DNA from: Acidobacteriota bacterium
GTDB taxonomy: Bacteria > Acidobacteriota > Terriglobia > Terriglobales > Acidobacteriaceae
Length of the DNA: 64,000 bases
Assembly: GCA_013289875.1 (NCBI GenBank)
Contig: JABCZC010000019.1
Location: forward strand, 1-64,000
Direction of reading: 5' to 3'
In this document: positions 1 through 64,000 of the stretch, in pieces
Layout: every line of letters starts with the position of its first letter
How positions within the stretch are numbered: the stretch's first letter is position 1
Made by a program: the position numbers and the translations under genes
Notes under the pieces: generated by a model
What the model was told of the DNA's origin: nothing
What the model saw: the letters and a program-made list of their open reading frames with translations, nothing else
The model's database searches: none

Positions 1-449
1 ATCCTAACCGGCTGGCCATCGGCGGATACAGCTACGGCGGCTACATGACCAACTGGCTGATCACGCAGACGACACGCTTCAAGGCGGCGGTCACAGGCGC
101 GGGTGCGGTGGAGCATGCAGCCAACTGGGGCAACGACGACCTGACCTGGGACGATGCCTGGTATCTCTCCGGAGCGCCGTGGGAGAAGCCAGAGCTTTAT
201 CAGAGCGAAGCGGCGCTCTTCCAGATCAACAAGGTTACGACTCCGACGCACATCGTGGGAGGGAACGCCGACAACCGCGTGAGTTACTTCGAGCAAGTAC
301 TACTTGAGCGGGCGCTCGAGAAGCTCAATGTTCCTCATGCGCTGCTGGTCTTTCCGGGGGAGAATCATCCGCTGGATAAGAATCCATGGCACGGATATAT
401 CAAGGTTCGGGAAGAGCTGAAGTGGCTGGACAAGTACGTCCCAAAATGA
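1..449 (+). CDS. S9 family prolyl oligopeptidase-like peptidase, C-terminal part
   Basis: This is the last 148 codons of a serine peptidase of the prolyl oligopeptidase (S9) family; the start lies before the window. The nucleophile elbow G-Y-S-Y-G is visible, with the serine codon at 30-32. The downstream GGNADNRV segment supplies the likely catalytic aspartate and the GENHPLD segment the histidine, in the usual Ser-Asp-His order and spacing. Members cleave short peptides and are usually periplasmic or secreted in acidobacteria, but the signal region is not in view. A strong hairpin terminator follows the stop codon at once, so this is the last gene of its transcript. Confidence 0.9.
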   Translation, partial: PNRLAIGGYSYGGYMTNWLITQTTRFKAAVTGAGAVEHAANWGNDDLTWDDAWYLSGAPWEKPELYQSEAALFQINKVTTPTHIVGGNADNRVSYFEQVLLERALEKLNVPHALLVFPGENHPLDKNPWHGYIKVREELKWLDKYVPK

Positions 450-453
450 AATT

Positions 454-482
454 GGGGAGGGGTACCCCCCTCCCCCGTTTTT
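454..482 (+). terminator. Rho-independent terminator of the S9 peptidase gene
   Basis: GGGGAGGGG pairs perfectly with CCCCTCCCC across a 4-base loop, giving a 9-bp all-GC stem, and is followed by a run of five T. It begins 5 bases after the peptidase stop codon. Confidence 0.85.
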
Positions 483-491
483 ACCGAATTC

Positions 492-608
492 GTAACCGTT
501 TCATTCGACTATGTTTAGATCATGTTATTTGTAACCGTTTCATTCTATTGCCCTTAGAATGCGTAATCTGTAATCGTTTCATTCCATTAGGTTTGGGGTC
601 GAAACTGC
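492..608. repeat. Three-unit 39-bp tandem repeat in a non-coding stretch
   Basis: The 15-base core GTAACCGTTTCATTC occurs at 492 and 531 and, with one change (GTAATCG...), at 570, an exact 39-bp period. The 24 bases between cores are partly conserved between units (about half match) and the third unit decays towards its end, so this is an ageing tandem duplication. It lies after the peptidase terminator. The 419 bp between 450 and 868 otherwise shows no gene I can support; the rest is comparatively AT-rich. The function is unknown. Confidence 0.75.
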
Positions 609-868
609 TTGGTTCAGGGACAGAGAGCCAGGATCCTTCCCTTGTTGCCCATTGATTCTGCGGTAGTTACGTCCAGATAATTGATTTAAAAATAGATAAC
701 TCATCAATGAGGCTGTTTTAGGCGCCTGTACCGCCCTATTTCAATTATAGAGATTCACAGGAAAAGATCGGCCAAGTACTTTTTCCCGTTTTCGTTTTGA
801 ATGAGCCAGTTACGATGTCGCTGGGCACTTGAGGAGTTGACAAACGGGGTCCCGGTTGACTGCACCCG

Positions 869-1552
869 TTATTTCTCGGCGTCTGGCTTAGCTCCGGGCA
901 GGCGCTTTCTCAGGAAGGCGATCTGTCCGCAGTGGTGCGCCTCGTGCTCACAAACGTGGAACCACTTACAGTGGTTGTTCCAGCCCCACTCCTTGTCGTC
1001 GACGGCCATGAACCAGGCATCGTCCTTTTTGGCGAACTGGGCGAGCGTTTTCGCGCGAACTTCCTGAAGAATGTTCAAGTAGTAGTCCCGGTCGTGGCCC
1101 TTGATGGTCTTGCGACCCGCGTCGCCCAGATTCATCGCCGGGTCCCACTGTTTCTTGATGGAGTCGGACCAGCTATCCCACTTCATCCCGTCGAAGGTAT
1201 TCATCTGGTAGTAGGTTTCGGTGGCAGCGAGATGCAGCATTAGCGCGCCGATGGTGTTGGCGTTGGGGTCGATGAGGTAGTCGAGATCGGCCTGCGACAG
1301 GCCCTTGGTAGTAACAATGATGCCGTTGACCTCGCGCAGCCAGGTGAGCTCGGAGACGAATACTCCAATCTGCGGAGAATATCCGGGCCTCGGTCCAAGG
1401 ATGTTGACACTAGTATCGTCGGCTGCCACGGACTCGGGTGGTGCGAACGTTCCCAGCAGTCCGGAGAGGCCGGCGGTGAGCGCAGCTGAGCCTTTCAGAA
1501 AGCTTCTTCTGTCGGCATAGCAATGATTGGGGAGGGAATCGGGCTCGCTCAT
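869..1552 (-). CDS. Tat-exported DinB-like protein
   Basis: A 227-residue protein with a twin-arginine signal (DRRSFLKGSAALTAG near residues 14-28), followed by a DinB/DUF664-type four-helix bundle. The putative metal-binding histidines are in HLAATETYY and in the C-terminal cluster CEHEAHHCGQI, which matches the family's last-helix HHxGQ motif. DinB-family proteins bind a divalent metal; some are thiol transferases, but most secreted acidobacterial members have no known role. The start was chosen because the twin-arginine signal begins just after it and an AGAAG precedes it; longer readings add a non-homologous extension. A second secreted DinB-like gene lies near 21 kb. Confidence 0.8.
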   Translation of the reverse strand: MSEPDSLPNHCYADRRSFLKGSAALTAGLSGLLGTFAPPESVAADDTSVNILGPRPGYSPQIGVFVSELTWLREVNGIIVTTKGLSQADLDYLIDPNANTIGALMLHLAATETYYQMNTFDGMKWDSWSDSIKKQWDPAMNLGDAGRKTIKGHDRDYYLNILQEVRAKTLAQFAKKDDAWFMAVDDKEWGWNNHCKWFHVCEHEAHHCGQIAFLRKRLPGAKPDAEK

Positions 1553-1777
1553 GGGTTTCTTCTGGCCTCGGGCACGGGTTGACCGTTGAAGGTTCGCGTC
1601 CGTCAGCTTGCAACATAATCTTTTTTTCCGGACCGTGCTACAGACCGCCCTTTCTTCCTCTGGGACGACGTGGAAGTAGCGCTCTGTTGTGTATTGACAT
1701 CCTTGCCACTCGATGCTACAATGACGCCGCAATATCGGAGATACTTGGGGAGTACTTAACAGAAAGGGGTTTTTCTC

Positions 1778-2206
1778 ATGGCTCTCGATCTAACGGGGAC
1801 ATGGCATGGAGTTTACGCGGAAGTAGACGGCGAGGCACTCTCCGCCAGCTACTCTCGCGGCGTCGAATCCACTTACCAGGTTAACGAATTCTCAATCAAA
1901 ATTCACGGAAAAGTTGAACATGAAGGCACTTATTCGATCAACGAGAAAGTCGATCCCAACCAAATTACCTTTGTCTATACGAAGAGTTCGCACTTCGAAC
2001 TGAACAAACCACGCACTGGCATCCTTCAACTCGCTGGCACCACCTATAAAAATTGCATCGGGGCAATTGGAGCGAAAGTTCCACACGGTTTCAATACGGC
2101 CCCAAATTCGAACACTGTTCTCACGGTGTTGCAAAAGAAAGGCGCCGAAGCAGCAGCTTCCGAGGCCATTTCACCTCAAGTCGGACCTAGAATACTGGCT
2201 TGGTAA
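1778..2206 (+). CDS. Small TIGR03067-like protein
   Basis: A 142-residue protein without signal peptide or membrane segment. It opens with LTGTWHGVYAEVDGEAL, has a central EGTYSI segment and a GAKVPHGF segment near residue 98. This resembles the TIGR03067 domain, a beta-rich module of unknown function common in planctomycetes and found in acidobacteria. AAAGGGG 8 bases before the ATG is a clear ribosome binding site. The last 15-20 residues lie outside the domain and could be read-through into former non-coding sequence. It is divergent from the DinB gene. The family assignment is from memory of the motif pattern, so moderate confidence only. Confidence 0.55.
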   Translation: MALDLTGTWHGVYAEVDGEALSASYSRGVESTYQVNEFSIKIHGKVEHEGTYSINEKVDPNQITFVYTKSSHFELNKPRTGILQLAGTTYKNCIGAIGAKVPHGFNTAPNSNTVLTVLQKKGAEAAASEAISPQVGPRILAW

Positions 2207-2461
2207 GCATACTGTCTCGACGACGTTGTTACGGATGTTGAGATCGGAATAGCCTTCGCGGCCGGGTGTGCGGCCTCGGCTCACCTGTTCGCGCTGGACA
2301 CCGGCGATAGCTTGTGCGCAACGATAGCAGAGAAAACTCCGCAGCTCTCGAGTAGTGGAGTCCCTTTTAGTGCGGTATCGCCCTTGGGATCCAGGCTCTT
2401 TTAGCTTGTTGGATGAATCGGGTCGCTGCATGACTCGCGAATCATCCGAAGGGGTACTTGA

Positions 2462-3901
2462 ATGTTCCCATTGCAAATTCTTCGAGAGCAGCCGCTTATC
2501 AAGTTCAATCAACAATTACCAATGTTTAATTGGCATTATCCGTTCAATTCCGAGAAGGACTTGAACGAAGATCGGTTAGCGCCGTACTTATGTCCCCAAA
2601 AGACCACAGTTCGACGAAGAGCAGTTTATATCCACATTCCTTTCTGCGAGACGATCTGTAACTTCTGTCCATTCCGCCATGATCTCCATAGATCTGACGC
2701 AACCATTCAGCGATATCTTAGCGCACTGCTAGATGAGATCGCTCTGAAGAGAGAGTTCCTAGGAGACGTTAAGGTCGATGCCATCTTCGTCGGAGGGGGA
2801 ACGCCCTCGCTCCTTAGTCCGCAGCAGATCGAGTCTCTGGGCGAGACCATCCTCAGGAGTTTCGACTTGCATGGCTTGCAGGAATTTACCTTCGAGGTAG
2901 AGGTGAAGAGTGTCTCGCGAGACAAGCTTCAGGCTATGCACGATATCGGAGTGAACCGGATCAGCTTTGGAGCACAGACCTTCTCGGAAAAGTATCGGGC
3001 TCTCTTTTCCCTCGACGCTACTCGAAGTCAGATTACGGCGGCAGCGGAAGTTCTGAATAGCATGTTCCCTTACACAAACGTCGATTTGCTGTACGGCATG
3101 GCAGGGCAAAAGCTGGATGAGCTCGATGACGATGTGACCGCGGCAATGAGCCTGGGAACGACGACGATCGACGTCTATCCGATCAATAATCTCACGGCTC
3201 CGCGCTCGATGCACTCCGCGCTGACCGGGGCGGGATTGAACGCGTTACCCGAGGCGCTACGCGTGCAATTTCGTATGCACCTTGAGCGGCGCTTTCGCGA
3301 GCTTGGTTATAGGCCGATCAATGGATACGGTTTTAGCATTGCTGGCGACAAGTGCCATGATTCCGCGGACCCGGTGCAGCACTCGCCGAAGTTCTTGTAT
3401 CACGATTTGGTTTATGGCTACGAAGACGACGAAATTATCGGATATGGAGTATCAGCTATTAGTCAAATGCCGGGATTCAACTTGTATAACTTTGTGAGCC
3501 GGCAAGCATACATGAGCGAGGTTCTGACGAAACGGGCATTGCCGCATCAGGTTTTCGGGCCGATTGCGGCGCCGGAACGAGGCATTGTTTCGTTTCCGTT
3601 TCGCGGGGTTCTCGATAAATCACGAGTGGCCTGGGAGCGAGTTCCCGACGAGACATGGTTTGCTCTGGAGGACGCATTGGAAGCGGGACTTATTGCTGAC
3701 CTGGAGGACAGGTATGTGCTTACACAGGTTGGCTGGCTGTTCTATGTCAACCTTATGTACTACTTCATGCCTGAGGTGGGAAAACGCCGGATCTCGAACA
3801 AAATTGAATGTGAACGGGTTAGCCACGCCTGCGGAGACACCGACCTGACCCAGTTGACTCGCTCTAGTGTGACGTTGCTCGGAGGTCGCCGCTCTTTCTG
3901 A
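2462..3901 (+). CDS. HemW/HemN-like radical SAM enzyme
   Basis: A 479-residue radical SAM protein. Residues 55-70 contain YIHIPFCETICNFCPF with the Cx3Cx2C cluster that binds the 4Fe-4S centre, followed by VGGGTPSLL (SAM-binding GGTP motif) and a GVNRISFGAQTF segment, all as in oxygen-independent coproporphyrinogen oxidase-like proteins. The C-terminal part is long and differs from housekeeping HemW, so it may be a specialised member such as a class C methyltransferase or an anaerobic haem-degrading relative. No haem gene is adjacent, so the substrate cannot be told. AAGGGG 7 bases before the first ATG supports this start over the ATG at 2522. Confidence 0.75.
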   Translation: MFPLQILREQPLIKFNQQLPMFNWHYPFNSEKDLNEDRLAPYLCPQKTTVRRRAVYIHIPFCETICNFCPFRHDLHRSDATIQRYLSALLDEIALKREFLGDVKVDAIFVGGGTPSLLSPQQIESLGETILRSFDLHGLQEFTFEVEVKSVSRDKLQAMHDIGVNRISFGAQTFSEKYRALFSLDATRSQITAAAEVLNSMFPYTNVDLLYGMAGQKLDELDDDVTAAMSLGTTTIDVYPINNLTAPRSMHSALTGAGLNALPEALRVQFRMHLERRFRELGYRPINGYGFSIAGDKCHDSADPVQHSPKFLYHDLVYGYEDDEIIGYGVSAISQMPGFNLYNFVSRQAYMSEVLTKRALPHQVFGPIAAPERGIVSFPFRGVLDKSRVAWERVPDETWFALEDALEAGLIADLEDRYVLTQVGWLFYVNLMYYFMPEVGKRRISNKIECERVSHACGDTDLTQLTRSSVTLLGGRRSF

Positions 3902-3940
3902 GAAGCCGCTCGTTTCGAGAAGCCACATGAGTCGCCATTT

Positions 3941-3960
3941 TGTTCGAGGAGAATCGAACA
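3941..3960. promoter_or_regulatory. Perfect inverted repeat upstream of the SRAP fragment
   Basis: TGTTCGA and TCGAACA are exact inverted copies separated by 6 bases. The site lies 75 bp before the truncated SRAP gene. SRAP genes are often damage-inducible, and GTTCG half-sites occur in some LexA boxes, but the spacing does not match a LexA box I know. It could be an operator or a simple hairpin. Confidence 0.3.
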
Positions 3961-4034
3961 TGGGCCACCCTTCAGCGCGAGGCCGCGACATTCTCGTGAC
4001 GGTCGATTCCAGTTTGGCGAAAATGTAAGGGACG

Positions 4035-4253
4035 ATGTGTGGCCGCTACCAAAGACGCTCGGACAAACAACGCATCGCTGAAGCCTTACAGCTTGGCAAT
4101 GTCGATGGCCTCACTTTGGAGCTCGCTCCGGGTTACAACGCTGCTCCGCAATCGATTCAGCCGGTGATTGTGTGGGATAAGCGCGAAGGGATGCGCGGCA
4201 TGACCGGGCGATGCTATGCCGGGTTCAAGGGCGAATCAGCACGAACCCGCTAG
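4035..4253 (+). pseudogene. Truncated SRAP (HMCES/YedK-like) gene
   Basis: The reading starts with MCGRYQRRSD, the hallmark N-terminus of SRAP proteins, in which Cys2 is exposed after Met removal and crosslinks abasic sites in single-stranded DNA. The PGYNAAPQSIQPV segment also fits the family. The frame stops after 72 codons, whereas family members are about 200-240 residues. The central WGLIPxW-like region and the later catalytic Glu and His motifs are missing. The 3' end runs into the convergent membrane protein gene, so the rest was deleted rather than interrupted. I treat it as a pseudogene. Confidence 0.75.
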
Positions 4254-4900
4254 AGTATGTTCACCGCACGCGCCGCCAGCAGTGCGACGGTCGTGAATGA
4301 GATGAGCGACTGGACCATCATCATCATCTTGGCCCAGCGCGAAAGGACGGGCGAGTCTGTGGGCGAGAAAGCGGTGCTGGTGTTGAAGGCCAGAAACAGG
4401 TAATCGACAAAGCCGGGACTCCAGGTATCCTCGCCCATTTCACGCCTGGTTTGCTGGTCGAGCGTCATCTGCGGAAACAGGAAGGCGCCGTCGGTGTGAA
4501 CGCCGCGCAGTTCGCGGGCGCGAGGTCCGCCGGCGTCGAGCCGCCAATACCATGAAGCGAAGACAATCACATTCGTGATCCATAATGCCGCCGCGGAGAT
4601 CAACATCTCCTGCGGCTGTTGCTTGTGGGATGGGAGTGCCGCGATGAGAAGGCCAAGCGACCAGATCATGTCAATGGTGACGACGGAAGTCACGATATAG
4701 CCCAACACCTTGTTGAGCAGGTCTAAGTGGTGGTAGTGCGCCCACACAGTGGGAATCAACAGCACTCCGACGATGGCAATGAGCAGCCAGTCGGGGCCGA
4801 CGGAGAGATAGGAGGGAAGGGCCAGGCGCAATCCACCCACGGCCAATAGCGCGACCATTGCAGGCCATCGTGGTTCGAGCCGTATGGGAGTTTCTGTCAT
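4250..4900 (-). CDS. DUF1345-like multi-pass membrane protein
   Basis: A 216-residue integral membrane protein with about five hydrophobic segments, beginning at roughly residues 13-28, 38-53, 66-88, 104-118 and 190-212. The C-terminal FVDYLFLAFNTSTAFSPTDS segment followed by a hydrophobic helix resembles the pore-like end of DUF1345 proteins and of small two-helix ion channels. No function is established. GGGAG 6 bases before the ATG supports the start. Its 3' end overlaps the SRAP remnant by 4 bases. Confidence 0.6.
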   Translation of the reverse strand: MTETPIRLEPRWPAMVALLAVGGLRLALPSYLSVGPDWLLIAIVGVLLIPTVWAHYHHLDLLNKVLGYIVTSVVTIDMIWSLGLLIAALPSHKQQPQEMLISAAALWITNVIVFASWYWRLDAGGPRARELRGVHTDGAFLFPQMTLDQQTRREMGEDTWSPGFVDYLFLAFNTSTAFSPTDSPVLSRWAKMMMMVQSLISFTTVALLAARAVNIL

Positions 4901-4979
4901 GCGATTCTCCCATCATGCCCGTGGAAGTGAGTCGAGGCAAGCTTCAGGGGTCGAGCGCACAGGATTCGGGACAGAGAGA

Positions 4980-6080
4980 TCAGGAATCGCTCATATTCGG
5001 AAAGCAATTCTTTCGGATCCATTTCCACAGGGCGGGCACCAGCACGGCTGCGAATGCGAAGCTCAGGATGGGGTTCTTCTGGATGACATCGATCAAATCG
5101 TAGTTGAAGAGCGAGAAGCCGTTTGCATAGGCCACAGCTTTTTCCGTGTCGCGACCGACGTCAAGCTTCAGCGAATCGGAGCCGAGCTTGAGGCGGCTGA
5201 AGGTGATCCCGCTCTCTCCGCGAGAGGTCCGCACATCGAGCCGCGGGGTAGTGGCGCGCTGCTCGGAGACAACCTGCAGGCCGCCCGCACGGAGCATATT
5301 GTCGCCGAGAGAGACGCCTTCGAAGGTCTGGTCCGGTCCTGTCCAGATGGCCACGGCCGGGTTTGCAGGATTGAAGTGCAGATCGATTTTGCCGCTGTGC
5401 GCCAGCATGCGTACGGGGATAGGGGGCAGGTCGATCGGTGGGTGGCTTCCCACCGTAAGCAGCTTGTGACAACCGGCGAGATCCGTCCCTCCCTCCGAGG
5501 GAGGGTCGGTGTGAACTTCGATTTCCATCTGCGATGCGCCGGTGTCCAGCACGACCTGACGAAAGCGCTGTGCGCCGGCCGTTTCGTCGGTCTGGTAGAG
5601 CTTTAGAGCTTCGACCGGAGCCGAGCCGGGAGCGCGGCGAATTTCAATCACGGTATGGCAGGTGTCTTCCGGCTTAGAGGGGCTTGGTCCGTCGCCCGTT
5701 GTGTAGCTGATTCTGCCGGGCGCAAGCGGGGCGGAGCCGGGAAATAACAGATGTTGAGACTGATCGTCCAGGGTTGCATTGTCCAACCAGATATCGGCGA
5801 CCTCGTTCTTGCTCCCGACATAGGAAAGCGCGAGATCTCCGGGAGCGATTTCCGGCTTCTTGAGGATGATCTGTTCTTCTCCGAGGCGGGCGAGGCTTTT
5901 GGCGTTGAGGTCGTCGATGGGCAAGGAAACGGCGCGCGGAATATGCGATCCAAGGTAGACGAGCAACGCAGCAAGAACGAAAACAGACACGGCGGTGACT
6001 CGGCGAAAGGGCAGCGAACTTCGCCAGTATTGCCGTACTCTGGACGGCCGCCTTCGGCCGCCGACGCTACTTGACGACAT
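4980..6080 (-). CDS. Membrane-anchored protein of unknown function
   Basis: A 366-residue protein with an N-terminal membrane segment (about residues 29-45, VSVFVLAALLVYLG), a large presumably extracytoplasmic domain, and a C-terminal hydrophobic helix (FAFAAVLVPALWKW) ending in a short basic tail. No family motif was recognised. The chosen ATG overlaps the end of the upstream gene by 14 bases, which suggests translational coupling; a longer open frame exists upstream but lies wholly inside the neighbour. It probably works with the preceding secreted protein, since the two appear to be co-transcribed. Confidence 0.6.
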   Translation of the reverse strand: MSSSSVGGRRRPSRVRQYWRSSLPFRRVTAVSVFVLAALLVYLGSHIPRAVSLPIDDLNAKSLARLGEEQIILKKPEIAPGDLALSYVGSKNEVADIWLDNATLDDQSQHLLFPGSAPLAPGRISYTTGDGPSPSKPEDTCHTVIEIRRAPGSAPVEALKLYQTDETAGAQRFRQVVLDTGASQMEIEVHTDPPSEGGTDLAGCHKLLTVGSHPPIDLPPIPVRMLAHSGKIDLHFNPANPAVAIWTGPDQTFEGVSLGDNMLRAGGLQVVSEQRATTPRLDVRTSRGESGITFSRLKLGSDSLKLDVGRDTEKAVAYANGFSLFNYDLIDVIQKNPILSFAFAAVLVPALWKWIRKNCFPNMSDS

Positions 6081-7161
6081 CGACGATGTCCGGCGACCAG
6101 GCGACGACCCAGTCGCCGCCATTTTCAAGGCCGCGCCAGGCTCGGATCTGAAGCATGTGTTCGCCCGGCTTGCCCTTGCCTTCCCAGGTCCCGCCGGCTC
6201 GCATGCCTTCAGGGACGGGAGAGAGTTTCTCCTCCTGATCCTTCTGGACCAGAAGGCGTCCATTGTAGGTCGTGGCGATGATGAACTCCGCGCGCACGCC
6301 GTCGAAGGCCGAGTGAGCGTGGAAACCGAAATTTGCAACTTCCTTTGCCTGCGGGTGGATGGTCGCTGGTTGGAAGGTCAACTGATCGATAGCAACCGAG
6401 CCCACCGCTCTTTCTCCTGCTCCGAGACCATAGGTGCGCAGGCCCGGCGGCGTACTCGCACCCGCCAGGGGAACGGCGTGGACGTAAAAGTAAGCAGTTT
6501 GCAGTTTGGTGCCGAAGTCTGGCGGGAGCCGAAATATTGCGTAGGCGCGAAGGTTCGGCGTGTTGTGGATGATCGCCTTGAATTGGTGGTTGTCTGCTGT
6601 GTTGACGTCTATCTGCGCATCGCCTGGCGAGTCGAGCATGAAGTCAAGGACAACGGGCCAATTCGGGCCTGCGACACACTTGACTACGAAACCGGTCATA
6701 TCCAACTTATCCGAAATTTGTGGCCCCTTGTCGGCGAGTTTCTGCGGCGGAAGGTCGTTAAGGGAAGCCGGAGTCGGAATGAACGGCTCGAATCCAGGGG
6801 GGAGAGGCCGCGTGCGGAGAGGAGCCTGTCCAGAGATCTGTCCTCCGGTCGATCCCGTCGAGTTCCGGCCGTCGTTCGATCCCGTCGAGTTCCGGCCGTC
6901 GTTCGAGCCCTTTGAGGTTTGACCGTCGCTCGATTCCCTCGGAGTCTTGCCCGAATTTGTCTCCGGACCATGCCCATGGTTTTTAGGCGGACCTTGCGTG
7001 GCGTGAGCGACTGCTACCGAGATGTGCCCAGTCTGGGTGTGCTGATTTTGCGCCTGTACCAGACCCGAAACAGCCAGCGCGATCGCCAGCGCTGTAGAGG
7101 CGGAGAAAAGTCGGCGGCAGGCCGCTTTCCCGTTGAATTTCTCGGATGAGTGACGCAGCAT
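6067..7161 (-). CDS. Secreted protein of unknown function with a Ser/Gly/Asn-rich linker
   Basis: A 364-residue protein with a Sec-type signal (hydrophobic stretch about residues 21-37, ending LVQAQ). Residues 60-115 form a low-complexity linker with GSNDGRNST repeats, and the C-terminal two thirds look like beta-rich extracellular modules. AGGAG 5 bases before the second possible ATG decides the start; the first ATG, 18 bases further upstream, has no such site. It is the first gene of a probable two-gene unit with the membrane protein downstream. I recognise no enzyme motif. Confidence 0.6.
   Translation of the reverse strand: MLRHSSEKFNGKAACRRLFSASTALAIALAVSGLVQAQNQHTQTGHISVAVAHATQGPPKNHGHGPETNSGKTPRESSDGQTSKGSNDGRNSTGSNDGRNSTGSTGGQISGQAPLRTRPLPPGFEPFIPTPASLNDLPPQKLADKGPQISDKLDMTGFVVKCVAGPNWPVVLDFMLDSPGDAQIDVNTADNHQFKAIIHNTPNLRAYAIFRLPPDFGTKLQTAYFYVHAVPLAGASTPPGLRTYGLGAGERAVGSVAIDQLTFQPATIHPQAKEVANFGFHAHSAFDGVRAEFIIATTYNGRLLVQKDQEEKLSPVPEGMRAGGTWEGKGKPGEHMLQIRAWRGLENGGDWVVAWSPDIVDVVK
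6851..6904. repeat. Perfect 27-bp tandem duplication inside a coding region
   Basis: Two identical 27-base units lie side by side and encode the 9-residue repeat GSNDGRNST in the linker of the secreted protein. The length keeps the frame, and perfect identity implies a recent duplication. Confidence 0.85.
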
Positions 7162-7268
7162 GAGCTCTCCTGACAGCAAGAATGTTGCGGAGTCTCTTAG
7201 AGGTCGTAATTCTACACCTGGAAGCCAGCAAGAACCGGAAGAGCAAAAGGAGAACAGCCCCTTAGACG

Positions 7269-7466
7269 ATGATTCTATGGTGTTCAGTCTCTGAAATTCG
7301 TTTCAAGAGTTCGATGCCAAGGGTGTATGCTCACGCCCGGGAAATGATTTCGGTCGTGGACAAGGATGGACTGGTTTATCAGAAAGACCTCGGCCCTAAT
7401 ACGGCCAGTCTTGCCAAGGCAATGACCTCCTACAATCCCGACAAGACGTGGCAGAGGGTTGAATAG
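7269..7466 (+). pseudogene. Remnant of a DUF2950 gene (C-terminal end)
   Basis: The last 35 codons read DGLVYQKDLGPNTASLAKAM... and end NPDKTW, which I recognise as the conserved C-terminus of DUF2950 secreted proteins, normally around 300 residues. Nothing upstream resembles the rest of the family: the preceding bases are the promoter region of the divergent secreted protein gene. The first 25 codons of the open frame do not look homologous. This is a 3' fragment left by a deletion, not a functional gene. Confidence 0.65.
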
Positions 7467-7676
7467 GCCGGCACTTCGCTCATAGCGCCACGGGCGGCGG
7501 GAGACACTGCCCATTTCTGGACACTGCGGCGCGAGAACGAACAGACCCTCGGTGAAGGCGCTGCTCTAAGGCCTCATTCTTCAAGACCTAATGGCACCTT
7601 TCGATGGAAGGCCGCGTGCTCTTCTATTGGGTTGGCGCGCTCACCTGCCGGGTTTGCGCGGGATTGGAAGACGCGA

Positions 7677-10166
7677 GTGACGAATCTCATCAGCGATATC
7701 CGCCACAGTCTGCGAATGATGGCGCGCAACCCGGGATTTGCGATCGTGGCAGTGGCCACGCTGGCCATCGGCATCGCGACGAGCACTACGGTGTTCAGCT
7801 GGATCGACGCGGTGTTGCTGCGTCCGCTGTCGGGTGTTCGGGAGCCGGACCGCCTCGTCGCGGTAGAGACGGTGACGCCGAATGGAGCCTTCGTTCCGAA
7901 CTCGTATCCTGACTATCGCGATTTTCGCGATCACCTGACCCTCCTCGATGGTATTGCCGTTACACGCCCCGTGGCTTTCAGCGTGGGCAAGCAAGATCAT
8001 GCGGAGCGGGTATGGGGCGAACTGGTCTCCGGTAACTTTTTTGCGGTGTTGGGTGCGAAAGCCGCGTTGGGACGGGTATTTCTGCCTGCGGAATACGGTG
8101 ACAAGCCGGGTGCATTTCCGGTTGCGGTGATCAGCGACCGATTCTGGCGATCCCATTACGGCAGCAATCCGAAGATCGTGGGCAGTACGATTCGCGTCAA
8201 CCAGCACGAGCTGACCGTTGTGGGCGTGGCCGCGCCGGGATTCCACGGATCCATGGCGGGCGAGGGATTCGACTTGTGGGTGCCCTACATGATGCAGCCG
8301 CAGTTGAACGGCGTGGAAGAGTGGATGCTGCGCGACCGCGGAGACCGCAACATGCTGGGCTTCGCGCGGTTGAAGCCGGGTGTAACGCAGGACCAGGCAC
8401 GTGAGGAACTGGTTGCGCTCTACAGCCGGATGGCGGTCGCAGACGCGGACATGGATCGGGGAATGAGCGCCACGCTGATGCCGCTGTGGAAGTCGCATTT
8501 TGGTCCGCAGGGATTGCTGCTGGGTCCGCTGCGCATTCTGATGGGCGTGTGTGTCTTGGTGCTGCTGATTGTCTGCGCGAATGTGGCAAATCTGCTGATG
8601 GCTCGTTCGGCGGCTCGGCAGAAGGAGTTCAGCACTCGGCTGGCACTGGGTGCGGGACGCGCACGGCTGGCGCGGCAAGTACTGACCGAAAGCCTGTTGC
8701 TGGCTGCGGGCGGAGCGCTGGCGGGAGTCGCCGCGACGAATTGGATGAGCCACGCGCTTGTGTATCTGTTGCCCCCTGGACAGATGTATCCGCCGGGGCT
8801 GGACTTTCAATGGAACGGGCGTGTGCTTGGCTTTAGCTTGCTCCTGTGCATGCTCACGGCGCTGCTGGCGGGGCTGGTTCCCGCGCTGCAATCGGGCCGG
8901 GCCGATTTGAATGAAGGGCTGAACGAGAACGGAAGAAGCGGGACAACCGGCGTGCGCTCGCATCGCCTGAGGTCGGTTCTGGTGGCCGCCGAGGTTTCGC
9001 TGGCGCTGGTTACGCTGATCGGCGCCGGGTTGTTCGCGCGCGGTTTTGCGGCGACGAGCGCGATCAAGCCGGGCTTCGACCCAAGGCATGTGCTGCTGTC
9101 TCAGTTTTACCTTTCGACCAGCGGATACAACCTCGAACAGCGGAAGGAATTCTGCAGGCGCCTCGAAGAGAAGGTCGACTCGGCTCCCGGAGTGGTGAGC
9201 GCGGCCTACTCCGATGGCGTGCCGCTGGGTTTCGAACCAAGCTGGTGGGAGGATTTGCGCATCGAAGGCTACGTGCCGGGCCGAAGCGAGAACATGAAAA
9301 TCTTCCGCAACGTGATTTCGCCCGGCTATCTGCCATTGATGCGGATTCCGGTGACAGAGGGAAGAAATTTCACCGAGCACGACGATGAAAAGTCGCCGCT
9401 GGTGATGATTGTGAACCAGACATTCGCACGGCGCTTTTTCGGTGCCGGCAATCCAATCGGGCGGCGCATTCATGGCTGGGGCGAGTGGCTCACCGTGGTT
9501 GGCGTAGCGCAGGACAGCAAGTATCACTACCTGAGCGAAGCGGCCACACCTTATTTTTATGTTCCGTTCCGGCAGGTCTATCGCGCCGACATGACGCTGG
9601 CATTTTATGTCCGGACCAAGGGCGACCCGAATGGGGCGCTGGCGATGGTGCGCGAGAAAGTGCGGGAGATTGATCCGAACGTAACGGTCTTCGACGCCGT
9701 GCCGCTGGAGGAGTACATCGGGGCTTCGCTGTACCCGCAGAAGCTGGCGGCCAGCCTGCTGGGCGTGCTCGGATCAATAGCGGTGATGCTGGCGGCAGTG
9801 GGGCTTTATAGCGTGCTGGCCTTTGCGGTGACGCAGCGGACGCATGAGATCGGGATCAGAATGGCGCTCGGGGCAAGTCCGGCGGATGTACTGGGCCTGG
9901 TCGTCCGGCAGGGTTTGACGGTAGCGTCGTTCGGATTGGTTGTTGGGCTGGGGCTCGCGTTAGCCGCTGCTCGCATCTTTGCGTCGATCTCATTTACCGG
10001 CGAGGCGATGGGGAGTCATGGTACCTTGCTGGGCGCGGCCGCGACTGATCCGCTGATTTATCTTGGGGCGGCGATCTTTCTTGCCGGAGTGGCTGCTCTC
10101 GCTGCGTACATCCCTGCGAAGCGCGCAGCCAGCGTCGATCCGATGACGGCGCTGCGCTGCGAATGA
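7677..10166 (+). CDS. Duplicated MacB/FtsX-type ABC permease (acidobacterial orphan permease)
   Basis: An 829-residue permease built from two MacB_PCD plus FtsX modules. An N-terminal helix (FAIVAVATLAIGIATS) is followed by a large periplasmic domain, three helices around 290-420, then a second periplasmic domain and three more helices around 690-820. The ending GVAALAAYIPAKRAASVDP is typical FtsX. No ATP-binding partner is adjacent, as is usual for these acidobacterial duplicated orphan permeases, whose substrates are unknown. I chose a GTG preceded by GGAAG because family members begin just before the DIRHSLRMMARNPGF segment; a TTG 45 bases upstream is possible. Confidence 0.9.
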   Translation: MTNLISDIRHSLRMMARNPGFAIVAVATLAIGIATSTTVFSWIDAVLLRPLSGVREPDRLVAVETVTPNGAFVPNSYPDYRDFRDHLTLLDGIAVTRPVAFSVGKQDHAERVWGELVSGNFFAVLGAKAALGRVFLPAEYGDKPGAFPVAVISDRFWRSHYGSNPKIVGSTIRVNQHELTVVGVAAPGFHGSMAGEGFDLWVPYMMQPQLNGVEEWMLRDRGDRNMLGFARLKPGVTQDQAREELVALYSRMAVADADMDRGMSATLMPLWKSHFGPQGLLLGPLRILMGVCVLVLLIVCANVANLLMARSAARQKEFSTRLALGAGRARLARQVLTESLLLAAGGALAGVAATNWMSHALVYLLPPGQMYPPGLDFQWNGRVLGFSLLLCMLTALLAGLVPALQSGRADLNEGLNENGRSGTTGVRSHRLRSVLVAAEVSLALVTLIGAGLFARGFAATSAIKPGFDPRHVLLSQFYLSTSGYNLEQRKEFCRRLEEKVDSAPGVVSAAYSDGVPLGFEPSWWEDLRIEGYVPGRSENMKIFRNVISPGYLPLMRIPVTEGRNFTEHDDEKSPLVMIVNQTFARRFFGAGNPIGRRIHGWGEWLTVVGVAQDSKYHYLSEAATPYFYVPFRQVYRADMTLAFYVRTKGDPNGALAMVREKVREIDPNVTVFDAVPLEEYIGASLYPQKLAASLLGVLGSIAVMLAAVGLYSVLAFAVTQRTHEIGIRMALGASPADVLGLVVRQGLTVASFGLVVGLGLALAAARIFASISFTGEAMGSHGTLLGAAATDPLIYLGAAIFLAGVAALAAYIPAKRAASVDPMTALRCE

Positions 10167-10186
10167 GTTGAAGCCCTCCCCCTCTC

Positions 10187-10210
10187 TTGACAAGTATAGA
10201 CAGGTATACA
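10187..10210. promoter_or_regulatory. Candidate GntR/HutC-type operator upstream of the hexosaminidase
   Basis: The segment TTGACAAGTATAGACAGG, followed by TATACA, contains the core GTATAGAC, like operators of the HutC branch of GntR regulators (DasR, NagR and PhnF sites resemble TGGTATAGACCA). It lies about 80 bp before a GH20 gene, which is the kind of target NagR and DasR control. The TTGACA and TATACA hexamers are only 12 bases apart, too close for one sigma-70 promoter. This is an inference from pattern only. Confidence 0.3.
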
Positions 10211-10285
10211 GAGACTGCTGAAGAGTGTCCGTGTGCGGATTCATGAATATCTTTTGCAGTTTATTTCAGCGATGGGTGGGAGAGC

Positions 10286-12331
10286 GTGATCAAGGGATTT
10301 GCGGTTGCGGCAGTGTTAGGTTCGGTTCTGTGGGCAATGAGTGTCGAGGCGCAAAATACAAGCTTTAATAACACGCTGATGCCGCAGCCGGCGCTCATTA
10401 CCGTGAAGTCGGGCGGGCTGGCGCTGACGCCGCAGTTCACGGTTGCGCACTACCAGGACTGGCGCCTCGATGGAGCCGTCCGACGTTTCGCGGCGCGCCT
10501 GAAGTTTCAGACCGCTCTGCCGATCGCGGCCCCGCCGGACGCATCCACGCCACCCACACTGATCATCACGGTCGATGGGCCGGGAGAGGCGATTCAGGGT
10601 CCGGACGAAAACGAATCGTACTCTCTGGAGGTCACGCCATCCGGAGTCCGCCTGCACGCGGCGACTGTTGTCGGCGCCATGCGGGGTCTGGAAACGCTGC
10701 TGCAGCTTGTTCAGCCCTCGGGTTCCGGTTTCATCCTGCCTGCGGTTTCGATTCAGGACGCGCCGCGGTTTCGCTGGCGCGGGCTGATGATCGACGTCAG
10801 CCGGCACTTCCAGCCGATCGATGTGATCAAGCGCACGCTGGACGGCATGGCCGCGGTGAAGCTGAACGTCTTCCACTGGCATCTGAGCGACGACCAGGGA
10901 TTTCGCATCGAGAGCAAGGTTTTCCCCAAGCTGACAGACATGGGCTCGGACGGCTTGTTCTACACGCAGGATCAGGCGCGCGAGATCGTGGCCTATGCGC
11001 GGGAGCGCGGGATTCGCGTGGTGCCGGAGTTCGATATTCCGGGCCATGCGCTGTCGTGGATGGTGGGCTATCCCGAGCTCGCCAGCGGCACGGGCGCCGA
11101 CTACGGCGGCCCGTATCAAATCGAACGCGAGTACGGCATCTTCGATCCGGTGATGGATCCGACGCGGGACAGCACCTACAAGTTTCTCGACAAGTTTATC
11201 GGGGAGATGGCGGAGATATTTCCTGACCCTTACATGCACGTTGGCGGCGACGAAAACAACGGGGTGCAGTGGAAGGCGAATCCGCGCATTCAGGAGTTTG
11301 CGAAGAAGCACAATCTGAACGACACCGCCGCGCTGCAGACGTATTTCAACCAGCAACTGTTACCAATTCTGAAGAAGCACGGCAAGCGCATGATCGGCTG
11401 GGATGAGATCTTTGCGCCAGGGCTCTCGAAAGATGCGGTGATTGAGTCGTGGCGCGGCTTCGAGTCGCTCGCGGCAAGCGCGAAGGCCGGATACGAAGGG
11501 ATTCTTGCCCAGCCGTACTACCTCGATCATATTGACTCCGCAGAGCGCCACTACCTCGCCGATCCGGTGCCTGTGGGTACTTCGCTGACACCCGAAGAGC
11601 AGGCGCGGATTCTCGGAGGCGAGGCCTGCATGTGGAGTGAACATGTGTCGCCGCGCAGCATCGACTCGCGCATCTGGCCGCGCACGGCGGCGATTGCCGA
11701 GCGGCTGTGGTCCCCGCAAAGCGTGAACAACGTCGACGACATGTATCGGCGGCTGTGGGTGGAGTCGCTGCGGCTGGAGGCGGTGGGATTGACGCAGCTC
11801 TCCGCCGAAGACGTGGGGTTGCGGCAGCTTGCAGGAACGGCGCAGATCGAAGCTTTGCGGGTGCTGGCGAGCGTCCTGCAGCCGGTGGGCTTCGACGAGC
11901 GCTACGAGATGCAGCATACGTCGCAGCTTACGCCGATGGATCATCTGATCGATGCAGTGCGGCCCGATCCTCCGTCGCGGCATGGCATGCAGGTGCTGGT
12001 GAAGGCGTATCTGGCGAATCATGACCAGGTGGCGCGGGCGGAGCTGGCGGCGATGTTCGAGCTGTGGATCGCTGCGGGACCGAAGGCGCAGGCGCTGATG
12101 GCGGCGGCTCCGCTGCTGCAGGACCCGGCGCCACGGGCGCAGCAGCTCGCGGATCTGGGCGCGGCGGGGCTCGAGGCGCTGCAGTATCTGGAGAAGCATG
12201 AGGCTGCTCCGGCGGGATGGGCGCAGGCCAAGCTGGCGGTGATCGATCAGGCAGCAAAGCCGGTGGGACTCGTGCGCTTCACGGTGCTTGAGCCGCTGCG
12301 GGATCTCGTGAAGGCGGCGGGAGGGGAGTAG
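10286..12331 (+). CDS. GH20 beta-N-acetylhexosaminidase, secreted
   Basis: A 681-residue glycoside hydrolase family 20 enzyme that releases terminal N-acetylglucosamine or N-acetylgalactosamine from chitin fragments, peptidoglycan or glycans. It has a Sec signal (cleavage after about residue 22, SVEAQ), a GH20b-like N-terminal domain (about 30-150), and the catalytic barrel (about 155-500) with FHWHLSDDQGFRIE and the Asp-Glu pair in HVGGDEN. In family 20 the Glu is the acid and the Asp orients the substrate acetamide. The C-terminal 170 residues are an Ala-rich helical region. The start is a GTG preceded by GGGAG. A possible GntR-type site lies upstream. Confidence 0.92.
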   Translation: MIKGFAVAAVLGSVLWAMSVEAQNTSFNNTLMPQPALITVKSGGLALTPQFTVAHYQDWRLDGAVRRFAARLKFQTALPIAAPPDASTPPTLIITVDGPGEAIQGPDENESYSLEVTPSGVRLHAATVVGAMRGLETLLQLVQPSGSGFILPAVSIQDAPRFRWRGLMIDVSRHFQPIDVIKRTLDGMAAVKLNVFHWHLSDDQGFRIESKVFPKLTDMGSDGLFYTQDQAREIVAYARERGIRVVPEFDIPGHALSWMVGYPELASGTGADYGGPYQIEREYGIFDPVMDPTRDSTYKFLDKFIGEMAEIFPDPYMHVGGDENNGVQWKANPRIQEFAKKHNLNDTAALQTYFNQQLLPILKKHGKRMIGWDEIFAPGLSKDAVIESWRGFESLAASAKAGYEGILAQPYYLDHIDSAERHYLADPVPVGTSLTPEEQARILGGEACMWSEHVSPRSIDSRIWPRTAAIAERLWSPQSVNNVDDMYRRLWVESLRLEAVGLTQLSAEDVGLRQLAGTAQIEALRVLASVLQPVGFDERYEMQHTSQLTPMDHLIDAVRPDPPSRHGMQVLVKAYLANHDQVARAELAAMFELWIAAGPKAQALMAAAPLLQDPAPRAQQLADLGAAGLEALQYLEKHEAAPAGWAQAKLAVIDQAAKPVGLVRFTVLEPLRDLVKAAGGE

Positions 12332-12407
12332 CTGCGGGTGACTACGCCCATCCTCCACGATCTTCTTTCGTCACGAAGGATAGGCGGGGCACACAAAACA
12401 GTCGCAC

Positions 12408-13163
12408 TCAGCCGCGGCTGGCTTTTCCGCGCTCGAGTTGCTCGCTGGGCAGGGCGCGTTCGGCCTCGCGGACGGTGATGGTCGGAGCCGCCTGCCGGAT
12501 GAACAAGTAAACGAAGGCTGCCAGAGCCGAGCCGACCAGCGGTGCTACGATGAATAGCCACAATTGCTGAATCGCCCATCCGCCGACGAAGAGGGCCGGC
12601 CCGATGCTGCGAGCGGGATTCACCGAGGTGTTGGTAATCGGGATTCCGACCAGGTGAATGAGGACCAGAACGAGGCCGATGGGGATTCCAGCAAAGCCCA
12701 CTGGCGCTGCGATGTCGGTCGAGCCAAGAACGGTGAGAACGAGGAAGCCAGTGAGTACCACCTCAGCGAGGAAGCACGCGGCGAGGGAGTACTGGCCGGG
12801 TGAATGCGCTCCATAGCCGTTTGCGCCAAAACCGGAGACCGCTGCGTTATATCCGTCGGGCGCGCCCTGAGCAATGAAGAGAAGAAGTGCCGACGCGATG
12901 ATCGCGCCGAGAATCTGCGCGACCATGTAGAGAGCGGCATCCTTCGCGTTGATTTTTTTGGCGATGAGGATCCCGAGCGTGACAGCGGGGTTGATGTGGC
13001 AGCCCGAGATGGGGCCGATGGCGTAGGCCATGGCTAACAAAGAGAGTCCGAAAGCAAAGGCCACTCCTGCAAATCCGATATGGGTGCCGGCCAAAACCGC
13101 ACTGCCGACGCCTCCGAAAACCAGTACGAACGTCCCCACCACTTCCGCAATATATTTCTTCAT
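12408..13163 (-). CDS. aqpZ: Aquaporin Z-type water channel
   Basis: A 251-residue major intrinsic protein with six membrane helices and two half-helices carrying the NPA motifs (HINPAVT about residue 57 and VNPARS about residue 183). The sequence MKKYIAEVVGTFVLVFGGVGSAVL is typical of AqpZ, and the residue pattern around the second NPA (TSVNPARSIGPAL) points to a water-selective channel rather than a glycerol facilitator. The C-terminal 25 residues are charged and cytoplasmic. AGGA lies a few bases before the ATG. It is convergent with the hexosaminidase gene, with a 76-bp gap in which I see no strong terminator. Confidence 0.93.
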   Translation of the reverse strand: MKKYIAEVVGTFVLVFGGVGSAVLAGTHIGFAGVAFAFGLSLLAMAYAIGPISGCHINPAVTLGILIAKKINAKDAALYMVAQILGAIIASALLLFIAQGAPDGYNAAVSGFGANGYGAHSPGQYSLAACFLAEVVLTGFLVLTVLGSTDIAAPVGFAGIPIGLVLVLIHLVGIPITNTSVNPARSIGPALFVGGWAIQQLWLFIVAPLVGSALAAFVYLFIRQAAPTITVREAERALPSEQLERGKASRG

Positions 13164-13299
13164 AGTGTTCCTGCCTCTTTCAAGGGAACTCTTACGGCAA
13201 GGCGACTATACGCCTGTTGATCGCCGTGGAAAATCAAAAAAAGGCAAAGAAATCCGTCGTGTCGAAAGAACGGTATTCGCAATGGCGGGCGGTGCGGTC

Positions 13300-14259
13300 T
13301 TATTGTGCGGCGACTGCCGCGTATTGCTGCTTGTACCACTCGACGGTGCGACGCAGGCCTTCTTCGAAGCTGACGGCCGGGTGATAGCCGAAGGCTTCGC
13401 GAGCGGCGGTGATGTCGGCGAGCGAGTCCCGGATGTCTCCGGTGCGGGGAGGGCCGTACAGCGGTTGCTCTTTGAAGTCGAGCAATTCGGCCAGTACACG
13501 AAATGTCTTGTTGAGGCTGTGGCGCTCGCCGCAGGCTATGTTGAAGACGCGGCCGGCGATGTTTTCGCTGGGTGCGGCCATCGCCAGGAGATTGGCGGAG
13601 ACGGCGTTGTCGATGTAGGTGAAGTCACGCCCCTGCTCGCCGTCTCCAAAGATGGTGGGTCGCTCGCCGCGCATCATCTGCAAGGTGAATTTCGCCATCA
13701 CGCCGCTGTAAGGCGAGTCGGGAACCTGCCGCGGTCCGAAGATATTGAAGTAGCGCAGGCACACGGTTTCGAGTCCGTAAACCTGCCAATAGCACTTCAT
13801 GTAGAACTCCCCGGCAAGCTTTTGCACGGGGTAGGGTGCGATCGGCATCGGGACCATGGTCTCGCGGCGGGGAAAGCCGGGCTGGTTTCCGTATGCGGAA
13901 GAAGAGGCGGAGTAGACGATGCGCTTGACGCCTGCTGCGCGCGCGCCTTCGAGAAGATTGAAGGTGCCATCAATGTTGGCCGTATGGCTGGTTCGGGGAT
14001 CCTTCACCGATCGCGGGACGGATGGCAGAGCAGCGACGTGAAAGATGAAGTCGACGTCCTGGCAGGCTTCGGCGACTTCGGCGGCATTGCGGAGGTCGCA
14101 CTCGATGAACTCGATGCGGTCGCGGAAGGTGGAGAGGTTTTCGCGCTTGCCGGTTTCGAAGTTGTCAAGGCCACGAACGGTGTCTCCACGATTGACGAGG
14201 GCTTCAGTAAGCGAAGAACCGATGAAGCCGGCGCAGCCGGTGATCAGGTAACGAGCCAT
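13300..14259 (-). CDS. NAD-dependent epimerase/dehydratase (UDP-sugar 4-epimerase-like)
   Basis: A 319-residue extended short-chain dehydrogenase. The NAD-binding motif GCAGFIGSS is at residues 8-16. Serines in SASSSAYG and the YPVQK motif supply the catalytic Ser-Tyr-Lys set. LRYFNIFGPRQ and GDGEQGRDFTYIDN are typical of the GalE/WbpP branch, so a UDP-N-acetylglucosamine or UDP-glucose 4-epimerase is the likeliest role. It would feed polysaccharide synthesis. It stands alone between the aquaporin and peptidoglycan genes. The exact substrate cannot be told from sequence alone. Confidence 0.85.
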   Translation of the reverse strand: MARYLITGCAGFIGSSLTEALVNRGDTVRGLDNFETGKRENLSTFRDRIEFIECDLRNAAEVAEACQDVDFIFHVAALPSVPRSVKDPRTSHTANIDGTFNLLEGARAAGVKRIVYSASSSAYGNQPGFPRRETMVPMPIAPYPVQKLAGEFYMKCYWQVYGLETVCLRYFNIFGPRQVPDSPYSGVMAKFTLQMMRGERPTIFGDGEQGRDFTYIDNAVSANLLAMAAPSENIAGRVFNIACGERHSLNKTFRVLAELLDFKEQPLYGPPRTGDIRDSLADITAAREAFGYHPAVSFEEGLRRTVEWYKQQYAAVAAQ

Positions 14260-14432
14260 TCTTACTTTATGGTACCCGACGGCAGCGAATGGTGGTTACC
14301 TTCCCGGGTAGCCGACCCACGGAAGCCATCGTGGGTGGCTCAAAATCGAGATGTCGGGCTCCGCCTTGATGATGTCGCCCAGTGAACTCGTCTTGGTCAC
14401 AACGAGGGGAGACGGTCCTCTATTCGCCCGCT

Positions 14433-14984
14433 TTACTTCTCTCGTTTTACGGCGGCTAGCAAACCAGGATATGGGTCAACGGGATTCCCTTTCCACCACT
14501 GCTTTTCAGGTCCCAGCTCAAAGATTGCAAAATGCAGATGCGGTGCGCGCGCATCCGCATTTCCAGTCGCTCCTACAAAACCGATGACATCCCCACGCTC
14601 GACCCGCATCCCCTCCCGCAAACCTTCCGCGTAGCGATCCAAGTGCGCGTAGTAGTAGCAATACACTCCGGTTTCGTCGAACTGGTATATGGTGTTACCG
14701 CCCGGTTTGCTAAGAAAAAATTTGCGGATAGTTCCGGATGCCACCGCGTGCACGGGTGTCCCTCTTGGCTCCATAATGTCGATCGCTTCATGGCGATGTC
14801 CGTTGTGAACTTCTTCGAAGCTGTCCCGAAGATCGGTGAGGGCGAGTCCATTGATGGGTGGGGCCATATTGAGAATGCTGGAGGTAGCGCCAACAAGAAG
14901 AAACGCGGGCAAAAGCACGGCGATGCCAAGATAGAGCCTCAAACCTATTCCTCCAGGGTGACGCTGTCCGATGCGCTTTCTCAT
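14433..14984 (-). CDS. M23 family peptidase (LytM-like), membrane-anchored
   Basis: A 183-residue protein with an N-terminal membrane segment (about 18-36) and an M23/LytM domain. The zinc ligands are visible as HRHEAIDI (HxxxD type) and HLHFAI near the end. M23 enzymes are metalloendopeptidases that cut peptidoglycan cross-bridges in the periplasm. The ATG overlaps the stop codon of the L,D-transpeptidase gene as ATGA, so the two are translationally coupled; I preferred this start over a longer frame inside the neighbour. The pair would cut and re-link cell wall peptides. Confidence 0.85.
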   Translation of the reverse strand: MRKRIGQRHPGGIGLRLYLGIAVLLPAFLLVGATSSILNMAPPINGLALTDLRDSFEEVHNGHRHEAIDIMEPRGTPVHAVASGTIRKFFLSKPGGNTIYQFDETGVYCYYYAHLDRYAEGLREGMRVERGDVIGFVGATGNADARAPHLHFAIFELGPEKQWWKGNPVDPYPGLLAAVKREK

Positions 14985-15985
14985 TCCTCGAACAAGACGG
15001 CAGTTCCGTTTTTGACCAGGTCGGCGACCCGGGTGGCATCCCAGTTTGTCATCCGTACGCACCCGTGAGACGAGGAATGGCCGATCAGCTCCGGTTCAGC
15101 AGTACCGTGTATTCCATAGTGCGGCGCATTGAGCCCCATCCAAACAATACCCACTGGGTTATTCGGACCGGCTGCAATCTTTTCCTTCGCATCTGCGGGA
15201 TTGGCGTTCCAGAACCGGTCAGGATTGTAGTTGTAAATCGGATTTCGCACCACAGAAGTGATCATCCAATTTCCAAAAGGAAGGGGGTCGTGCGCGCTGC
15301 CGCTCGTCACCGGGGCGTAAAAGATAACCTGGCCGTCCCGGTCGTACACCATCAGGACCGACGCCTTCTTCGAGACGACGACCCTGACGGCCGCAGCGCG
15401 TGCGGCAGCGGACTTGCCGTTCCGACTCGTGGCCGGTACTGCATCCAGCGGCGCCTGTTCAGCGCCCAATACGTTCGGGACACGGATGTTCTCTCCCACG
15501 GTGAAATGGGCATGAAGGTTCAGGCGCCTGAGCAAGGCCGGCGCCGAGTGGAATCTCTCGCTGAGCTCTTGCAGTATGGACGTGTAGTAAAGCCCCGGAA
15601 GCTTCGCCATCTCGGTCATGTCTTGTGGAATCGTCCCGGTAAAAGGCCCCGCGACATCTTCCGCGGTGATTGTGTAGGACACGATCGGTTCAAACGAACC
15701 GGCGCCGAGCGCCTCAAGCAGCGCCTTGCGGCCTCGCGGCCCTGGAGCGAGCCCGCGTGCGGTCTCGAACGCTGCCAAGGCCTGGCGGCTATTCTTTCCG
15801 CCCGTCCCGTCCATCTCACCCGGCGAGAAGGAGGCCCGATCGAGAAGGACCTGCATTTCAAGCTCAGTAGGCCCAGCAGACTGGGTCGACGGAGCAGCGT
15901 GGCTGGCTGCGATCGCGGCGGATGCGCCAAGAAGAATCATCGCCGTTACAACGAGACACCACACGGTCTTGAGTTTGAATGTCAT
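14981..15985 (-). CDS. L,D-transpeptidase (YkuD domain) with peptidoglycan-binding-like region
   Basis: A 334-residue secreted protein. A Sec signal (hydrophobic stretch about 9-26, ending AAIAASHA) is followed by a peptidoglycan-binding_1-like helical region (about 40-80, LLDRASFSPGEMDG) and a C-terminal YkuD domain from about 200. The catalytic signature is present as GIHGTAEPELIG and SHGCVRM, with the nucleophilic Cys. These enzymes make 3-3 cross-links or attach proteins to peptidoglycan. GGAAGG just before the chosen ATG decides the start. It is the first gene of an operon with the M23 peptidase. Confidence 0.9.
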   Translation of the reverse strand: MTFKLKTVWCLVVTAMILLGASAAIAASHAAPSTQSAGPTELEMQVLLDRASFSPGEMDGTGGKNSRQALAAFETARGLAPGPRGRKALLEALGAGSFEPIVSYTITAEDVAGPFTGTIPQDMTEMAKLPGLYYTSILQELSERFHSAPALLRRLNLHAHFTVGENIRVPNVLGAEQAPLDAVPATSRNGKSAAARAAAVRVVVSKKASVLMVYDRDGQVIFYAPVTSGSAHDPLPFGNWMITSVVRNPIYNYNPDRFWNANPADAKEKIAAGPNNPVGIVWMGLNAPHYGIHGTAEPELIGHSSSHGCVRMTNWDATRVADLVKNGTAVLFEE

Positions 15986-16280
15986 GGCGCCTTCCAAAGC
16001 TCCAATGTGACTTTTCCTCGACATAGCGTGGAGAGCCATCCAACCCAAGGCTATCCCTTCGCGATCTGACGCGTCTGTTCAACATCGCTCACAACGGGAA
16101 AAACGATGGAAGGCTGTCATGATGTTCGATTTGACATAGCGGCTCGCGTCTTCCTGCACGAACTTCGTCGTACCCAGGCATGAGCGAATGCGCCAGAGAC
16201 GGGCAATCCGGAAATTGACGCACGAACCAGCAGCGGCGATGTGTGCGGGGAGATCAGCTTCTGAGGCATACTAAAAGGGC

Positions 16281-17231
16281 ATGAGCGTACTCTTTCCTTT
16301 CCGGCTTGCTCCTTATTTTCGGACGCGTATCTGGGGGTTTCACGACCTTGCTCCGTGGTTCGACTACAAGACAGACGGCGAGCCGATCGGCGAAGTGTGG
16401 TTGACGGGCGAGATGTGCAAGGCGGCGACAGGGGAATTCGCAGGCGAGTCGCTGCGGGCGATTACCGATGCACAAGGGCCGGAGCTGTTGGGAACGGCCT
16501 TAGGAGATGGCGAGTTTCCGCTGCTGGTCAAGATGCTCTTTCCTAAAGAGAAGCTGAGCGTGCAGGTGCATCCCGACGATGCCATGGCGCGAGAGTATGG
16601 CGCACCGCGCGGCAAAACGGAGTGCTGGTATGCGCTCGATGCAGAACCGGGAGCACAGGTGGCGCTGGGCATTCGCGAAGGCGTGACGGCGGAGGAGATT
16701 CGTGCGGCGATCAAGGCGGCGACGCTGGAAGATTTGCTGCAGATGGTCCCCGTCCAGGAGAATGACATGCTCTTTGTCGACGCCGGAACGGTGCACGCGA
16801 TGGGCCCAGGCGTTGTGATCCTGGAGACGCAGCAGACCAGCGATCTGACATATCGGATGTACGACTATGGGCGACCGCGCGAGCTGCACCTGGACAAATC
16901 GCTGGAGGCGATGCGGCTGAAGACGCGGGCAGGCAAGGTCCCGCCGCAAAAGAAAAATGACCACACGGTGTTGATCGACGAGAAGTATTTTGAGATCGAG
17001 CGCTGGTCGCTCAAGGCAGGAGATGACGCCGGTGCTCTGACAGCGAACACGGGTGCTGTACAGATGTTTTTTGTCGCTGAGGGTTCTGTATGTGTATCCG
17101 CAGCGGGCGGCGAGGCGTTTCCGGTAAGCCGCTGTCAGCTTGGGGTGATTCCGGCGGCGGCAAGTGATGTCCGGATTGACGCGGAGTCGCCGGCTGAGGT
17201 GATCCGCATTCTGCCCAAGGCTGTCTCATAA
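16281..17231 (+). CDS. manA: Mannose-6-phosphate isomerase, class I
   Basis: A 316-residue type I phosphomannose isomerase that interconverts fructose-6-phosphate and mannose-6-phosphate using zinc. The metal-binding region is seen as LSVQVHPDDAMARE and GKTECWY, and VDAGTVHAMGPGVVILE carries the conserved His. The cupin-like C-terminus is shortened, as in many bacterial small PMIs. AAAGGG lies just before the ATG. The next gene starts 17 bp later and uses mannose-1-phosphate, so the two form the start of a GDP-mannose unit, with a phosphomannomutase-like gene downstream. Confidence 0.92.
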   Translation: MSVLFPFRLAPYFRTRIWGFHDLAPWFDYKTDGEPIGEVWLTGEMCKAATGEFAGESLRAITDAQGPELLGTALGDGEFPLLVKMLFPKEKLSVQVHPDDAMAREYGAPRGKTECWYALDAEPGAQVALGIREGVTAEEIRAAIKAATLEDLLQMVPVQENDMLFVDAGTVHAMGPGVVILETQQTSDLTYRMYDYGRPRELHLDKSLEAMRLKTRAGKVPPQKKNDHTVLIDEKYFEIERWSLKAGDDAGALTANTGAVQMFFVAEGSVCVSAAGGEAFPVSRCQLGVIPAAASDVRIDAESPAEVIRILPKAVS

Positions 17232-17248
17232 AATCCCCATCAAAGGCG

Positions 17249-18363
17249 ATGCCATTGAAGATTGATTTTCGCCCCATCATTCTTGCTGGAGGCAGTGGAA
17301 CCCGCTTCTGGCCGCGCAGCCGCAAGGCGCGTGCAAAGCAGGTGCTGGCCCTCGACGGCGAGCGGACGATGATTCAGCGTACGGTCGACCGGTTGCGGCC
17401 GACGGCACGACCTGAGGATTTCTGGGTGATCACCAACGATCTGCTCTCGGAGACGATCTGCGGTCAACTCGATGCGGTTCCCGAGGACCAGGTTGTGTGC
17501 GAACCCGCGGCGCGGAACACGGCTCCGGCAGCAGGGCTGGCGGCGTTTCTGATCGAGCGCGACTCTCCTGACGCAGTGCTGGGGATGTTTCCCGCCGATC
17601 ATGTGATTGCGAATGAGCCGGCGTTTCTGGCAGAGATTGAACGCGCAGTCGAGCTGGCGGCGACCGGGAAAACATCGTGGTATTGGGCGTGAAACCCACG
17701 CGCGCAGAAACCGGCTACGGCTACATCGAAACCGGAGAAGCGGTTGCGGATAGCGTGCTGCGTGTGCGCCGCTTCACTGAGAAGCCGAATCGCGAGCGTG
17801 CCGAGGAATTCGTCGCCGCCGGGAATTACCACTGGAACAGCGGCATTTTCGTCTGGAGCGCGCGGACACTGGCGAATGCGGTGCGGGAGCATCTGCCCGA
17901 GATGGCTCCGCTGCTGGAGCAGATTTCGGCGGCCTACGGGACCGCAAACTTCGAGCGCGTGTTTGCGGAGCTCTATCCGAAGTGCGAGAACATTAGCGTG
18001 GATTACGCCATTCTGGAACCGCGGTCGGCGAAGGGGGAGACCCGGTCGCATCTTTACTGCCTGCCTGCCGAGTTTGGCTGGAACGATCTGGGATCGTGGG
18101 CGGCGCTCTATGAGCATCATCATGAACGTCAAACGAGCATCGACGCTTACGACAATGTCGGCGAAAGTGCAGACAGCGTGGCCATCGAGGCACGCGGTAA
18201 CTATGTCTATTGCCCGAACAAATTCGTCGCACTGGTTGGAGTTCAGGATCTGGTAGTGGTCGAGACGGACGATGCGATTCTGATTACTACCCGGCAGCAC
18301 TCGCAGGATGTGGGCAAGGTGGTGAAGGAGTTGGTCGCGAGGGGTAAAACTGAATTAGTCTAG
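17249..18363 (+). pseudogene. manC: Mannose-1-phosphate guanylyltransferase, broken by a single-base frameshift
   Basis: The N-terminal half (PIILAGGSGTRFWPRSR, then FPADHVIANEPAF) reads in one frame and ends prematurely at 17692. The rest (VVLGVKPTRAETGYGYIE, then GNYHWNSGIFVW and the usual C-terminus) continues in another frame to 18363. Adding one G or A within the GGGAAAA run at 17666-17672 restores GENIVVLGVKPT and a protein of about 370 residues, the normal length for GMP-type enzymes. The enzyme makes GDP-mannose from mannose-1-phosphate and GTP. Either this is a true loss or a sequencing error in the short homopolymer. All other motifs are intact. Confidence 0.88.
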
Positions 18364-18370
18364 CGATGTT

Positions 18371-18394
18371 GATATACTATTTTAAATGTATATC
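18371..18394. promoter_or_regulatory. Inverted repeat before the toxin-antitoxin pair, probable autoregulatory operator
   Basis: GATATAC and GTATATC are perfect inverted copies separated by 10 AT-rich bases, lying 19 bp before the antitoxin start and overlapping the likely promoter. MazE/AbrB-type antitoxins normally bind such palindromes to repress their own operon. The AT-rich composition contrasts with the neighbouring manC sequence. Confidence 0.55.
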
Positions 18395-18413
18395 CAATGA
18401 GGGAGGCGCAGCC

Positions 18414-18644
18414 ATGCAGGTTGCAAAATGGGGTAACAGTTTGGCCGTGCGTCTGCCCGCCGTGGTCGTTGAAGCGTTGGACCTGAAGGAAGGCGATCAG
18501 ATCGAGATTCGGGTTGCCGGGAAACGGGAATTCGAAGTAAGCCGCGACCGTAGCAGGGAGCGGGCGCTGGAAAAACTGAGGAAGCTTCGCCGTCCGTTTC
18601 CGCCCGGCTTCAGGTTTGACAGGGACGAAGCGAATGCCCGCTGA
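18414..18644 (+). CDS. AbrB/MazE-type antitoxin
   Basis: A 76-residue protein whose first 45 residues form a SpoVT/AbrB-type swapped-hairpin DNA-binding domain (MQVAKWGNSLAVRLPA and LKEGDQIEIRV are diagnostic). The C-terminal charged tail (about 48-76) would wrap and inhibit the toxin. GGGAGG precedes the ATG at good spacing; an upstream in-frame ATG would cover the operator and was rejected. The gene overlaps the PIN toxin gene by 11 bases, the classic antitoxin-first arrangement. It probably represses its own promoter through the inverted repeat just upstream. Confidence 0.88.
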   Translation: MQVAKWGNSLAVRLPAVVVEALDLKEGDQIEIRVAGKREFEVSRDRSRERALEKLRKLRRPFPPGFRFDRDEANAR

Positions 18645-19041
18645 GGCCTTCTTCGATACGACCGTTCTGATTTACGCGCTCACGAAAAACGATCCCCGTG
18701 CTGCCATCGCTGAGGAACTCCTGTCCGGGAGCGGAACGGTAAGCGTCCAGGTTCTGAATGAATTTGTAGCCGTTGCGCGCCGGAAACTGGACCTGGGTTG
18801 GGATCAGATCGAACAGGCGCTGGGCGCGATACGCGTTCTTTGTCGCCCTCCCGTTCCAATCACCGCAAGCACACACGAAGCTGCCGTTCAGATTGCCCGG
18901 CGCTACGGCTTTCAGATTTACGACTCGCTGATAGTCGCCGCTGCTCTCGACGCCGGTTGCACGACACTCTATTCGGAAGACCTGCAGAACGGCCAGAAGC
19001 TCGACACTCTCACTGTTCGCAACCCATTTTCAAAGCAGTAA
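18634..19041 (+). CDS. PIN-domain toxin (VapC/MazE-associated type)
   Basis: A 135-residue PIN-domain protein, probably an RNA-cleaving toxin that acts in the cytoplasm when its antitoxin is degraded. Acidic active-site residues are visible in FFDTTVLIYAL (Asp near residue 7), LNEFVAVAR (Glu), and YDSLIVAAALDAGC and YSEDLQNG (Asp residues). The ATG lies inside the end of the antitoxin gene, so translation is coupled. The pair is inserted between manC and the phosphohexomutase gene, which otherwise would form one sugar-nucleotide operon. Confidence 0.88.
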   Translation: MPAEAFFDTTVLIYALTKNDPRAAIAEELLSGSGTVSVQVLNEFVAVARRKLDLGWDQIEQALGAIRVLCRPPVPITASTHEAAVQIARRYGFQIYDSLIVAAALDAGCTTLYSEDLQNGQKLDTLTVRNPFSKQ

Positions 19042-19068
19042 ACTCAACACGGAGCGGAAAGAGACAGC

Positions 19069-20517
19069 ATGGGGAATCGTAGCCCGGTGAAGTTTGGCAC
19101 CGATGGATGGCGCGGGATTATCGCCGACGATTTTACATTTGAGAATGTGCGGGTCGCGGCCAGGGCGATTGCGCATTATCTTCTTGCGAGTACCGATCCG
19201 AAAGAAGACCCGTCGAAGGGCGTTTGCATCGGGTATGACACTCGCTTCTTGTCGCCGCAGTTTGCGAAAGCGGTCGCCGAAGTGCTGTCTGCGGCCGGGA
19301 TTCCCGTAAAGCTGGCCAATCAAGTGACACCGACGCCTGCGCTGTCGTTCGCCGTGCGTGGCCTGGGTGCGGCGGGCGGCGTGATGATCACGTCGAGCCA
19401 TAATCCTTACCAATGGAATGGCGTGAAATACAAGGCTTGGTATGGTGGATCGGGTAAGCCGTCGATTATGTCGGCCATCGAGTCGTATCTGGATCAGCCG
19501 CTGCCGTTGGCGGACAAGCCTGCGTCGATTGAGGAGGTCGACTTTCTCCCCGACTATATCGACGCGCTGAAGCGCTTTGCGGACCTGGATCTGATTGCGA
19601 AGTCGGGCTTCAGACTGGCCATCGACTGCATGTACGGAGCGGGCAGCGGGATTCTCGCAGGCATCTTCCAGAGCATTGGCGTCGACTATGTAGAGATTCG
19701 CGCCGATCAGGACCCGCGATTTCCAGGCATCAATCCGGAACCGATCGAGCCGCACGTGCGGGCTCTCGAAGTGGCCGTCGTGGAGCACAAGTGCGACGCC
19801 GGGCTGGTGACGGACGGCGACGCAGACAGAATCGGCGCGGTCGACGAGCACGGGAACTTTGTCGACCCGCACAAGATTTTTGCCGTGCTGCTCGAGTGGC
19901 TGCTTTCGCGCAGGAAGTGGCCGGGCGATGTGACCCGCGCCTTCAACACGACCTGCATGATCGATCGTATCTGCGCGCGGTACGGGCGGACTCTGCATGA
20001 GCACGGCATCGGCTTCAAGTATGTCGTGGACCTGATGCTCGAAAAGGATATTTTGATCGGCGGCGAAGAGTCGGGCGGGATTGGAATTTCCCGACATCTC
20101 CCCGAGCGCGACGGCCTTCTGAATGCGCTGCTGCTGGCCAACGTGATGGCCGAGGAAGGGAAGACTCTGGGCCAGTTGGTGGTCGCGCTTCAGCAACAAT
20201 ATGGCGAGCACGAATATGGACGCATCGACCTGCACATCTCAGACGAACTGAAGAATGCAGCAATTGCACGCGCGAAGGCCGGTGTGAAGGAGTTCGCCGG
20301 TATGCCTGTCGAGCGGGTAGAGACGATGGATGGCATCAAGTTTTTCCTGGACAATCCCGAGGCGAAGACCAAACAGAATGCGGCGAAGACCTGGCTGCTG
20401 TTGAGGGCTTCGGGAACGGAGCCGCTGTTGCGGATCTATTCGGAGTCGTGCTCGAAGGAATCAGTTGCGAAGCTGCTCGAAGCGGCGCGGGAATTTGCGA
20501 TGACCAGTCTGCAGTGA
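19069..20517 (+). CDS. Phosphoglucomutase/phosphomannomutase
   Basis: A 482-residue alpha-D-phosphohexomutase that moves phosphate between C1 and C6 of glucose or mannose. All four domain signatures are present: TSSHNPYQWNG with the phosphoserine (about residue 107), the magnesium loop DGDADRIG (about 247), the sugar-binding GGEESGGIG (about 330), and the phosphate-binding RASGTEPLLRIYSE near the C-terminus. Near manA and manC it could supply mannose-1-phosphate; near pgi it could supply glucose-1-phosphate. The sequence does not decide between the two substrates. A GGAAAGAG run precedes the ATG. Confidence 0.92.
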   Translation: MGNRSPVKFGTDGWRGIIADDFTFENVRVAARAIAHYLLASTDPKEDPSKGVCIGYDTRFLSPQFAKAVAEVLSAAGIPVKLANQVTPTPALSFAVRGLGAAGGVMITSSHNPYQWNGVKYKAWYGGSGKPSIMSAIESYLDQPLPLADKPASIEEVDFLPDYIDALKRFADLDLIAKSGFRLAIDCMYGAGSGILAGIFQSIGVDYVEIRADQDPRFPGINPEPIEPHVRALEVAVVEHKCDAGLVTDGDADRIGAVDEHGNFVDPHKIFAVLLEWLLSRRKWPGDVTRAFNTTCMIDRICARYGRTLHEHGIGFKYVVDLMLEKDILIGGEESGGIGISRHLPERDGLLNALLLANVMAEEGKTLGQLVVALQQQYGEHEYGRIDLHISDELKNAAIARAKAGVKEFAGMPVERVETMDGIKFFLDNPEAKTKQNAAKTWLLLRASGTEPLLRIYSESCSKESVAKLLEAAREFAMTSLQ

Positions 20518-20594
20518 CGTTCGGATCGCCCGTTTACCCAGGCATCACAGGCCCGCGATACCATGAGAGCCAAATCGCCTGCGAGGTCCTTGTC

Positions 20595-20969
20595 ATGACT
20601 GCTTCCGCTTACCCCTACGAAACCCGCTTGAACATTCTCTTTCCGGCGATGGAAGTCATTGATGAGAAGGCGATTGCCGACGCCTGCGAATACAAGTGGT
20701 TCAATCAGACCTTGTGCAAGGTAAATGACTCAGTGGTGCGGATGGCCGTGATTGAGGGCGAATACCACTGGCACAAGCACGATGAGGACGACGAGTTCTT
20801 CTACGTCGTCGAGGGGCAACTGCTCATCGATTTGGAGGGAAAGACCGTCGAACTGGCGTCGAGACAGGGCTATGTCGTTCCCCGAGGCGTAGTGCATCGC
20901 ACGCGAGCGCCGCAACGGACAGTCATCCTGATGGTCGAGAACGCGGGGATCATTCCGACGGGCAATTAG
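20595..20969 (+). CDS. Small cupin-domain protein
   Basis: A 124-residue single-domain cupin. The first cupin motif is HWHKHDEDDEFFYVVEG (His, His and Glu metal ligands) and the second is PRGVVHRTRAPQ with the last His. Small cupins of this type bind a metal and serve as isomerases, dioxygenases or sugar-binding proteins; the role here is unknown. The start was placed at the ATG preceded by an AGG element. A longer reading would overlap the mutase gene by 70 bases and adds no cupin sequence. It follows the mutase closely and may share its transcript. Confidence 0.8.
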   Translation: MTASAYPYETRLNILFPAMEVIDEKAIADACEYKWFNQTLCKVNDSVVRMAVIEGEYHWHKHDEDDEFFYVVEGQLLIDLEGKTVELASRQGYVVPRGVVHRTRAPQRTVILMVENAGIIPTGN

Positions 20970-20978
20970 AGAGAATAG

Positions 20979-21557
20979 TTACTTTTCGCTGCTCGGCGGT
21001 GCCAGGCCTTTGAGTCGCATGTACAGCGCCAGCGTGGCATATTGCTCGTTGTCATGCGATACGTTGCCCCACGCAAAGCCGATGCGTGTCCGTGTTACCG
21101 GACCGAGCGTCAACATCTGCAGTAGATTGTCATCCGAGATGGCGGCGTACGCCTTGTCGCATTCGGCGAAAGATGCCTGCAGCGCCGTCTGGATCGCCGT
21201 TTTGTCGGCCGTCTCCAGTGGTACCTTGGGGAGCGCGTCGGGAGTGGTTCCATTGAGTGTGCCGCAGATGCGCAGTTGCGCTTCGGTGACGTGATTCACC
21301 ACCCGCGCAAATGTCCGGATGTCCGAAGTGGGCCGGAAGGAGTAGCTTTCTGCCGGCATCTTATCGGCCGCTTTCAGAATATTAGCTTTGAGGCCGTTGT
21401 AGGCGCGCTGCACGTCGGCCGCGGCGGTTAGCGGCTTCGCGGGTGGCGGTGCCTGATTCGGCGGAGCAGGAGACTGGGCCTGCCCGTACAGGGCGGCGCT
21501 CAGGACGGCGAAGGCTGAAACGGCTGCAAGACGGACCGGGAAACGTGTCGGAAACAT
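20979..21557 (-). CDS. Secreted DinB-like protein
   Basis: A 192-residue protein with a Sec signal (about residues 8-25, ending LYGQAQ), a Pro-rich linker (about 26-44), and a DinB-like helical bundle. Metal-binding histidines could be those in VVNHVTEAQLR and WGNVSHDNEQYATL, spaced as in DinB proteins. AGGAG 7 bases before the chosen ATG decides the start. It is convergent with the cupin gene and only 9 bp away. Function is unknown; it is the second exported DinB-like protein in the window, but has a Sec and not a Tat signal. Confidence 0.75.
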   Translation of the reverse strand: MFPTRFPVRLAAVSAFAVLSAALYGQAQSPAPPNQAPPPAKPLTAAADVQRAYNGLKANILKAADKMPAESYSFRPTSDIRTFARVVNHVTEAQLRICGTLNGTTPDALPKVPLETADKTAIQTALQASFAECDKAYAAISDDNLLQMLTLGPVTRTRIGFAWGNVSHDNEQYATLALYMRLKGLAPPSSEK

Positions 21558-21741
21558 GGAGCGCTCCTCGGCAAATCGTACCAGAGTCGGCCTGAAAGTC
21601 ATCATTTTCGACGGCGCCCTTAACGCCGGTGGAGCGGACATGCCGGTCCTCTAAAATTCATTGTGTCCTTAGGATTTGCACGCGACTCATATTCCTGTGG
21701 CAGAATCTAAGGCGCTAGAGAAAGTGTGAGGAACACGACTT

Positions 21742-23379
21742 ATGAGCATTGACACGGCGTTGACGACTCCATTGACGAAGCTTGCGGCCTGGAAGGCGCT
21801 GGAAGACCACTTTAAGAAGATCAGTAAGCAACACCTCCGGGATTTGTTCGCCAATGATCCCGATCGCGGAACGCGTCTTACTGCCGAAGCCGAGGGAATC
21901 TATCTCGACTACTCGAAGCACCGCATCACCGACGAGACTCTGAAGCTGCTGCTTCAACTCGCTGAAGAGAGTGGGCTGAAAGCTCGTCTGGACGCGATGT
22001 TCAGCGGCGAGAAGATCAATATCACCGAGAAGCGTGCTGTGCTGCATGTGGCGTTGCGCGCGCCCAAGGGCGAGAAGATCGTCGTCGACGGCGAGGATGT
22101 TGTCCCTGCAGTGCATGAGGTTCTCGATCGCATGGCTGCTTTCTCCGAGCGAATTCGCAGCGGCGAATGGAAGGGCCACACCGGCAAGCCGATCAAAAAT
22201 GTGATCAACATCGGCATTGGAGGCTCGGACCTCGGCCCGGTGATGGCGTACGAAGCGCTGCGTCACTACAGCCGGCGCGATATGACCTTCCGCTTCGTGT
22301 CGAATGTGGACGGCACCGACTTTGCCGAGGCGACGCACGATCTCGATGCGGAAGAGACGCTGTTCATCATCTCGTCGAAGACCTTTACCACGCTCGAAAC
22401 CATGACAAATGCACACACGGCGCGCGATTGGGCGCTCAAAAAACTGGGCGACGCGAAGGCGGTGGCGAAGCATTTTGTCGCGGTTTCGACGAACGCGGAA
22501 GAAGTGACCAAATTCGGCATCGACACGGCGAACATGTTCGGCTTCTGGGACTGGGTCGGCGGCCGGTATTCGATGGATTCGGCGATCGGATTGTCGACCA
22601 TGCTGGCGGTGGGTCCAGACAACTTCAAGAAGCTGCTGGCTGGCTTCCACTCCATTGACGAGCACTTCCGGACAGCTCCATTTGAGAAGAACCTGCCGGT
22701 GCTGATGGGGCTGCTCTCCGTCTGGTACAACGACTTTTTCGACGCGCAGACGGTGGCCGTGCTGCCCTACGACCAGTATCTGAAGCGCTTCCCGGCGTAC
22801 CTGCAGCAGTTGACGATGGAGAGCAATGGCAAGCACGTCACGTTGAGCGGCGAGCACGTCACCTATGAAACCGGACCGATTTTCTGGGGCGAGCCTGGGA
22901 CGAACGGCCAGCACTCCTTCTACCAGCTCATTCACCAGGGCACAAAGCTGATTCCGTGCGATTTTATCGGCTTCGCAAAAACGCTCAATCCGCTGGGCAA
23001 TCATCACGATCTGCTGATGGCGAATGTGTTTGCACAGACGGAGGCGCTGGCGTTTGGAAAGACTGCCGAAGAGGTGAAGGCCGAGGGCACGCCGGACTGG
23101 CTGGTTCCGCACCGCGTGTTTGAGGGGAACCGGCCGACAAATACCATTCTGATGGAGGAGCTGACGCCTGAGGCTCTCGGCAAGCTGGTGGCGTTATATG
23201 AGCACAGCGTGTTTACGCAGGGCGCAATCTGGCAGATCGACTCGTTTGACCAGTGGGGTGTGGAGCTGGGCAAGGTGCTGGCAAAGCGGATTATAGGCGA
23301 GCTGGAAGGACCGGCCAGCGGCAAGCACGACAGCTCGACGAATACGCTGATTGCGCGGTACAAGAAACAGCGGGGCTAA
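21742..23379 (+). CDS. pgi: Glucose-6-phosphate isomerase
   Basis: A 545-residue phosphoglucose isomerase that interconverts glucose-6-phosphate and fructose-6-phosphate. Family signatures are complete: [30 protein letters not shown], the [17 protein letters not shown] block, and [19 protein letters not shown] with the catalytic Glu and His. Length matches the bacterial family. A GAGGA element precedes the ATG. It is downstream of manA, manC and the mutase but has its own 100-bp upstream region, and it ends in a strong terminator, so it may be a separate transcript. Confidence 0.96.
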
Positions 23380-23397
23380 ACCGCCATGAGTGACGAC

Positions 23398-23438
23398 TTT
23401 GGGGGGATGGGCTGCCAGCTCATCCCCCAAAACTTTTT
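23398..23438 (+). terminator. Rho-independent terminator after pgi
   Basis: TTTGGGGGGATG can pair with CATCCCCCAAA across an 11-base loop, and the stem is followed by a T-run (CTTTTT). It lies 18 bp after the pgi stop codon. Confidence 0.8.
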
Positions 23439-23518
23439 CGGACCGCCCGGGTTCTTACAGGTAACGCTTCGACCTGGTTTTGCGTCCATTTATCACGAAG
23501 CGTTGAGGTTGCAGCGAC

Positions 23519-24811
23519 ATGAGTACCAATCGCGATAAGAAGACGTTTTTCCTGGCAGGTTTTGTGGCATTGCTGGCTGCTTGCCTATGGTTTTCTGCCG
23601 GAACTGCGGCGCTGGCGCAGGACAATACCGCCGGCCCGCAGCCACCGGCCTCACCGGCAGCGCGCAGCGATGCCGATATTCAATCCGATGTTGGCTACGC
23701 TCTGACACATGACTCCACCTTGCAGGGCCAACAGATCGGCTGCACGACCGCGAAGGGCATCGTTACCCTCTCGGGCACCGTCCAGACTGACGCGCAGCGC
23801 CAGCAGGCGGAAACGGTCGCTGCGAATGCGCCGGGTGTGAGCGGGATTGTGAACAATATCAATGTCACGAGCCCCGGTTCGCCTAACCCGGCGGCAAACA
23901 CAGCGATCGCAGACCAGCAGGCAGCAAATACTCCGGTTCAGTCCTCGCCCGACGCTCAGTCGAATGTGCCTCCGCCGCCTGCGGATATGGATCCGAACGC
24001 GCAGGGAAGCCAGAACCAGAACCAGAACCAGAATCAGAATCAGAATCAGACGCCCCCTCCTGCGTATAACGGCGCGCGTCCGCCTTACCAGCCGCAGGAG
24101 CAGGGTGGCTACTATCCTCCACAGCAGCCCGCTTATAACGCTCCGCCTCCGAGTGGCCCGGTGACTATTCCGGCGGGAACTTTGCTGCGTGTGCGTTTGA
24201 GTGAGCCGCTGGATACGGCAAAGGTCAAGAGCGGCGCCTTCTTTCAGGCGACGGCGGCAGTAGACATCTACCAGAATGGCGTGCTGGCCATTCCGCGCGG
24301 CGCTGTGATTCAGGGGCAAGTGGTTCTTTCGAAGAAGGCCGGCGACCTGGGTGGCTCGCCCGAGTTGCAGTTGCAGTTGACCGGCGTGAATCTCGACGGC
24401 AAGGTATATCCGTTCAGCACCGATACTTGGTCAAGCAAGGGACCGAACAAGGCTGGCTATACCGTTGGAAACACAGCAGGCGCCGCAGGACTCGGCGCGA
24501 TCATCGGCGGCATCGCTGGTGGCGGAGCTGGAGCGGCGATTGGAGCCGGCATAGGCGCCGTGGGTGGACTGGCCGCTTCCTCGGCGACACACGGCCCGCG
24601 ACTGATTCTGCCTCCGGAAGCGCAGGTGGACTTCCACCTGACGGGCCCGGTGACGGTGCAGCCGGTCTCCTGGCAGGAAGCGCAGAGGCTCGCTTCGAGC
24701 CAGCCGCAGCTGGTGAGGCGTCCAGCCTATGCAACGCCGAGACCTTACCCATATCCCTATTACGCTTACCCTTACCCGTATCCGTACCCCTATTACGGCC
24801 GCGTGTACTAG
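23519..24811 (+). CDS. Secreted BON-domain protein with glycine zipper
   Basis: A 430-residue exported protein. It has a Sec signal (about 10-34), a BON domain (about 50-115, including GIVTLSGTVQTDAQR), a QN and Pro-rich linker (about 120-210), a beta-rich domain (about 215-315), a glycine-zipper segment (about 320-352) that could insert in or span a membrane, and a terminal tail of Pro-Tyr repeats. BON domains bind phospholipid and occur in envelope stress proteins such as OsmY. This is therefore probably an envelope-associated structural protein; the exact role is unknown. The strong pgi terminator separates it from that gene. Confidence 0.75.
   Translation: MSTNRDKKTFFLAGFVALLAACLWFSAGTAALAQDNTAGPQPPASPAARSDADIQSDVGYALTHDSTLQGQQIGCTTAKGIVTLSGTVQTDAQRQQAETVAANAPGVSGIVNNINVTSPGSPNPAANTAIADQQAANTPVQSSPDAQSNVPPPPADMDPNAQGSQNQNQNQNQNQNQTPPPAYNGARPPYQPQEQGGYYPPQQPAYNAPPPSGPVTIPAGTLLRVRLSEPLDTAKVKSGAFFQATAAVDIYQNGVLAIPRGAVIQGQVVLSKKAGDLGGSPELQLQLTGVNLDGKVYPFSTDTWSSKGPNKAGYTVGNTAGAAGLGAIIGGIAGGGAGAAIGAGIGAVGGLAASSATHGPRLILPPEAQVDFHLTGPVTVQPVSWQEAQRLASSQPQLVRRPAYATPRPYPYPYYAYPYPYPYPYYGRVY
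24011..24049. repeat. Hexanucleotide tandem repeat coding for Gln-Asn
   Basis: Six units of CAGAAC or CAGAAT plus a partial seventh encode a QN repeat in the linker of the BON-domain protein. Slippage here would change linker length without a frameshift. Confidence 0.85.
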
Positions 24812-24832
24812 TCCAACCGTCGCAGCAACATC

Positions 24833-24870
24833 CGGCCGGGTGACCCTTGTGTTGCCCGGCCGTTCTGTTG
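24833..24870. terminator. Hairpin between convergent genes, possible terminator
   Basis: CGGCCGGG pairs perfectly with CCCGGCCG across a 14-base loop, and is followed on the plus strand by a T-containing stretch (TTCTGTT). It sits between the convergent BON-domain and citrate synthase genes, 21 bp after the BON stop. The T-run is weak. Confidence 0.45.
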
Positions 24871-24976
24871 CTATGAGTGCAAGCGGGAGCTGCCATCGGC
24901 GTTCATCATGCCGGCCACGAGGTGGCTCTGCCCGACACCATAGGGGACGCCTTTGGATTTTTCCGCTTGCCAACGC

Positions 24977-26110
24977 TTATCGCTGGCCGATGGGCATGTA
25001 TTTTGTCGGATATTCCGGCCCGATATATTCCGCACGCGGCCGGATAAGGCGATTATCGTCAAGCTGTTCGATCACGTGTGCCGCCCAGCCGGCGATGCGG
25101 CTGATGGCAAAGATCGGCGTGAATAGGTCGAGGTCGATGCCCAGAGTTGTGTAAGTCGATGCGGAATAAAAATCGACGTTCGCGTTGAGTTTCTTTTCCT
25201 CAGCGACGAATACCTCGATTTTGCGCGACATCTCAAACCACTTAGCGTTGTGAGCCGACCGTCCCAGATCCTCCGACATCTTGCGCAGGTGCGTCGCCCG
25301 CGGGTCCTCGGTGTGATACACGCGATGCCCGAAGCCCGAGATCTTCTTCTTCTGCGCCAGCATCTTTCCTACATATTCGACCGGGTCGGCGCCCTCCTTG
25401 TCGATCTTGAAGAGCATCCGCATCACCGCTTCATTCGCGCCTCCGTGCAGTGGGCCCTTGAGTGCACCGATGGCTCCGGTGATGGCTGAATGAACATCCG
25501 CGAGCGTTGCGGCAATCACACGCGCAGCGAAAGTAGAGGCGTTCAATTCATGGTCGGCGTGCAGGATGAGCGCCACATCGAAGGCCTTGGTTGCTGTCTC
25601 CGAGGGCTTCTCGCCGGTAAGCATCCACAGAAAATTGCCCGCGTGCGAAAGCGACGGGTCTGCCTCAACCAGGTTCTTGCCCTTGCGGATGCGATCGAAC
25701 GCGGCGACCAGCACGGCGATCTGCGCGGTGAGATCGAAGGACTTGCGAACGTTCGAGTCGTGATCGACGGCCTTTTCATCCGGATCATAGAAGCTCAGCG
25801 CGGAAACCGCCGTGCGCAGCACCTCCATCGGCGTAGCTGTCTTCGGAAAAGTGCGCAGCATCTCGAGAATCTGCGGCGGAAGATGGCGTGCCGCTGCAAG
25901 CTGCTTCGAAAAGGCTTCTAACTCAGTCTTTCCCGGCAGCGTCCCGTGCCACAGCAGGTAGGTAGTCTCTTCGAATGTCGAGTGTGAAGCGAGATCGTGA
26001 ATGTCGATGCCGCGGTAGGCCAGCACGCCCGCATCGCCATCGATCCAGCAGATGCCGGAATTGGCTGCAACAATTCCCTCAAGCCCCTTTGCCGCTACCG
26101 CAGTCGCCAT
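24977..26110 (-). CDS. Citrate synthase (citrate/2-methylcitrate synthase family)
   Basis: A 377-residue type II-short citrate synthase that joins acetyl-CoA and oxaloacetate at the entry to the TCA cycle. The active-site segments are present: the histidine in GPLHGGANEAVM, the second in GFGHRVYHTEDPRA, and the aspartate in the NVDFYSAST region. The length fits the short bacterial/archaeal type, which also includes 2-methylcitrate synthases; no prpB or prpD neighbours are seen, so the plain TCA role is likelier. AAGGA just before the chosen ATG rules out a longer Arg/Gly-rich reading. Confidence 0.93.
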   Translation of the reverse strand: MATAVAAKGLEGIVAANSGICWIDGDAGVLAYRGIDIHDLASHSTFEETTYLLWHGTLPGKTELEAFSKQLAAARHLPPQILEMLRTFPKTATPMEVLRTAVSALSFYDPDEKAVDHDSNVRKSFDLTAQIAVLVAAFDRIRKGKNLVEADPSLSHAGNFLWMLTGEKPSETATKAFDVALILHADHELNASTFAARVIAATLADVHSAITGAIGALKGPLHGGANEAVMRMLFKIDKEGADPVEYVGKMLAQKKKISGFGHRVYHTEDPRATHLRKMSEDLGRSAHNAKWFEMSRKIEVFVAEEKKLNANVDFYSASTYTTLGIDLDLFTPIFAISRIAGWAAHVIEQLDDNRLIRPRAEYIGPEYPTKYMPIGQR

Positions 26111-26296
26111 ATGTCCTTCTCTTCCTCCAGCTTCGCCGCCGTCGCCGCGCCGTCTCTTCATCTACAGATGCATGAAAATTCGCACGCGATGTAGGACTGG
26201 ATGACGGACCCGCGGGCGAAGACTGGCTAAAGATTGTTTATAACGTAGCGCGGCAACCATTGTCATTTGCCGGTCCCGCTCCGTGGTGCGAACGGA

Positions 26297-27343
26297 CTAA
26301 GTATGGACGGATGAAGCAGCAAATCGGCCGCAGCGAAAGGGTTCAAGGTCAACACTGAGCGGCTCACCAGAAATCATTTCAAGTAACACGCGCGCCGTCC
26401 CTGGCGCCAGCAAAATACCGTTCCGGAAATGCCCCGCTGCCACCCAGCAATGCTCGCCGCATGTGTCGATTACCGGCAACCCGTCAGTCGTCGCCGGCCG
26501 CAGCCCAGCCCACGCATCGACCACACGCATCGTCCGCACCGGAGGCCAGAGTGCGGCAGCCAAATCGAGCAACCGCGCGGTTGTCGCCGGATACACCTGT
26601 TTGTCAAAACCCGCCTCTTCGACGCTCGCTCCGACCGCGATAAGGCCATTGCTGCGAGGCACCAGGTAAATCTCCGGCGTGCGCAGAACCACGTTGAGCC
26701 GCTCCGGCCCTTCCACCACCACCATCTGACCTTTGCGCGGAACAATCGGAATGTCTGTCAACTCGGCCGCCCATGCCCCGCTGCAGTGGATCATCTTCTC
26801 CGCACTCCATGTGCCGGAGTCTGTTTCGATCCGAACACCCCGGGCTTGTGCATTGACCGCTGTTACCGCGGTGTTTTCAAGCAGCGTCACTCCCGCAGCC
26901 CTGACCGCGCGGGGGAGAGCCCGCGCCAGGTCTCGTGGATCAAGACTCGGCTCGTCCAGAGAGAAGAATTTGAGGCTGCCTGCTGCCAGTCCCGGCGCCA
27001 ACGCAGCCAACTCGGCAGTGTCGAGATCGTGAAGACCCTCTGGCAGTTGTCGCACGCCCTGGATTGTGCGTGACGTCCGAACAGGTATCCGCTCGCCCGC
27101 GAGCCGCTCTATATTCGCGAGAAATTGCGGATAGAGTCCCGCGCTCAGCTTAGCCAGCGGCCGTAGCGCAGCAGGGTTCTCGGGATCCCCCGCGGCGAGC
27201 ATGCCGGCCGCCGCCCAGGACGACTCCGCCATCGCGCGTCCGCGTTCAAAGACGGTTACCTTCAGCCCAGCGGCCGCGAGTTCCAGTGCCGCGGAAAGCC
27301 CGATAATTCCTCCGCCCGCAATGCCGACTTCGCAGTGATTCAC
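26297..27343 (-). CDS. thiO: Glycine oxidase ThiO-like FAD-dependent oxidoreductase
   Basis: A 348-residue FAD-dependent amine oxidase of the DadA/ThiO family. The dinucleotide-binding motif GIAGGGIIGLSAALE lies near the N-terminus and is followed by VFERGRAMAESSWAAAGML. The C-terminal GHFRNGILLAPGTARVL is diagnostic for glycine oxidase, which makes the iminoglycine used for the thiazole of thiamine. I chose a GTG start because the GxGxxG motif then lies at the usual place; a longer frame beginning with an ATG 93 bases upstream is possible. No other thi gene is adjacent. Confidence 0.82.
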   Translation of the reverse strand: MNHCEVGIAGGGIIGLSAALELAAAGLKVTVFERGRAMAESSWAAAGMLAAGDPENPAALRPLAKLSAGLYPQFLANIERLAGERIPVRTSRTIQGVRQLPEGLHDLDTAELAALAPGLAAGSLKFFSLDEPSLDPRDLARALPRAVRAAGVTLLENTAVTAVNAQARGVRIETDSGTWSAEKMIHCSGAWAAELTDIPIVPRKGQMVVVEGPERLNVVLRTPEIYLVPRSNGLIAVGASVEEAGFDKQVYPATTARLLDLAAALWPPVRTMRVVDAWAGLRPATTDGLPVIDTCGEHCWVAAGHFRNGILLAPGTARVLLEMISGEPLSVDLEPFRCGRFAASSVHT

Positions 27344-27529
27344 TTCGTCTATTCTATTGCGCGATTTCCGGAACTGACTAAGCACGAGTCCGGGTCCATC
27401 GTAGTGCGATGTGTCCCCCGATGGTCCAAGTTTCATCGAATGAATGTATACCGCAACTCAGTTTCCTGCTGACACGTATATTGAAGATGCTCTAATCTCT
27501 GGCTCAGAAGAACGAAAGGGAAGAAAAGA

Positions 27530-28375
27530 ATGAGTGAAACACCCGTGGTCCCCGAGCAGCGCAGTTATTCGGGACTTTTTCTTGCGTTGTTGGCTGTGGC
27601 TGTCCTCGCCGCCATCGCTGGTCTGGCGTGGAGCTACCACCTCTCCGGCCGCGTGACCAATGCCGAGGCGCAGCTTTCCCAGGCGCAGCAGCGCAACGAG
27701 AAACTGGCCGCCGCCCTCGACGAAACCAACGCCCGCCTTAAGGTCACCACCGAAACGTTGGGGCAACGCCTCGGATTAACGCAGAAACAGCTCGAGTCTA
27801 AAGTCGATACGGCCCAGGAGCTGTTGCGCCGCCAGGAAGCCGACACCAAGCGGCTCGAGTCAGCGCAGGCGGCAACTGACCAGCATGTCAGCACGGTCTC
27901 GAGCGACGTTTCTACCGTCAAAACGGACGTAGGCGGCGTGAAAACCGACCTGACCCAGACCAAGACCGAACTGAAGACCGCCGAATCGCAGCTGCAGAGC
28001 ATGAAGGGCGATATGGGTGTCCAGAGCGGGCTCATCGCGACCAACCACAATGAGTTGGAAATCCTGAAGCACAAGGGCGACCGCAACTACTACGAGTTCA
28101 CGCTCACCAAGGGCCAGAAGAAGCCGGTGTCCACCGTCAGCCTGGAGCTCAAGAAGGCTGATGTGAAGCATAGCCGCTACACGCTTGAGGTCTATGCTGA
28201 CGACAAGCAGATTGAGAAGAAGGATCGCGGCTTGAACGAGCCCGTGCAGTTCTATACCGGCAAAGACAACCTGCTCTACGAACTGGTCGTCAACAGCGTC
28301 GACAAGAACACAGTAAAGGGCTACATCGCGACCCCCAAGAGCGCGCCCGTGCCGGTCAGCACGTCGGGCCAATAG
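27530..28375 (+). CDS. Membrane-anchored coiled-coil protein of unknown function
   Basis: A 281-residue protein with one N-terminal membrane helix (about 14-36), a long heptad-like coiled coil (about 40-170, rich in Gln, Glu, Lys, Ser and Thr, with repeats such as TVSSDVSTVKTDVGGVKTD), and a C-terminal beta-rich domain (about 183-270, YYEFTLTKGQKKPVS). The topology resembles a periplasmic or outer-facing tether. A, AAGGGAAG site sits before the ATG. The gene is divergent from thiO and convergent with the next gene. I know of no named family. Confidence 0.65.
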   Translation: MSETPVVPEQRSYSGLFLALLAVAVLAAIAGLAWSYHLSGRVTNAEAQLSQAQQRNEKLAAALDETNARLKVTTETLGQRLGLTQKQLESKVDTAQELLRRQEADTKRLESAQAATDQHVSTVSSDVSTVKTDVGGVKTDLTQTKTELKTAESQLQSMKGDMGVQSGLIATNHNELEILKHKGDRNYYEFTLTKGQKKPVSTVSLELKKADVKHSRYTLEVYADDKQIEKKDRGLNEPVQFYTGKDNLLYELVVNSVDKNTVKGYIATPKSAPVPVSTSGQ

Positions 28376-28379
28376 CGCT

Positions 28380-28952
28380 CTACGACTTTGCCACGTGTAG
28401 CAGAAGCGGCTTCTGATGCTGAAAGGTCATCGTAATGTCCAGACCGCTCCGCGCATCCCACTGCGCCTTGCTGATCTGGTAGCTGAAGATCATCATCCCC
28501 TCCACCTGCTGGCCCGGAGCTAGAGTGAGGTCGCGTGGCAAGGGATCTTTCTGCAGCCGCTTGAGGCTGGGATACGCGATAAAGACCTTCGCAAAGTCCG
28601 TCTGCGATGCCGCCAGGCTGCGCTGCTCCTCCTCACCTGGCAAATCCACCACCGCCCACATATCGTGCAGAAACAGGGGAATATCCGTCTGGTTCTTGAT
28701 GCGGGCATCGACCAGCACGATCACTTCATCGAAAGTATCCCCTTGCCCCGTGATCCCTTTCTCGCCGGCCCCATTGGCCGGTCCGGTGCTCAGTTCGCGA
28801 TGAATGGGAAAGATGTTCACGCTCAGCACTTCTCCAGCGTGAACGGGCGGCTTGCTGTTGAAATACACATACGCGCCGATCGCCAGTACGACGAATGCAA
28901 AGGCTCCCACCGCTGGAAACCATGCTTTGCTTGTTATCGTTTCTTCACTCAT
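28380..28952 (-). CDS. Membrane-anchored protein of unknown function
   Basis: A 190-residue protein with an N-terminal helix (about 12-31, FPAVGAFAFVVLAIGAYVYF) and a beta-rich extracytoplasmic domain. Phrases such as DARIKNQTDIPLFLHDMWA and APGQQVEGMMIFSY resemble DUF4352-type or immunoglobulin-like domains of bacterial lipoproteins, but no Cys lipobox is present. It starts 21 bp after the polX stop on the same strand, so it is probably co-transcribed. An AGGGA site supports the ATG. Confidence 0.6.
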   Translation of the reverse strand: MSEETITSKAWFPAVGAFAFVVLAIGAYVYFNSKPPVHAGEVLSVNIFPIHRELSTGPANGAGEKGITGQGDTFDEVIVLVDARIKNQTDIPLFLHDMWAVVDLPGEEEQRSLAASQTDFAKVFIAYPSLKRLQKDPLPRDLTLAPGQQVEGMMIFSYQISKAQWDARSGLDITMTFQHQKPLLLHVAKS

Positions 28953-28973
28953 CTGGTCCCTGATCCCTGCCCT

Positions 28974-30716
28974 TTACGGTCTCGCTCGCAGCGCTGCTAG
29001 AAACTCCCCAGCCGGCCTCGTATTCAGCACATCTTTCTTCTGCAGCCATGCCCGTCTAAGCTGCTGGACACCGTACCGCATCTTCTCCATATGGCTCGTG
29101 TGGTGCGAATCCGTGTTGATCACGATCCTGCATCCCATTTCCTTCGCCAGGCGCAGATCGCGATCGCACAAATCCAGGCGGTCGGGATACGCATTATGTT
29201 CGACGGCCACTCCCAGCTCCGCGGCACGCCGCAGCACTGCCGGAAGGTTGATCTGGAAGCCCTCGCGGCGTAACAATAATCGTCCGGTTGGATGCCCCAG
29301 AATCCGCACATAAGGATTTTCAATTGCGCGCAGAACGCGTTCCGTCATCTCCTGCTCCGGCATATTGAAGAGGCTGTGCACGCTCGCGATGACCACCTCC
29401 ATCTGCGCCAGCACCTCGTTGGACAGGTCGAGCGCGCCGTCGCTGAGAATGTCCACCTCGATGCCTGGAAAGATGCGAATTCTGCCTTCCATCTCCGTTT
29501 CCGCGTCGCGAATTCTCTTGATATGCTCGAGCGCCGCCTCATCGTCCAATCCAAAGGTCATCGCCAGGTTCTTCGTGTGGTCTGTGATGGCCATATATTC
29601 GTAGCCGCGCGCAATTGCAGCTTCCGCCATCTCCTGGATCGTATTGCGTCCATCCGTCGTGGTCGTGTGCATGTGCACATCGCCGCGAATGTCTTTGAGT
29701 TCAATCAGCTTCGGCAGCCGGTGCGCCTCCGCCGCTTCAATCTCGCCGTTATTCTCCCGCATCTCCGGAGGAATCCAGTCCATCCCCAGCGCCGCGTAAA
29801 TGTCGTCCTCGGTCCGGCTTGCCACCACCGCACCGTCGTCCATCCGAGCCAGCGCGTATTCGTTCAGCGTGTAGCCGCGCTTCAGCGCGCGTTGCCGCAG
29901 CGTCACATTGTGCATCTTCGATCCGGAGAAATACTGCAGCGCCGCGCCATACGACGCCTCGGGCAGCAGACGCACATCCACCTGCAGCCCGCTTCTCAGA
30001 CGGAAGCTGACCTTGTTCTGCCCCTTTGCGAGCAGCGCAGCAATCGGCGGATACGCCGCCGTATACTCGACTGCTGCGTCTACCTTGTCCTCGGCACATG
30101 CCGGCCCGGTCACGAGAATGTCCAGGTCGCCGACGGTTTCGCGTCCACGACGCAGCGAGCCCGCCGGTTCGATCACGTCAAGCCCGGGAAACGCCCGCAG
30201 GTACGCCATTAGCTTCTCCGCAGCCATCTCCGCATCGTCGATCGGGAAGCGCCCGCTGTTTTTCTTGTAGTCCTCGATGCCCTTGCGTAGTTTCTCAATC
30301 TGCTTTTTGCCAAAGCGAGGCAGATCGTCCAGACGCTCGGCGATGATGGCGGCTTCAAGCTCCTCCACCGAACTCACCTGGATCGCAGTCCACAGCAGCG
30401 CCACCGTCTTCGGACCCATCCCCGGCAGCCTCATCAGCTCCAGCATGCTCGGCCGGTATCTCTGCAGCAGTTCTTCGCGCAGAGGCAGCGTGCCTGTCGC
30501 TTCCATGTCCCGGATATTCGCCGCCATGCCCTTGCCGATGCCGGGAATCTCCTGCAGCTTTTTCGGATCGTTCGCGATCTCGCTCAGTTGAACGGTGCAC
30601 GACTCCACCGCCTCAGCCGCACGCCGGTAGGAGCGGATGCGGAAGGAATCGCCATTGTCGATTTCCAGCAGGTCGGCGGTTTCGCCCAACAGTTGTGCAA
30701 TCGTGCGGTTATCCAT
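28974..30716 (-). CDS. polX: DNA polymerase/3'-5' exonuclease PolX
   Basis: A 580-residue family X DNA polymerase that fills short gaps in base excision repair. The N-terminal region has helix-hairpin-helix motifs (IPGIGKGMAANI and LPGMGPKTVALL) and the Pol X nucleotidyltransferase core with GSLRRGRETVGDLDILV, whose Asp pair binds metal. The C-terminal PHP domain (about 340-570) is a metal-dependent nuclease and has GDVHMHTTTTDG, AITDHTKN, EHNAYPDRLDL and INTDSHHT. The arrangement and length are typical of bacterial PolX. It heads a probable operon with the small membrane protein downstream. Confidence 0.95.
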   Translation of the reverse strand: MDNRTIAQLLGETADLLEIDNGDSFRIRSYRRAAEAVESCTVQLSEIANDPKKLQEIPGIGKGMAANIRDMEATGTLPLREELLQRYRPSMLELMRLPGMGPKTVALLWTAIQVSSVEELEAAIIAERLDDLPRFGKKQIEKLRKGIEDYKKNSGRFPIDDAEMAAEKLMAYLRAFPGLDVIEPAGSLRRGRETVGDLDILVTGPACAEDKVDAAVEYTAAYPPIAALLAKGQNKVSFRLRSGLQVDVRLLPEASYGAALQYFSGSKMHNVTLRQRALKRGYTLNEYALARMDDGAVVASRTEDDIYAALGMDWIPPEMRENNGEIEAAEAHRLPKLIELKDIRGDVHMHTTTTDGRNTIQEMAEAAIARGYEYMAITDHTKNLAMTFGLDDEAALEHIKRIRDAETEMEGRIRIFPGIEVDILSDGALDLSNEVLAQMEVVIASVHSLFNMPEQEMTERVLRAIENPYVRILGHPTGRLLLRREGFQINLPAVLRRAAELGVAVEHNAYPDRLDLCDRDLRLAKEMGCRIVINTDSHHTSHMEKMRYGVQQLRRAWLQKKDVLNTRPAGEFLAALRARP

Positions 30717-30748
30717 TGCAAACTCTGATTATGGGCTATTCCAATTGA

Positions 30749-30808
30749 AAATAGAAAACCCAGCCCGGATCAGCCGGCTGGGCTCTTGCGTCTTCGCAAA
30801 AAGACGCA
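30749..30808 (-). terminator. Cold-shock gene 3' region: hairpin plus Rho-independent terminator
   Basis: Read on the minus strand, CCCAGCC and GGCTGGG form a 7-bp stem followed by TTTTCTATTTT, a good intrinsic terminator. A second perfect inverted repeat (TGCGTCTT and AAGACGCA, 30787-30808) lies between it and the cold-shock stop codon, so the mRNA ends in two hairpins. Confidence 0.7.
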
Positions 30809-30871
30809 TAAAACCATGCGGCCTTCAGCAGGAAAGCAGTGTGTACACGGGCCTTTTTAGCGATTTGTGGG

Positions 30872-31090
30872 TTAAGCGATTTCTTTCAGGCGAGTTACCT
30901 GGTCCGCCTGTGGTCCTTTCTGTCCCTCGACGATGTCGAATTCAACATCGTCGCCTTCTTTCAGGCTCTTGTACCCGTCAATCTGGATCGCGCTGTAATG
31001 CACGAACACATCCGGCCCGTCATCACGCCCGATAAAGCCGTACCCCTTGGCGTTGTTAAACCACTTCACCTTGCCCTTGTATTGAGCCAC
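30872..31090 (-). CDS. Cold-shock domain protein (CspA family)
   Basis: A 72-residue single cold-shock domain protein. The RNP1 motif is present as KGYGFIGRD and RNP2 as VFVHYSAI, both needed to bind single-stranded RNA and DNA. The family melts RNA structure at low temperature; many members are constitutive. The start is a GTG (GTGGCTCAATAC) preceded by an AAAGG element. About 130 bp separate it from the NUDIX gene upstream, which would allow a leader; I see no recognised cold box. Two hairpins follow the gene. Confidence 0.95.
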
Positions 31091-31220
31091 GTGCGCTTGC
31101 CTTTCTTGATAGCAGATTGCGGTTGGGGGTTACCAACCTGCCTACAGTAGAGACGCGGTGTAGCACGCTTTGGTTTTCTACAATTCGCAACGCAGTTTTG
31201 CGGATGCAGCGACGGCGGTT

Positions 31221-31856
31221 TTAATGCTTCCGCTTTTCCTTTCTCAGCCGGTCGTAAAGCATCACGGAGACGAGCGTTTTGCCATCGCGGATTTCACCCG
31301 CATCGATCAGCCTTAAAACCTCCGATAGTGGTACCAGGTAGATCTCGATCTTCTCGTCTGCTTCCGGCTGGGCCTTCCCAAGCGCAAGCCCCTCGGCGAC
31401 GAATACCTGCATCCACTCGCCCAGAAACCCCGGACTCGCAAAGTAGCGGGTCAGCTTCGTCCACTTCTTCGCACGAAAACCGGTTTCCTCGATCAGCTCC
31501 CGCTTGGCCGCCGCCAGGCGATCCTCGCCCTCATCCATCTTGCCTGCTGGAACCTCGTAGAGATACTGCCCGGCCGCATGCCGATACTGCCGCTCGATCA
31601 CGATCAGCGGATCTTTCTTGCTCTTCGAGTCGTCCACCGCCAGAATCACCACCGACCCGTTATGCCGGATCACGTCCCTCCGCACCGGCTTGTTCGCTCC
31701 TGCCTCCAGGACTTGATCTGTAAACACCTTGAACAGCGGAACCTCAAAGGCCAGTTCCGACGAGACGACCTTGGCCGGCTTGCCCTCTTTGATCTTGAGC
31801 TTCCTCTTCACCACCACTGGCCCCGTTGCCGCTTTCTTCTCTGTCTTCTTCGCCAT
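31221..31856 (-). CDS. NUDIX hydrolase, ADP-ribose pyrophosphatase type
   Basis: A 211-residue protein. The complete NUDIX box GX5EX7REUXEEXGU is present, beginning at GKMDEGEDRL and ending RELIEETGF, within a fold that reads as an ADP-ribose or nucleoside-diphosphate-sugar pyrophosphatase (upstream FxxRQYRHAAGQYLYEVPAG pattern). The N-terminal 40 residues are Lys-rich and lie outside the domain. A GAGGA element before the chosen ATG rules out a longer reading that runs into the divergent neighbour. It shares a 55-bp intergenic gap with the DUF2520 gene. Confidence 0.9.
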   Translation of the reverse strand: MAKKTEKKAATGPVVVKRKLKIKEGKPAKVVSSELAFEVPLFKVFTDQVLEAGANKPVRRDVIRHNGSVVILAVDDSKSKKDPLIVIERQYRHAAGQYLYEVPAGKMDEGEDRLAAAKRELIEETGFRAKKWTKLTRYFASPGFLGEWMQVFVAEGLALGKAQPEADEKIEIYLVPLSEVLRLIDAGEIRDGKTLVSVMLYDRLRKEKRKH

Positions 31857-31911
31857 GCTCTTCCTCAATTCAGGATTTTCTTTACGGTACCATCCGGTGA
31901 GAGGCGATTCC

Positions 31912-32763
31912 GTGAACTCCGCAAATCGAATCGATGTTGCCGTGATCAGCCTCGGCAACTGGGGCTCGTCGCTCGTCGCGGCGCTCATCCGTGCCGGAAT
32001 TCCCCCGCGCGAAATCGTCGTTCGCCGGCGAAAGCGCTCCTCACCATATCCCACCGTCCCCTGGACAAAGGCTGCTCTTGATGCCCGAATCCTGTGGCTC
32101 TGCATGCCCGATTCCGCTATCTCCGACGTGGCCACGGAAATCGCCAGCCGTCGTCCTGATCTCTCCGGCCAGATCCTCGTCCATTCCAGCGGCGCTCTCA
32201 CGGTCGACGCTCTCAAAGCCGCCCGCCGCGCCGGAGCCGCCGTCGCCTCCGCGCATCCCGCCATGACCTTTCCCAACCGTAGCGCCGTCCCGCTCGATGG
32301 AGTGCTTTTTGCGGTCGAGACAGTCAACGCCGCGACGCGGAGCACACTTCATTCCCTGATTCGCAAACTTGGCGGCCAGCCTTTCAACATCGCCTCAGAA
32401 AACAAGGCCCTTTACCATGCTGCCGGGACCCTCGCGTCGCCGCTGCTCGTCTCCGAGCTCACCGCTGCCATCGAAACTGCTCGCCTCGCCGGACTCGACC
32501 GCAAGACCGCAACCCGCTGGGTTGAAGCGCTCGCCCAGACCACCGCGAAGAACGTGTTCTCCCAGGGTCCAGCCCGAAGCTTCAGCGGCCCGTTTGCCCG
32601 GGGAGACGCAGGCACAATTCGCCTGCATCTTCAGGCCCTTGATGGGCATCCAGTACTTGCGAACCTTTATCGTTCGCTGGCCGTACACGCTCTCGGCGCT
32701 CTGCCCGTACAAAACGCACAGGCGCTTCTTGAAGCCCTGCGCAAACCGGCAGCGCCGAAATAG
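31912..32763 (+). CDS. Rossmann-like and DUF2520 domain protein
   Basis: A 283-residue protein with an N-terminal Rossmann-like fold (IDVAVISLGNWGSSLVAALI) and a C-terminal DUF2520 helical domain (about 130-270, including ALYHAAGTLASPLL). The arrangement resembles NADP-dependent oxidoreductases such as pyrroline-5-carboxylate or 6-phosphogluconate dehydrogenases, but the substrate is unknown. The start is a GTG with GAGAGG 7 bases upstream; longer frames overlap the divergent NUDIX gene. It lies 82 bp ahead of bshC on the same strand, so the two may be co-transcribed; many Terriglobia show this gene near bshC as I recall. Confidence 0.8.
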   Translation: MNSANRIDVAVISLGNWGSSLVAALIRAGIPPREIVVRRRKRSSPYPTVPWTKAALDARILWLCMPDSAISDVATEIASRRPDLSGQILVHSSGALTVDALKAARRAGAAVASAHPAMTFPNRSAVPLDGVLFAVETVNAATRSTLHSLIRKLGGQPFNIASENKALYHAAGTLASPLLVSELTAAIETARLAGLDRKTATRWVEALAQTTAKNVFSQGPARSFSGPFARGDAGTIRLHLQALDGHPVLANLYRSLAVHALGALPVQNAQALLEALRKPAAPK

Positions 32764-32845
32764 GACACACCAGCCGGAAAGCGGCCGAAACGTGGCACCC
32801 GCATGAGAAACTGAAGCAGCGCGTTCTGAGGAGAGAGCCCAGGCC

Positions 32846-34426
32846 TTGCACACCGAGTGTTACCCCGTCTCGATCCTTCCGCGGCTCAGCCGCCTCTTCC
32901 TCGATTACGCGGAGAGCCGCGAGCCGCTCGCGCCTTTTTTTCCCTTCAGCCCTCATTTGCAACAATGGACTGCCCCGACCCAGGACCCGGCCCTCCGCTC
33001 CGCTGTCGCCGACCTGCTTGAAGAGCAAAACCGCGGCTTCGGCGCTAGCCCCGCAGCACTAGCTAACATTGCCCGCCTTCGCCAGGGAGCCCCGGCCATC
33101 GTCACTGGCCAGCAAGTCACGCTCTTTGGCGGACCCCTCTTTACCCTCTTCAAGGCCGCAACGGCAATTCGCAAAGCCAAAGACACCGGCGCCGTTCCCA
33201 TCTTCTGGCTTGCGACCGAGGACCACGACCTCGAAGAAGCCGACCACGTCACCCTCCCCTCGCGCCATCAGGTACACAAGCTGCGCGTGGCCCAGGCGGA
33301 CAGCCACCAGCCCGTCGGCAACCTCCGGCTTGGTCCAGGCATTCGTCCGCTCCTCGATCAGGCAGCCGAACTGCTCGGCCCCAGCCCCATCCTCGACACC
33401 CTCGAAGCCGCCTACAATCCCGACGCAACCTTTGCCCAGGCCTTCGGCAAGCTGCTCGCGTCGATCTTTGCCGATGACGGACTCATCCTCATCGACGCCG
33501 TCGACCACCGCTACCACGCCCTCGGAGCACCGGTCCTGCGTCACGCCATCGAGCACGCCGCCGAACTCGAATCCGCCCTCCTCGATCGCAATAAGCTGCT
33601 CGAAGCTCGCGGCTATCACGCCCAAGTGCTGGTCGCCCCCTCGTCGAGCCTGCTCTTTATCCTCGACGACGAAACCGGCGCGCGCCTCGCCCTCAAGCGC
33701 AAGGACGCGTCGACCTGGCTGGCAGGCAAGAAGCCCCTTTCAACACAGGATCTGCTCGCCATTCTCGATTCCGCCCCCGAGCGCATCAGTCCCAACGCCC
33801 TGCTGCGTCCCGTTTTTCAGGATTTTCTCCTGCCCACCGCCGCCTACATCGGAGGACCTGCCGAGATCGCCTACTTTGCACAATCCCAAGTGCTCTACGA
33901 CGCGATTCTCGGCCGCACCACGCCCGTCATCCCGCGCCTCAGCGCCACCCTCATCGAGCCTTCCGTCGCCACGGTCCTTGCTCGGCACGAGCTATCGCTC
34001 GATGACATCCTCGCGGTACATCCTGACGACCTGGCCCAGCGTCTGGGCGCGCGTTCCATGCCAATCGAAGGCAAGCGCAAGCTGGCCTCTGCCGGCAACG
34101 CTCTCGACGAGGAGCTCACCAGCCTCACCCAATGGATGCACGCCCTCGACCCCGGTCTGGGCCGTTCCGCAGATGTGTCGGCGTCAAAGATGCGCTACCA
34201 GATGAACCGCCTTCGCCGTCTGGCCGCGAACTATCAGCTCCAGACCGAGGCCAGTCTCCGCCGCCACGTCGACGCGCTCTATCTCAATCTCTTTCCCGAC
34301 CAGCACCCGCAGGAGCGCATCATCGGAGCCGTGGCCTTCCTCGCCCGCTACGGAGAATCCCTCGTCCCGCAACTTATCGAGCAGGCTGCTCAGGAGTGCC
34401 CCGGCCACAAGGCGATCTTCCTGTAA
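32846..34426 (+). CDS. bshC: Putative cysteine ligase BshC (bacillithiol biosynthesis)
   Basis: A 526-residue protein of the BshC family, close to the usual ~540. Signature segments are VTGQQVTLFGGPLFTLFKA, FWLATEDHDLEEADHV, and a C-terminal PQERIIGAVAFLARYG. BshC adds cysteine to glucosaminyl-malate, the last step of making bacillithiol, the low molecular weight thiol of Firmicutes and several acidobacteria. The other bacillithiol genes (bshA, bshB) are not in this window. The start is a TTG preceded by GAGGAGAG 10 bases upstream, because no ATG lies near the conserved N-terminus. Confidence 0.9.
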   Translation: MHTECYPVSILPRLSRLFLDYAESREPLAPFFPFSPHLQQWTAPTQDPALRSAVADLLEEQNRGFGASPAALANIARLRQGAPAIVTGQQVTLFGGPLFTLFKAATAIRKAKDTGAVPIFWLATEDHDLEEADHVTLPSRHQVHKLRVAQADSHQPVGNLRLGPGIRPLLDQAAELLGPSPILDTLEAAYNPDATFAQAFGKLLASIFADDGLILIDAVDHRYHALGAPVLRHAIEHAAELESALLDRNKLLEARGYHAQVLVAPSSSLLFILDDETGARLALKRKDASTWLAGKKPLSTQDLLAILDSAPERISPNALLRPVFQDFLLPTAAYIGGPAEIAYFAQSQVLYDAILGRTTPVIPRLSATLIEPSVATVLARHELSLDDILAVHPDDLAQRLGARSMPIEGKRKLASAGNALDEELTSLTQWMHALDPGLGRSADVSASKMRYQMNRLRRLAANYQLQTEASLRRHVDALYLNLFPDQHPQERIIGAVAFLARYGESLVPQLIEQAAQECPGHKAIFL

Positions 34427-34437
34427 CAACAAAGGTT

Positions 34438-34487
34438 GTCATCCTGAGCGAAGCGCCGAAGGCGCGTAGTCGAAGGACCTGCTTTTA
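34438..34487. repeat. Dispersed hairpin repeat, copy 1
   Basis: GTCATCCTGAGCGAAG, then a short palindromic centre (CGCC GAA GGCG), then CGTAGTCGAAGGACCTGC and TTTTA. The same flanking sequence recurs at 40789-40846 with a different hairpin centre. It lies in the gap after bshC. The layout of constant arms around a variable hairpin suggests a REP or MITE-like element. Confidence 0.75.
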
Positions 34488-34562
34488 CGTTCTCGATAAG
34501 CCGTCACTCTCGGATTAGAATGGGTATTTGTCTGCAGCCGCTTGCGGTCAATGGTTCCATCT

Positions 34563-34874
34563 ATGAGTCCAAAACAACCCGAAACCCTCGAAGTTGCCTG
34601 CCCCGAATGCGGCGCCACCCTCAAGATCGACGTCGCCACCAAAGCTGTCATTGCCCACACCCCCGCGCCGCGCAAGCGCACCTTCGAAGATATGGAAACC
34701 GCCGCGCGCCACATGCGTGAGCAGGACGAGCGCCGCGAAAGCCTCTTCCGCCAATCCGTCGACGCCGAAAAGAACAAGGACGACGTGATGGCCAAGAAAT
34801 TCGCCGAGGCCCTGCGCAAGGCCAAGGAGTCTCCCGACGAGGGCAAGCCCCTCCGCGACTTCGATCTCGACTGA
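34563..34874 (+). CDS. Small zinc-ribbon-like protein of unknown function
   Basis: A 103-residue protein. The N-terminus has one CPECG motif (LEVACPECGATLKID), which looks like half of a zinc ribbon but lacks a clear second Cys pair. The C-terminal two thirds (about 40-103) are strongly charged and helical, with many Glu, Lys and Arg, ending LRDFDLD. I place the start at the ATG nearest the conserved part; another ATG lies 21 bases upstream. I recognise it as an acidobacterial protein of unknown function. The next gene begins 38 bp later. Confidence 0.6.
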   Translation: MSPKQPETLEVACPECGATLKIDVATKAVIAHTPAPRKRTFEDMETAARHMREQDERRESLFRQSVDAEKNKDDVMAKKFAEALRKAKESPDEGKPLRDFDLD

Positions 34875-34912
34875 ATCTGCATCACACTGAACGAGGACTA
34901 CGGGATACACAC

Positions 34913-35239
34913 ATGACCCTGATCAAGCTGCCCAAACAAATTGAAGCTCGCCTCCCCGACTCTGTCCCTGACGTTCCCTGGACGCGCGTCGTTGCCGCCG
35001 GTTCGCTGGTCGCCAGCGCATGGCTATTGTTCACCGGCAGGCGGAAAGCCGCCCTCGCCATTGCCGCAGGCGGAGCCGCTGTGGCCCTGCTTGAAAACCC
35101 CGAATACGCGCGGGAGCTATGGAAGGGTGTGCCCGGCTACCTGCATTCCGCCAAGGACATGCTGGTGCGCGCCGAAGAGTTCGTCGAGGACATTGCGGAA
35201 CGGGGCAATAAGTTGCGCCAGACCCTCGGTGGTTCGTAG
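34913..35239 (+). CDS. Small membrane protein of unknown function
   Basis: A 108-residue protein with one or two hydrophobic helices (about 26-40 and 47-60, AALAIAAGGAAVAL) and a charged amphipathic C-terminus rich in Glu and Arg (about 65-100). No domain was recognised. It follows the zinc-ribbon-like gene by 38 bp and directly abuts the convergent DUF59 gene, with stop codons next to each other. Confidence 0.55.
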   Translation: MTLIKLPKQIEARLPDSVPDVPWTRVVAAGSLVASAWLLFTGRRKAALAIAAGGAAVALLENPEYARELWKGVPGYLHSAKDMLVRAEEFVEDIAERGNKLRQTLGGS

Positions 35240-35572
35240 CTACTCGATTCCCAGCTGCTGGCGTGCCGCCGTGCTGATGCGCTCAGGATGCCACGCCGGC
35301 TCCCACACCAGGTTTACCGCCGTCGCGCTGATCTCCCGCACGCCTGCGAGCCGGTTCCGCACCTGCTCGATGATCCGCTCATGCGACGGACATCCCTTCG
35401 AGGTCATCGTGATGTCGATCTCAACTTTCTGTCGCGGAACCATACCCGGCGCATCCGGATCAGGCGCCACCGCCACGCGGTACACCAGCCCCAGATCGAC
35501 AATGTTCACCGGCAGCTCCGGATCGTAAACATCGCGCAGCGCCGTCAGCACATCCTCTTCCGTCAATGTCAT
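35240..35572 (-). CDS. DUF59/MIP18-family Fe-S cluster assembly protein (SufT-like)
   Basis: A 110-residue protein of the DUF59 family, which helps mature iron-sulfur proteins. VYDPELPVNIVDLGLVYRV is the family signature near the N-terminus, and the conserved Cys lies in MTSKGCPSHERI. This is the single-domain SufT-like form. An AGGGGGAG site precedes the ATG. It follows the prenyl synthase gene on the same strand with a 69-bp gap. No other suf gene is in the window, so its partners are elsewhere. Confidence 0.88.
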   Translation of the reverse strand: MTLTEEDVLTALRDVYDPELPVNIVDLGLVYRVAVAPDPDAPGMVPRQKVEIDITMTSKGCPSHERIIEQVRNRLAGVREISATAVNLVWEPAWHPERISTAARQQLGIE

Positions 35573-35641
35573 CTCCCCCTGGCCGCAACTCTGGGTGCCC
35601 CATCCTTGCGCAGCAAGGGCGGGAAGCTATTCCTCCTGCTG

Positions 35642-36565
35642 TTAATGCGTTCTCTCGACCAGATACCGTGCCACGGCCTTCAATGCTTCCGCCGCATCTG
35701 CATAGGGCTCAAGCTCGGCGAACGCCTCCGAGATCAGCTTATTCGCATGCGCGCGCGAGGCCTCGATGCCAAAGACTGCGGGCCATGTAGCCTTGTCGCT
35801 GGTCAGATCCTTGCCCGCCGTCTTACCCAGTTGCTCCGAGTCCTGCGTCACATCGAGCACATCGTCCACAATCTGAAATGCCAACCCCGCCCTGCGCCCG
35901 AACTCCGTCAACCTGCGAACATCTTCCGCATCGCCGCCTGCGTACACGCCGCCTGCCACCAGGCTCACGCGAATCAGCGCGCCCGTCTTGGCACGATGAA
36001 TCGCATCCACGGTGGCAGCTGTCGGCTTCGAGTGTTCGCCTTCGAGATCGAGCACCTGTCCGCCGATCATGCCTTCCACCGTGCCCGTCGCCTCCGCGAT
36101 CAGCCGGATAATCTCGACGGTCGCCTTGGCCGGACACTGCAGCGTGGCCAGCGTCTGATATCCGAGGGTCTGCAGCGCATCCCCAGCGAGAACCGCAATC
36201 GCCTCGCCGAAGACCACATGGCAGGTCGGCTTACCCCGCCGCAAATCGTCGTTGTCCAGCGCCGGCAGATCGTCATGGATCAGCGAATACGTGTGCAGCA
36301 TCTCGATCGCCGCACCCAGATCTTCAACCCCAGCGGGCAGCTCGCACCTGCCAGCCTTCCGGAGGTAGATCATGCGCGCCGCTTCCATCGCCAGGATCGG
36401 CCGCAGCCGTTTCCCGCCTGCAAACATGCTGTGCCGCATCGCGCGATGGATCGATGACGGAACCCGATCTTCACTGGGGAGCAATCGTTCTAGAGCACGG
36501 TCGGTCAACTCCGCGCCTGTGTGCAATATCTCTTTCACCTGAACTTCAGCTTGCATTCGCATCAT
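35642..36565 (-). CDS. ispA: Polyprenyl (farnesyl/geranylgeranyl) diphosphate synthase
   Basis: A 307-residue trans-isoprenyl diphosphate synthase of the IspA type. Both aspartate motifs are visible: the first, DDLPALDNDDLRRGK (DDxxxxD form), and the second, DDVLDVTQD. GGKRLRP binds the allylic substrate. Products of C15 or C20 length are likely; the chain length cannot be set from sequence. Its ATG overlaps the stop of the upstream gene as ATGA, which fixes the start and shows translational coupling. IspD and IspF of the same pathway lie 6 kb away. Confidence 0.9.
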   Translation of the reverse strand: MMRMQAEVQVKEILHTGAELTDRALERLLPSEDRVPSSIHRAMRHSMFAGGKRLRPILAMEAARMIYLRKAGRCELPAGVEDLGAAIEMLHTYSLIHDDLPALDNDDLRRGKPTCHVVFGEAIAVLAGDALQTLGYQTLATLQCPAKATVEIIRLIAEATGTVEGMIGGQVLDLEGEHSKPTAATVDAIHRAKTGALIRVSLVAGGVYAGGDAEDVRRLTEFGRRAGLAFQIVDDVLDVTQDSEQLGKTAGKDLTSDKATWPAVFGIEASRAHANKLISEAFAELEPYADAAEALKAVARYLVERTH

Positions 36566-38235
36566 GATACCTGCTGGCGGCGTCGAAACGCTGCCAGCCC
36601 AATCCATAAGACTACTGCTATCAACGAAAGGAAGCGACCCAGCCAGACGTCCCGCGTCGCCCCGTACCGGACCTCGATCTTCGACGTTCCGTCAGTAAGG
36701 GGAATCGTCATCAGCCCATCGTCGCGCCGCGGTCTCGCATTTACCGGTGCGCCGTTCACGCTCACCCGCCACGCCGGATAGTCCATCACCCGCAGCACCG
36801 CGAAGCCCGCGCCCGAATGAATCGTCGCGCTGATCCGCTCCACATCCCAGCGTCGAATCTGTATCTCGGACGGTTGCAAATCCGCGGTGCTCGCCTGCCA
36901 TTCCGCATTCTGCGCAACCGAACTGTCCGCCTCATCGCCACCCGCGCTTTGCAGCACGCGAATCCGCGGCAGCCCTTGCTGAATATCGCCATTGTCCGCG
37001 GGAGCGGCCGTATACTCGTCAGTCCCTGCAAACCCCTCGCCCTGAAAAGTCGTCAGCTGCGCCCGCACATTGTCCTCTTCATCGCACGGCTGCCAGAAAT
37101 ACTCCCACGCCACGCCCGACATGCACCCCGCCACCACAACAACAGCCGCCACTCTCGCCAGAGCCGCACGCCGTGTTAGCATTTCACCCCGGAGTTCCAA
37201 TCCAGTCAACGCCGCCAGCGCCAGGCTCAGCACCAGCAGCCATCGCCACGGAAATTGCAGAAATGCCAGCTCCGGCGCATGCCGCCAGACAACATCGGAA
37301 AAGGGAAGCAGCAGGCAGGCAATCACCGCGCCTAACACAGCGAGTGGTCCCCACAAGCTTCTAGCCCGTCGCGCCCGATACGAAAACGCCGCCGCGATCG
37401 CCGTCGCTGCCAGCAGCACCACCGCAATCCACGATGCCGTCATCAGCACCTGATCGTGGAAAGCCTCGCCCGTATGCCCGAAGAGGAAGCTGTCTTCGAC
37501 CCGCATCCCCTGCGCCACCGCCCGCTGAATCTCCACCCAGCGCTGCTCATAAAGTGCAGGCACCAGGTAGAACCCCGCCACCCCCAATCCCAGTGCTGTT
37601 CCGCCTGCCGCGCGCCCGATCAAATTCCAGCGCCGTTCCGTCACCACCGCCCCGGCCACCATCACTGCCAGCGCATAGCAGCCCATGACCGCGGCAGGTG
37701 CATTCGTGAGCCCCAGCCCCGCCACGACCACCGCCAGCTCCAGGATTGCCCGCTTCTCCCGTAGCGCAAACAGCACCAGCAGCGGCATCCATGCCGCAGC
37801 CAGAAGCTCGCCGAAGGCCGCCCGCTCGTAAGCCACAAACAGCACGTAAGGACTCACCACGTAGAGGCACGCTGCCAGCGCTGCGTTATCCTCCGGCATC
37901 CACTCGCGCGCCATCCTGAAAAAGCTCGCGCCCATCGCCGCCAGCGCAACCATCGTGAAGACCAGCGGAACCCTGATCCACGGCATGAACAGGCTCAACA
38001 GCGCGCCCAGCATCCACGAGAGCGGCGGATAAAACACGAACCGCGGCTCGCCCGCGCCATAATTCGCCGACGCCGCCCAGTGCGGATACACCACGCCCTG
38101 GTGCCATTGCCGCAGCACTTCCATCCACGACTCAAGGTGAAAATCGAAGTCGTGTCCGCACGACGTTCCCCGCCACGCCAGTGGAAGAACCGCGATCCCG
38201 ACTGAAGCAAGGATGAGGGACCACCGCCGCCGCAT
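36562..38235 (-). CDS. Large multi-pass membrane protein (PTPS-related domain type)
   Basis: A 557-residue membrane protein with about ten hydrophobic helices. The early segment HDFDFHLESWMEVLRQWHQG, next to YPHWAASANYGAGEPRFVFY, matches the membrane domain annotated as 6-pyruvoyl-tetrahydropterin synthase-related (PF10131), which resembles YfhO-type glycosyltransferase-like proteins. Its role is unproven; transfer of sugars to the envelope is one possibility. The start is the ATG at 38235; a GTG at 38280 overlapping the previous stop is an alternative. It sits between the penicillin acylase and ispA genes in one strand-wise series. Confidence 0.7.
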   Translation of the reverse strand: MRRRWSLILASVGIAVLPLAWRGTSCGHDFDFHLESWMEVLRQWHQGVVYPHWAASANYGAGEPRFVFYPPLSWMLGALLSLFMPWIRVPLVFTMVALAAMGASFFRMAREWMPEDNAALAACLYVVSPYVLFVAYERAAFGELLAAAWMPLLVLFALREKRAILELAVVVAGLGLTNAPAAVMGCYALAVMVAGAVVTERRWNLIGRAAGGTALGLGVAGFYLVPALYEQRWVEIQRAVAQGMRVEDSFLFGHTGEAFHDQVLMTASWIAVVLLAATAIAAAFSYRARRARSLWGPLAVLGAVIACLLLPFSDVVWRHAPELAFLQFPWRWLLVLSLALAALTGLELRGEMLTRRAALARVAAVVVVAGCMSGVAWEYFWQPCDEEDNVRAQLTTFQGEGFAGTDEYTAAPADNGDIQQGLPRIRVLQSAGGDEADSSVAQNAEWQASTADLQPSEIQIRRWDVERISATIHSGAGFAVLRVMDYPAWRVSVNGAPVNARPRRDDGLMTIPLTDGTSKIEVRYGATRDVWLGRFLSLIAVVLWIGLAAFRRRQQVS

Positions 38236-38276
38236 CGCATGGCCCGCTGCAGTCGACGGTGAGCAGCGCAGAAACT

Positions 38277-40730
38277 TCACGGGACGAGCTGCAGCGTATG
38301 CGAAGTCTGCGCCGCCACGGCACCGTCGCTGAAGGGCAGCGCGAAGGTCGTGCCTCCATACCAGTAAGGCCATTGGTCGCGGTAATATGCGCTCAACGGA
38401 TTGCCCGACTCGCCCATCACGATATTCTCCGTCGCCTGGTCCACGTCTTTCCAGTCAACCGTCAACCGCTGCGACGGCCCGATCGCAGCCGTGACCTGCT
38501 TCACAGTGGTCTTGTCGCCGGACTGCGGCAGAGCGCCCGTCCCCGTCCAGCCCTTAAACCACGGCAGCAACCCATAGAGCGGATGTTCCAGCTCCACGGT
38601 GTGCTCCTGCCCGTATCGCCACTGGGCGAGGTCCGCCGGAGCGTGACCTGCCTCCAATCCCTGCCTCACCACGTCGGTGAGAAAATCGTCCCACGTCGCA
38701 TATTGCTGCGGCAGCCATCCCGCCGGCGCGTGCACGATCAGCTCCTCGCGCGCAAAGCCGCTCTCCGGCCAGTGGTAGAGCTTCCAGTCGTTGCCAATCT
38801 TCGGCTTCAGCAGCATCTCCCAGAAGGCCCCATTGCCGGCCTCTACAATCGCCGCCGGAGCCGAATTCACTCCCAGCACACCATCCCACGACCGCATCAG
38901 GTCCGCCGCCTGCCGCAATCGGGCATCCGTCTTCTTTGCATGGTCGATCGCGTAGGCGAACCTCTGCGCCAGTTCCTGGTCCACCTCCGAATACACCTCC
39001 GTCTGCAGCTTCAACATATCCGGCGCGGTCAGCTTGTCCTTGCCCGCGAGCCACTTCCATATCCGCTCATTGCGATATGGATCGGCCCAGCCCAGCGTTA
39101 ACTGGTAGGGATACCCATCCGGAGTAATGCGCGCATTCGCCGTCGCAATCACTCCATTCGCCGGATCGAGCGTCGCGGGCAACTGTTCGAAGGGCACAAA
39201 GCCCTGCCACTCATGATTCGCATCCGCAATCGGCACCCCCGAAATTCCCTGCGGCCGGTTCGGAATGAACCCCACCGCCTGGTAGCCGATATGCCCCTGA
39301 TCATCGGCGTACACCACGTTCTGCGACGGCCCCCACCAACGGCCCAGCGCCGCGCGAAAATCCTGCCAGTTCGCCGCCGCGTCAATATCCAGCAGCGGAA
39401 CCCCTCCCGACTTCGGATCGTAAGCGCTCCATCGCAGCGCCAGCACCCGCTTCTCGCCAGGAAGCAGCTGCGATATCACCGGTCCGTGCCCGGTGCGCGC
39501 GGTCTCGACGATCACGTCCTTGCCAAAGCGCACATGGATCGTCTCCCGCCCATGCTCCACCGGATGCCACCCATCCGCTGCCTTGTATTCGTCCTGCGCG
39601 TTCACCTGCTCCACATAGATATCCTGCATATCGCCATACAGCGCCGTAAACCCCCACGCCACATGGGCGTTGTGCCCCGCGATAATGTACGGAATCCCCG
39701 GCACCGTCACGCCCGCAACATGAAAATCGCCCGCCTTCAGATCGCTCTCATACCAGATATTCGGAATCCCATGCGCCAGGTGCATATCGTTCGACAGCAT
39801 CGCCTTGCCCGAGGCCGTATGCGCGCCCGAAACCACCCACTCATTCGATCCCGGCGCGCATTCCTCGCACCGCACGCGCCCTAACTGCAGCACCTCGCGC
39901 AGATGCAGCAGGTCTTTACTGAGATCACGGACGCTCGTCTGCGTCTCGTCCAGGGGTATATCTGGAATGTTCTCCTGCGGTGCCGTCAGGTCCGGAGGAG
40001 CCTGCGTCGGCGGATGGTCCCTCCACGATCCCGTCGGATAGAGCGCCGCAGCCAGCGTCGGACCCAGCCTCGCCGTCACTCGCTCACGCGTGATCTTTGT
40101 GTCCCAGTCCTCATCGAGCATCTGGTTCATGCTCATCACCACCAGCAGCGAATCGACCGGCTGCCACGGCTTCGCCTTGTAGCCCAACAGTCGAAACTCC
40201 GGGGACAGGTTTTGCCCGTTCTCCTTATTGCTTTGATCTATAAACGCATTCACGCCCTTCGCATAGTCTTCGTAATAGCCCCGGTCGCGTTCGCTCAGCG
40301 TGGTCGCCAGCCGCTCCGCGTTGGCCCGAATCCCCAGCACCCGCTGCACGCGGTCATGCTCTACCAGTTTCGCTCCAAGAAGCTCCGCTACTTCGCCGGC
40401 TGCCATGCGCCGCGCCATGTCCATCTGCCACAGGCGGTCCTGCGCTGTCACATACCCTTGCGCCTCGAAAAGATCGTCGAGGTTCGCTGCTTCAATGTGG
40501 GGGATTCCGTGATGATCGCGCCGGACAAGAACAGGAGCCGTCAGCCCCGGCAAACGCAGCTGTCCGTCAAGCTGCGGAAGCGCCTCGCGCATCGCCTGCT
40601 TCAGCCACCACGCGCCGCCTACGACGGCCGCAGCAAGTGCGACCACCAGCACGACGACAATACCCAAAAGCACGCGCAGGACAGGCCGCCTGCGCCGCTC
40701 CTCGACTTCGACACTCCGTCCCAAAGCCAT
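38277..40730 (-). CDS. Penicillin acylase family Ntn-hydrolase
   Basis: An 817-residue member of the penicillin amidase family (S45). A membrane anchor (about 20-44) is followed by the alpha chain. The GSNEWVVSG segment (about residue 286) contains the Ser that becomes the N-terminal nucleophile after autocleavage, and the beta chain continues to the end. Family members act on penicillins, acyl-homoserine lactones or acyl-amino acids in the periplasm; the substrate here is unknown. Length fits. It heads a minus-strand series with the membrane protein and ispA downstream, which looks like an operon but has no obvious functional theme. Confidence 0.9.
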   Translation of the reverse strand: MALGRSVEVEERRRRPVLRVLLGIVVVLVVALAAAVVGGAWWLKQAMREALPQLDGQLRLPGLTAPVLVRRDHHGIPHIEAANLDDLFEAQGYVTAQDRLWQMDMARRMAAGEVAELLGAKLVEHDRVQRVLGIRANAERLATTLSERDRGYYEDYAKGVNAFIDQSNKENGQNLSPEFRLLGYKAKPWQPVDSLLVVMSMNQMLDEDWDTKITRERVTARLGPTLAAALYPTGSWRDHPPTQAPPDLTAPQENIPDIPLDETQTSVRDLSKDLLHLREVLQLGRVRCEECAPGSNEWVVSGAHTASGKAMLSNDMHLAHGIPNIWYESDLKAGDFHVAGVTVPGIPYIIAGHNAHVAWGFTALYGDMQDIYVEQVNAQDEYKAADGWHPVEHGRETIHVRFGKDVIVETARTGHGPVISQLLPGEKRVLALRWSAYDPKSGGVPLLDIDAAANWQDFRAALGRWWGPSQNVVYADDQGHIGYQAVGFIPNRPQGISGVPIADANHEWQGFVPFEQLPATLDPANGVIATANARITPDGYPYQLTLGWADPYRNERIWKWLAGKDKLTAPDMLKLQTEVYSEVDQELAQRFAYAIDHAKKTDARLRQAADLMRSWDGVLGVNSAPAAIVEAGNGAFWEMLLKPKIGNDWKLYHWPESGFAREELIVHAPAGWLPQQYATWDDFLTDVVRQGLEAGHAPADLAQWRYGQEHTVELEHPLYGLLPWFKGWTGTGALPQSGDKTTVKQVTAAIGPSQRLTVDWKDVDQATENIVMGESGNPLSAYYRDQWPYWYGGTTFALPFSDGAVAAQTSHTLQLVP

Positions 40731-40788
40731 CTCGAGGACATTGTCTCATCGCATGTGGTGCTTACGTGGAAGGCAAACAAACTACGAT

Positions 40789-40846
40789 GTCATCCTGAGC
40801 GAAGTTTGGCGCGCTGCGCCAAACGTAGTCGAAGGACCTGCTTTTA
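40789..40846. repeat. Dispersed hairpin repeat, copy 2
   Basis: Same arms as the copy at 34438-34487 (GTCATCCTGAGCGAAG and CGTAGTCGAAGGACCTGC, then TTTTA), but the centre is a longer hairpin, TTTGGCGC GCT GCGCCAAA, with an 8-bp perfect stem. It lies between the penicillin acylase and aldo/keto reductase genes. Confidence 0.75.
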
Positions 40847-40930
40847 GTCGGAGTATGAACAGCAACCGGTACTCCACCGTCCGCACAAATAGTGGAATGT
40901 TGCCGTTCATCTAATGGCTAATGGCTGCCT

Positions 40931-41791
40931 TTACGCCGCCGCCACTCTCCGAATCAGATCCTGCTGCTCACTTCGATTCTCCGCCCCGATCGTGAACGCA
41001 TCCAGCACGCCCGAATTCAGCGCAAATCGAATCGCCTCATCCTGCCGCGTCCGCATCGCGCCCTGCCCGAGAATTTTCATCCCGATGATGCCCTTGCCCT
41101 GCGCACGCATTTCCTTGATCACGCCGATCACTGTCTGGGGATCGGCATCCATGTGCGCGCCCACCGGATTCAGCCGCACCAGATCTACCTCGACCCAAGG
41201 TGATTTTGCCGCCGCCCGCAGCGCCTCGATCGAATGGCACGAAACTCCGTGCGCGCGAATCTTCCCCTGCTCCTTGGCCTGTTCGAAGACGTCCATCACA
41301 CCGCGATAGCGCGTCGTCCAATCGTCCTCCGTCACGCAATGGATCAGGCAGATATCGATATAGTCCGTCCCCAGTTCGCGCAGATAGCGATCGATGTCTT
41401 CCTTCGCCCCTTTCGGATCGCGATCGTCGCACTTGGTCATCACGATGGCCTTGCTGCGGCCAACCTGCTTCAGCGCCGCGGCCACCTCGGGATGGCTCCC
41501 ATACGAATCCGCGGTATCGAAGAAGATCAGCCCGCTGTCATACCCGCTCACCAGCAACTGCACCAGCTTGCCTGAGCGCGTCTGGTTCGATCCGCCCGCG
41601 AACCCGACAGTGCCCGTGCCCATGGCCAGGCGGCTGGTCTTAATGCCCGTCTTACCCAGCACGACCGTATCCGTCGCCTGAACTTTTTTCTGTTGAGTTG
41701 GAATATCGACAACCGATCCGAATGCTGACGGCTTGAGGTAAGCAGTACCTAGTCCAACGCCTGCTGCGGTGAGGAATTCCCGGCGATTCAT
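40931..41791 (-). CDS. Tat-exported aldo/keto reductase
   Basis: A 286-residue aldo/keto reductase with an N-terminal twin-arginine signal (MNRREFLTAAGVGLG, residues 1-15). The AKR barrel shows the catalytic region in IFFDTADSYGSHPEVAAAL, a Lys in IVMTKCDDRD, and a His in DICLIHCVTED. These enzymes reduce carbonyls with NADPH; an exported member may be an envelope redox enzyme. The start was chosen where the Tat motif begins, with GGAGGGAAG upstream. Longer frames extend over the ispD promoter region. Confidence 0.88.
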   Translation of the reverse strand: MNRREFLTAAGVGLGTAYLKPSAFGSVVDIPTQQKKVQATDTVVLGKTGIKTSRLAMGTGTVGFAGGSNQTRSGKLVQLLVSGYDSGLIFFDTADSYGSHPEVAAALKQVGRSKAIVMTKCDDRDPKGAKEDIDRYLRELGTDYIDICLIHCVTEDDWTTRYRGVMDVFEQAKEQGKIRAHGVSCHSIEALRAAAKSPWVEVDLVRLNPVGAHMDADPQTVIGVIKEMRAQGKGIIGMKILGQGAMRTRQDEAIRFALNSGVLDAFTIGAENRSEQQDLIRRVAAA

Positions 41792-42012
41792 GCGATCTTC
41801 CCTCCTGCTTTTCGATTGTGTAGAAATTCTACCTCTGGTCAGGCGGGGCTGGCTCGCAGTCGAATCAAAAATTCGCCCCGGGAATCGAGTGATCGGTGAG
41901 GAAAATGGCTTCATACATTTCTGGCGCAAATGCAACGGAAGTCGCGGCGCCCCCGGCACCACTGTTGGATACCGGTCCTTTAGCCGCCCATAGCTGATAT
42001 ACTCCTCTGTTT

Positions 42013-42735
42013 ATGCGGGTATTTGTGATCCTTCCTGCCGCCGGTCTGGGCACCCGGATGACGGCAGGCCATCCATCGTTAGCAGCCCCCAAGCAATTCC
42101 TTGAGTTGGCTGGCGTCCCGATTCTGATCCATACGCTGCGTGCATTTGCCGAGGTGCCGCAGGTCGCCGCCATGTACGTGGCCGTGCGCGCGAGCGAAAT
42201 AGACCGTCTCACCGCCCAGGTCCGTGACTATGGCTTTGCTGGCAAGGTCCACGTTGTCGAAGGCGGCGACAATCGCCAGGAGAGCGTAGCCAATGCGCTC
42301 AACGCCATTGAATGCGACCCTGGCGACATCATCCTGGTTCACGACGCCGTCCGCCCTCTCATCGACGCGGCCACCATCGAGCGCACGATCCGCGCCGTCG
42401 AAAAGCACGACGCCGCCATCGTCGGCCTGCCCGCGGTCGACACCATCAAGCAGGTCGAGCGCACCGCCGACGGAGCCATCATCACCTCCACCATTCCCCG
42501 CGAATACATCGTGCAGGCGCAGACTCCCCAGGGATTCCGCTGCCATCTCCTTCGACGCGCCTTTGCCGAGGCCGCAGCCGACGAATTCGTCGGCACCGAT
42601 GAGGCCAGCCTGGTGGAGCGCGCCGGAGCGCAGGTGGCCGTCGTGCTGGGCTCTCCCGCAAATTTCAAGATCACGCAGCCGGGCGACCTTGAATTGGCCG
42701 AGTTCTATTTGCAGCGCCAGCCTGCGCATCATTGA
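42013..42735 (+). CDS. ispD: 2-C-methyl-D-erythritol 4-phosphate cytidylyltransferase
   Basis: A 240-residue IspD that couples CTP to methylerythritol phosphate in the non-mevalonate isoprenoid pathway. The nucleotide-binding motif PAAGLGTRMTAG, a conserved Lys in APKQFLEL, and the VHDAVRPL segment are all present. A TATACT at 41998-42003 ends only 9 bases before the ATG, so the transcript may have a very short leader. The ispF gene starts 47 bp after the stop and the two form an operon. Confidence 0.95.
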   Translation: MRVFVILPAAGLGTRMTAGHPSLAAPKQFLELAGVPILIHTLRAFAEVPQVAAMYVAVRASEIDRLTAQVRDYGFAGKVHVVEGGDNRQESVANALNAIECDPGDIILVHDAVRPLIDAATIERTIRAVEKHDAAIVGLPAVDTIKQVERTADGAIITSTIPREYIVQAQTPQGFRCHLLRRAFAEAAADEFVGTDEASLVERAGAQVAVVLGSPANFKITQPGDLELAEFYLQRQPAHH

Positions 42736-42782
42736 TTCGCGGAGCGCGACGATCACGGTAAGCTGAGGCAGACAGAAAGACC

Positions 42783-43400
42783 ATGAACATCAGAATTGGG
42801 TATGGCTGGGATTCACACGCATTCAAGCCGGGCGTGCCACTCAAGATCGGCGGCCTGTCCATCGATCATCCCGAAGGCCTGGCCGGCCACTCCGACGGCG
42901 ACGTGTTGCTGCACGCCATTACCGACGCGCTCCTCGGCGCTGTTTCCGCCGGCGACATCGGCAGCTTCTTCCCGCCGGGCGATCCTCGTTGGAAGGACGC
43001 CGACTCCTCCATCTTTCTCAACCTGGCTCTCGAAGAAATTCAAAACGTCGGCTATCGCATCGTAAACGTAGACACCACGCTGGTCTTGTCCGCGCCCAAG
43101 ATCGGCCCTATCGCCGCCGAACTTCGCGAGCATGTCGCCGACCTGTTAAATGTCGAACCATCCAACGTTGGCATCAAAGCTAAGACGCCCGAAGGTCTCA
43201 ACGTCGATCACGTCGCGCAGGCTCACGCCATCGTTCTGCTCGAAAAGGTCGAAGATCCAGAAGCCCTGCGCAGCATGAGCGCCGTCGTGGAGAGCCATAA
43301 GCAACTCGAGGATGTAGTCAAGGATCTAGTCAGCCAGGTCCCTGGCGTCGAGCCGCGCCGCGTTCGGAAGCCGGCCTTCGATACCGAAGACATCACCTAG
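42783..43400 (+). CDS. ispF: 2-C-methyl-D-erythritol 2,4-cyclodiphosphate synthase with C-terminal extension
   Basis: A 205-residue IspF that cyclises CDP-methylerythritol phosphate. The zinc-binding GYGWDSHAF and SDGDVLLHAITDALLGA motifs and the closing KAKTPEGL segment are typical. The family is usually about 160 residues; here about 45 extra residues (EDPEALRSMSAVVES and on) follow the enzyme domain. They are charged and probably helical, with unknown function. It is the second gene of the ispDF operon. Confidence 0.93.
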   Translation: MNIRIGYGWDSHAFKPGVPLKIGGLSIDHPEGLAGHSDGDVLLHAITDALLGAVSAGDIGSFFPPGDPRWKDADSSIFLNLALEEIQNVGYRIVNVDTTLVLSAPKIGPIAAELREHVADLLNVEPSNVGIKAKTPEGLNVDHVAQAHAIVLLEKVEDPEALRSMSAVVESHKQLEDVVKDLVSQVPGVEPRRVRKPAFDTEDIT

Positions 43401-43490
43401 CTGAAAAAAGCGGAGATCTAAAGCCCGGTCAGCTAAGCCGACGGTTAAGCACTGAGATTCAAGAGGGATCGATTCAGAAATGGAGCTTGC

Positions 43491-45317
43491 ATGAAAGTTC
43501 ATGTCGCAGTGTCTCTGTTAGTGGCCAGCGCTGCTTTCGCTCTCGGTCAAACACCCGACTGGCAAACACCTACCGAAAAGTCCAACTACCGCACCACCCC
43601 CGACTACGCCGAGACCATGGCCTACCTCAACCGCGTAGCCGCCGCCGCGCCCGGCCAGGTGAAGATCGAGCCATTCGGCACCACGGGTGAGGGCAGGGAA
43701 CTCGACATCGTCATTGCCTCCAAAGATGGCGTCTTCGATCCCGGTGCGATTCACGCCTCGCACCGTCCCATCGTTCTCGTTCAGAATTCCATCCACGCCG
43801 GCGAAATGGACGGGAAGGATTCCTGCCTCGCTCTCCTCCGCGACATGGTTATCACGAAGACGCGTGCCGCACTCCTCGATAATGCCGTCTTCGTCTTCAT
43901 CCCCATGTACAACGCCGATGGACACAAGCGCCGCTCCGCATACAACCGCATCAACCAGAACGGACCCGATGTGATGGGCTGGCGCGGCAACGGTACGAAC
44001 CTCAACCTGAATCGCGATTACATGAAGGCCCAAACGCCCGAAACGCGTGCCTTCATGAAGATGTTTCACCAGTGGCTGCCTGACTTCTTCGTCGACGACC
44101 ACGTCACCGACGGCGCCGACTTCCAGTACGACGTCACCTTCACCATCGACGACGGCCCCAACGTCTACGGCCCTACGGCACGCTGGATCGACGATGTCGT
44201 CACCCCCACGCTCGTCAAGCAGGTCGACGCCGTGCCCGGCCACCTCGCCTCACCCACCTACATCACGCTCAACGACGACTCCGATCCTGCCAAGGGTCTC
44301 GGCTTCAACGACGATCCGCCGCGCTTCTCCACCGGCTACATGATTCTCGAGAACCGTCCCGGCATGCTCGTCGAGCTGCACATGCTCAAGGACTACAAAA
44401 CCCGCGTCACCGGCAACTACGAGCTTCTCCGCGTGCTGATGGAGGTCATTAACCGCGACGTCGCGAAGTTGATAAAGCTCAACGCTGATGCCGACGCTGA
44501 TGCCGCGCGACTTGGAGCGCACCCTCTCGGCAACCAGCAGTTTCCACTTCGCCTAAGCTGGAGTGGCGAGACCACGCCATTCCTCTTTCGCGGATACCAC
44601 TACACGCGCCAGCTCAGCGAAGTCTCCGGCACGATGTGGGTCAAGTACAACCACGAACCATGGGACGTCTCGTTGCCGCTCGCGACCGGATTCAAGGTAA
44701 CGGCATCGATCGTTCCTCCCGCCGCCTACATCATTCCGCGCGAGTGGACCCACGTCATCGATGTGCTTGCCGCCCATCAGGTCGAGATGCAGCACACCTC
44801 CGCGCCCTGGACCGGACAGGTAGAAACCTACCGCTGCACCGACATGCAGTGGAACCGCGCGCCCTTCGAGGGCCGCCATCCTATCTTCCCGGGCGAGGGA
44901 GCATTTGAGCCGGGCAGGTTCGGCCACTGCGATCTTGTCACCGAGACAGTTACATATCCAGCCGGATCGGTTGTCATACAGCTCAATCAGCGTCTATCCA
45001 AGGTCGCCTTGCAATGGCTTGAGCCCGAGGGTCCCGATTCCGCGATGGCCTGGGGCTTTTTCGACAGCATCTTCGAGCAGAAAGAATACGGCGAGCCGTA
45101 CGTCCTCGAAAAACTCGCTCGCGAAATGATGGAGAAAGACCCGAAGCTTAAGGAAGAGTTCGAGCGCAAGATCGAGAGTGACCCGAAATTCGCCGCCAAT
45201 CCCTACGCGCGTCTGTCCTTCTTCTACGACCACTCACCTTGGTACGCGGCGAACCGCGTGGGCGAATATCCGGTCGGGCGGTTGACGAAGCTGGATGGCG
45301 TGCCGCTGGAGAAGTAA
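43491..45317 (+). CDS. M14 family zinc carboxypeptidase, secreted
   Basis: A 608-residue exported protein of peptidase family M14. After the signal (about 1-19, ending FALGQ) comes the M14 domain (about 40-320): zinc ligands in SIHAGEMDGKDSC (HxxE), then FIPMYNADGHKRR and GTNLNLNRDYMKAQTPET, with a later His in the DFFVDDHVTDG region. It would trim peptides or cell wall cross-links in the periplasm. The C-terminal 250 residues are a separate beta-rich region of unknown role. GGAG precedes the ATG. The gene stands alone between ispF and gltX. Confidence 0.82.
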   Translation: MKVHVAVSLLVASAAFALGQTPDWQTPTEKSNYRTTPDYAETMAYLNRVAAAAPGQVKIEPFGTTGEGRELDIVIASKDGVFDPGAIHASHRPIVLVQNSIHAGEMDGKDSCLALLRDMVITKTRAALLDNAVFVFIPMYNADGHKRRSAYNRINQNGPDVMGWRGNGTNLNLNRDYMKAQTPETRAFMKMFHQWLPDFFVDDHVTDGADFQYDVTFTIDDGPNVYGPTARWIDDVVTPTLVKQVDAVPGHLASPTYITLNDDSDPAKGLGFNDDPPRFSTGYMILENRPGMLVELHMLKDYKTRVTGNYELLRVLMEVINRDVAKLIKLNADADADAARLGAHPLGNQQFPLRLSWSGETTPFLFRGYHYTRQLSEVSGTMWVKYNHEPWDVSLPLATGFKVTASIVPPAAYIIPREWTHVIDVLAAHQVEMQHTSAPWTGQVETYRCTDMQWNRAPFEGRHPIFPGEGAFEPGRFGHCDLVTETVTYPAGSVVIQLNQRLSKVALQWLEPEGPDSAMAWGFFDSIFEQKEYGEPYVLEKLAREMMEKDPKLKEEFERKIESDPKFAANPYARLSFFYDHSPWYAANRVGEYPVGRLTKLDGVPLEK

Positions 45318-45431
45318 TTGTTGGTCAAGTTGGTCAAGCAATTGGATGCTGGGGCAAACTTATCTGGCACAGCCTAACTTGACTCCCCATCCTATCCTCC
45401 CTAGCATCAAAACTTGATCCCACAAACAGAT

Positions 45432-46895
45432 ATGTCACCTGCAAGCACCCCACGCGTCCGTTTTGCGCCTTCCCCCACCGGCTACCTCCACGTCGGAGGA
45501 GCCCGCACCGCTCTCTTCAACTGGCTCTTCGCCCGCCACACCGGCGGAACCCTCATCCTGCGCATCGAGGACACTGACTTCGAGCGCTCCTCTGAAGAAA
45601 TGGTGGAGGGCATCCTTGAAGGCATGCGCTGGCTCGGCCTCAACTGGGACGAGGGCCCGTTCTTTCAGTCGCAGCGACTCGATCTCTACCGCCAGACGGC
45701 CGAGACGCTTCTCGCCAGCGGACACGCCTACCCCTGCTTCTGCACCAAGGCCGAACTCGAGCAGCGCCGCGCCGCCCAGGCCGTCTCCGCCGGATGCCCT
45801 CCGATGTACGACCGCCGCTGCCGCACCATCGATCCGCCCCTCGCCGCCCAGCGCAAGGCCGCCGGAGAGCCATTCGCTGTACGCTTTGCCGTGCCTGACG
45901 GACGATCTACAGGCTTCGATGACGCTGTCTTTGGCCGCATCGAGTTTGCCAACGCCGAAATCGAGGACTTCGTCCTCCTGCGTTCAGACGGCATCCCCAC
46001 CTATCACCTCAGCGTCGTCGCCGATGACATCGACATGCGCCTCACGCACATCATCCGGGGTGCCGACCACATTTCGAACACCCCCAAGCAGGTGCTCCAG
46101 TATCAGGCTCTCGGCGCGACTCTGCCGACGTTCGCCCACGTCCCGCTGATCCTCGGTCCGGACAAGACCCGCCTCTCCAAGCGTCACGGAGCGACCTCCG
46201 TCATTTCCTACAAAGAGTTGGGCATCGTTCCCGAAGCTTTCCGCAACTTCCTTGCGCTCCTCGGATGGACGCCCGGCCCCGGACACAAAGATCGCGAAAT
46301 TTTCAGCTCCGATGACCTCATCCAGCTCTTCTCCCTCGAAGGCATCTCAAAATCGAACGCCGTCTTCGATAATGACAAGCTCGCGTGGTTCAACACCGAA
46401 TACATTCGCGCTTACGACGCCGAAAAGCTGCCCCGCCTGATCGAGGAAGAGTGGGCCAAGGCCGGATTCACGCCCACCCGCCCCCGGGAAGAGATCCTCG
46501 CCGCCATCGATCTGCTCAAACCGCGTGCCCGCAACCTCAAAGATTTCGCTACCATCTTTCGCGCGTACTTCAGCGACACCTTTGACTACGATCCCGCCGC
46601 TGTCGCTAAATTCCTCAGTGACGGAGCCGTACGCGCATTCCTCGTCCAGCTATCGCAGCGCTACGCTGCTGCCAGGGAGTTCACGGAAGCTGAGACCGAA
46701 ACCATCCTTCGCGCCTTCGCTGACGAAAGCCGAATCAAAGCCGGCCCGCTCATCAACGGATCGCGCGTCGCTCTCACCGGACAGGCAGTCGCGCCGAGCC
46801 TTTTCGCTGTGATGGCTAACCTGGGGAAGGATCGCGTAGTGAAGCGGCTGGCCTCCTCCGAAAGCATTAAGGCTGAAAGTAGCAAGGCAGACTGA
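45432..46895 (+). CDS. gltX: Glutamyl-tRNA synthetase
   Basis: A 487-residue class Ib aminoacyl-tRNA synthetase that charges tRNA-Glu. The HIGH-type motif is seen in PSPTGYLHVGGARTALFN, the KMSKS-type motif in KTRLSKRHGATSV, and LRIEDTDFERSS fits the family. The zinc-binding CFCTKAELEQRR region is present. The C-terminal anticodon-binding region ends at a hairpin that also holds the stop codon of the convergent gene. The ATG of MSPAST was chosen over an in-frame TTG 18 bases upstream; neither has a strong binding site. Confidence 0.96.
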   Translation: MSPASTPRVRFAPSPTGYLHVGGARTALFNWLFARHTGGTLILRIEDTDFERSSEEMVEGILEGMRWLGLNWDEGPFFQSQRLDLYRQTAETLLASGHAYPCFCTKAELEQRRAAQAVSAGCPPMYDRRCRTIDPPLAAQRKAAGEPFAVRFAVPDGRSTGFDDAVFGRIEFANAEIEDFVLLRSDGIPTYHLSVVADDIDMRLTHIIRGADHISNTPKQVLQYQALGATLPTFAHVPLILGPDKTRLSKRHGATSVISYKELGIVPEAFRNFLALLGWTPGPGHKDREIFSSDDLIQLFSLEGISKSNAVFDNDKLAWFNTEYIRAYDAEKLPRLIEEEWAKAGFTPTRPREEILAAIDLLKPRARNLKDFATIFRAYFSDTFDYDPAAVAKFLSDGAVRAFLVQLSQRYAAAREFTEAETETILRAFADESRIKAGPLINGSRVALTGQAVAPSLFAVMANLGKDRVVKRLASSESIKAESSKAD

Positions 46896-46914
46896 GCCGG
46901 ATCTCTCCGGCTCA
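46893..46914. terminator. Perfect inverted repeat holding both convergent stop codons
   Basis: TGAGCCGG and CCGGCTCA are exact inverted copies around six bases. The gltX stop (TGA) opens the repeat and the stop of the convergent Arc-like gene closes it. There is no T-run after it, so it is at most a weak two-way terminator. Confidence 0.5.
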
Positions 46915-47082
46915 ATCCTGCGCGTCTGTTGCGGCGCTGCCGCGTTTTCGTTTCTCCACCGCCTGCCGAAGCAGGTACTCGATCTGGCCGTTCACGCTCC
47001 GCAGCTCGGCCTGTGCCCATGCTTCGAGCTCGGCCCAAAGCGCCGGATCAATCCGCAATAAAAATGGTTTGCGCTCTGCCAT
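46912..47082 (-). CDS. Small Arc-like ribbon-helix-helix protein
   Basis: A 56-residue protein too short for many gene finders. It reads MAERKPFLLRIDPALWAELE, then WAQAELRSVNGQIEYLLRQA and a basic tail. The beta-strand FLLRID followed by two helices is the Arc/ribbon-helix-helix fold, and the SVNGQIEYLLRQA helix is the Arc-type DNA-binding signature. It begins 8 bp after the SPFH gene ends, a pairing I recognise from many bacteria in which a small Arc-like protein follows an SPFH gene. It could repress the operon through the inverted repeat upstream of the SPFH start. Confidence 0.78.
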   Translation of the reverse strand: MAERKPFLLRIDPALWAELEAWAQAELRSVNGQIEYLLRQAVEKRKRGSAATDAQD

Positions 47083-47090
47083 CCGTTGCC

Positions 47091-48067
47091 TTAGTGGTAC
47101 AGCGTGCCTGTGTTGACAACAGGATGAACCTCAGACTCACTGCACAGCACAACCATTAGGTTGCTCACCATCGCGGCGCGCCGCTCATCGTCGAGCTGCA
47201 CCACATCCTTCTCGGCGAGCTGCTTCAGCGCCATTTCCACCATCGTGACCGCGCCGTGAACAATCTTCTGCCGGGCTGAGATCACCGCTTCCGCCTGCTG
47301 GCTGCGCAGCATCACCTGCGCGATTTCCGGAGCATACGCGAGATGCGTCAATCGCGCCTCATCGACCACTACACCCGCTTTGCCCAGCCGTTCCTGCAAT
47401 TCTCCGCGCAGCGCGCCGGAAACCTCGTCCACATTCGTGCGCAACGTAATGTCGCTGGCGTCGCCGTCATAAGCTAGAGACTCGCCAGGTGGCGCAGCGC
47501 CGACTCGCTCTGCGTAGGCACATAGTTCTCGTAGTCGTCGACATCGAACATCGCCTGCGCCGTGTCCTGCACACGCCACACGACCACCGCCGCAATCTCA
47601 ATCGGATTGCCGCGCTTGTCATTCACCTTGAGCGTGTCACCGTTTAACGTGCGCGCCCGCAGGGAAATCTTGTTCCTTCCCAGCCCGCGCGCATCGGTCG
47701 CGCCTGAAAAGCCGCTCAACTTCTTCGCCGACAGGCCCGCAAGCTGCGCTGCCATCTGCGACTGCCCGTTCGTATAGAACGGATTCCCCCAGTGAAATCC
47801 GCTTGCCCTCACCGTCCCTTTATATGAGCCAAACAGCACCAGCACCCGCCCTTCGTTCGGCTGCAGAGTGAAAAATCCTTTCAACGACACCATCAGCGCG
47901 ATCAACACGAGAACGCCGCAAACCGCTCCCCAGACAACCTGATTTAACGCTGAGAAAACCAGCAGGCCGGCATCGGCCGGCAGTAATACGATCCACAGAG
48001 CCAGTAATGATCCGCCATTCCAAACCTTTACCACCCGCTCCTGATTGACAGCTTGATTCGCTGACAT
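47091..48067 (-). pseudogene. SPFH/Band 7 membrane protein, broken by a single-base deletion
   Basis: The first 197 codons read as a membrane-anchored SPFH protein: two hydrophobic helices (about 25-60), then FTLQPNEGRVLVLFGSYKGT and the Band 7 domain. The frame stops at a TAG (47474-47476) right after ALRHLASL, and the remainder, [20 protein letters not shown] up to VVNTGTLYH, continues in another frame. Inserting one base in the TAG (for example TAC) restores SLYAYDGD, the normal family sequence. The intact protein would be about 325 residues and would form membrane microdomain rings. GGAGGA precedes the ATG. Confidence 0.85.
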
Positions 48068-48107
48068 AGCACGTTCCTCCAGCATCGCTGAATCGATGCT
48101 AGCAAAA

Positions 48108-48126
48108 TGATATCACATTAATATCA
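48108..48126. promoter_or_regulatory. Inverted repeat upstream of the SPFH gene
   Basis: TGATAT and ATATCA are inverted copies around seven bases; the first half also reads TGATATCA, a palindrome in itself. It lies 40 bp before the SPFH start in an AT-rich patch (48100-48135) and might be the operator for the Arc-like protein, whose family binds short palindromes. Function inferred. Confidence 0.35.
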
Positions 48127-48198
48127 AAAAAGCAATGAGAGCGGCTGCCCGTCGGAGGCACCTCAATTTTTCAGTGAGTTACTACCGAGTCCGCCGTG

Positions 48199-48699
48199 TT
48201 AGCGCGCCACTATGTCCACCGTTACCGGAGCCTTCCGTGGCGGAAAGCATGACGTCGCATCGCATGCCTGGTAGCGAAGCTCTGCTTGAATCAGGTGCTC
48301 GCCAGTCTTCGCTTTCACGTGAGCGCGCACGACAAATTCGCCGGTATACACGCTCAGCTTCTCGTTTGGTTCGATGGCGAGCGAGAAATCTTCTCCTGCA
48401 GGGAAATCAACTGGCCCAACCGTTACTCCCGACGGCTCCGCGACCAGCAGTTGCGTGGGAATAAAGCTCTTCTCGTGTGGCGTGTGCGAGTTGATGTGCA
48501 GACCAGGATTTACCTTGAAGTGCAGCTCAACCACACTGTCGTGGTTCGCGGTAACGGAAACCTGCTCCGGATAGAGAAACTTCACGAACTGTTTTGCGTC
48601 ACTCTGCCCGTCGTTGGTTTCCCAGGGCATTTTCTGCGCGGCCGCCAGACCAGCCGCCAAAGTCAGAATTACCCATACGATGCTCCGCCGCACATTCAC
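48199..48699 (-). CDS. DsbD alpha-domain-like secreted protein
   Basis: A 166-residue exported protein with a Sec signal (about 8-21) and a domain like the N-terminal (alpha, DsbC-type) domain of DsbD. The two cysteines of LRYQACDATSCFPPRKAP near the end would be the redox pair that hands electrons to periplasmic partners. The full DsbD membrane and thioredoxin-like parts are absent. Its GTG start overlaps the last base of the TlpA gene stop (TAGTG), so the two are translated together, and TlpA may be its partner. Confidence 0.82.
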   Translation of the reverse strand: MNVRRSIVWVILTLAAGLAAAQKMPWETNDGQSDAKQFVKFLYPEQVSVTANHDSVVELHFKVNPGLHINSHTPHEKSFIPTQLLVAEPSGVTVGPVDFPAGEDFSLAIEPNEKLSVYTGEFVVRAHVKAKTGEHLIQAELRYQACDATSCFPPRKAPVTVDIVAR

Positions 48700-49364
48700 T
48701 AAGACGCGCCCTTCTGCGCTTGCTCTCCGCTGCCGAGAGCTTTCTTGATATTCGCCTCGATCTCATCCCGATCTGCCAGGCCAATCGTCGCCGCAATCAC
48801 CTTGCCATTCCTGTCCACATAGAACGTCGTTGGCAATGCATCGATACCGCCATAGGGCTTCGAGACTTCCTTGTCGTCGATCAGCACCGGATAGTTAATG
48901 TGCAGCTTCATTGCCGAGTCCGCAATTTCCTGCTTCTGCTTAAGCAGAGCTGCCTTGTCGTCCAGGTCGAGGTCGTCTTCGGAAATGCCAAGCACCACCA
49001 GCCCCTGGCTCGCATACTGATCGTGCAGCTGCGTGAGCCACGGAATCTCTATCTTGCAAGGCGCGCACCACGTCGCCCAGAAATCCAGCACGACCGCCTT
49101 ACCCTTGTAGTCTGCGAGCGAAACGTTCTTGCCCGTCGTGTCTTTCAGCGTGAAGGCCGGAGCCTGTTTGTCCGCCAGCGGGTTCTTGAACGGCGCATCC
49201 GCCTCGCCGGCGGGAGCTGGAGCCGACCGGGCCGTCAGCATGACCAGCTTGTCTTTCGCAAATGCCTGCTCCTGCTTTCGCCGCCGGTAATTCGTCACAC
49301 CAGCCCACGCCATCAAGCCCAGGGTAATAAGCAGCACCACAATTACCAGATGATTCCGCTTCAC
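48699..49364 (-). CDS. TlpA-type thiol:disulfide oxidoreductase
   Basis: A 221-residue membrane-anchored thioredoxin-like protein. The helix is about 5-24, a linker follows, and the thioredoxin fold occupies about 65-215 with the active-site motif FWATWCAPC, and a cis-Pro region in ALPTTFYVD. TlpA/ResA-type proteins reduce periplasmic disulfides, often for cytochrome c or copper centre assembly. No cytochrome gene is adjacent. It is directly followed by the DsbD-alpha-like gene with one shared base, so a periplasmic electron-transfer pair is likely. Confidence 0.9.
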   Translation of the reverse strand: MKRNHLVIVVLLITLGLMAWAGVTNYRRRKQEQAFAKDKLVMLTARSAPAPAGEADAPFKNPLADKQAPAFTLKDTTGKNVSLADYKGKAVVLDFWATWCAPCKIEIPWLTQLHDQYASQGLVVLGISEDDLDLDDKAALLKQKQEIADSAMKLHINYPVLIDDKEVSKPYGGIDALPTTFYVDRNGKVIAATIGLADRDEIEANIKKALGSGEQAQKGAS

Positions 49365-49437
49365 ACCGTCCCAACCTTTCCCTCTTCATTCTAGTAGATG
49401 CCGCTCCTCCGAATACGTCTCTGATAGCATCGACTGT

Positions 49438-50415
49438 TTGACGGCACACACTCCATCGCGGCTGGTGCGCATTGAGGCTCAGGCCCTGCTGGCCCTCGCC
49501 GAGCGCCTCGAAGGCCCCATGTCCGCGGCGTTCGACCGCGCCGTCGACTGCATTCTCCAATGCGGACAGGCTCGCGGCCGCGTCGTCGTTACAGGAATGG
49601 GCAAGAGCGGCATCATTGCGCAGAAGATCGCCGCAACGCTTAGCTCGACGGGGAGCCCCGCGCTCTTTCTACACCCGGCAGAGGCCGTGCACGGCGACCT
49701 CGGCATGCTCGCCCGCGGAGACGTCGTCATCGCCCTCTCCGCCAGCGGTGAAACCGAAGAGATCCTCCGCCTGCTTGCCAACATCAAGCGCATCGGCGAC
49801 GCGCTCATCAGCTTCTGCTGCAATACCGTATCGACTCTGGCCCTGTCGAGCGATATCTGCCTCGACGTGAGCGTTCCCGAAGAGGCCTGCGGCATGGGCC
49901 TCGCACCCACTGCCTCCACGACGGCAATGCTTGCTCTTGGGGACGCCCTCGCGATTGCCGTCTCGCTCAAGAAGGGCTTCCGCGCCGAGGACTTCGCCGA
50001 CCTGCACCCTGGCGGTAAGCTCGGCAAGCGTCTTTCCCGTGTCCGCGATCTCATGCATGCGGGCGAGGCAGTTCCACGGGTCACGATGACCACTCCCATG
50101 ACGGACGTGATCTACGAAATGTCTCGCAAGAAGCTGGGCATGACCACCGTCGAAGTCAACGGCCGGCTGATTGGCATCATCAGCGACGGCGATCTGCGCC
50201 GTTTGCTCGAACGCGATGGCCCGGAGGCCCTGAAAAAGACCGCCGGTGACGCGATGAATCCTCACCCGCGAACCATTGCCGCCGAAGAACTCGCCGTGCG
50301 CGCCCTGAGCATGATGGAGGAACAGAAGATTACGTCGCTGGTTGCAATCGATTCGTCGGGAACGATCGAAGGCGTCGTCCACCTGCACGATCTTTGGGAA
50401 ACCGAACTGATCTGA
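49438..50415 (+). CDS. kdsD: Arabinose-5-phosphate isomerase, KpsF/GutQ type
   Basis: A 325-residue sugar isomerase that turns ribulose-5-phosphate into arabinose-5-phosphate for KDO of lipopolysaccharide. The SIS domain (about 40-175) contains VTGMGKSGIIAQKIAATLSS and HPAEAVHGDLGM, and the tail is a CBS-domain pair (about 200-320). The reading begins at a TTG; a GTG 27 bases later is also possible. The STAS gene is convergent downstream, 29 bp from the stop. A gram-negative outer membrane with KDO-containing LPS is implied. Confidence 0.92.
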   Translation: MTAHTPSRLVRIEAQALLALAERLEGPMSAAFDRAVDCILQCGQARGRVVVTGMGKSGIIAQKIAATLSSTGSPALFLHPAEAVHGDLGMLARGDVVIALSASGETEEILRLLANIKRIGDALISFCCNTVSTLALSSDICLDVSVPEEACGMGLAPTASTTAMLALGDALAIAVSLKKGFRAEDFADLHPGGKLGKRLSRVRDLMHAGEAVPRVTMTTPMTDVIYEMSRKKLGMTTVEVNGRLIGIISDGDLRRLLERDGPEALKKTAGDAMNPHPRTIAAEELAVRALSMMEEQKITSLVAIDSSGTIEGVVHLHDLWETELI

Positions 50416-50444
50416 GATTCATCTCGAATCGAAGGAGCGCAGCC

Positions 50445-50786
50445 TCAAAGGCTCTCCGCTTCTTCGGCCGTCGCCGCCATCGGAATGAGCGAATCCACAT
50501 GCGTCAGCTTGAACAGCTCGATAACGCGGAAGTTAAGTCCTGCCGCGATCAGCTTGTGCCCCCGCCTTTGCGCCGAGACGTAATAGTTGATAATCGCGCC
50601 CATGCCTGCCGAGTCCATATATTCCACTTCGGAGAGGTCAAGGATCGTGACCGGCGGGTTTTCCTTCTCCAATTCCGCCTTGAGCGCGAAGAAATTACTT
50701 AGAAGAATCGGCCCGGTGACGTGCACCACCCGCGTCCCCTCTGACTTGCCAGCGATCACTTCAATACCCAGAGTCACTTGTTGCAT
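50445..50786 (-). CDS. STAS-domain anti-sigma factor antagonist
   Basis: A 113-residue STAS-domain protein. ILDLSEVEYMDSAGMGAII carries the phosphorylatable serine (DSAGMG), as in SpoIIAA/RsbV. Such proteins release a sigma factor by binding an anti-sigma kinase, and are controlled by phosphorylation at this serine. No kinase or sigma gene is adjacent, so the partner lies elsewhere. I see no ribosome binding site before the ATG. It faces the mraY promoter region. Confidence 0.88.
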   Translation of the reverse strand: MQQVTLGIEVIAGKSEGTRVVHVTGPILLSNFFALKAELEKENPPVTILDLSEVEYMDSAGMGAIINYYVSAQRRGHKLIAAGLNFRVIELFKLTHVDSLIPMAATAEEAESL

Positions 50787-50904
50787 AGCGATTTACAGTG
50801 TATGTACTCCTGACGGCTACCAATATTACAACAGCGTGAATACCTCGTCTCGTGCCTGCCCCGCGGCCTTATCATTGGTGAAGTTCGCGGCTCCCGGAGG
50901 ATTT

Positions 50905-52038
50905 TTGCTTTACTGGCTTCTTTATCAAAAGCTTTTCCCTTACTTCAGACCCTTCCGCATCTTCCGGTATCTGACGTTCCGCACCGCGTTTGCCACGCTC
51001 ACGGCGCTGCTCATCGCTTTGTTCGTCGGACCCTACGTTATTCAAAAACTGCGCGAGTTTCAAATCGGCCAGTACATTCGCGAAGAAGGCCCCAAGGAGC
51101 ACCAGAAGAAAGCCGGCACTCCGACCATGGGTGGCGTTCTCATCTGCATCGCGATCCTTCTGCCCACCCTTTTATGGTCCGACCTCTCGAATCCCTTCGT
51201 CTGGCTTGTCATGGGTTCCACCGTAGCATTTGGAGCCATTGGCTTCGCCGACGACTACATCAAGGTCGTCCACCGCCGTAATCTCGGACTCACCGCCCGT
51301 GCCAAGCTCGGCTATCAGGCTCTCGCGTCGGCCGCAATCGCCGTGGTTCTCGTTGCTATGCAGAGCCTGGGCATCTACTCCACCCAGCTCACCGTGCCCT
51401 TCCTCAAAAACTTCCATCCTCATCTCTCGCTCGGCCCTCTTACGCATATCCCGCACATTAGCCTGCTGGCATTCCTGCCCTTTGTTGTCTTCATCGTGCT
51501 GGTAATTGTTTTTTCCAGCAACGCCGTGAACCTCACCGACGGGCTCGACGGCCTGGCTATCGGCTGCACCATCGTCGCCGCCGGAGCCCTCACCGTTCTT
51601 ACCTATGTCAGCGGCCATGTGGTCTTTTCGGACTACCTCGAGTTGCAGCGAATGCCGATGGTTGGCGAGGTGACCGTCTTTTGCGGCTGCATGGTTGGCG
51701 CCAGCATCGGCTTCCTCTGGTACAACGCGCACCCCGCCGAAGTCTTCATGGGCGACGTTGGGTCGCTCGCGCTGGGCGGCGCCATCGGCACCGTGGCCGT
51801 CGTCATCCGGCAGGAGCTGCTCCTGCCTTTCATCGGAGGCATCTTCGTCCTCGAAGCCTTCTCCGTCATCCTCCAGGTCGGCAGTTACAAGCTCCGCAAA
51901 AAGCGCATCTTCAAAATGGCGCCCCTCCACCATCACTTCGAGCTGATGGGCTGGTCCGAATCGAAAGTCATTGTCCGGTTCTGGATCGGGGCCCTGGTGT
52001 TTGCACTCTTTGCACTCACCACCCTGAAGCTGCGATAA
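50905..52038 (+). CDS. mraY: Phospho-N-acetylmuramoyl-pentapeptide transferase
   Basis: A 377-residue multi-pass enzyme that attaches the UDP-MurNAc-pentapeptide to undecaprenyl phosphate, making lipid I. Conserved parts are GTPTMGG, FADDYIKV, NLTDGLDGLAIG, MGDVGSLALGG and APLHHHFELMGW. A TTG start is supported by GGAGG five bases upstream and by the family N-terminus LYWLLYQKLFP; an upstream ATG reading overlaps the STAS gene. It starts the mur segment here, with murD about 100 bp further on. No murE or murF precedes it, unlike the usual cluster. Confidence 0.95.
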   Translation: MLYWLLYQKLFPYFRPFRIFRYLTFRTAFATLTALLIALFVGPYVIQKLREFQIGQYIREEGPKEHQKKAGTPTMGGVLICIAILLPTLLWSDLSNPFVWLVMGSTVAFGAIGFADDYIKVVHRRNLGLTARAKLGYQALASAAIAVVLVAMQSLGIYSTQLTVPFLKNFHPHLSLGPLTHIPHISLLAFLPFVVFIVLVIVFSSNAVNLTDGLDGLAIGCTIVAAGALTVLTYVSGHVVFSDYLELQRMPMVGEVTVFCGCMVGASIGFLWYNAHPAEVFMGDVGSLALGGAIGTVAVVIRQELLLPFIGGIFVLEAFSVILQVGSYKLRKKRIFKMAPLHHHFELMGWSESKVIVRFWIGALVFALFALTTLKLR

Positions 52039-52140
52039 ACACAGCGTCGAACGTGCAACAATGACCTGTCCGGCTGAAACCCGGAGCAGCGAAAGTGCGC
52101 CAATTTCCCACGGATGGGTTCACCTTCTAAACTCGTGAGC

Positions 52141-53520
52141 ATGGAACTAAAAGGCAAAAAGGTACTCGTCGTCGGACTCGGCAAGTCCGGCCTGGCCGCT
52201 GCGCTCTTTCTCCGGCGCAAGGGTGCGCAGGTGACTGTCTCCGATGTTCGCAGCGCCGCCGCGCTCGCCCATGATCTTCCCGCGCTTCTCGACCAGGGCA
52301 TTATGGTGGAAGCCGGAGGCCACGGCCTGCTTACATTCCGCCGCCAGGACCTCATCGTCGTCAGCCCCGGCGTTCCGCTCGATACCCCCGAGCTCGTTCA
52401 GGTGCGCAACTTCGGCCTGCCTGTCATCGGAGAACTGGAGCTGGCCGCGCGCTTCCTCGCCGGCAAGACCCTCGCCATCACCGGCTCGAACGGCAAGACC
52501 ACCACTACCAGCCTATGCGGCGAAATCCTCGCCGCCGCGCATTTTCGCGTCCACGTTGGCGGAAACATCGGCGTGCCTGTCATCGCTCTGGTCGACGACT
52601 CTCGCGAGGATGGCTGGTCGGTCCTTGAGGTTTCCAGCTTCCAGCTTGAGACCACATACCAGTTCCGCCCCGATATTGCCGTTATCCTCAACATCACGCC
52701 TGACCATCTCGATCGCCACGGCAGCATGGAGAATTATATTGCCGCCAAGGAGCGCATCTTCGCCAATCAGGGACCCGAAGACGCACTCGTCCTGAACGCC
52801 GACGACGATGCCGCCTCGCGTGCCGCAGCCCGCACGAAATCGCGGCTCTTCTGGTTCAGCCGAACGCGCATCATCCGTCAGGGAGCCTTCATATACGACG
52901 GGGCTATCTACTTTCGCGCCACCGAGCAGTCTGCGCCCGAGTTCATCCTCAAGGTCGAATCCATCCCTCTCAAGGGCCAGCACAATATCGAGAATGTTCT
53001 CGCCGCCGTCTGTGCCGCTCGCCTCGCCGATGTCGCCTCTGATGCCATCCGCCGCGCTGTTGAGGCCTTTCGCGCCGTCGAGCACCGCCTCGAGTTTGTC
53101 GCCACGGTCAATGGCGTCGACTACTACAACGACTCCAAGGCCACCAATGTCGATGCGGCCATGAAGGCTATCGCTGCTTTCCCCTCAGGCATTCACCTCA
53201 TCCTGGGTGGCAAGGACAAGAACTCCGACTACCGCCTCATGCGTCCGCTCATACAGGAGCGCGTAACGGCGATTTACACCATAGGCGCGGCGTCAGAAAA
53301 AATCATCACGCACCTCGAAGGCTCCGCGCCCATTGTCAACTCCGGCACGCTGGATGTAGCGGTGACCAAAGCAGCCGATGCCGCACAGCCGGGCGAAATC
53401 ATTCTGCTCGCGCCCGCTTGCTCGAGCTTCGATCAGTTTCAGAACTACGAACAGCGCGGGCAGGTCTTCAAGGACCTGGTCTTCGCCCGCCGTGGGATCC
53501 CTGAATGGCAAAGCGCATAG
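52141..53520 (+). CDS. murD: UDP-N-acetylmuramoylalanine-D-glutamate ligase
   Basis: A 459-residue Mur ligase that adds D-glutamate to UDP-MurNAc-L-Ala. VLVVGLGKSGLAAALFL is the N-terminal Rossmann domain, ITGSNGKTTTTSLCGEIL the P-loop, then VLEVSSFQLET and TPDHLDRH, and the C-terminal domain has VDYYNDSKATNVDA and GGKDKNSDY. I prefer the ATG nearest the conserved start; an ATG 27 bases upstream is possible. Its last bases form one copy of a 21-bp repeat shared with the ftsW start. Confidence 0.95.
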   Translation: MELKGKKVLVVGLGKSGLAAALFLRRKGAQVTVSDVRSAAALAHDLPALLDQGIMVEAGGHGLLTFRRQDLIVVSPGVPLDTPELVQVRNFGLPVIGELELAARFLAGKTLAITGSNGKTTTTSLCGEILAAAHFRVHVGGNIGVPVIALVDDSREDGWSVLEVSSFQLETTYQFRPDIAVILNITPDHLDRHGSMENYIAAKERIFANQGPEDALVLNADDDAASRAAARTKSRLFWFSRTRIIRQGAFIYDGAIYFRATEQSAPEFILKVESIPLKGQHNIENVLAAVCAARLADVASDAIRRAVEAFRAVEHRLEFVATVNGVDYYNDSKATNVDAAMKAIAAFPSGIHLILGGKDKNSDYRLMRPLIQERVTAIYTIGAASEKIITHLEGSAPIVNSGTLDVAVTKAADAAQPGEIILLAPACSSFDQFQNYEQRGQVFKDLVFARRGIPEWQSA

Positions 53521-53546
53521 GAGCCGAATGGCAAAACGCGTAGGAG
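53503..53546 (+). repeat. Near-perfect 21-bp direct repeat across the murD/ftsW junction
   Basis: The sequence GAATGGCAAA(G/A)CGC(A/G)TAGGAG occurs twice, 23 bases apart, 19 of 21 bases alike. The first copy holds the murD stop and the GGAG before ftsW; the second holds the ftsW ATG. The first copy also contains an out-of-frame ATG with the short reading MAKRI-stop, against ftsW's MAKRVGV. Confidence 0.85.
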
Positions 53547-54619
53547 TGGACAAATGGCTATTCGGCGCCACACTGGTGCTCGTCGTCATCGGACTGCTTA
53601 TGGTCTTCAGCGCCTCTGCCGTGATGGCCAAGGAGCGTTTCGGTTCGCCCTACGCCTTCGTCATTCGCCAGTCGCTGTGGGCCGTCTTCGGACTCACCGC
53701 CATGACCATCCTGATGCAGGTCGACTACCGGCGCTTTAACAAACCGAATGTCGTCTTCCCGGCCGTCGCTGTCTCCGCCCTGCTGCTGCTCGTTGCCTTC
53801 CTCATGCACGATTCGCACGCCACCCACCGCTGGATTCGCTTTGGCGCGCTCTCCTTCCAGCCATCCGAGATCGCCAAGCCCGCGCTCGTACTCTTCCTCG
53901 CGTGGTTTCTGCAGAACCGCATGCACTCGATTGAGGATTTCCGCGGCACCATCCTGCCCGCCGCGCTGCCCAGCCTCATCTTCATTGCGCTGATTCTCAA
54001 AGAGCCCGATCTCGGCACTGCCCTTGTCTGCGCCGGAGTTACTGCGCTCATGCTCTATCTCGCCGGCATGAACATGCGCTATCTCGGCGTCGCCGCGCTC
54101 GCCGCAGCGCCAGTGCTCTATTTCATGCTCTTTCGTGTGAAGTGGCGTCGGGACCGCATCCTCGCCTTCCTCAATCCCGAGTCCGACCCGCTCGGCAAGG
54201 GTTTCCACATTATTCAATCGCTCATTGCCGTCGGAACCGGCGGCCTTCGCGGCCTGGGTTACATGGACGGCCGGCAGAAACTCTTCTATCTACCCGAACC
54301 GCACACCGACTACATCTTCGCCAACGTTGCCGAAGAGCTCGGCCTTATCGGAGCCTTCGCCGTTGTCGGACTCTTCGTCGTGCTCGGCTACCGCGGCATG
54401 CGGGCGGCTATCCTGTCGAAAGACCCCTTCGCCCGCTTCCTGGCCTTCGGCATCACCGCGACCCTTCTCATCCAGGCGTTTTTCAACATCAGCGTCGTGC
54501 TCGCTCTTGTCCCCACCAAAGGCATCACTCTGCCCTTCATCTCCTACGGCGGAACCTCGCTCTTCATCATGCTCGCCTCCATCGGCGTGCTGCTCAACAT
54601 CACCCGCGAGGTGGATTAG
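53528..54619 (+). CDS. ftsW: Peptidoglycan polymerase FtsW (SEDS family)
   Basis: A 363-residue SEDS membrane protein with about ten helices that polymerises lipid II at the division septum. Family landmarks are RWIRFGALSFQPSEIAKPA, PDLGTALV, LPEPHTDYIFANVAEELGL and PTKGITLPFISYGGTS. GGAG in the preceding repeat sits 4 bases before the ATG. It starts 7 bp after murD and is followed by murG with a 4-base gap, so the three are one transcript. RodA is close in sequence, but the gene neighbours favour FtsW. Confidence 0.93.
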   Translation: MAKRVGVDKWLFGATLVLVVIGLLMVFSASAVMAKERFGSPYAFVIRQSLWAVFGLTAMTILMQVDYRRFNKPNVVFPAVAVSALLLLVAFLMHDSHATHRWIRFGALSFQPSEIAKPALVLFLAWFLQNRMHSIEDFRGTILPAALPSLIFIALILKEPDLGTALVCAGVTALMLYLAGMNMRYLGVAALAAAPVLYFMLFRVKWRRDRILAFLNPESDPLGKGFHIIQSLIAVGTGGLRGLGYMDGRQKLFYLPEPHTDYIFANVAEELGLIGAFAVVGLFVVLGYRGMRAAILSKDPFARFLAFGITATLLIQAFFNISVVLALVPTKGITLPFISYGGTSLFIMLASIGVLLNITREVD

Positions 54620-54623
54620 CGTC

Positions 54624-55694
54624 GTGCGTGTCGCCATTGCCGGAGGAGGCACCGGCGGCCACATCATTCCCGCCCTTGCCATTGCCGGAGAGCTCAAATC
54701 CGCTTGCAACGCCGAGATCCTCTTCATCGGAACCTCGCGTGGTCTCGAATCGCGCCTCGTGCCGCAGGCCGGATACCCGCTCTCGCTCATCGAAGTGGGC
54801 CAGCTCAAGAACGTTTCGCTCCTGACCAAAGCGCGAACATTGCTCGATCTGCCCCTCAGCCTCATCCGCTGCCGCAAACTCCTGCGCGACTTCCGTCCCA
54901 ACGTCGTCATCGGAGTCGGCGGCTATGCTTCCGGCCCGGCTATGGGAGCAGCCATTCTTGACGGCATCCCCACGCTCGCCTTCGAGCCGAACGCCTTTCC
55001 GGGCCTCGCCAATCGCCTGGTCGGCAAGCGCGTCAACGCTGCCGCTGTCAACTTCGCCGCCGCCGCCAAATACTTCCGGAACCCTCAAATCACCGGAATC
55101 CCCGTGCGCGCAGAATTCTTCCGCCTCTCGCCTCGCCCCGCCGGTGCGCCGCCGCACCTGCTTGTTTTTGGAGGCAGCCAGGGTGCCCGCATCCTCAACA
55201 CATTGATGCCGCAGATCGCCTCTTCGCTTCTCGCTGCTGTGCCCGGTCTCACCATCCTCCACCAGGCGGGAGCCCGTCACGGCGAAACCACTCTGGCCGC
55301 CTACCAGGCCAGCAACGCTCCCTCAGATCGCTGGCAGGTCCACGCCTTCCTCGACAACATGCCCCGCCTCTTCGAAGCAGCCGACTTGGTCCTCTCCAGG
55401 AGCGGAGCCAGCACCGTCGCCGAACTGGCCGCGGCGGGAAAGCCGTCGCTGCTTATCCCTTTTCCCCACGCCGCCGACGACCACCAACGGAAAAACGCTG
55501 AAGCGCTTGCGGAGGCAGGCGCGGCAATCGTGTTCCTGGAAGCCGGCCTCACCCCAGAGAACCTTCTGCAAACCCTGACTCGTCTCCTCACAGACCGGCA
55601 GTCACTTGAACAAATGTCCGCTCAGGCACGCGTCCTCGCCCATCCCGATGCGACCAGCCGCATCGCGGCGATGGCAATCGAAGTCGCCCGCTAG
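54624..55694 (+). CDS. murG: UDP-N-acetylglucosamine transferase MurG
   Basis: A 356-residue GT-B glycosyltransferase that adds GlcNAc to lipid I to make lipid II on the inner membrane face. Diagnostic segments are VAIAGGGTGGHIIPALAIA, VGGYASGPAMGAA, FGGSQGARILN and LSRSGASTVAELAAAGKP, with PFPHAADDHQRKNAE. The start is GTG, preceded by GAGGTGG about 7 bases upstream inside the end of ftsW. A good bidirectional terminator follows the stop, so the mur transcript ends here, and murC lies 3.2 kb further on. Confidence 0.95.
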   Translation: MRVAIAGGGTGGHIIPALAIAGELKSACNAEILFIGTSRGLESRLVPQAGYPLSLIEVGQLKNVSLLTKARTLLDLPLSLIRCRKLLRDFRPNVVIGVGGYASGPAMGAAILDGIPTLAFEPNAFPGLANRLVGKRVNAAAVNFAAAAKYFRNPQITGIPVRAEFFRLSPRPAGAPPHLLVFGGSQGARILNTLMPQIASSLLAAVPGLTILHQAGARHGETTLAAYQASNAPSDRWQVHAFLDNMPRLFEAADLVLSRSGASTVAELAAAGKPSLLIPFPHAADDHQRKNAEALAEAGAAIVFLEAGLTPENLLQTLTRLLTDRQSLEQMSAQARVLAHPDATSRIAAMAIEVAR

Positions 55695-55713
55695 CTTCTT
55701 GCGCAAAAAAGCA

Positions 55714-55742
55714 AAAGGCCCGTTCCGAAGAACGAGCCTTTT
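55714..55742. terminator. Bidirectional terminator between murG and the glycine-rich gene
   Basis: AAAAGGC and CGTTC face GAACG and GCCTTT around a CGAA loop, with A-run on one side and T-run on the other, so it can stop transcripts from both convergent genes. It starts 20 bp after murG. Confidence 0.75.
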
Positions 55743-55758
55743 CGTGAATCCTTAAGAC

Positions 55759-56448
55759 TTACCGGTGTCCGCCGCCACCGCCGTGTCCGCCGCCGCCGCC
55801 GCCGTGGAAGCCTCCGCCTCCGCCTCCACCGCCATGGAAGCCGCCACCGCTGACGCCACCGCCACGGTAGCCACCACCGCTGACGCCACCGCCACGGTAG
55901 CCACCGGTAGCCCCGCCGTAAGCGCGAGCGCCGCCGTAGCTACCTGCGCCCCGGTATCCCGAAGTCCCGCCGTAACCGGTCGTTCCACGATAGCCGCCAG
56001 CATACCCGGCGCTGCGATAGCCACTGGTCGCTCCAAACCCTGCACGGCTGCCGCTATAGGGAGTGGGTCGAGCACCGTTATATCCGCCACGATATCCGTA
56101 TCCACCGCCATAGCCGTAACCACCGCGCCAGCCGTAGTAGCCCGCATGACCGTAGCCCCAACCCCACGGGTGGCCGTACCAGCCGTGATACCAAGGTCCG
56201 GCGCCGATAAACAAGCCGCCCCAGAACCAGCTGGCGCCGTAGTATCCGTAAGGCGCGCAGGCGTAAGGATAGTACCCGTAATAGCCCCACGAACAGACCG
56301 GAGGACCAGCCACATAAACCGGCGCGGGATAACCGACATCAGGGCCGATACCGATGCCAACAGCCACCTGAGCGCTGGCAGCGGAGGGCATCAGTGCCAA
56401 CGGAACCACCAGCAGTAAAGCCAAAATTGAATAGCGCAGGATGCGCAT
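55759..56448 (-). CDS. Glycine- and tyrosine-rich secreted protein
   Basis: A 229-residue exported protein: a Sec signal (about 5-27, ending ASAQ), then a short hydrophobic section with YYGYYPYACAPYGYYG, and from about 90 on a low-complexity tail of Gly, Tyr, Ser, Arg and His, ending in GGGGGHGGGGGHR. No enzyme domain is seen. Such proteins are thought to be cell-surface or matrix components. GGAGGA before the ATG fixes the start. It lies on the opposite strand inside the mur segment, facing murG. Confidence 0.75.
   Translation of the reverse strand: MRILRYSILALLLVVPLALMPSAASAQVAVGIGIGPDVGYPAPVYVAGPPVCSWGYYGYYPYACAPYGYYGASWFWGGLFIGAGPWYHGWYGHPWGWGYGHAGYYGWRGGYGYGGGYGYRGGYNGARPTPYSGSRAGFGATSGYRSAGYAGGYRGTTGYGGTSGYRGAGSYGGARAYGGATGGYRGGGVSGGGYRGGGVSGGGFHGGGGGGGGFHGGGGGGHGGGGGHR
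55846..55905. repeat. Perfect 30-bp tandem duplication in a glycine-rich tail
   Basis: Two identical 30-base units, side by side, encode GGVSGGGYRG twice in the C-terminal tail of the secreted protein. The identity suggests recent expansion. Confidence 0.85.
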
Positions 56449-56602
56449 CTGAAATCCTCCTCGTCGCCTTTGATTCAGGCCGACGCGGCTTGCGGAATCC
56501 GGTCTTGAAAGCTCGCTTTCCGGATCATCTTTAAGCCTACCTCTACAAACAGTAGATGTGGGGAAAAGTTGCGTGGATTCCTGTTTCTGGAAGCAGTCTT
56601 CG

Positions 56603-56626
56603 ATGCCACAAAAGTGGCATTTTTTT
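56603..56626 (+). terminator. Plus-strand hairpin with T-run in a gap between minus-strand genes
   Basis: ATGCCAC pairs perfectly with GTGGCAT around AAAA and is followed by six or more T. It is a good plus-strand terminator, yet both flanking genes are on the minus strand, so it may end a plus-strand transcript in this 274-bp gap. Confidence 0.6.
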
Positions 56627-56641
56627 GCCTCCAATAACAGA

Positions 56642-56669
56642 GCACCCGGATGCGGGAACATCCGGGTGC
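56642..56669 (-). terminator. Hairpin after the small WxxGxW-like gene
   Basis: GCACCCGGATG and CATCCGGGTGC form a perfect 11-bp stem with a 6-base loop, 53 bp after the minus-strand gene. The following bases lack a T-run, so it is a stable hairpin but a weak terminator. Confidence 0.5.
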
Positions 56670-56722
56670 AGGTTCGAGCAGCGTCTGGGGAACGCGGCTC
56701 GCGCGGCTGACGGAGCCGGCTC

Positions 56723-57016
56723 TTAGCGCCGTCCGTGGTCCCAGCCGCGACGATCGAAGTGATAGTCGCGATGCTCAATATAGAAGCGGTCGCGATGCGC
56801 CCAGCGGCCCGGTACCCAAACCGCTCCCGCGTAGTAGCCGGGTGTCCAGTAGAAGTCGACGCCAGGGCAGGGCGGGACGTAGCCGCCGTAATAAATCGGT
56901 GCAGGAGAACCAACCCGAACCGCGATTCCAACCTGTGCCTGGGCCTGTGCCTGTCCCGCGACAGCTGCCGCTGCCACTACGCCAGTAAGTGCGAGGGTGC
57001 GAAGAATGTTTCTCAT
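56723..57016 (-). CDS. Small secreted WxxGxW-like protein
   Basis: A 97-residue exported protein. The signal covers about residues 7-25 (ALTGVVAAAAVAGQAQAQ); the mature part contains FYWTPGYYAGAVWVPGRW, the WxPGxW / WxxGxW motif of small acidobacterial and proteobacterial secreted proteins, then a basic tail. AAAGGGG before the ATG fixes the start. It is followed by a stable hairpin. The function is unknown; the motif is thought to be structural. Confidence 0.75.
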   Translation of the reverse strand: MRNILRTLALTGVVAAAAVAGQAQAQAQVGIAVRVGSPAPIYYGGYVPPCPGVDFYWTPGYYAGAVWVPGRWAHRDRFYIEHRDYHFDRRGWDHGRR

Positions 57017-57170
57017 ACGAGCCCCTTTCGAGTGTGGCTTCGAACCTCTATCGAAGGCCTTCAACTCAACTGCTCTGCGTATGTGAACAAGAGCTCAGAC
57101 GAATTGTTGCGGATGTTTATTTTCGCGTGCACGCGCAACTTTCAGGCGTCTCGTGCATCGCGCCGCGCGT

Positions 57171-58823
57171 TCACCGCTTCGCGCAAGTTGGCGCTTTACC
57201 TGACGGAGGCCACAACGCGCCAAAGATCTGCAGCGACGTGTCCGGCAGGTCCTTCACCGTGAGCGAGTCGCCAAAGTCCATGTACGGCACCTCGCCGTTC
57301 GATCCAATGCGCGTCCAATCCGAGCTCATCATCAGGCGCGGATCGCCGATGTGCGCGAAGTGCACCCACATGGTCATGATCTGGTCGGAGAGCCGGTGAT
57401 CGGCAGGCTTGAATTGCAGCATCGGCGCATGCTCATCGGGTTGATGCGTGTGTCCGAAGACATAGACGAGTTCCGAGGCGTGGAACGCGCCCATGCCGGA
57501 GGCCTCGCCAATGGGGCTGACGTGAGTGAAGCGATACAGGAATCCATGCGTGCCCCGCGCGATCGAGAAGGCATTGTAGAGCTGAATCGAATCGGTGAGC
57601 AGACGATCGGCCGCGTCGTGGATCTGGTCAGGCGTCGCGGGCGACTGCGGCTCATAGAGTGCGAGCACCTGCTTGCCGCATGGAGCGTAAGCCTGCTCCA
57701 CCCACGCATTGAAGCTGCTTGTATCCTTCGGATGGTAGCTCCGCAGAAAGAGATTCCCTTCATTCGTATTGCTGCCGACGAGCACAGGTATGCGCATGGC
57801 GCGGTTTTCAGCGTAGAGCTGCGCCGGTTGGCCGGGAATCACAACGCCATCTGCAAAAGGAGCCCATGGCGATGCCACGAACGGCGTGTTATTGAGCGGA
57901 GTCTCAGGTCGCAGTCGCGCGCGCGCTATGCCTGCGGCAAAAACCTTTTCCGCAGCCTGTTGTCCGCGCTCCATGATCTCTTCGCTCTTGAGACTTCGCA
58001 GGTCGGCAATATGAGGCGCGGCGGCGACGCCAATGCTTTCCATACTGGCAAGGCCGCGATACTCCTTGCTCAACTCCGGAGACGGCTGAAAGACGATGCT
58101 CGGGCTTTCGAGGATCGCCTTGTCGAAGAGTTCCTTTGCATCCGGCGCGACCAGTAGATAGCCAATGCTGCTCGCCCCCGCCGATTCGCCGAATACGGTG
58201 ATGTTGCGCGAATCGCCTCCGAGTGCAGAGATATTCTGCCGCACCCACCGCAGCGCCGCCATCTGGTCGAGAAGAGCGTAGTTGCCCGACGTATGCCGTG
58301 ACGACTCGGCGCTCAAATCAGGATGTGCGAGGAACCCGAAGATGCCGAGCCGGTAATTGATCGTGACAACCACGATTCCGCGATTCGCGAGATTGGAGCC
58401 GTCGAACTGCGGCTGAGAGCCCGATCCGGTGATGAATGAGCCTCCATGAATGAACACCATCACCGGCGCAGGTACGGTCGGAGTGAGCGACGGCGTCCAG
58501 ACATTAAGAGAAAGACAGTCTTCGCTCATCGTGGAGCGTGGTATGCCCATAAGAGGCGTTTCCGGCTGCATGCACGCCGTGCCAAACTTCGTCGCATCTC
58601 GCACGCCGCTCCATCCCGGCTCCGGCTTCGGCTCCCGCCAACGGAGATCGCCTACCGGAGGCGCGGCATAGGGAATGCCCTTGAAAACGAGCGGCCCCAT
58701 GGTGGAAACTTCGCCTTCGAGTTCTCCCTGGGAGATGCGAACGTGCGGCGCGGCAAGCTGCCCGCGTAGCGGGAGAGAGAGCATCGGGAGCACAAGAAAC
58801 AGGGCAGCGAAGCGGGATCGCAT
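57171..58823 (-). CDS. Carboxylesterase type B, secreted
   Basis: A 550-residue alpha/beta hydrolase of the type B carboxylesterase family. After a signal (about 6-22) the domain shows VMVFIHGGSF (oxyanion hole), FGESAGASSIG with the catalytic Ser, NTNEGNLF with the acidic member, and GAFHASELVYVFG with the His. It would hydrolyse esters of small or medium chain length in the periplasm. The second ATG was taken because GGAG is then at 6 bases. Its position, opposite in strand and just before murC, belongs to a three-gene insertion in the mur segment. Confidence 0.92.
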   Translation of the reverse strand: MRSRFAALFLVLPMLSLPLRGQLAAPHVRISQGELEGEVSTMGPLVFKGIPYAAPPVGDLRWREPKPEPGWSGVRDATKFGTACMQPETPLMGIPRSTMSEDCLSLNVWTPSLTPTVPAPVMVFIHGGSFITGSGSQPQFDGSNLANRGIVVVTINYRLGIFGFLAHPDLSAESSRHTSGNYALLDQMAALRWVRQNISALGGDSRNITVFGESAGASSIGYLLVAPDAKELFDKAILESPSIVFQPSPELSKEYRGLASMESIGVAAAPHIADLRSLKSEEIMERGQQAAEKVFAAGIARARLRPETPLNNTPFVASPWAPFADGVVIPGQPAQLYAENRAMRIPVLVGSNTNEGNLFLRSYHPKDTSSFNAWVEQAYAPCGKQVLALYEPQSPATPDQIHDAADRLLTDSIQLYNAFSIARGTHGFLYRFTHVSPIGEASGMGAFHASELVYVFGHTHQPDEHAPMLQFKPADHRLSDQIMTMWVHFAHIGDPRLMMSSDWTRIGSNGEVPYMDFGDSLTVKDLPDTSLQIFGALWPPSGKAPTCAKR

Positions 58824-58876
58824 CGGCATCTCCGAACGGCGCTGTTAGAGTAACGTAGGCACTTTAAATCAGCATC

Positions 58877-60277
58877 ATGTTTCTCAAACCACAGCGAGTC
58901 CACTTCATCGGAATCGGCGGCATCGGCATGAGCGGCATTGCCGAAATTCTCCTCAACCTCGGCAATACCGTCAGCGGCTCCGACCTGCGCCACACGCCCA
59001 TCACCGAACGGCTGGCATCGCTCGGCGCGACCATCTTCGAGGGCCACGCCGCCGCCAATGTCGTCGGTGCAGGAGTCGTCGTCGCTAGCTCCGCGGTGAA
59101 TGAGCGCAATCCCGAAGTCGTCGAGGCGCGCCGTCGCAAAGTCCCTGTGATCCAGCGTGCCGAAATGCTCGCCGAGCTCATGCGCCTCAAATATGGAATC
59201 GCTGTTGCCGGCATGCACGGCAAGACCACCACCACATCCATGATTGCCACCGTGCTCGCCGCCGGCGAACTTGATCCCACCGTCGTCGTCGGAGGCCGCG
59301 TCGATACCCTCGGCTCGAACGCGCGCCTCGGCAAGTCACAATACCTTGTCGCGGAGGCCGACGAGAGCGACCGCTCTTTCCTGAAGTTGTCGCCCATTCT
59401 CGCCGTCGTCACGAATCTCGACCGCGAGCACATGGACTGCTACCGCGACATGGCCGACATCGAAAATGCCTTCATCGAGTTCATGGATCGCGTGCCCTTT
59501 TACGGAGCATGCGTGGCCTGCCTCGACAATCCGCAGCTTGCCTCCATCCTGCCGCGCATCCGCCCAAAGGTCTTCACCTACGGAACCGATTCCCGCGCCG
59601 ATTACATCCTGCGCATGCTGCCGCCGATCGAAGGAGTGCATTCGCGCTTCGAAGTCGCCACATGCAATGGCTGCGTGCTCGGCCCCTTTGAGCTGCACGT
59701 CCCCGGAGCCCACAACGTCCTTAACGCAACAGCCGCCGTGGCCGTCGCTGACCAGTTGGAAATCAAGCCCGATGCCATTGCGCAGGGGATAACCAACTTT
59801 CGCGGCGTCGACCGGCGCTTCCAGCTCAAAGGCTGCGTCAACGGCATCGCTGTCATCGACGATTACGGACATCATCCCACCGAAATCCGCGCCACTCTGC
59901 GCGCCGCCCGGGACTGCAATTACAGCCGCATCCACGTCATCTTCCAGCCGCATCGTTACACCCGCACCCGCGACTTATTGGAAGACTTCATCAGGGCCTT
60001 CGACGACGCGTCCACCGTCGAAGTGCTCGATATTTACGCCGCCAGCGAAGAACCCATCGAGGGCGTTACCGCGCAGCTCCTGGTTGCAGCTATCGACCGC
60101 GATGGCGTGGAGTATGCCGCCTCCAGCGAGCAGGCCATTGCACAGGTCATCGGAAAAGCACAGCCGAACGACGCAATTCTCACCCTCGGTGCCGGCAACG
60201 TATCCCAGATTGCGCCTCGCTTGCTGGAGAAACTGGCGGCGGGTCAGTTCGAACCCGCACCGGATTCCGTACAATAG
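58877..60277 (+). CDS. murC: UDP-N-acetylmuramate-L-alanine ligase
   Basis: A 466-residue Mur ligase that adds L-alanine to UDP-MurNAc, the first amino acid of the stem peptide. HFIGIGGIGMSGIAEILLN is the N-terminal domain, GMHGKTTTTSMIATVL the P-loop, and EADESDRSFLKL, NLDREHMDCY and DDYGHHPTEIRATL complete the family signature. Its start is 53 bp from the esterase start, divergent, so it must have its own promoter instead of the mur operon's. It is followed at 5 bp by the small Mop-like gene. Confidence 0.95.
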   Translation: MFLKPQRVHFIGIGGIGMSGIAEILLNLGNTVSGSDLRHTPITERLASLGATIFEGHAAANVVGAGVVVASSAVNERNPEVVEARRRKVPVIQRAEMLAELMRLKYGIAVAGMHGKTTTTSMIATVLAAGELDPTVVVGGRVDTLGSNARLGKSQYLVAEADESDRSFLKLSPILAVVTNLDREHMDCYRDMADIENAFIEFMDRVPFYGACVACLDNPQLASILPRIRPKVFTYGTDSRADYILRMLPPIEGVHSRFEVATCNGCVLGPFELHVPGAHNVLNATAAVAVADQLEIKPDAIAQGITNFRGVDRRFQLKGCVNGIAVIDDYGHHPTEIRATLRAARDCNYSRIHVIFQPHRYTRTRDLLEDFIRAFDDASTVEVLDIYAASEEPIEGVTAQLLVAAIDRDGVEYAASSEQAIAQVIGKAQPNDAILTLGAGNVSQIAPRLLEKLAAGQFEPAPDSVQ

Positions 60278-60282
60278 CGCAC

Positions 60283-60489
60283 ATGAAGATCTCAGCGCGC
60301 AATCAATTACCAGGAACCGTAGAAGCGGTTGTTCTTGGAACAGTCACGGCAAAGGTGAGCGTTCGCGTGGGCGACAACCTGATAGAAAGTGTGATCACTC
60401 GCCAAAGTGTGGAAGACATGAACATTAAAGTAGGAGATCAGGTCACGGCGGTCATCAAGTCAACCGAGATTATGCTCATGGTGGGCTGA
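60283..60489 (+). CDS. Mop-type TOBE domain molybdate-binding protein
   Basis: A 68-residue single TOBE/Mop domain. KISARNQLPGTVEAVVLGTV and GDQVTAVIKSTEIMLMV are typical of small molybdopterin-binding or molybdate-storage (Mop) proteins. These oligomerise and bind molybdate or tungstate in the cytoplasm. It begins 5 bp after the murC stop and is likely co-transcribed, which is an odd pairing. No molybdate transporter is adjacent. Confidence 0.9.
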   Translation: MKISARNQLPGTVEAVVLGTVTAKVSVRVGDNLIESVITRQSVEDMNIKVGDQVTAVIKSTEIMLMVG

Positions 60490-60612
60490 CTCTGCCTTTG
60501 TGCGGCATGCGATCGCGTATCGCTTCGCCTCTCGCCGACAACCGATTCAGCCGGCTGAGTTTCAGACAGCCGATTTGAGACGCAATCGAAGGCACAACGC
60601 AATAAGGAATCT

Positions 60613-60861
60613 ATGACCTCTCTTCAGGAATTCAGATGTGAAGTCTGCGGAACTGTAACCAGCAATCCTGCCCACTGGTTCGTGATTCAATGCGGCGATT
60701 GGGAGCTCACGGTTCTCAAATGGAACGCGGAGGCCGCAAACGCGCCCGAAGCGCGGCACTACTGCGGAGAAGCCCACGCTCAGGTGTACATCAGCCGATG
60801 GTTTGGCTCAGTGTGTTCGCCATCGAAGCCGGACTTCACCAGGGCCTCGTCGGCGCAGTAG
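60613..60861 (+). CDS. Small Cys-rich protein of unknown function
   Basis: An 82-residue protein. FRCEVCGTVTSNPAHWFVI and ARHYCGEAHAQVYISRWF contain a CxxC and a later Cys and His, so a zinc-binding fold is likely. No named family was recognised, but related short proteins recur in acidobacterial genomes as far as I recall. The C-terminal 15 residues are low-complexity. It is followed by 123 bp without a gene before the convergent MBL-fold gene. Confidence 0.6.
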   Translation: MTSLQEFRCEVCGTVTSNPAHWFVIQCGDWELTVLKWNAEAANAPEARHYCGEAHAQVYISRWFGSVCSPSKPDFTRASSAQ

Positions 60862-60984
60862 CGGGCAGATTTCTCGTCGTCGAAAAAGCTCCGCAAGAGA
60901 CCATGTGTTCTGTTTCTGCCGAAGATGTACTCCTTACCCTCCATCATCCGCCGAGGAAACATTCGCATCAGCGGTTGATGTGGG

Positions 60985-61875
60985 TTATGGCTGAGGAAAT
61001 CCGAACATCAACCACGATTGATTGGCTACCCAATGCGGGTATAGCTCCGTCATCTGGTCGAACAGATCCTGGTCGGACGTCGCGGTTTTCTGCAGCCGAT
61101 CGAAGTCCTGCAGGTAACGCCTGGTCTCCTGGATGGCCGAGGGAGAGTCAGGCGCACCGGGCTTCTTGTGACCGGCGACGACAATCGCCGGGTTCAGCGC
61201 CGCTAACCGGTCCAGCGCCGCGATCCAATTCTTTCGGCTCTCGGGGGTGGTGTCGCCGACGTACATGCGGCATTGGTTGTACACAACGTCGCCAGCGACG
61301 ATCAGGCCGATCGATGGAACGTGTAGAGACGTCGTATCGGGACTATCGGTGTGGCCCTGTTCGATGATGCGCAATTCGTGGCCCTCGAGAGTGAACGTGT
61401 CGTGCTCATAGGGCTCAGGTGCAACCAACTTAGTAGCCACTTGCCCGGGAAACAACCGGCGGGCTAGCCGCTCCACTGTGGGGGACAAATACATCCGCAT
61501 GGCGTCCACCGTCTGGGGCGTTGCGATCGCCCGAGCGCCCGGGAAACGGTCGAGCAGAACGCTCAGACCGTAGAAGTGGTCGAAATGCGCATGCGTGATG
61601 TAGATGGTCTCCAGGTTGCGGTTGTGCAACGCAACCCAATCCGCGAGAGCCTCGGCCTCAGCCACCGTCGTCATTGCGTCTACCAGCACCGCGTCGTGCT
61701 CGCCGAAGATTAAAGTCGACGTGATCGGATCAAAGCCGAGCGGCTCGCCGAAGGGCTTTGGCCGCTCGCCGACCATAGCCTTTCCCGGTGCGGTAAAAAC
61801 GTTCACACTCAGCGTGTTCGACGCGACAGGCGCGGTCACGCGCGTGGTCTCTTTCACTCCATTTGTGCCGTCCAT
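60985..61875 (-). CDS. MBL-fold metallo-hydrolase in the arsenic locus
   Basis: A 296-residue metallo-beta-lactamase fold protein. The metal motif is THAHFDHFYG (HxHxDH); further ligands would be the His in EQGHTDSPDTTSL, the Asp in VAGDVVYN, and the final His in VVAGHKKPG. Its reaction is unknown; relatives include quinolinate-type and persulfide hydrolases. AAAGGA lies 7 bases before the ATG. It starts 18 bp after the arsR stop on the same strand, so it should be under ArsR control, although such a gene is not a standard part of an ars operon. Confidence 0.85.
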   Translation of the reverse strand: MDGTNGVKETTRVTAPVASNTLSVNVFTAPGKAMVGERPKPFGEPLGFDPITSTLIFGEHDAVLVDAMTTVAEAEALADWVALHNRNLETIYITHAHFDHFYGLSVLLDRFPGARAIATPQTVDAMRMYLSPTVERLARRLFPGQVATKLVAPEPYEHDTFTLEGHELRIIEQGHTDSPDTTSLHVPSIGLIVAGDVVYNQCRMYVGDTTPESRKNWIAALDRLAALNPAIVVAGHKKPGAPDSPSAIQETRRYLQDFDRLQKTATSDQDLFDQMTELYPHWVANQSWLMFGFPQP

Positions 61876-61893
61876 TTGGAATTCCTTTCGATG

Positions 61894-62328
61894 TCAGAGC
61901 GAGTCACTGTTCAAGGCAAGATTGGCTGAGCTAGCTTCGACAGGAACAGGCAGCGGAGCCCCCTCCAGTGCTGATAGCTTTTGCGGACTGCAGCACGCGT
62001 TGCTGAAGCGTGCGAGATCGGCCTGCATCGCCTTCTCGTCGCTAAGAACGACCAGCGTTTCTCGCAGGATCTTGGCCGCGCTCGGGTTAGACGGCGCGAC
62101 GATTCTATAGTGCATCCATTTGCCTTCACGCCGAGCCGCGACAACGCCCGCACGTCTCAAGTAGGCGAGATGTCGCGAAATTTTGGGCTGACTCTGACCA
62201 AGGATCTCGACGAAATAGCAGACGCACACTTCCTTGCCATTCATCAGGTTCAACAACCTGAGTCGGGTCCGATCCGCAAGCGCGGCAAACAACAAAGCCA
62301 GGTCGTAGGTCCTTGGGGGCTGAGTCAC
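61894..62328 (-). CDS. arsR: ArsR-type metalloregulator
   Basis: A 144-residue winged-helix repressor. ALADRTRLRLLNLMNG and QPKISRHLAYLRRAGVV are the DNA-binding helices, and EVCVCYFVEIL holds the CVC pair like the arsenite site ELCVCDL of classic ArsR. Two more cysteines (SNACCSPQ) near the C-terminus may add to the site. Arsenite binding would release the promoter. I chose the GTG because longer readings run into the divergent arsM promoter; the start is not certain. It is the first gene of the ArsR/MBL transcript. Confidence 0.9.
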   Translation of the reverse strand: MTQPPRTYDLALLFAALADRTRLRLLNLMNGKEVCVCYFVEILGQSQPKISRHLAYLRRAGVVAARREGKWMHYRIVAPSNPSAAKILRETLVVLSDEKAMQADLARFSNACCSPQKLSALEGAPLPVPVEASSANLALNSDSL

Positions 62329-62346
62329 AGTTTCATAATATACGCC

Positions 62347-62376
62347 TTGACGGATGTGTCTGGAGGAGAATATATT
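62347..62376 (+). promoter_or_regulatory. arsM promoter (sigma-70 type) between arsR and arsM
   Basis: TTGACG and TATATT are spaced by 18 bases and lie about 30 bp before the arsM start. Just downstream, the AT-rich segment ATATTCG (6 bases) CGTATAC is a partial inverted repeat, likely the ArsR operator, and sits between the promoter and the GAGGAG ribosome site. Confidence 0.6.
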
Positions 62377-62404
62377 CGCTTTAACGTATACGAGGAGACT
62401 CATC

Positions 62405-63277
62405 GTGGAATCATCTACCCGTGTTCAGGAACAGGTAAAGGAGAAGTACGGGAGTGCCGCTCGCTCTGTGGCGCAATCCGGGAGCGTGCAGGCATGTTGT
62501 GACTCTGGCCTTCGCTGCTGCGATCCGATTACCACCAATCTCTACAGTACGGATCAAACGGGAGTGCTCCCGGAGAAGGCAGTGATGGCTTCGCTAGGAT
62601 GCGGTAATCCGACCGCATTGATTGATCTTCGCCCTGGGGAAACAGTTCTCGACTTGGGCTCCGGTGGCGGCATCGACGTATTGCTCTCAGCCAAGCGCGT
62701 CGGGCCGACCGGCAAAGCCTATGGGCTGGACATGACCGACGAGATGCTGGCCCTGGCGCGCGAAAACCAGAGGCAAGCGGACGTTACGAATGTCGAGTTT
62801 CTGAAGGGCGAGATCGAGAACATCCCACTACCGGACAACTCGGTTGATGTCATCATCTCGAACTGCGTCATCAATCTTTCCGCTGACAAAGATAGCGTTT
62901 TCGGTGAAGCCTTCCGCGTGCTGAAACCGGGAGGGCGGTTCGCAGTCTCCGATGTGGTCGTGCGCGGCAGCGTGCCGGAAGCGGTGCGCAAGAGCATGCT
63001 TCTCTGGGTCGGCTGCATTGCCGGAGCGCTCGAAGAGAGTGAGTATCTCGCGAAGCTGAAATCCGCCGGATTCGAAGACGTATCCGTCGATCCCACGCGC
63101 GTCTACAACGTAGAAGATGCCCGCCAGTTTCTTACCGAAGCAGGCGTTGATGTGGATGCCATCGCCCCCCAAGTCAATGAGAAGTTCTTCAGTGCCTTCG
63201 TGCGGGCCAACAAGTCCAAAGCCGCCTGCTGTCAACCTGGATGCTGCACGACTGCGATCACAGGAACAAGGGAATAA
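62405..63277 (+). CDS. arsM: Arsenite S-adenosylmethionine methyltransferase
   Basis: A 290-residue SAM-dependent methyltransferase that methylates As(III). The SAM site is VLDLGSGGGIDVLLSAKRVG, with DMTDEMLALA following. Cysteines at the expected places bind arsenite: SGSVQACCDSGLRCCD near the start, ISNCVINLS, and LLWVGCIAGAL. A Cys-rich tail (ACCQPGCC) is extra and also found in many members. The start is a GTG with GAGGAG 7 bases upstream. It opens the arsM-arsC-acr3 transcript and is divergent from arsR. Confidence 0.92.
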   Translation: MESSTRVQEQVKEKYGSAARSVAQSGSVQACCDSGLRCCDPITTNLYSTDQTGVLPEKAVMASLGCGNPTALIDLRPGETVLDLGSGGGIDVLLSAKRVGPTGKAYGLDMTDEMLALARENQRQADVTNVEFLKGEIENIPLPDNSVDVIISNCVINLSADKDSVFGEAFRVLKPGGRFAVSDVVVRGSVPEAVRKSMLLWVGCIAGALEESEYLAKLKSAGFEDVSVDPTRVYNVEDARQFLTEAGVDVDAIAPQVNEKFFSAFVRANKSKAACCQPGCCTTAITGTRE

Positions 63278-63281
63278 CAAG

Positions 63282-63773
63282 ATGGTCGATCATTACAACG
63301 TTCTATTTCTCTGCACGGGGAACTCGGCACGGTCGATCATGGCTGAAGCGATCCTGAACCACAAAGGCAAAGACAAGTTCACGGCCTATAGCGCAGGCAG
63401 CCATCCGACTGGACAGCCGCGGCCGGAAGCACTCCAGCAGATCGAATCGGCCGGACTCGCGACGGCGGCCTTGCGCAGCAAGTCATGGGATGAGTTTTCA
63501 GGGCCGGGTGCGCCGAAACTCGACTTCGTCTTCACCGTGTGCGACAACGCAGCGAAGGAACAGTGTCCTTACTGGCCCGGGCAGCCGATGACGGCGCACT
63601 GGGGTATTGCTGATCCAGCGGCGGTCAAGGGCACCCCAGAGGAAATCGCACGCGCATTTCGAGATGCCTTCACAGTGCTTGACCGCAGAATCGGGCTATT
63701 CCTCTCGCTGCCCCTCCCGACGCTCGAAAACATGGCCATTAAGCGCGAAATCGACCAGATAGGCCGGTCGTAG
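63282..63773 (+). CDS. arsC: Arsenate reductase, low molecular weight phosphatase type
   Basis: A 163-residue arsenate reductase of the thioredoxin-linked, phosphatase-like family. The P-loop is FLCTGNSARSIMAEAIL with the nucleophilic Cys, and VCDNAAKEQCPYW carries the second and third cysteines used in the Cys relay of plasmid pI258 ArsC. It reduces As(V) to As(III) for export or methylation. It starts 4 bp after the arsM stop. The ATG was chosen over upstream frames which overlap arsM. Confidence 0.92.
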   Translation: MVDHYNVLFLCTGNSARSIMAEAILNHKGKDKFTAYSAGSHPTGQPRPEALQQIESAGLATAALRSKSWDEFSGPGAPKLDFVFTVCDNAAKEQCPYWPGQPMTAHWGIADPAAVKGTPEEIARAFRDAFTVLDRRIGLFLSLPLPTLENMAIKREIDQIGRS

Positions 63774-63782
63774 GAGGCAACG

Positions 63783-64000
63783 GTGAAGAAGAGTCGCTTG
63801 TCTTTTCTAGATCGCTATCTGACGGGATGGATCTTCGCTGCGATGGCGTTGGGTGTGGCCCTCGGCTGGCTTGCTCCTGGCGTCGTGCAGTTTCTGAACC
63901 GATTCAACATCGGCACAACCTCAGTACCGATTGCGGCGGGTCTGATCCTGATGATGTACCCGCCATTTACGCGGGTCCGATACGAAGAACTGCATGAGGT
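63783..64000 (+). CDS. acr3: ACR3 family arsenite efflux transporter, N-terminal part
   Basis: The first 72 codons of an ACR3/ArsB-type arsenite exporter; the rest lies beyond the window. The reading starts at a GTG with AGGAGG 5 bases upstream: [20 protein letters not shown], then the first helix, a periplasmic loop and [19 protein letters not shown], as in the 10-helix ACR3 family. It pumps arsenite out of the cell. It follows arsC by 9 bp, completing the reduce, methylate and export set. Confidence 0.9.

Follow-up and report, generated by a model that had tools for sequence, protein, structure and literature searches.

Opposite-strand genes between murG and murC: a probable inherited split of the dcw operon in one clade of the Acidobacteriaceae

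Introduction

The genes of the dcw cluster usually stand in the order murE-murF-mraY-murD-ftsW-murG-murC ... ftsQ-ftsA-ftsZ, and this order is widely conserved. In the genome of a member of the Acidobacteriaceae (5.05 Mb, 184 contigs), murG and murC are parted by a gap of about 3.2 kb, which holds three genes on the opposite strand. The window analysed here is a stretch of 64,000 nucleotides of this genome (G000:C19:1-64000). The arrangement raises the question of whether it stems from a local event or is shared by a whole lineage, and how murC is transcribed. A first-pass annotation had proposed either a local inversion and insertion or a lineage-specific rearrangement, and had suggested that murC forms a transcript of its own. 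The gene orders of relatives make it probable that an inherited insertion split the dcw operon, that murC became its own transcription unit, and that the linkage of both genes decayed afterwards.

Organization of the Locus

The features of the locus are compiled in Table 1. The genes mraY, murD, ftsW and murG follow each other in the usual order, whereas murG and murC are not adjacent and murE-murF do not directly precede mraY. Two genes lie 5' of mraY: one that was named KpsF/KdsD-like by eye, and a STAS gene (PF01740) on the opposite strand. In the genome of the window, murE lies inside contig C6 and ftsZ inside contig C20, both well away from the contig ends; the dcw cluster is thus present in at least three pieces. 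An assembly artefact can be ruled out, since the congener G002 (CP085323.1), which is assembled as one contig, shows the identical order, with murE at 0.48 Mb and mraY-murG at 3.60 Mb.

Table 1. Features of the mraY-murC region, in positions of the window.
Feature	Position	Strand	Basis or remark
mraY	50827..52038 (start approximate)	+	Pfam PF00953 and MraY signature; heads the remaining mraY-murD-ftsW-murG block
murD	52114..53520	+	ORF, name from translation; gene-order anchor in relatives
ftsW	53528..54619	+	ORF, name from translation; gene-order anchor in relatives
murG	54621..55694 (start approximate)	+	PF03033 and PF04101
Terminator-like hairpin, convergent, between murG and the Gly-rich gene	55713..55742	.	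13-pair stem, − strand T-rich tail; consensus match only
GlyR, Gly/Tyr-rich secreted protein, 229 aa	55759..56448	−	signal-peptide-like N terminus
Sml, small secreted WXXGXW-like protein, 97 aa	56723..57016	−	PF12779 below cut-off; profile comparison with WXXGXW proteins of relatives
Secreted type-B carboxylesterase	57171..58829	−	PF00135, E 1.3e-108
Extended −10 promoter-like box TGTTAGAGT	58843..58851	+	34 nt 5' of murC start codon
murC	58877..60277	+	PF01225, PF08245, PF02875

The open reading frames, their strands and the Pfam matches bear out the initial description of three opposite-strand genes between murG and murC, and the genes found 5' of mraY, together with murE on C6, confirm that mraY is not preceded by its usual upstream neighbours. 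A local inversion, which had also been considered, is not supported: murG and murC have kept their strand and the opposite-strand genes are additions. Together with the clade-wide layout described below, this rules out a recent local inversion. The flanks of the insert, which had been pointed out as places to look for insertion scars, carry neither framing repeats nor a tRNA. The only repeats detected are a Gly-codon tract, one imperfect pair of 26 nt and one inverted pair of 17 nt, all of them inside the insert; there are no Rfam matches between 50000 and 62000, and ORF translations and Pfam revealed no mobile gene among the three inserted ORFs. A tRNA-borne or repeat-framed element as the vehicle of the insertion is therefore not supported.

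Distribution of murG-murC Adjacency in the Family

The surroundings of murC were compared in a first set of 59 relatives (60 loci), onto which the genes of the window were placed. In the outgroups and one half of the family, murG and murC are separated by 0-475 bp, with three exceptions: a 2.55 kb gap in G033 (L102), a murC that is turned round in G046 (L094) and a fragmentary murG (L106). In the other half of the family, the two genes were never adjacent wherever both were seen. A tree of seven genes from 48 genomes contains clade A, the clade that holds the window and Silvibacterium bohemicum (n = 19, support 1.0), in which no genome has the genes adjacent, and clade B (n = 25), in which 23 genomes do.

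A survey of the family was based on 160 genomes that were drawn and searched, and murG and murC were both located in 141 of them. Taking a gap of 600 bp or less as adjacency, 74 genomes have the genes adjacent, 29 carry an insert of 0.9-3.3 kb, 29 have them on different contigs, which is in part due to assembly breaks (as in G150, with a murG fragment 1 kb 5' of murC), and in nine the genes are far apart, on opposite strands or reordered. By clade, adjacency was found in none of 55 genomes of clade A and in 74 of 86 outside it; for this count, 12 non-adjacent genomes absent from the tree were assigned by the identity of their murG to that of the window, with at least 60% taken as clade A (G113, G128 and G159 inside; G082, G085, G105, G116, G123, G130, G142, G170 and G189 outside), and adjacent genomes absent from the tree, all with a murG identity of 59% or less, were counted as outside. 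A tree of murC and murG from 108 genomes again yields clade A (n = 58, support 1.0) and clade B (n = 46, support 0.868). Clade A comprises no genome with adjacent genes, 28 with an insert, eight with the genes apart on the same contig, 19 with the genes on different contigs and three undecidable cases. In clade B, the genes are adjacent in 43 genomes, the exceptions being G033, G046 and G086; 20 of the 21 clade B genomes added for this tree had been chosen as adjacent, which flatters the contrast and makes the survey count the fairer one. Non-adjacency also occurs outside clade A, namely in G033, G130, G046, G086 and eight further genomes with the genes on different contigs; breakage thus does not require this particular insert.

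Both G007 (Silvibacterium bohemicum S15) and G002 (Acidobacteriaceae bacterium ZG23-2) are labelled as members of the genus of the window. Among the 26 records most like the window (L153-L178), some of which are genomes already present in the first set, 17 contain both genes; an insert is found in nine of the 17 and a gap of 319 bp or less in eight, with some gaps of named records counted from residue 22 of MurC and hence about 65 bp too long. The nine insert records are Edaphobacter lichenicola, three Granulicella, a Terriglobus MAG, Acidobacteriaceae KBS 89, ZG23-2 and two MAGs without a genus name. A lineage-specific rearrangement, as one of the two initial proposals had it, is thus supported by the gene order across the clade. 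The proposed insertion stands in so far as opposite-strand genes were added, and falls in so far as it was meant for the genome of the window: the succession of murG, insert and murC recurs in many related genera, which the first-pass annotation had named as the mark of an ancestral order. Only the placing of the carboxylesterase beside murC is limited to one genus in the loci examined.

Proteins Encoded by the Insert

In part of clade A, one or two genes make up the insert. They lie on the opposite strand and encode secreted proteins in which the WXXGXW motif is repeated several times and which mostly end in a Gly-rich tail. Such inserts are found in G020, G024, G039, G042 and named records of Edaphobacter, Granulicella and Terriglobus. 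The one protein tested, P0003 of G042, matches PF12779 with 30.7 bits, above the cut-off of 18. Genes for GlyR and/or Sml, likewise on the − strand, take up the space between murG and murC in the focal lineage and neighbouring ones, and relatives of GlyR are encoded 3' of murG or 5' of murC in other genomes of clade A. Sml reaches 14.7 bits with PF12779 and thereby stays below the gathering cut-off of 18. Compared as profiles (hhalign, six versus 15 sequences), Sml and the longer WXXGXW proteins encoded at the same place in relatives match with 99.3% over 69 columns, and with 98.1% over 48 columns when the signal-peptide stretch is left out. The description of the small gene product as WxxGxW-like was thus a fair one.

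GlyR has no match in Pfam or NCBIfam, and no Pfam family is found at an E value of up to 5. A derivation of GlyR from the WXXGXW proteins was considered and rejected: a similarity of 96% came from the signal-peptide stretch and fell to 0.8%, i.e., no similarity, once this stretch was dropped; one of the 16 WXXGXW rows of the 96% comparison (L168) was a short Sml-like protein and was removed for the repeat. Since GlyR is unlike the WXXGXW proteins outside the signal peptide, the case for a single insertion is carried by place, strand and the line of WXXGXW and Sml proteins. Compared to the PF12779 family, P0003 scores above the cut-off, whereas Sml of the window falls short of it and GlyR shows no match. 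Paralogues of both the GlyR and the Sml/WXXGXW kind are encoded elsewhere in the same genomes.

The third gene of the insert encodes a carboxylesterase whose PF00135 match covers residues 27-525 of 552 and is nearly full-length. The serine motif G-[EQ]-S-A-G, which is of the G-x-S-x-G type, is present in all eight orthologues (GESAG in seven, GQSAG in one). The orthologue adjoins murC in all seven congeners that have one (G001, G002 and G004-G008; in G005, the contig breaks inside murC), and it stays beside murC even where murG is far off. A carboxylesterase gene beside murC was not found outside the genus of the window in the loci examined; the named record L157 contains a paralogue of 33% identity 3.7 kb downstream of murC. 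Thus, the protein resembles its family in domain coverage and serine motif, and differs in the place of its gene at murC, which is found only in this genus.

A Conserved Promoter-Like Box Upstream of murC

The clearest conserved stretch upstream of murC is a box of the form TGnTAnAGT/TGnTAnnnT, counted at −60 to −15 of murC. In the first set, TGnTAnnnT is present in 15 of 19 genomes of clade A, the set in which the box was noticed, in three of 24 of clade B and in none of 17 outgroup genomes. Shuffled sequences yield about 0.5 in 19 for clade A and 0.54 in 24 for clade B; the clade B value of three was reached in 10 of 500 shuffles and is slightly above expectation. Among genomes fetched later, the box was found in 30 of 39 in clade A versus two of 21 in clade B (Fisher 4.6e-7, uncorrected for relatedness); this value overstates the evidence owing to the relatedness of the genomes and to the choice of adjacent genomes as clade B controls (all but G086), and clade and adjacency are confounded in the comparison. 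The stricter TGnTAnAnT occurs in 12 of 19 versus none of 24 genomes in the first set and in 24 of 39 versus none of 21 later. The nine later clade A genomes that lack the box in the counted stretch are G092, G104, G136, G140, G155, G167, G178, G187 and G195, two of which carry the pattern beyond it, at −80 (G187) and −96 (G092).

The box is retained while the upstream neighbour of murC varies between the carboxylesterase, Sml, GlyR or WXXGXW gene and none of these. TGnTAnAGT is found no more than 23 times when both strands of 26 clade A loci (960,226 nt) are counted, the murC sites included, and TGnTAnAnT is absent before mraY in all 12 clade A genomes examined. In the window, TGTTAGAGT at −34 combines TGn with an adjoining TAnnnT a short way upstream of murC and reads as an extended −10 promoter element. 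A consensus scan of 55400-59100 gave no sigma-70 site and no −35 match. The region holds five terminator-like hairpins versus 3.3 expected (sd 2.1), which is within chance. The conserved box and the terminator-like hairpin behind murG, a kind of structure no more frequent here than by chance, make it probable on sequence grounds that murC has a transcript of its own, as had been suggested.

Later Separation of murG and murC

In eight genomes of clade A, murG and murC are located on one contig, yet 36 kb to some Mb apart. Read by eye from the 108-genome tree, these genomes represent at least five branches: G001/G007, G025/G157 and neighbours, G047/G111 (with a support of only 0.2), G166 and G168. 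On the murG side, GlyR is kept in G001, G004 and G041, and GlyR together with Sml in G007. On the murC side, GlyR is found upstream in G047 and within 4.5 kb upstream in G111, Sml in G157 and G109, Sml with the carboxylesterase in G001, and the carboxylesterase without Sml in G007, G004 and G008. GlyR has thus been left with murG in some genomes and with murC in G047, which means that the breakpoints differ. In G043, one contig carries a murG-GlyR-Sml-murC block, and another carries ftsW and ftsZ at a distance of 2.6 kb from each other.

Origin of the Split

The preferred explanation, which is judged probable, starts in the common ancestor of clade A, where an opposite-strand gene of the WXXGXW type would have been inserted once, parting murG from murC. 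GlyR, a second secreted kind, would have joined this gene or replaced it in part of the clade, and the carboxylesterase gene would have been added beside murC in the ancestor of the genus of the window. Transcription of the upstream block would then end after murG, and a separate extended −10 promoter, some 15-60 nt 5' of the start codon, would drive murC. With co-transcription lost, selection on the murG-murC linkage would have been relaxed and the linkage could decay; breaks inside or beside the insert would have parted the two genes in several lineages. The presumed chain of events runs from the insert to the gain of the promoter and on to dispersal.

It is very improbable that the three genes result from a recent local event, be it an insertion or an inversion, confined to the genome of the window. 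The carboxylesterase, which is found at murC in the focal genus only, would fit such an event, but similar opposite-strand secreted genes lie between murG and murC in many genera and named species, and framing repeats, a tRNA and a mobile gene among the three ORFs are all missing. More weight is due to the idea of a hot spot, which WXXGXW and GlyR genes entered more than once and independently. Because GlyR and the WXXGXW proteins have no detectable relationship outside the signal-peptide stretch, this alternative was weighted up and the main explanation down; both gene families are multi-copy in these genomes, and a clade B genus (G033) has its own, different insert. Independent entries are nevertheless judged unlikely, as clade A is one supported clade without any adjacent member found, many of its branches have a WXXGXW-type gene at this site, either in its long form or as Sml, and several genomes carry both Sml and GlyR.

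Apart from the origin of the insert, the box could be a regulator-binding site or a chance remnant, with murC expressed from elsewhere. The missing −35 match and the box-less quarter or so of later clade A genomes (9/39) would agree with this, but the position, the TG extension and the TAnnnT core fit an extended −10 element, the box persists across differing upstream neighbours, and TGnTAnAGT is rare in clade A loci; a function other than that of a promoter thus seems rather improbable. Going beyond the preferred explanation of an inherited insertion, it may be speculated, with considerable doubt, that the insertion and a private extended −10 promoter made murC a portable single-gene unit and the insert the recurrent breakpoint of the dcw cluster, and that the retained WXXGXW and Gly-rich proteins belong to the envelope and are expressed in step with murein synthesis. 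If true, the break-up of an operon of essential genes would have been repeated within one clade, as a natural experiment run several times over.

Comparison with Known Systems

Dozens of genomes allow a test of whether an essential operon breaks up once one of its genes is independently transcribed. For annotation, murC is likely to be its own transcription unit in the relatives of Edaphobacter, Granulicella, Terriglobus and Silvibacterium. Among the matches listed for open-licence papers, none dealt with this rearrangement (Acidobacteria dcw order, WXXGXW, operon life-cycle). Compared to the canonical dcw cluster, the locus has kept the order and strand of mraY-murD-ftsW-murG, and murG and murC are still adjacent in most of the clade B genomes and outgroups that were examined. 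It differs in being split into separate pieces, one with murE, one with the mraY-murG block and nearby murC, and one with ftsZ, and in the opposite-strand genes at the murG-murC junction. Operon splitting and dcw dispersal are already known in general; PMC8871954 lists the dcw genes and describes them as almost fully dispersed in Cyanobacteria. The present analysis adds the position of the insertion on a tree, a promoter-like box specific to the clade, and the finding that the two genes separated repeatedly afterwards. Cyanobacteria resemble the present case in that dcw linkage was lost while most genes were kept (PMC8871954); the family studied here, however, offers genomes with murG and murC adjacent, parted by the insert only, or fully separated for comparison side by side.

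Rearrangements around murG and murC

In genome G043 (loci L147, G043:C12, and L071, G043:C8), murG and murC flank the Gly/Tyr-rich secreted protein gene (GlyR) and the small secreted WXXGXW-like protein gene (Sml) in a single-contig block, murG-GlyR-Sml-murC, while ftsW is found on another contig, where it lies 2.6 kb from ftsZ. The layout looks as if the block had departed from the cluster and the site had then closed. In G006 (L063, G006:C388), the murG-murC insert additionally contains a gene identified by eye as methyltransferase-like, and no ftsW, murD or mraY was found within 9.9 kb upstream of murG.

The sister clade has murG-murC breaks as well: G033 (L102) carries a different insert between the two genes, murC is reversed relative to murG in G046 (L094/L141), and the two genes are located on separate contigs in G086 (L280).

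Neighboring genes

The STAS-domain gene, present in the same setting and on the opposite strand in the window's genome and its one-contig congener G002, is a second case of an opposite-strand gene at a broken division and cell wall cluster junction.

Features flanking mraY and murC in the window
Feature	Position	Strand	Context	Naming
STAS-domain gene	50445-50786	−	flanked by KpsF/KdsD-like gene and mraY	
Arsenic cluster	61894-64000		adjoins murC	
ArsR regulator	within 61894-64000	−	first listed in arsenic cluster	Pfam
ArsM-like methyltransferase			arsenic cluster, after ArsR	by eye
ArsC-like phosphatase			arsenic cluster, listed after ArsM-like methyltransferase	by eye
ACR3-like ORF, open-ended			arsenic cluster, last listed	by eye
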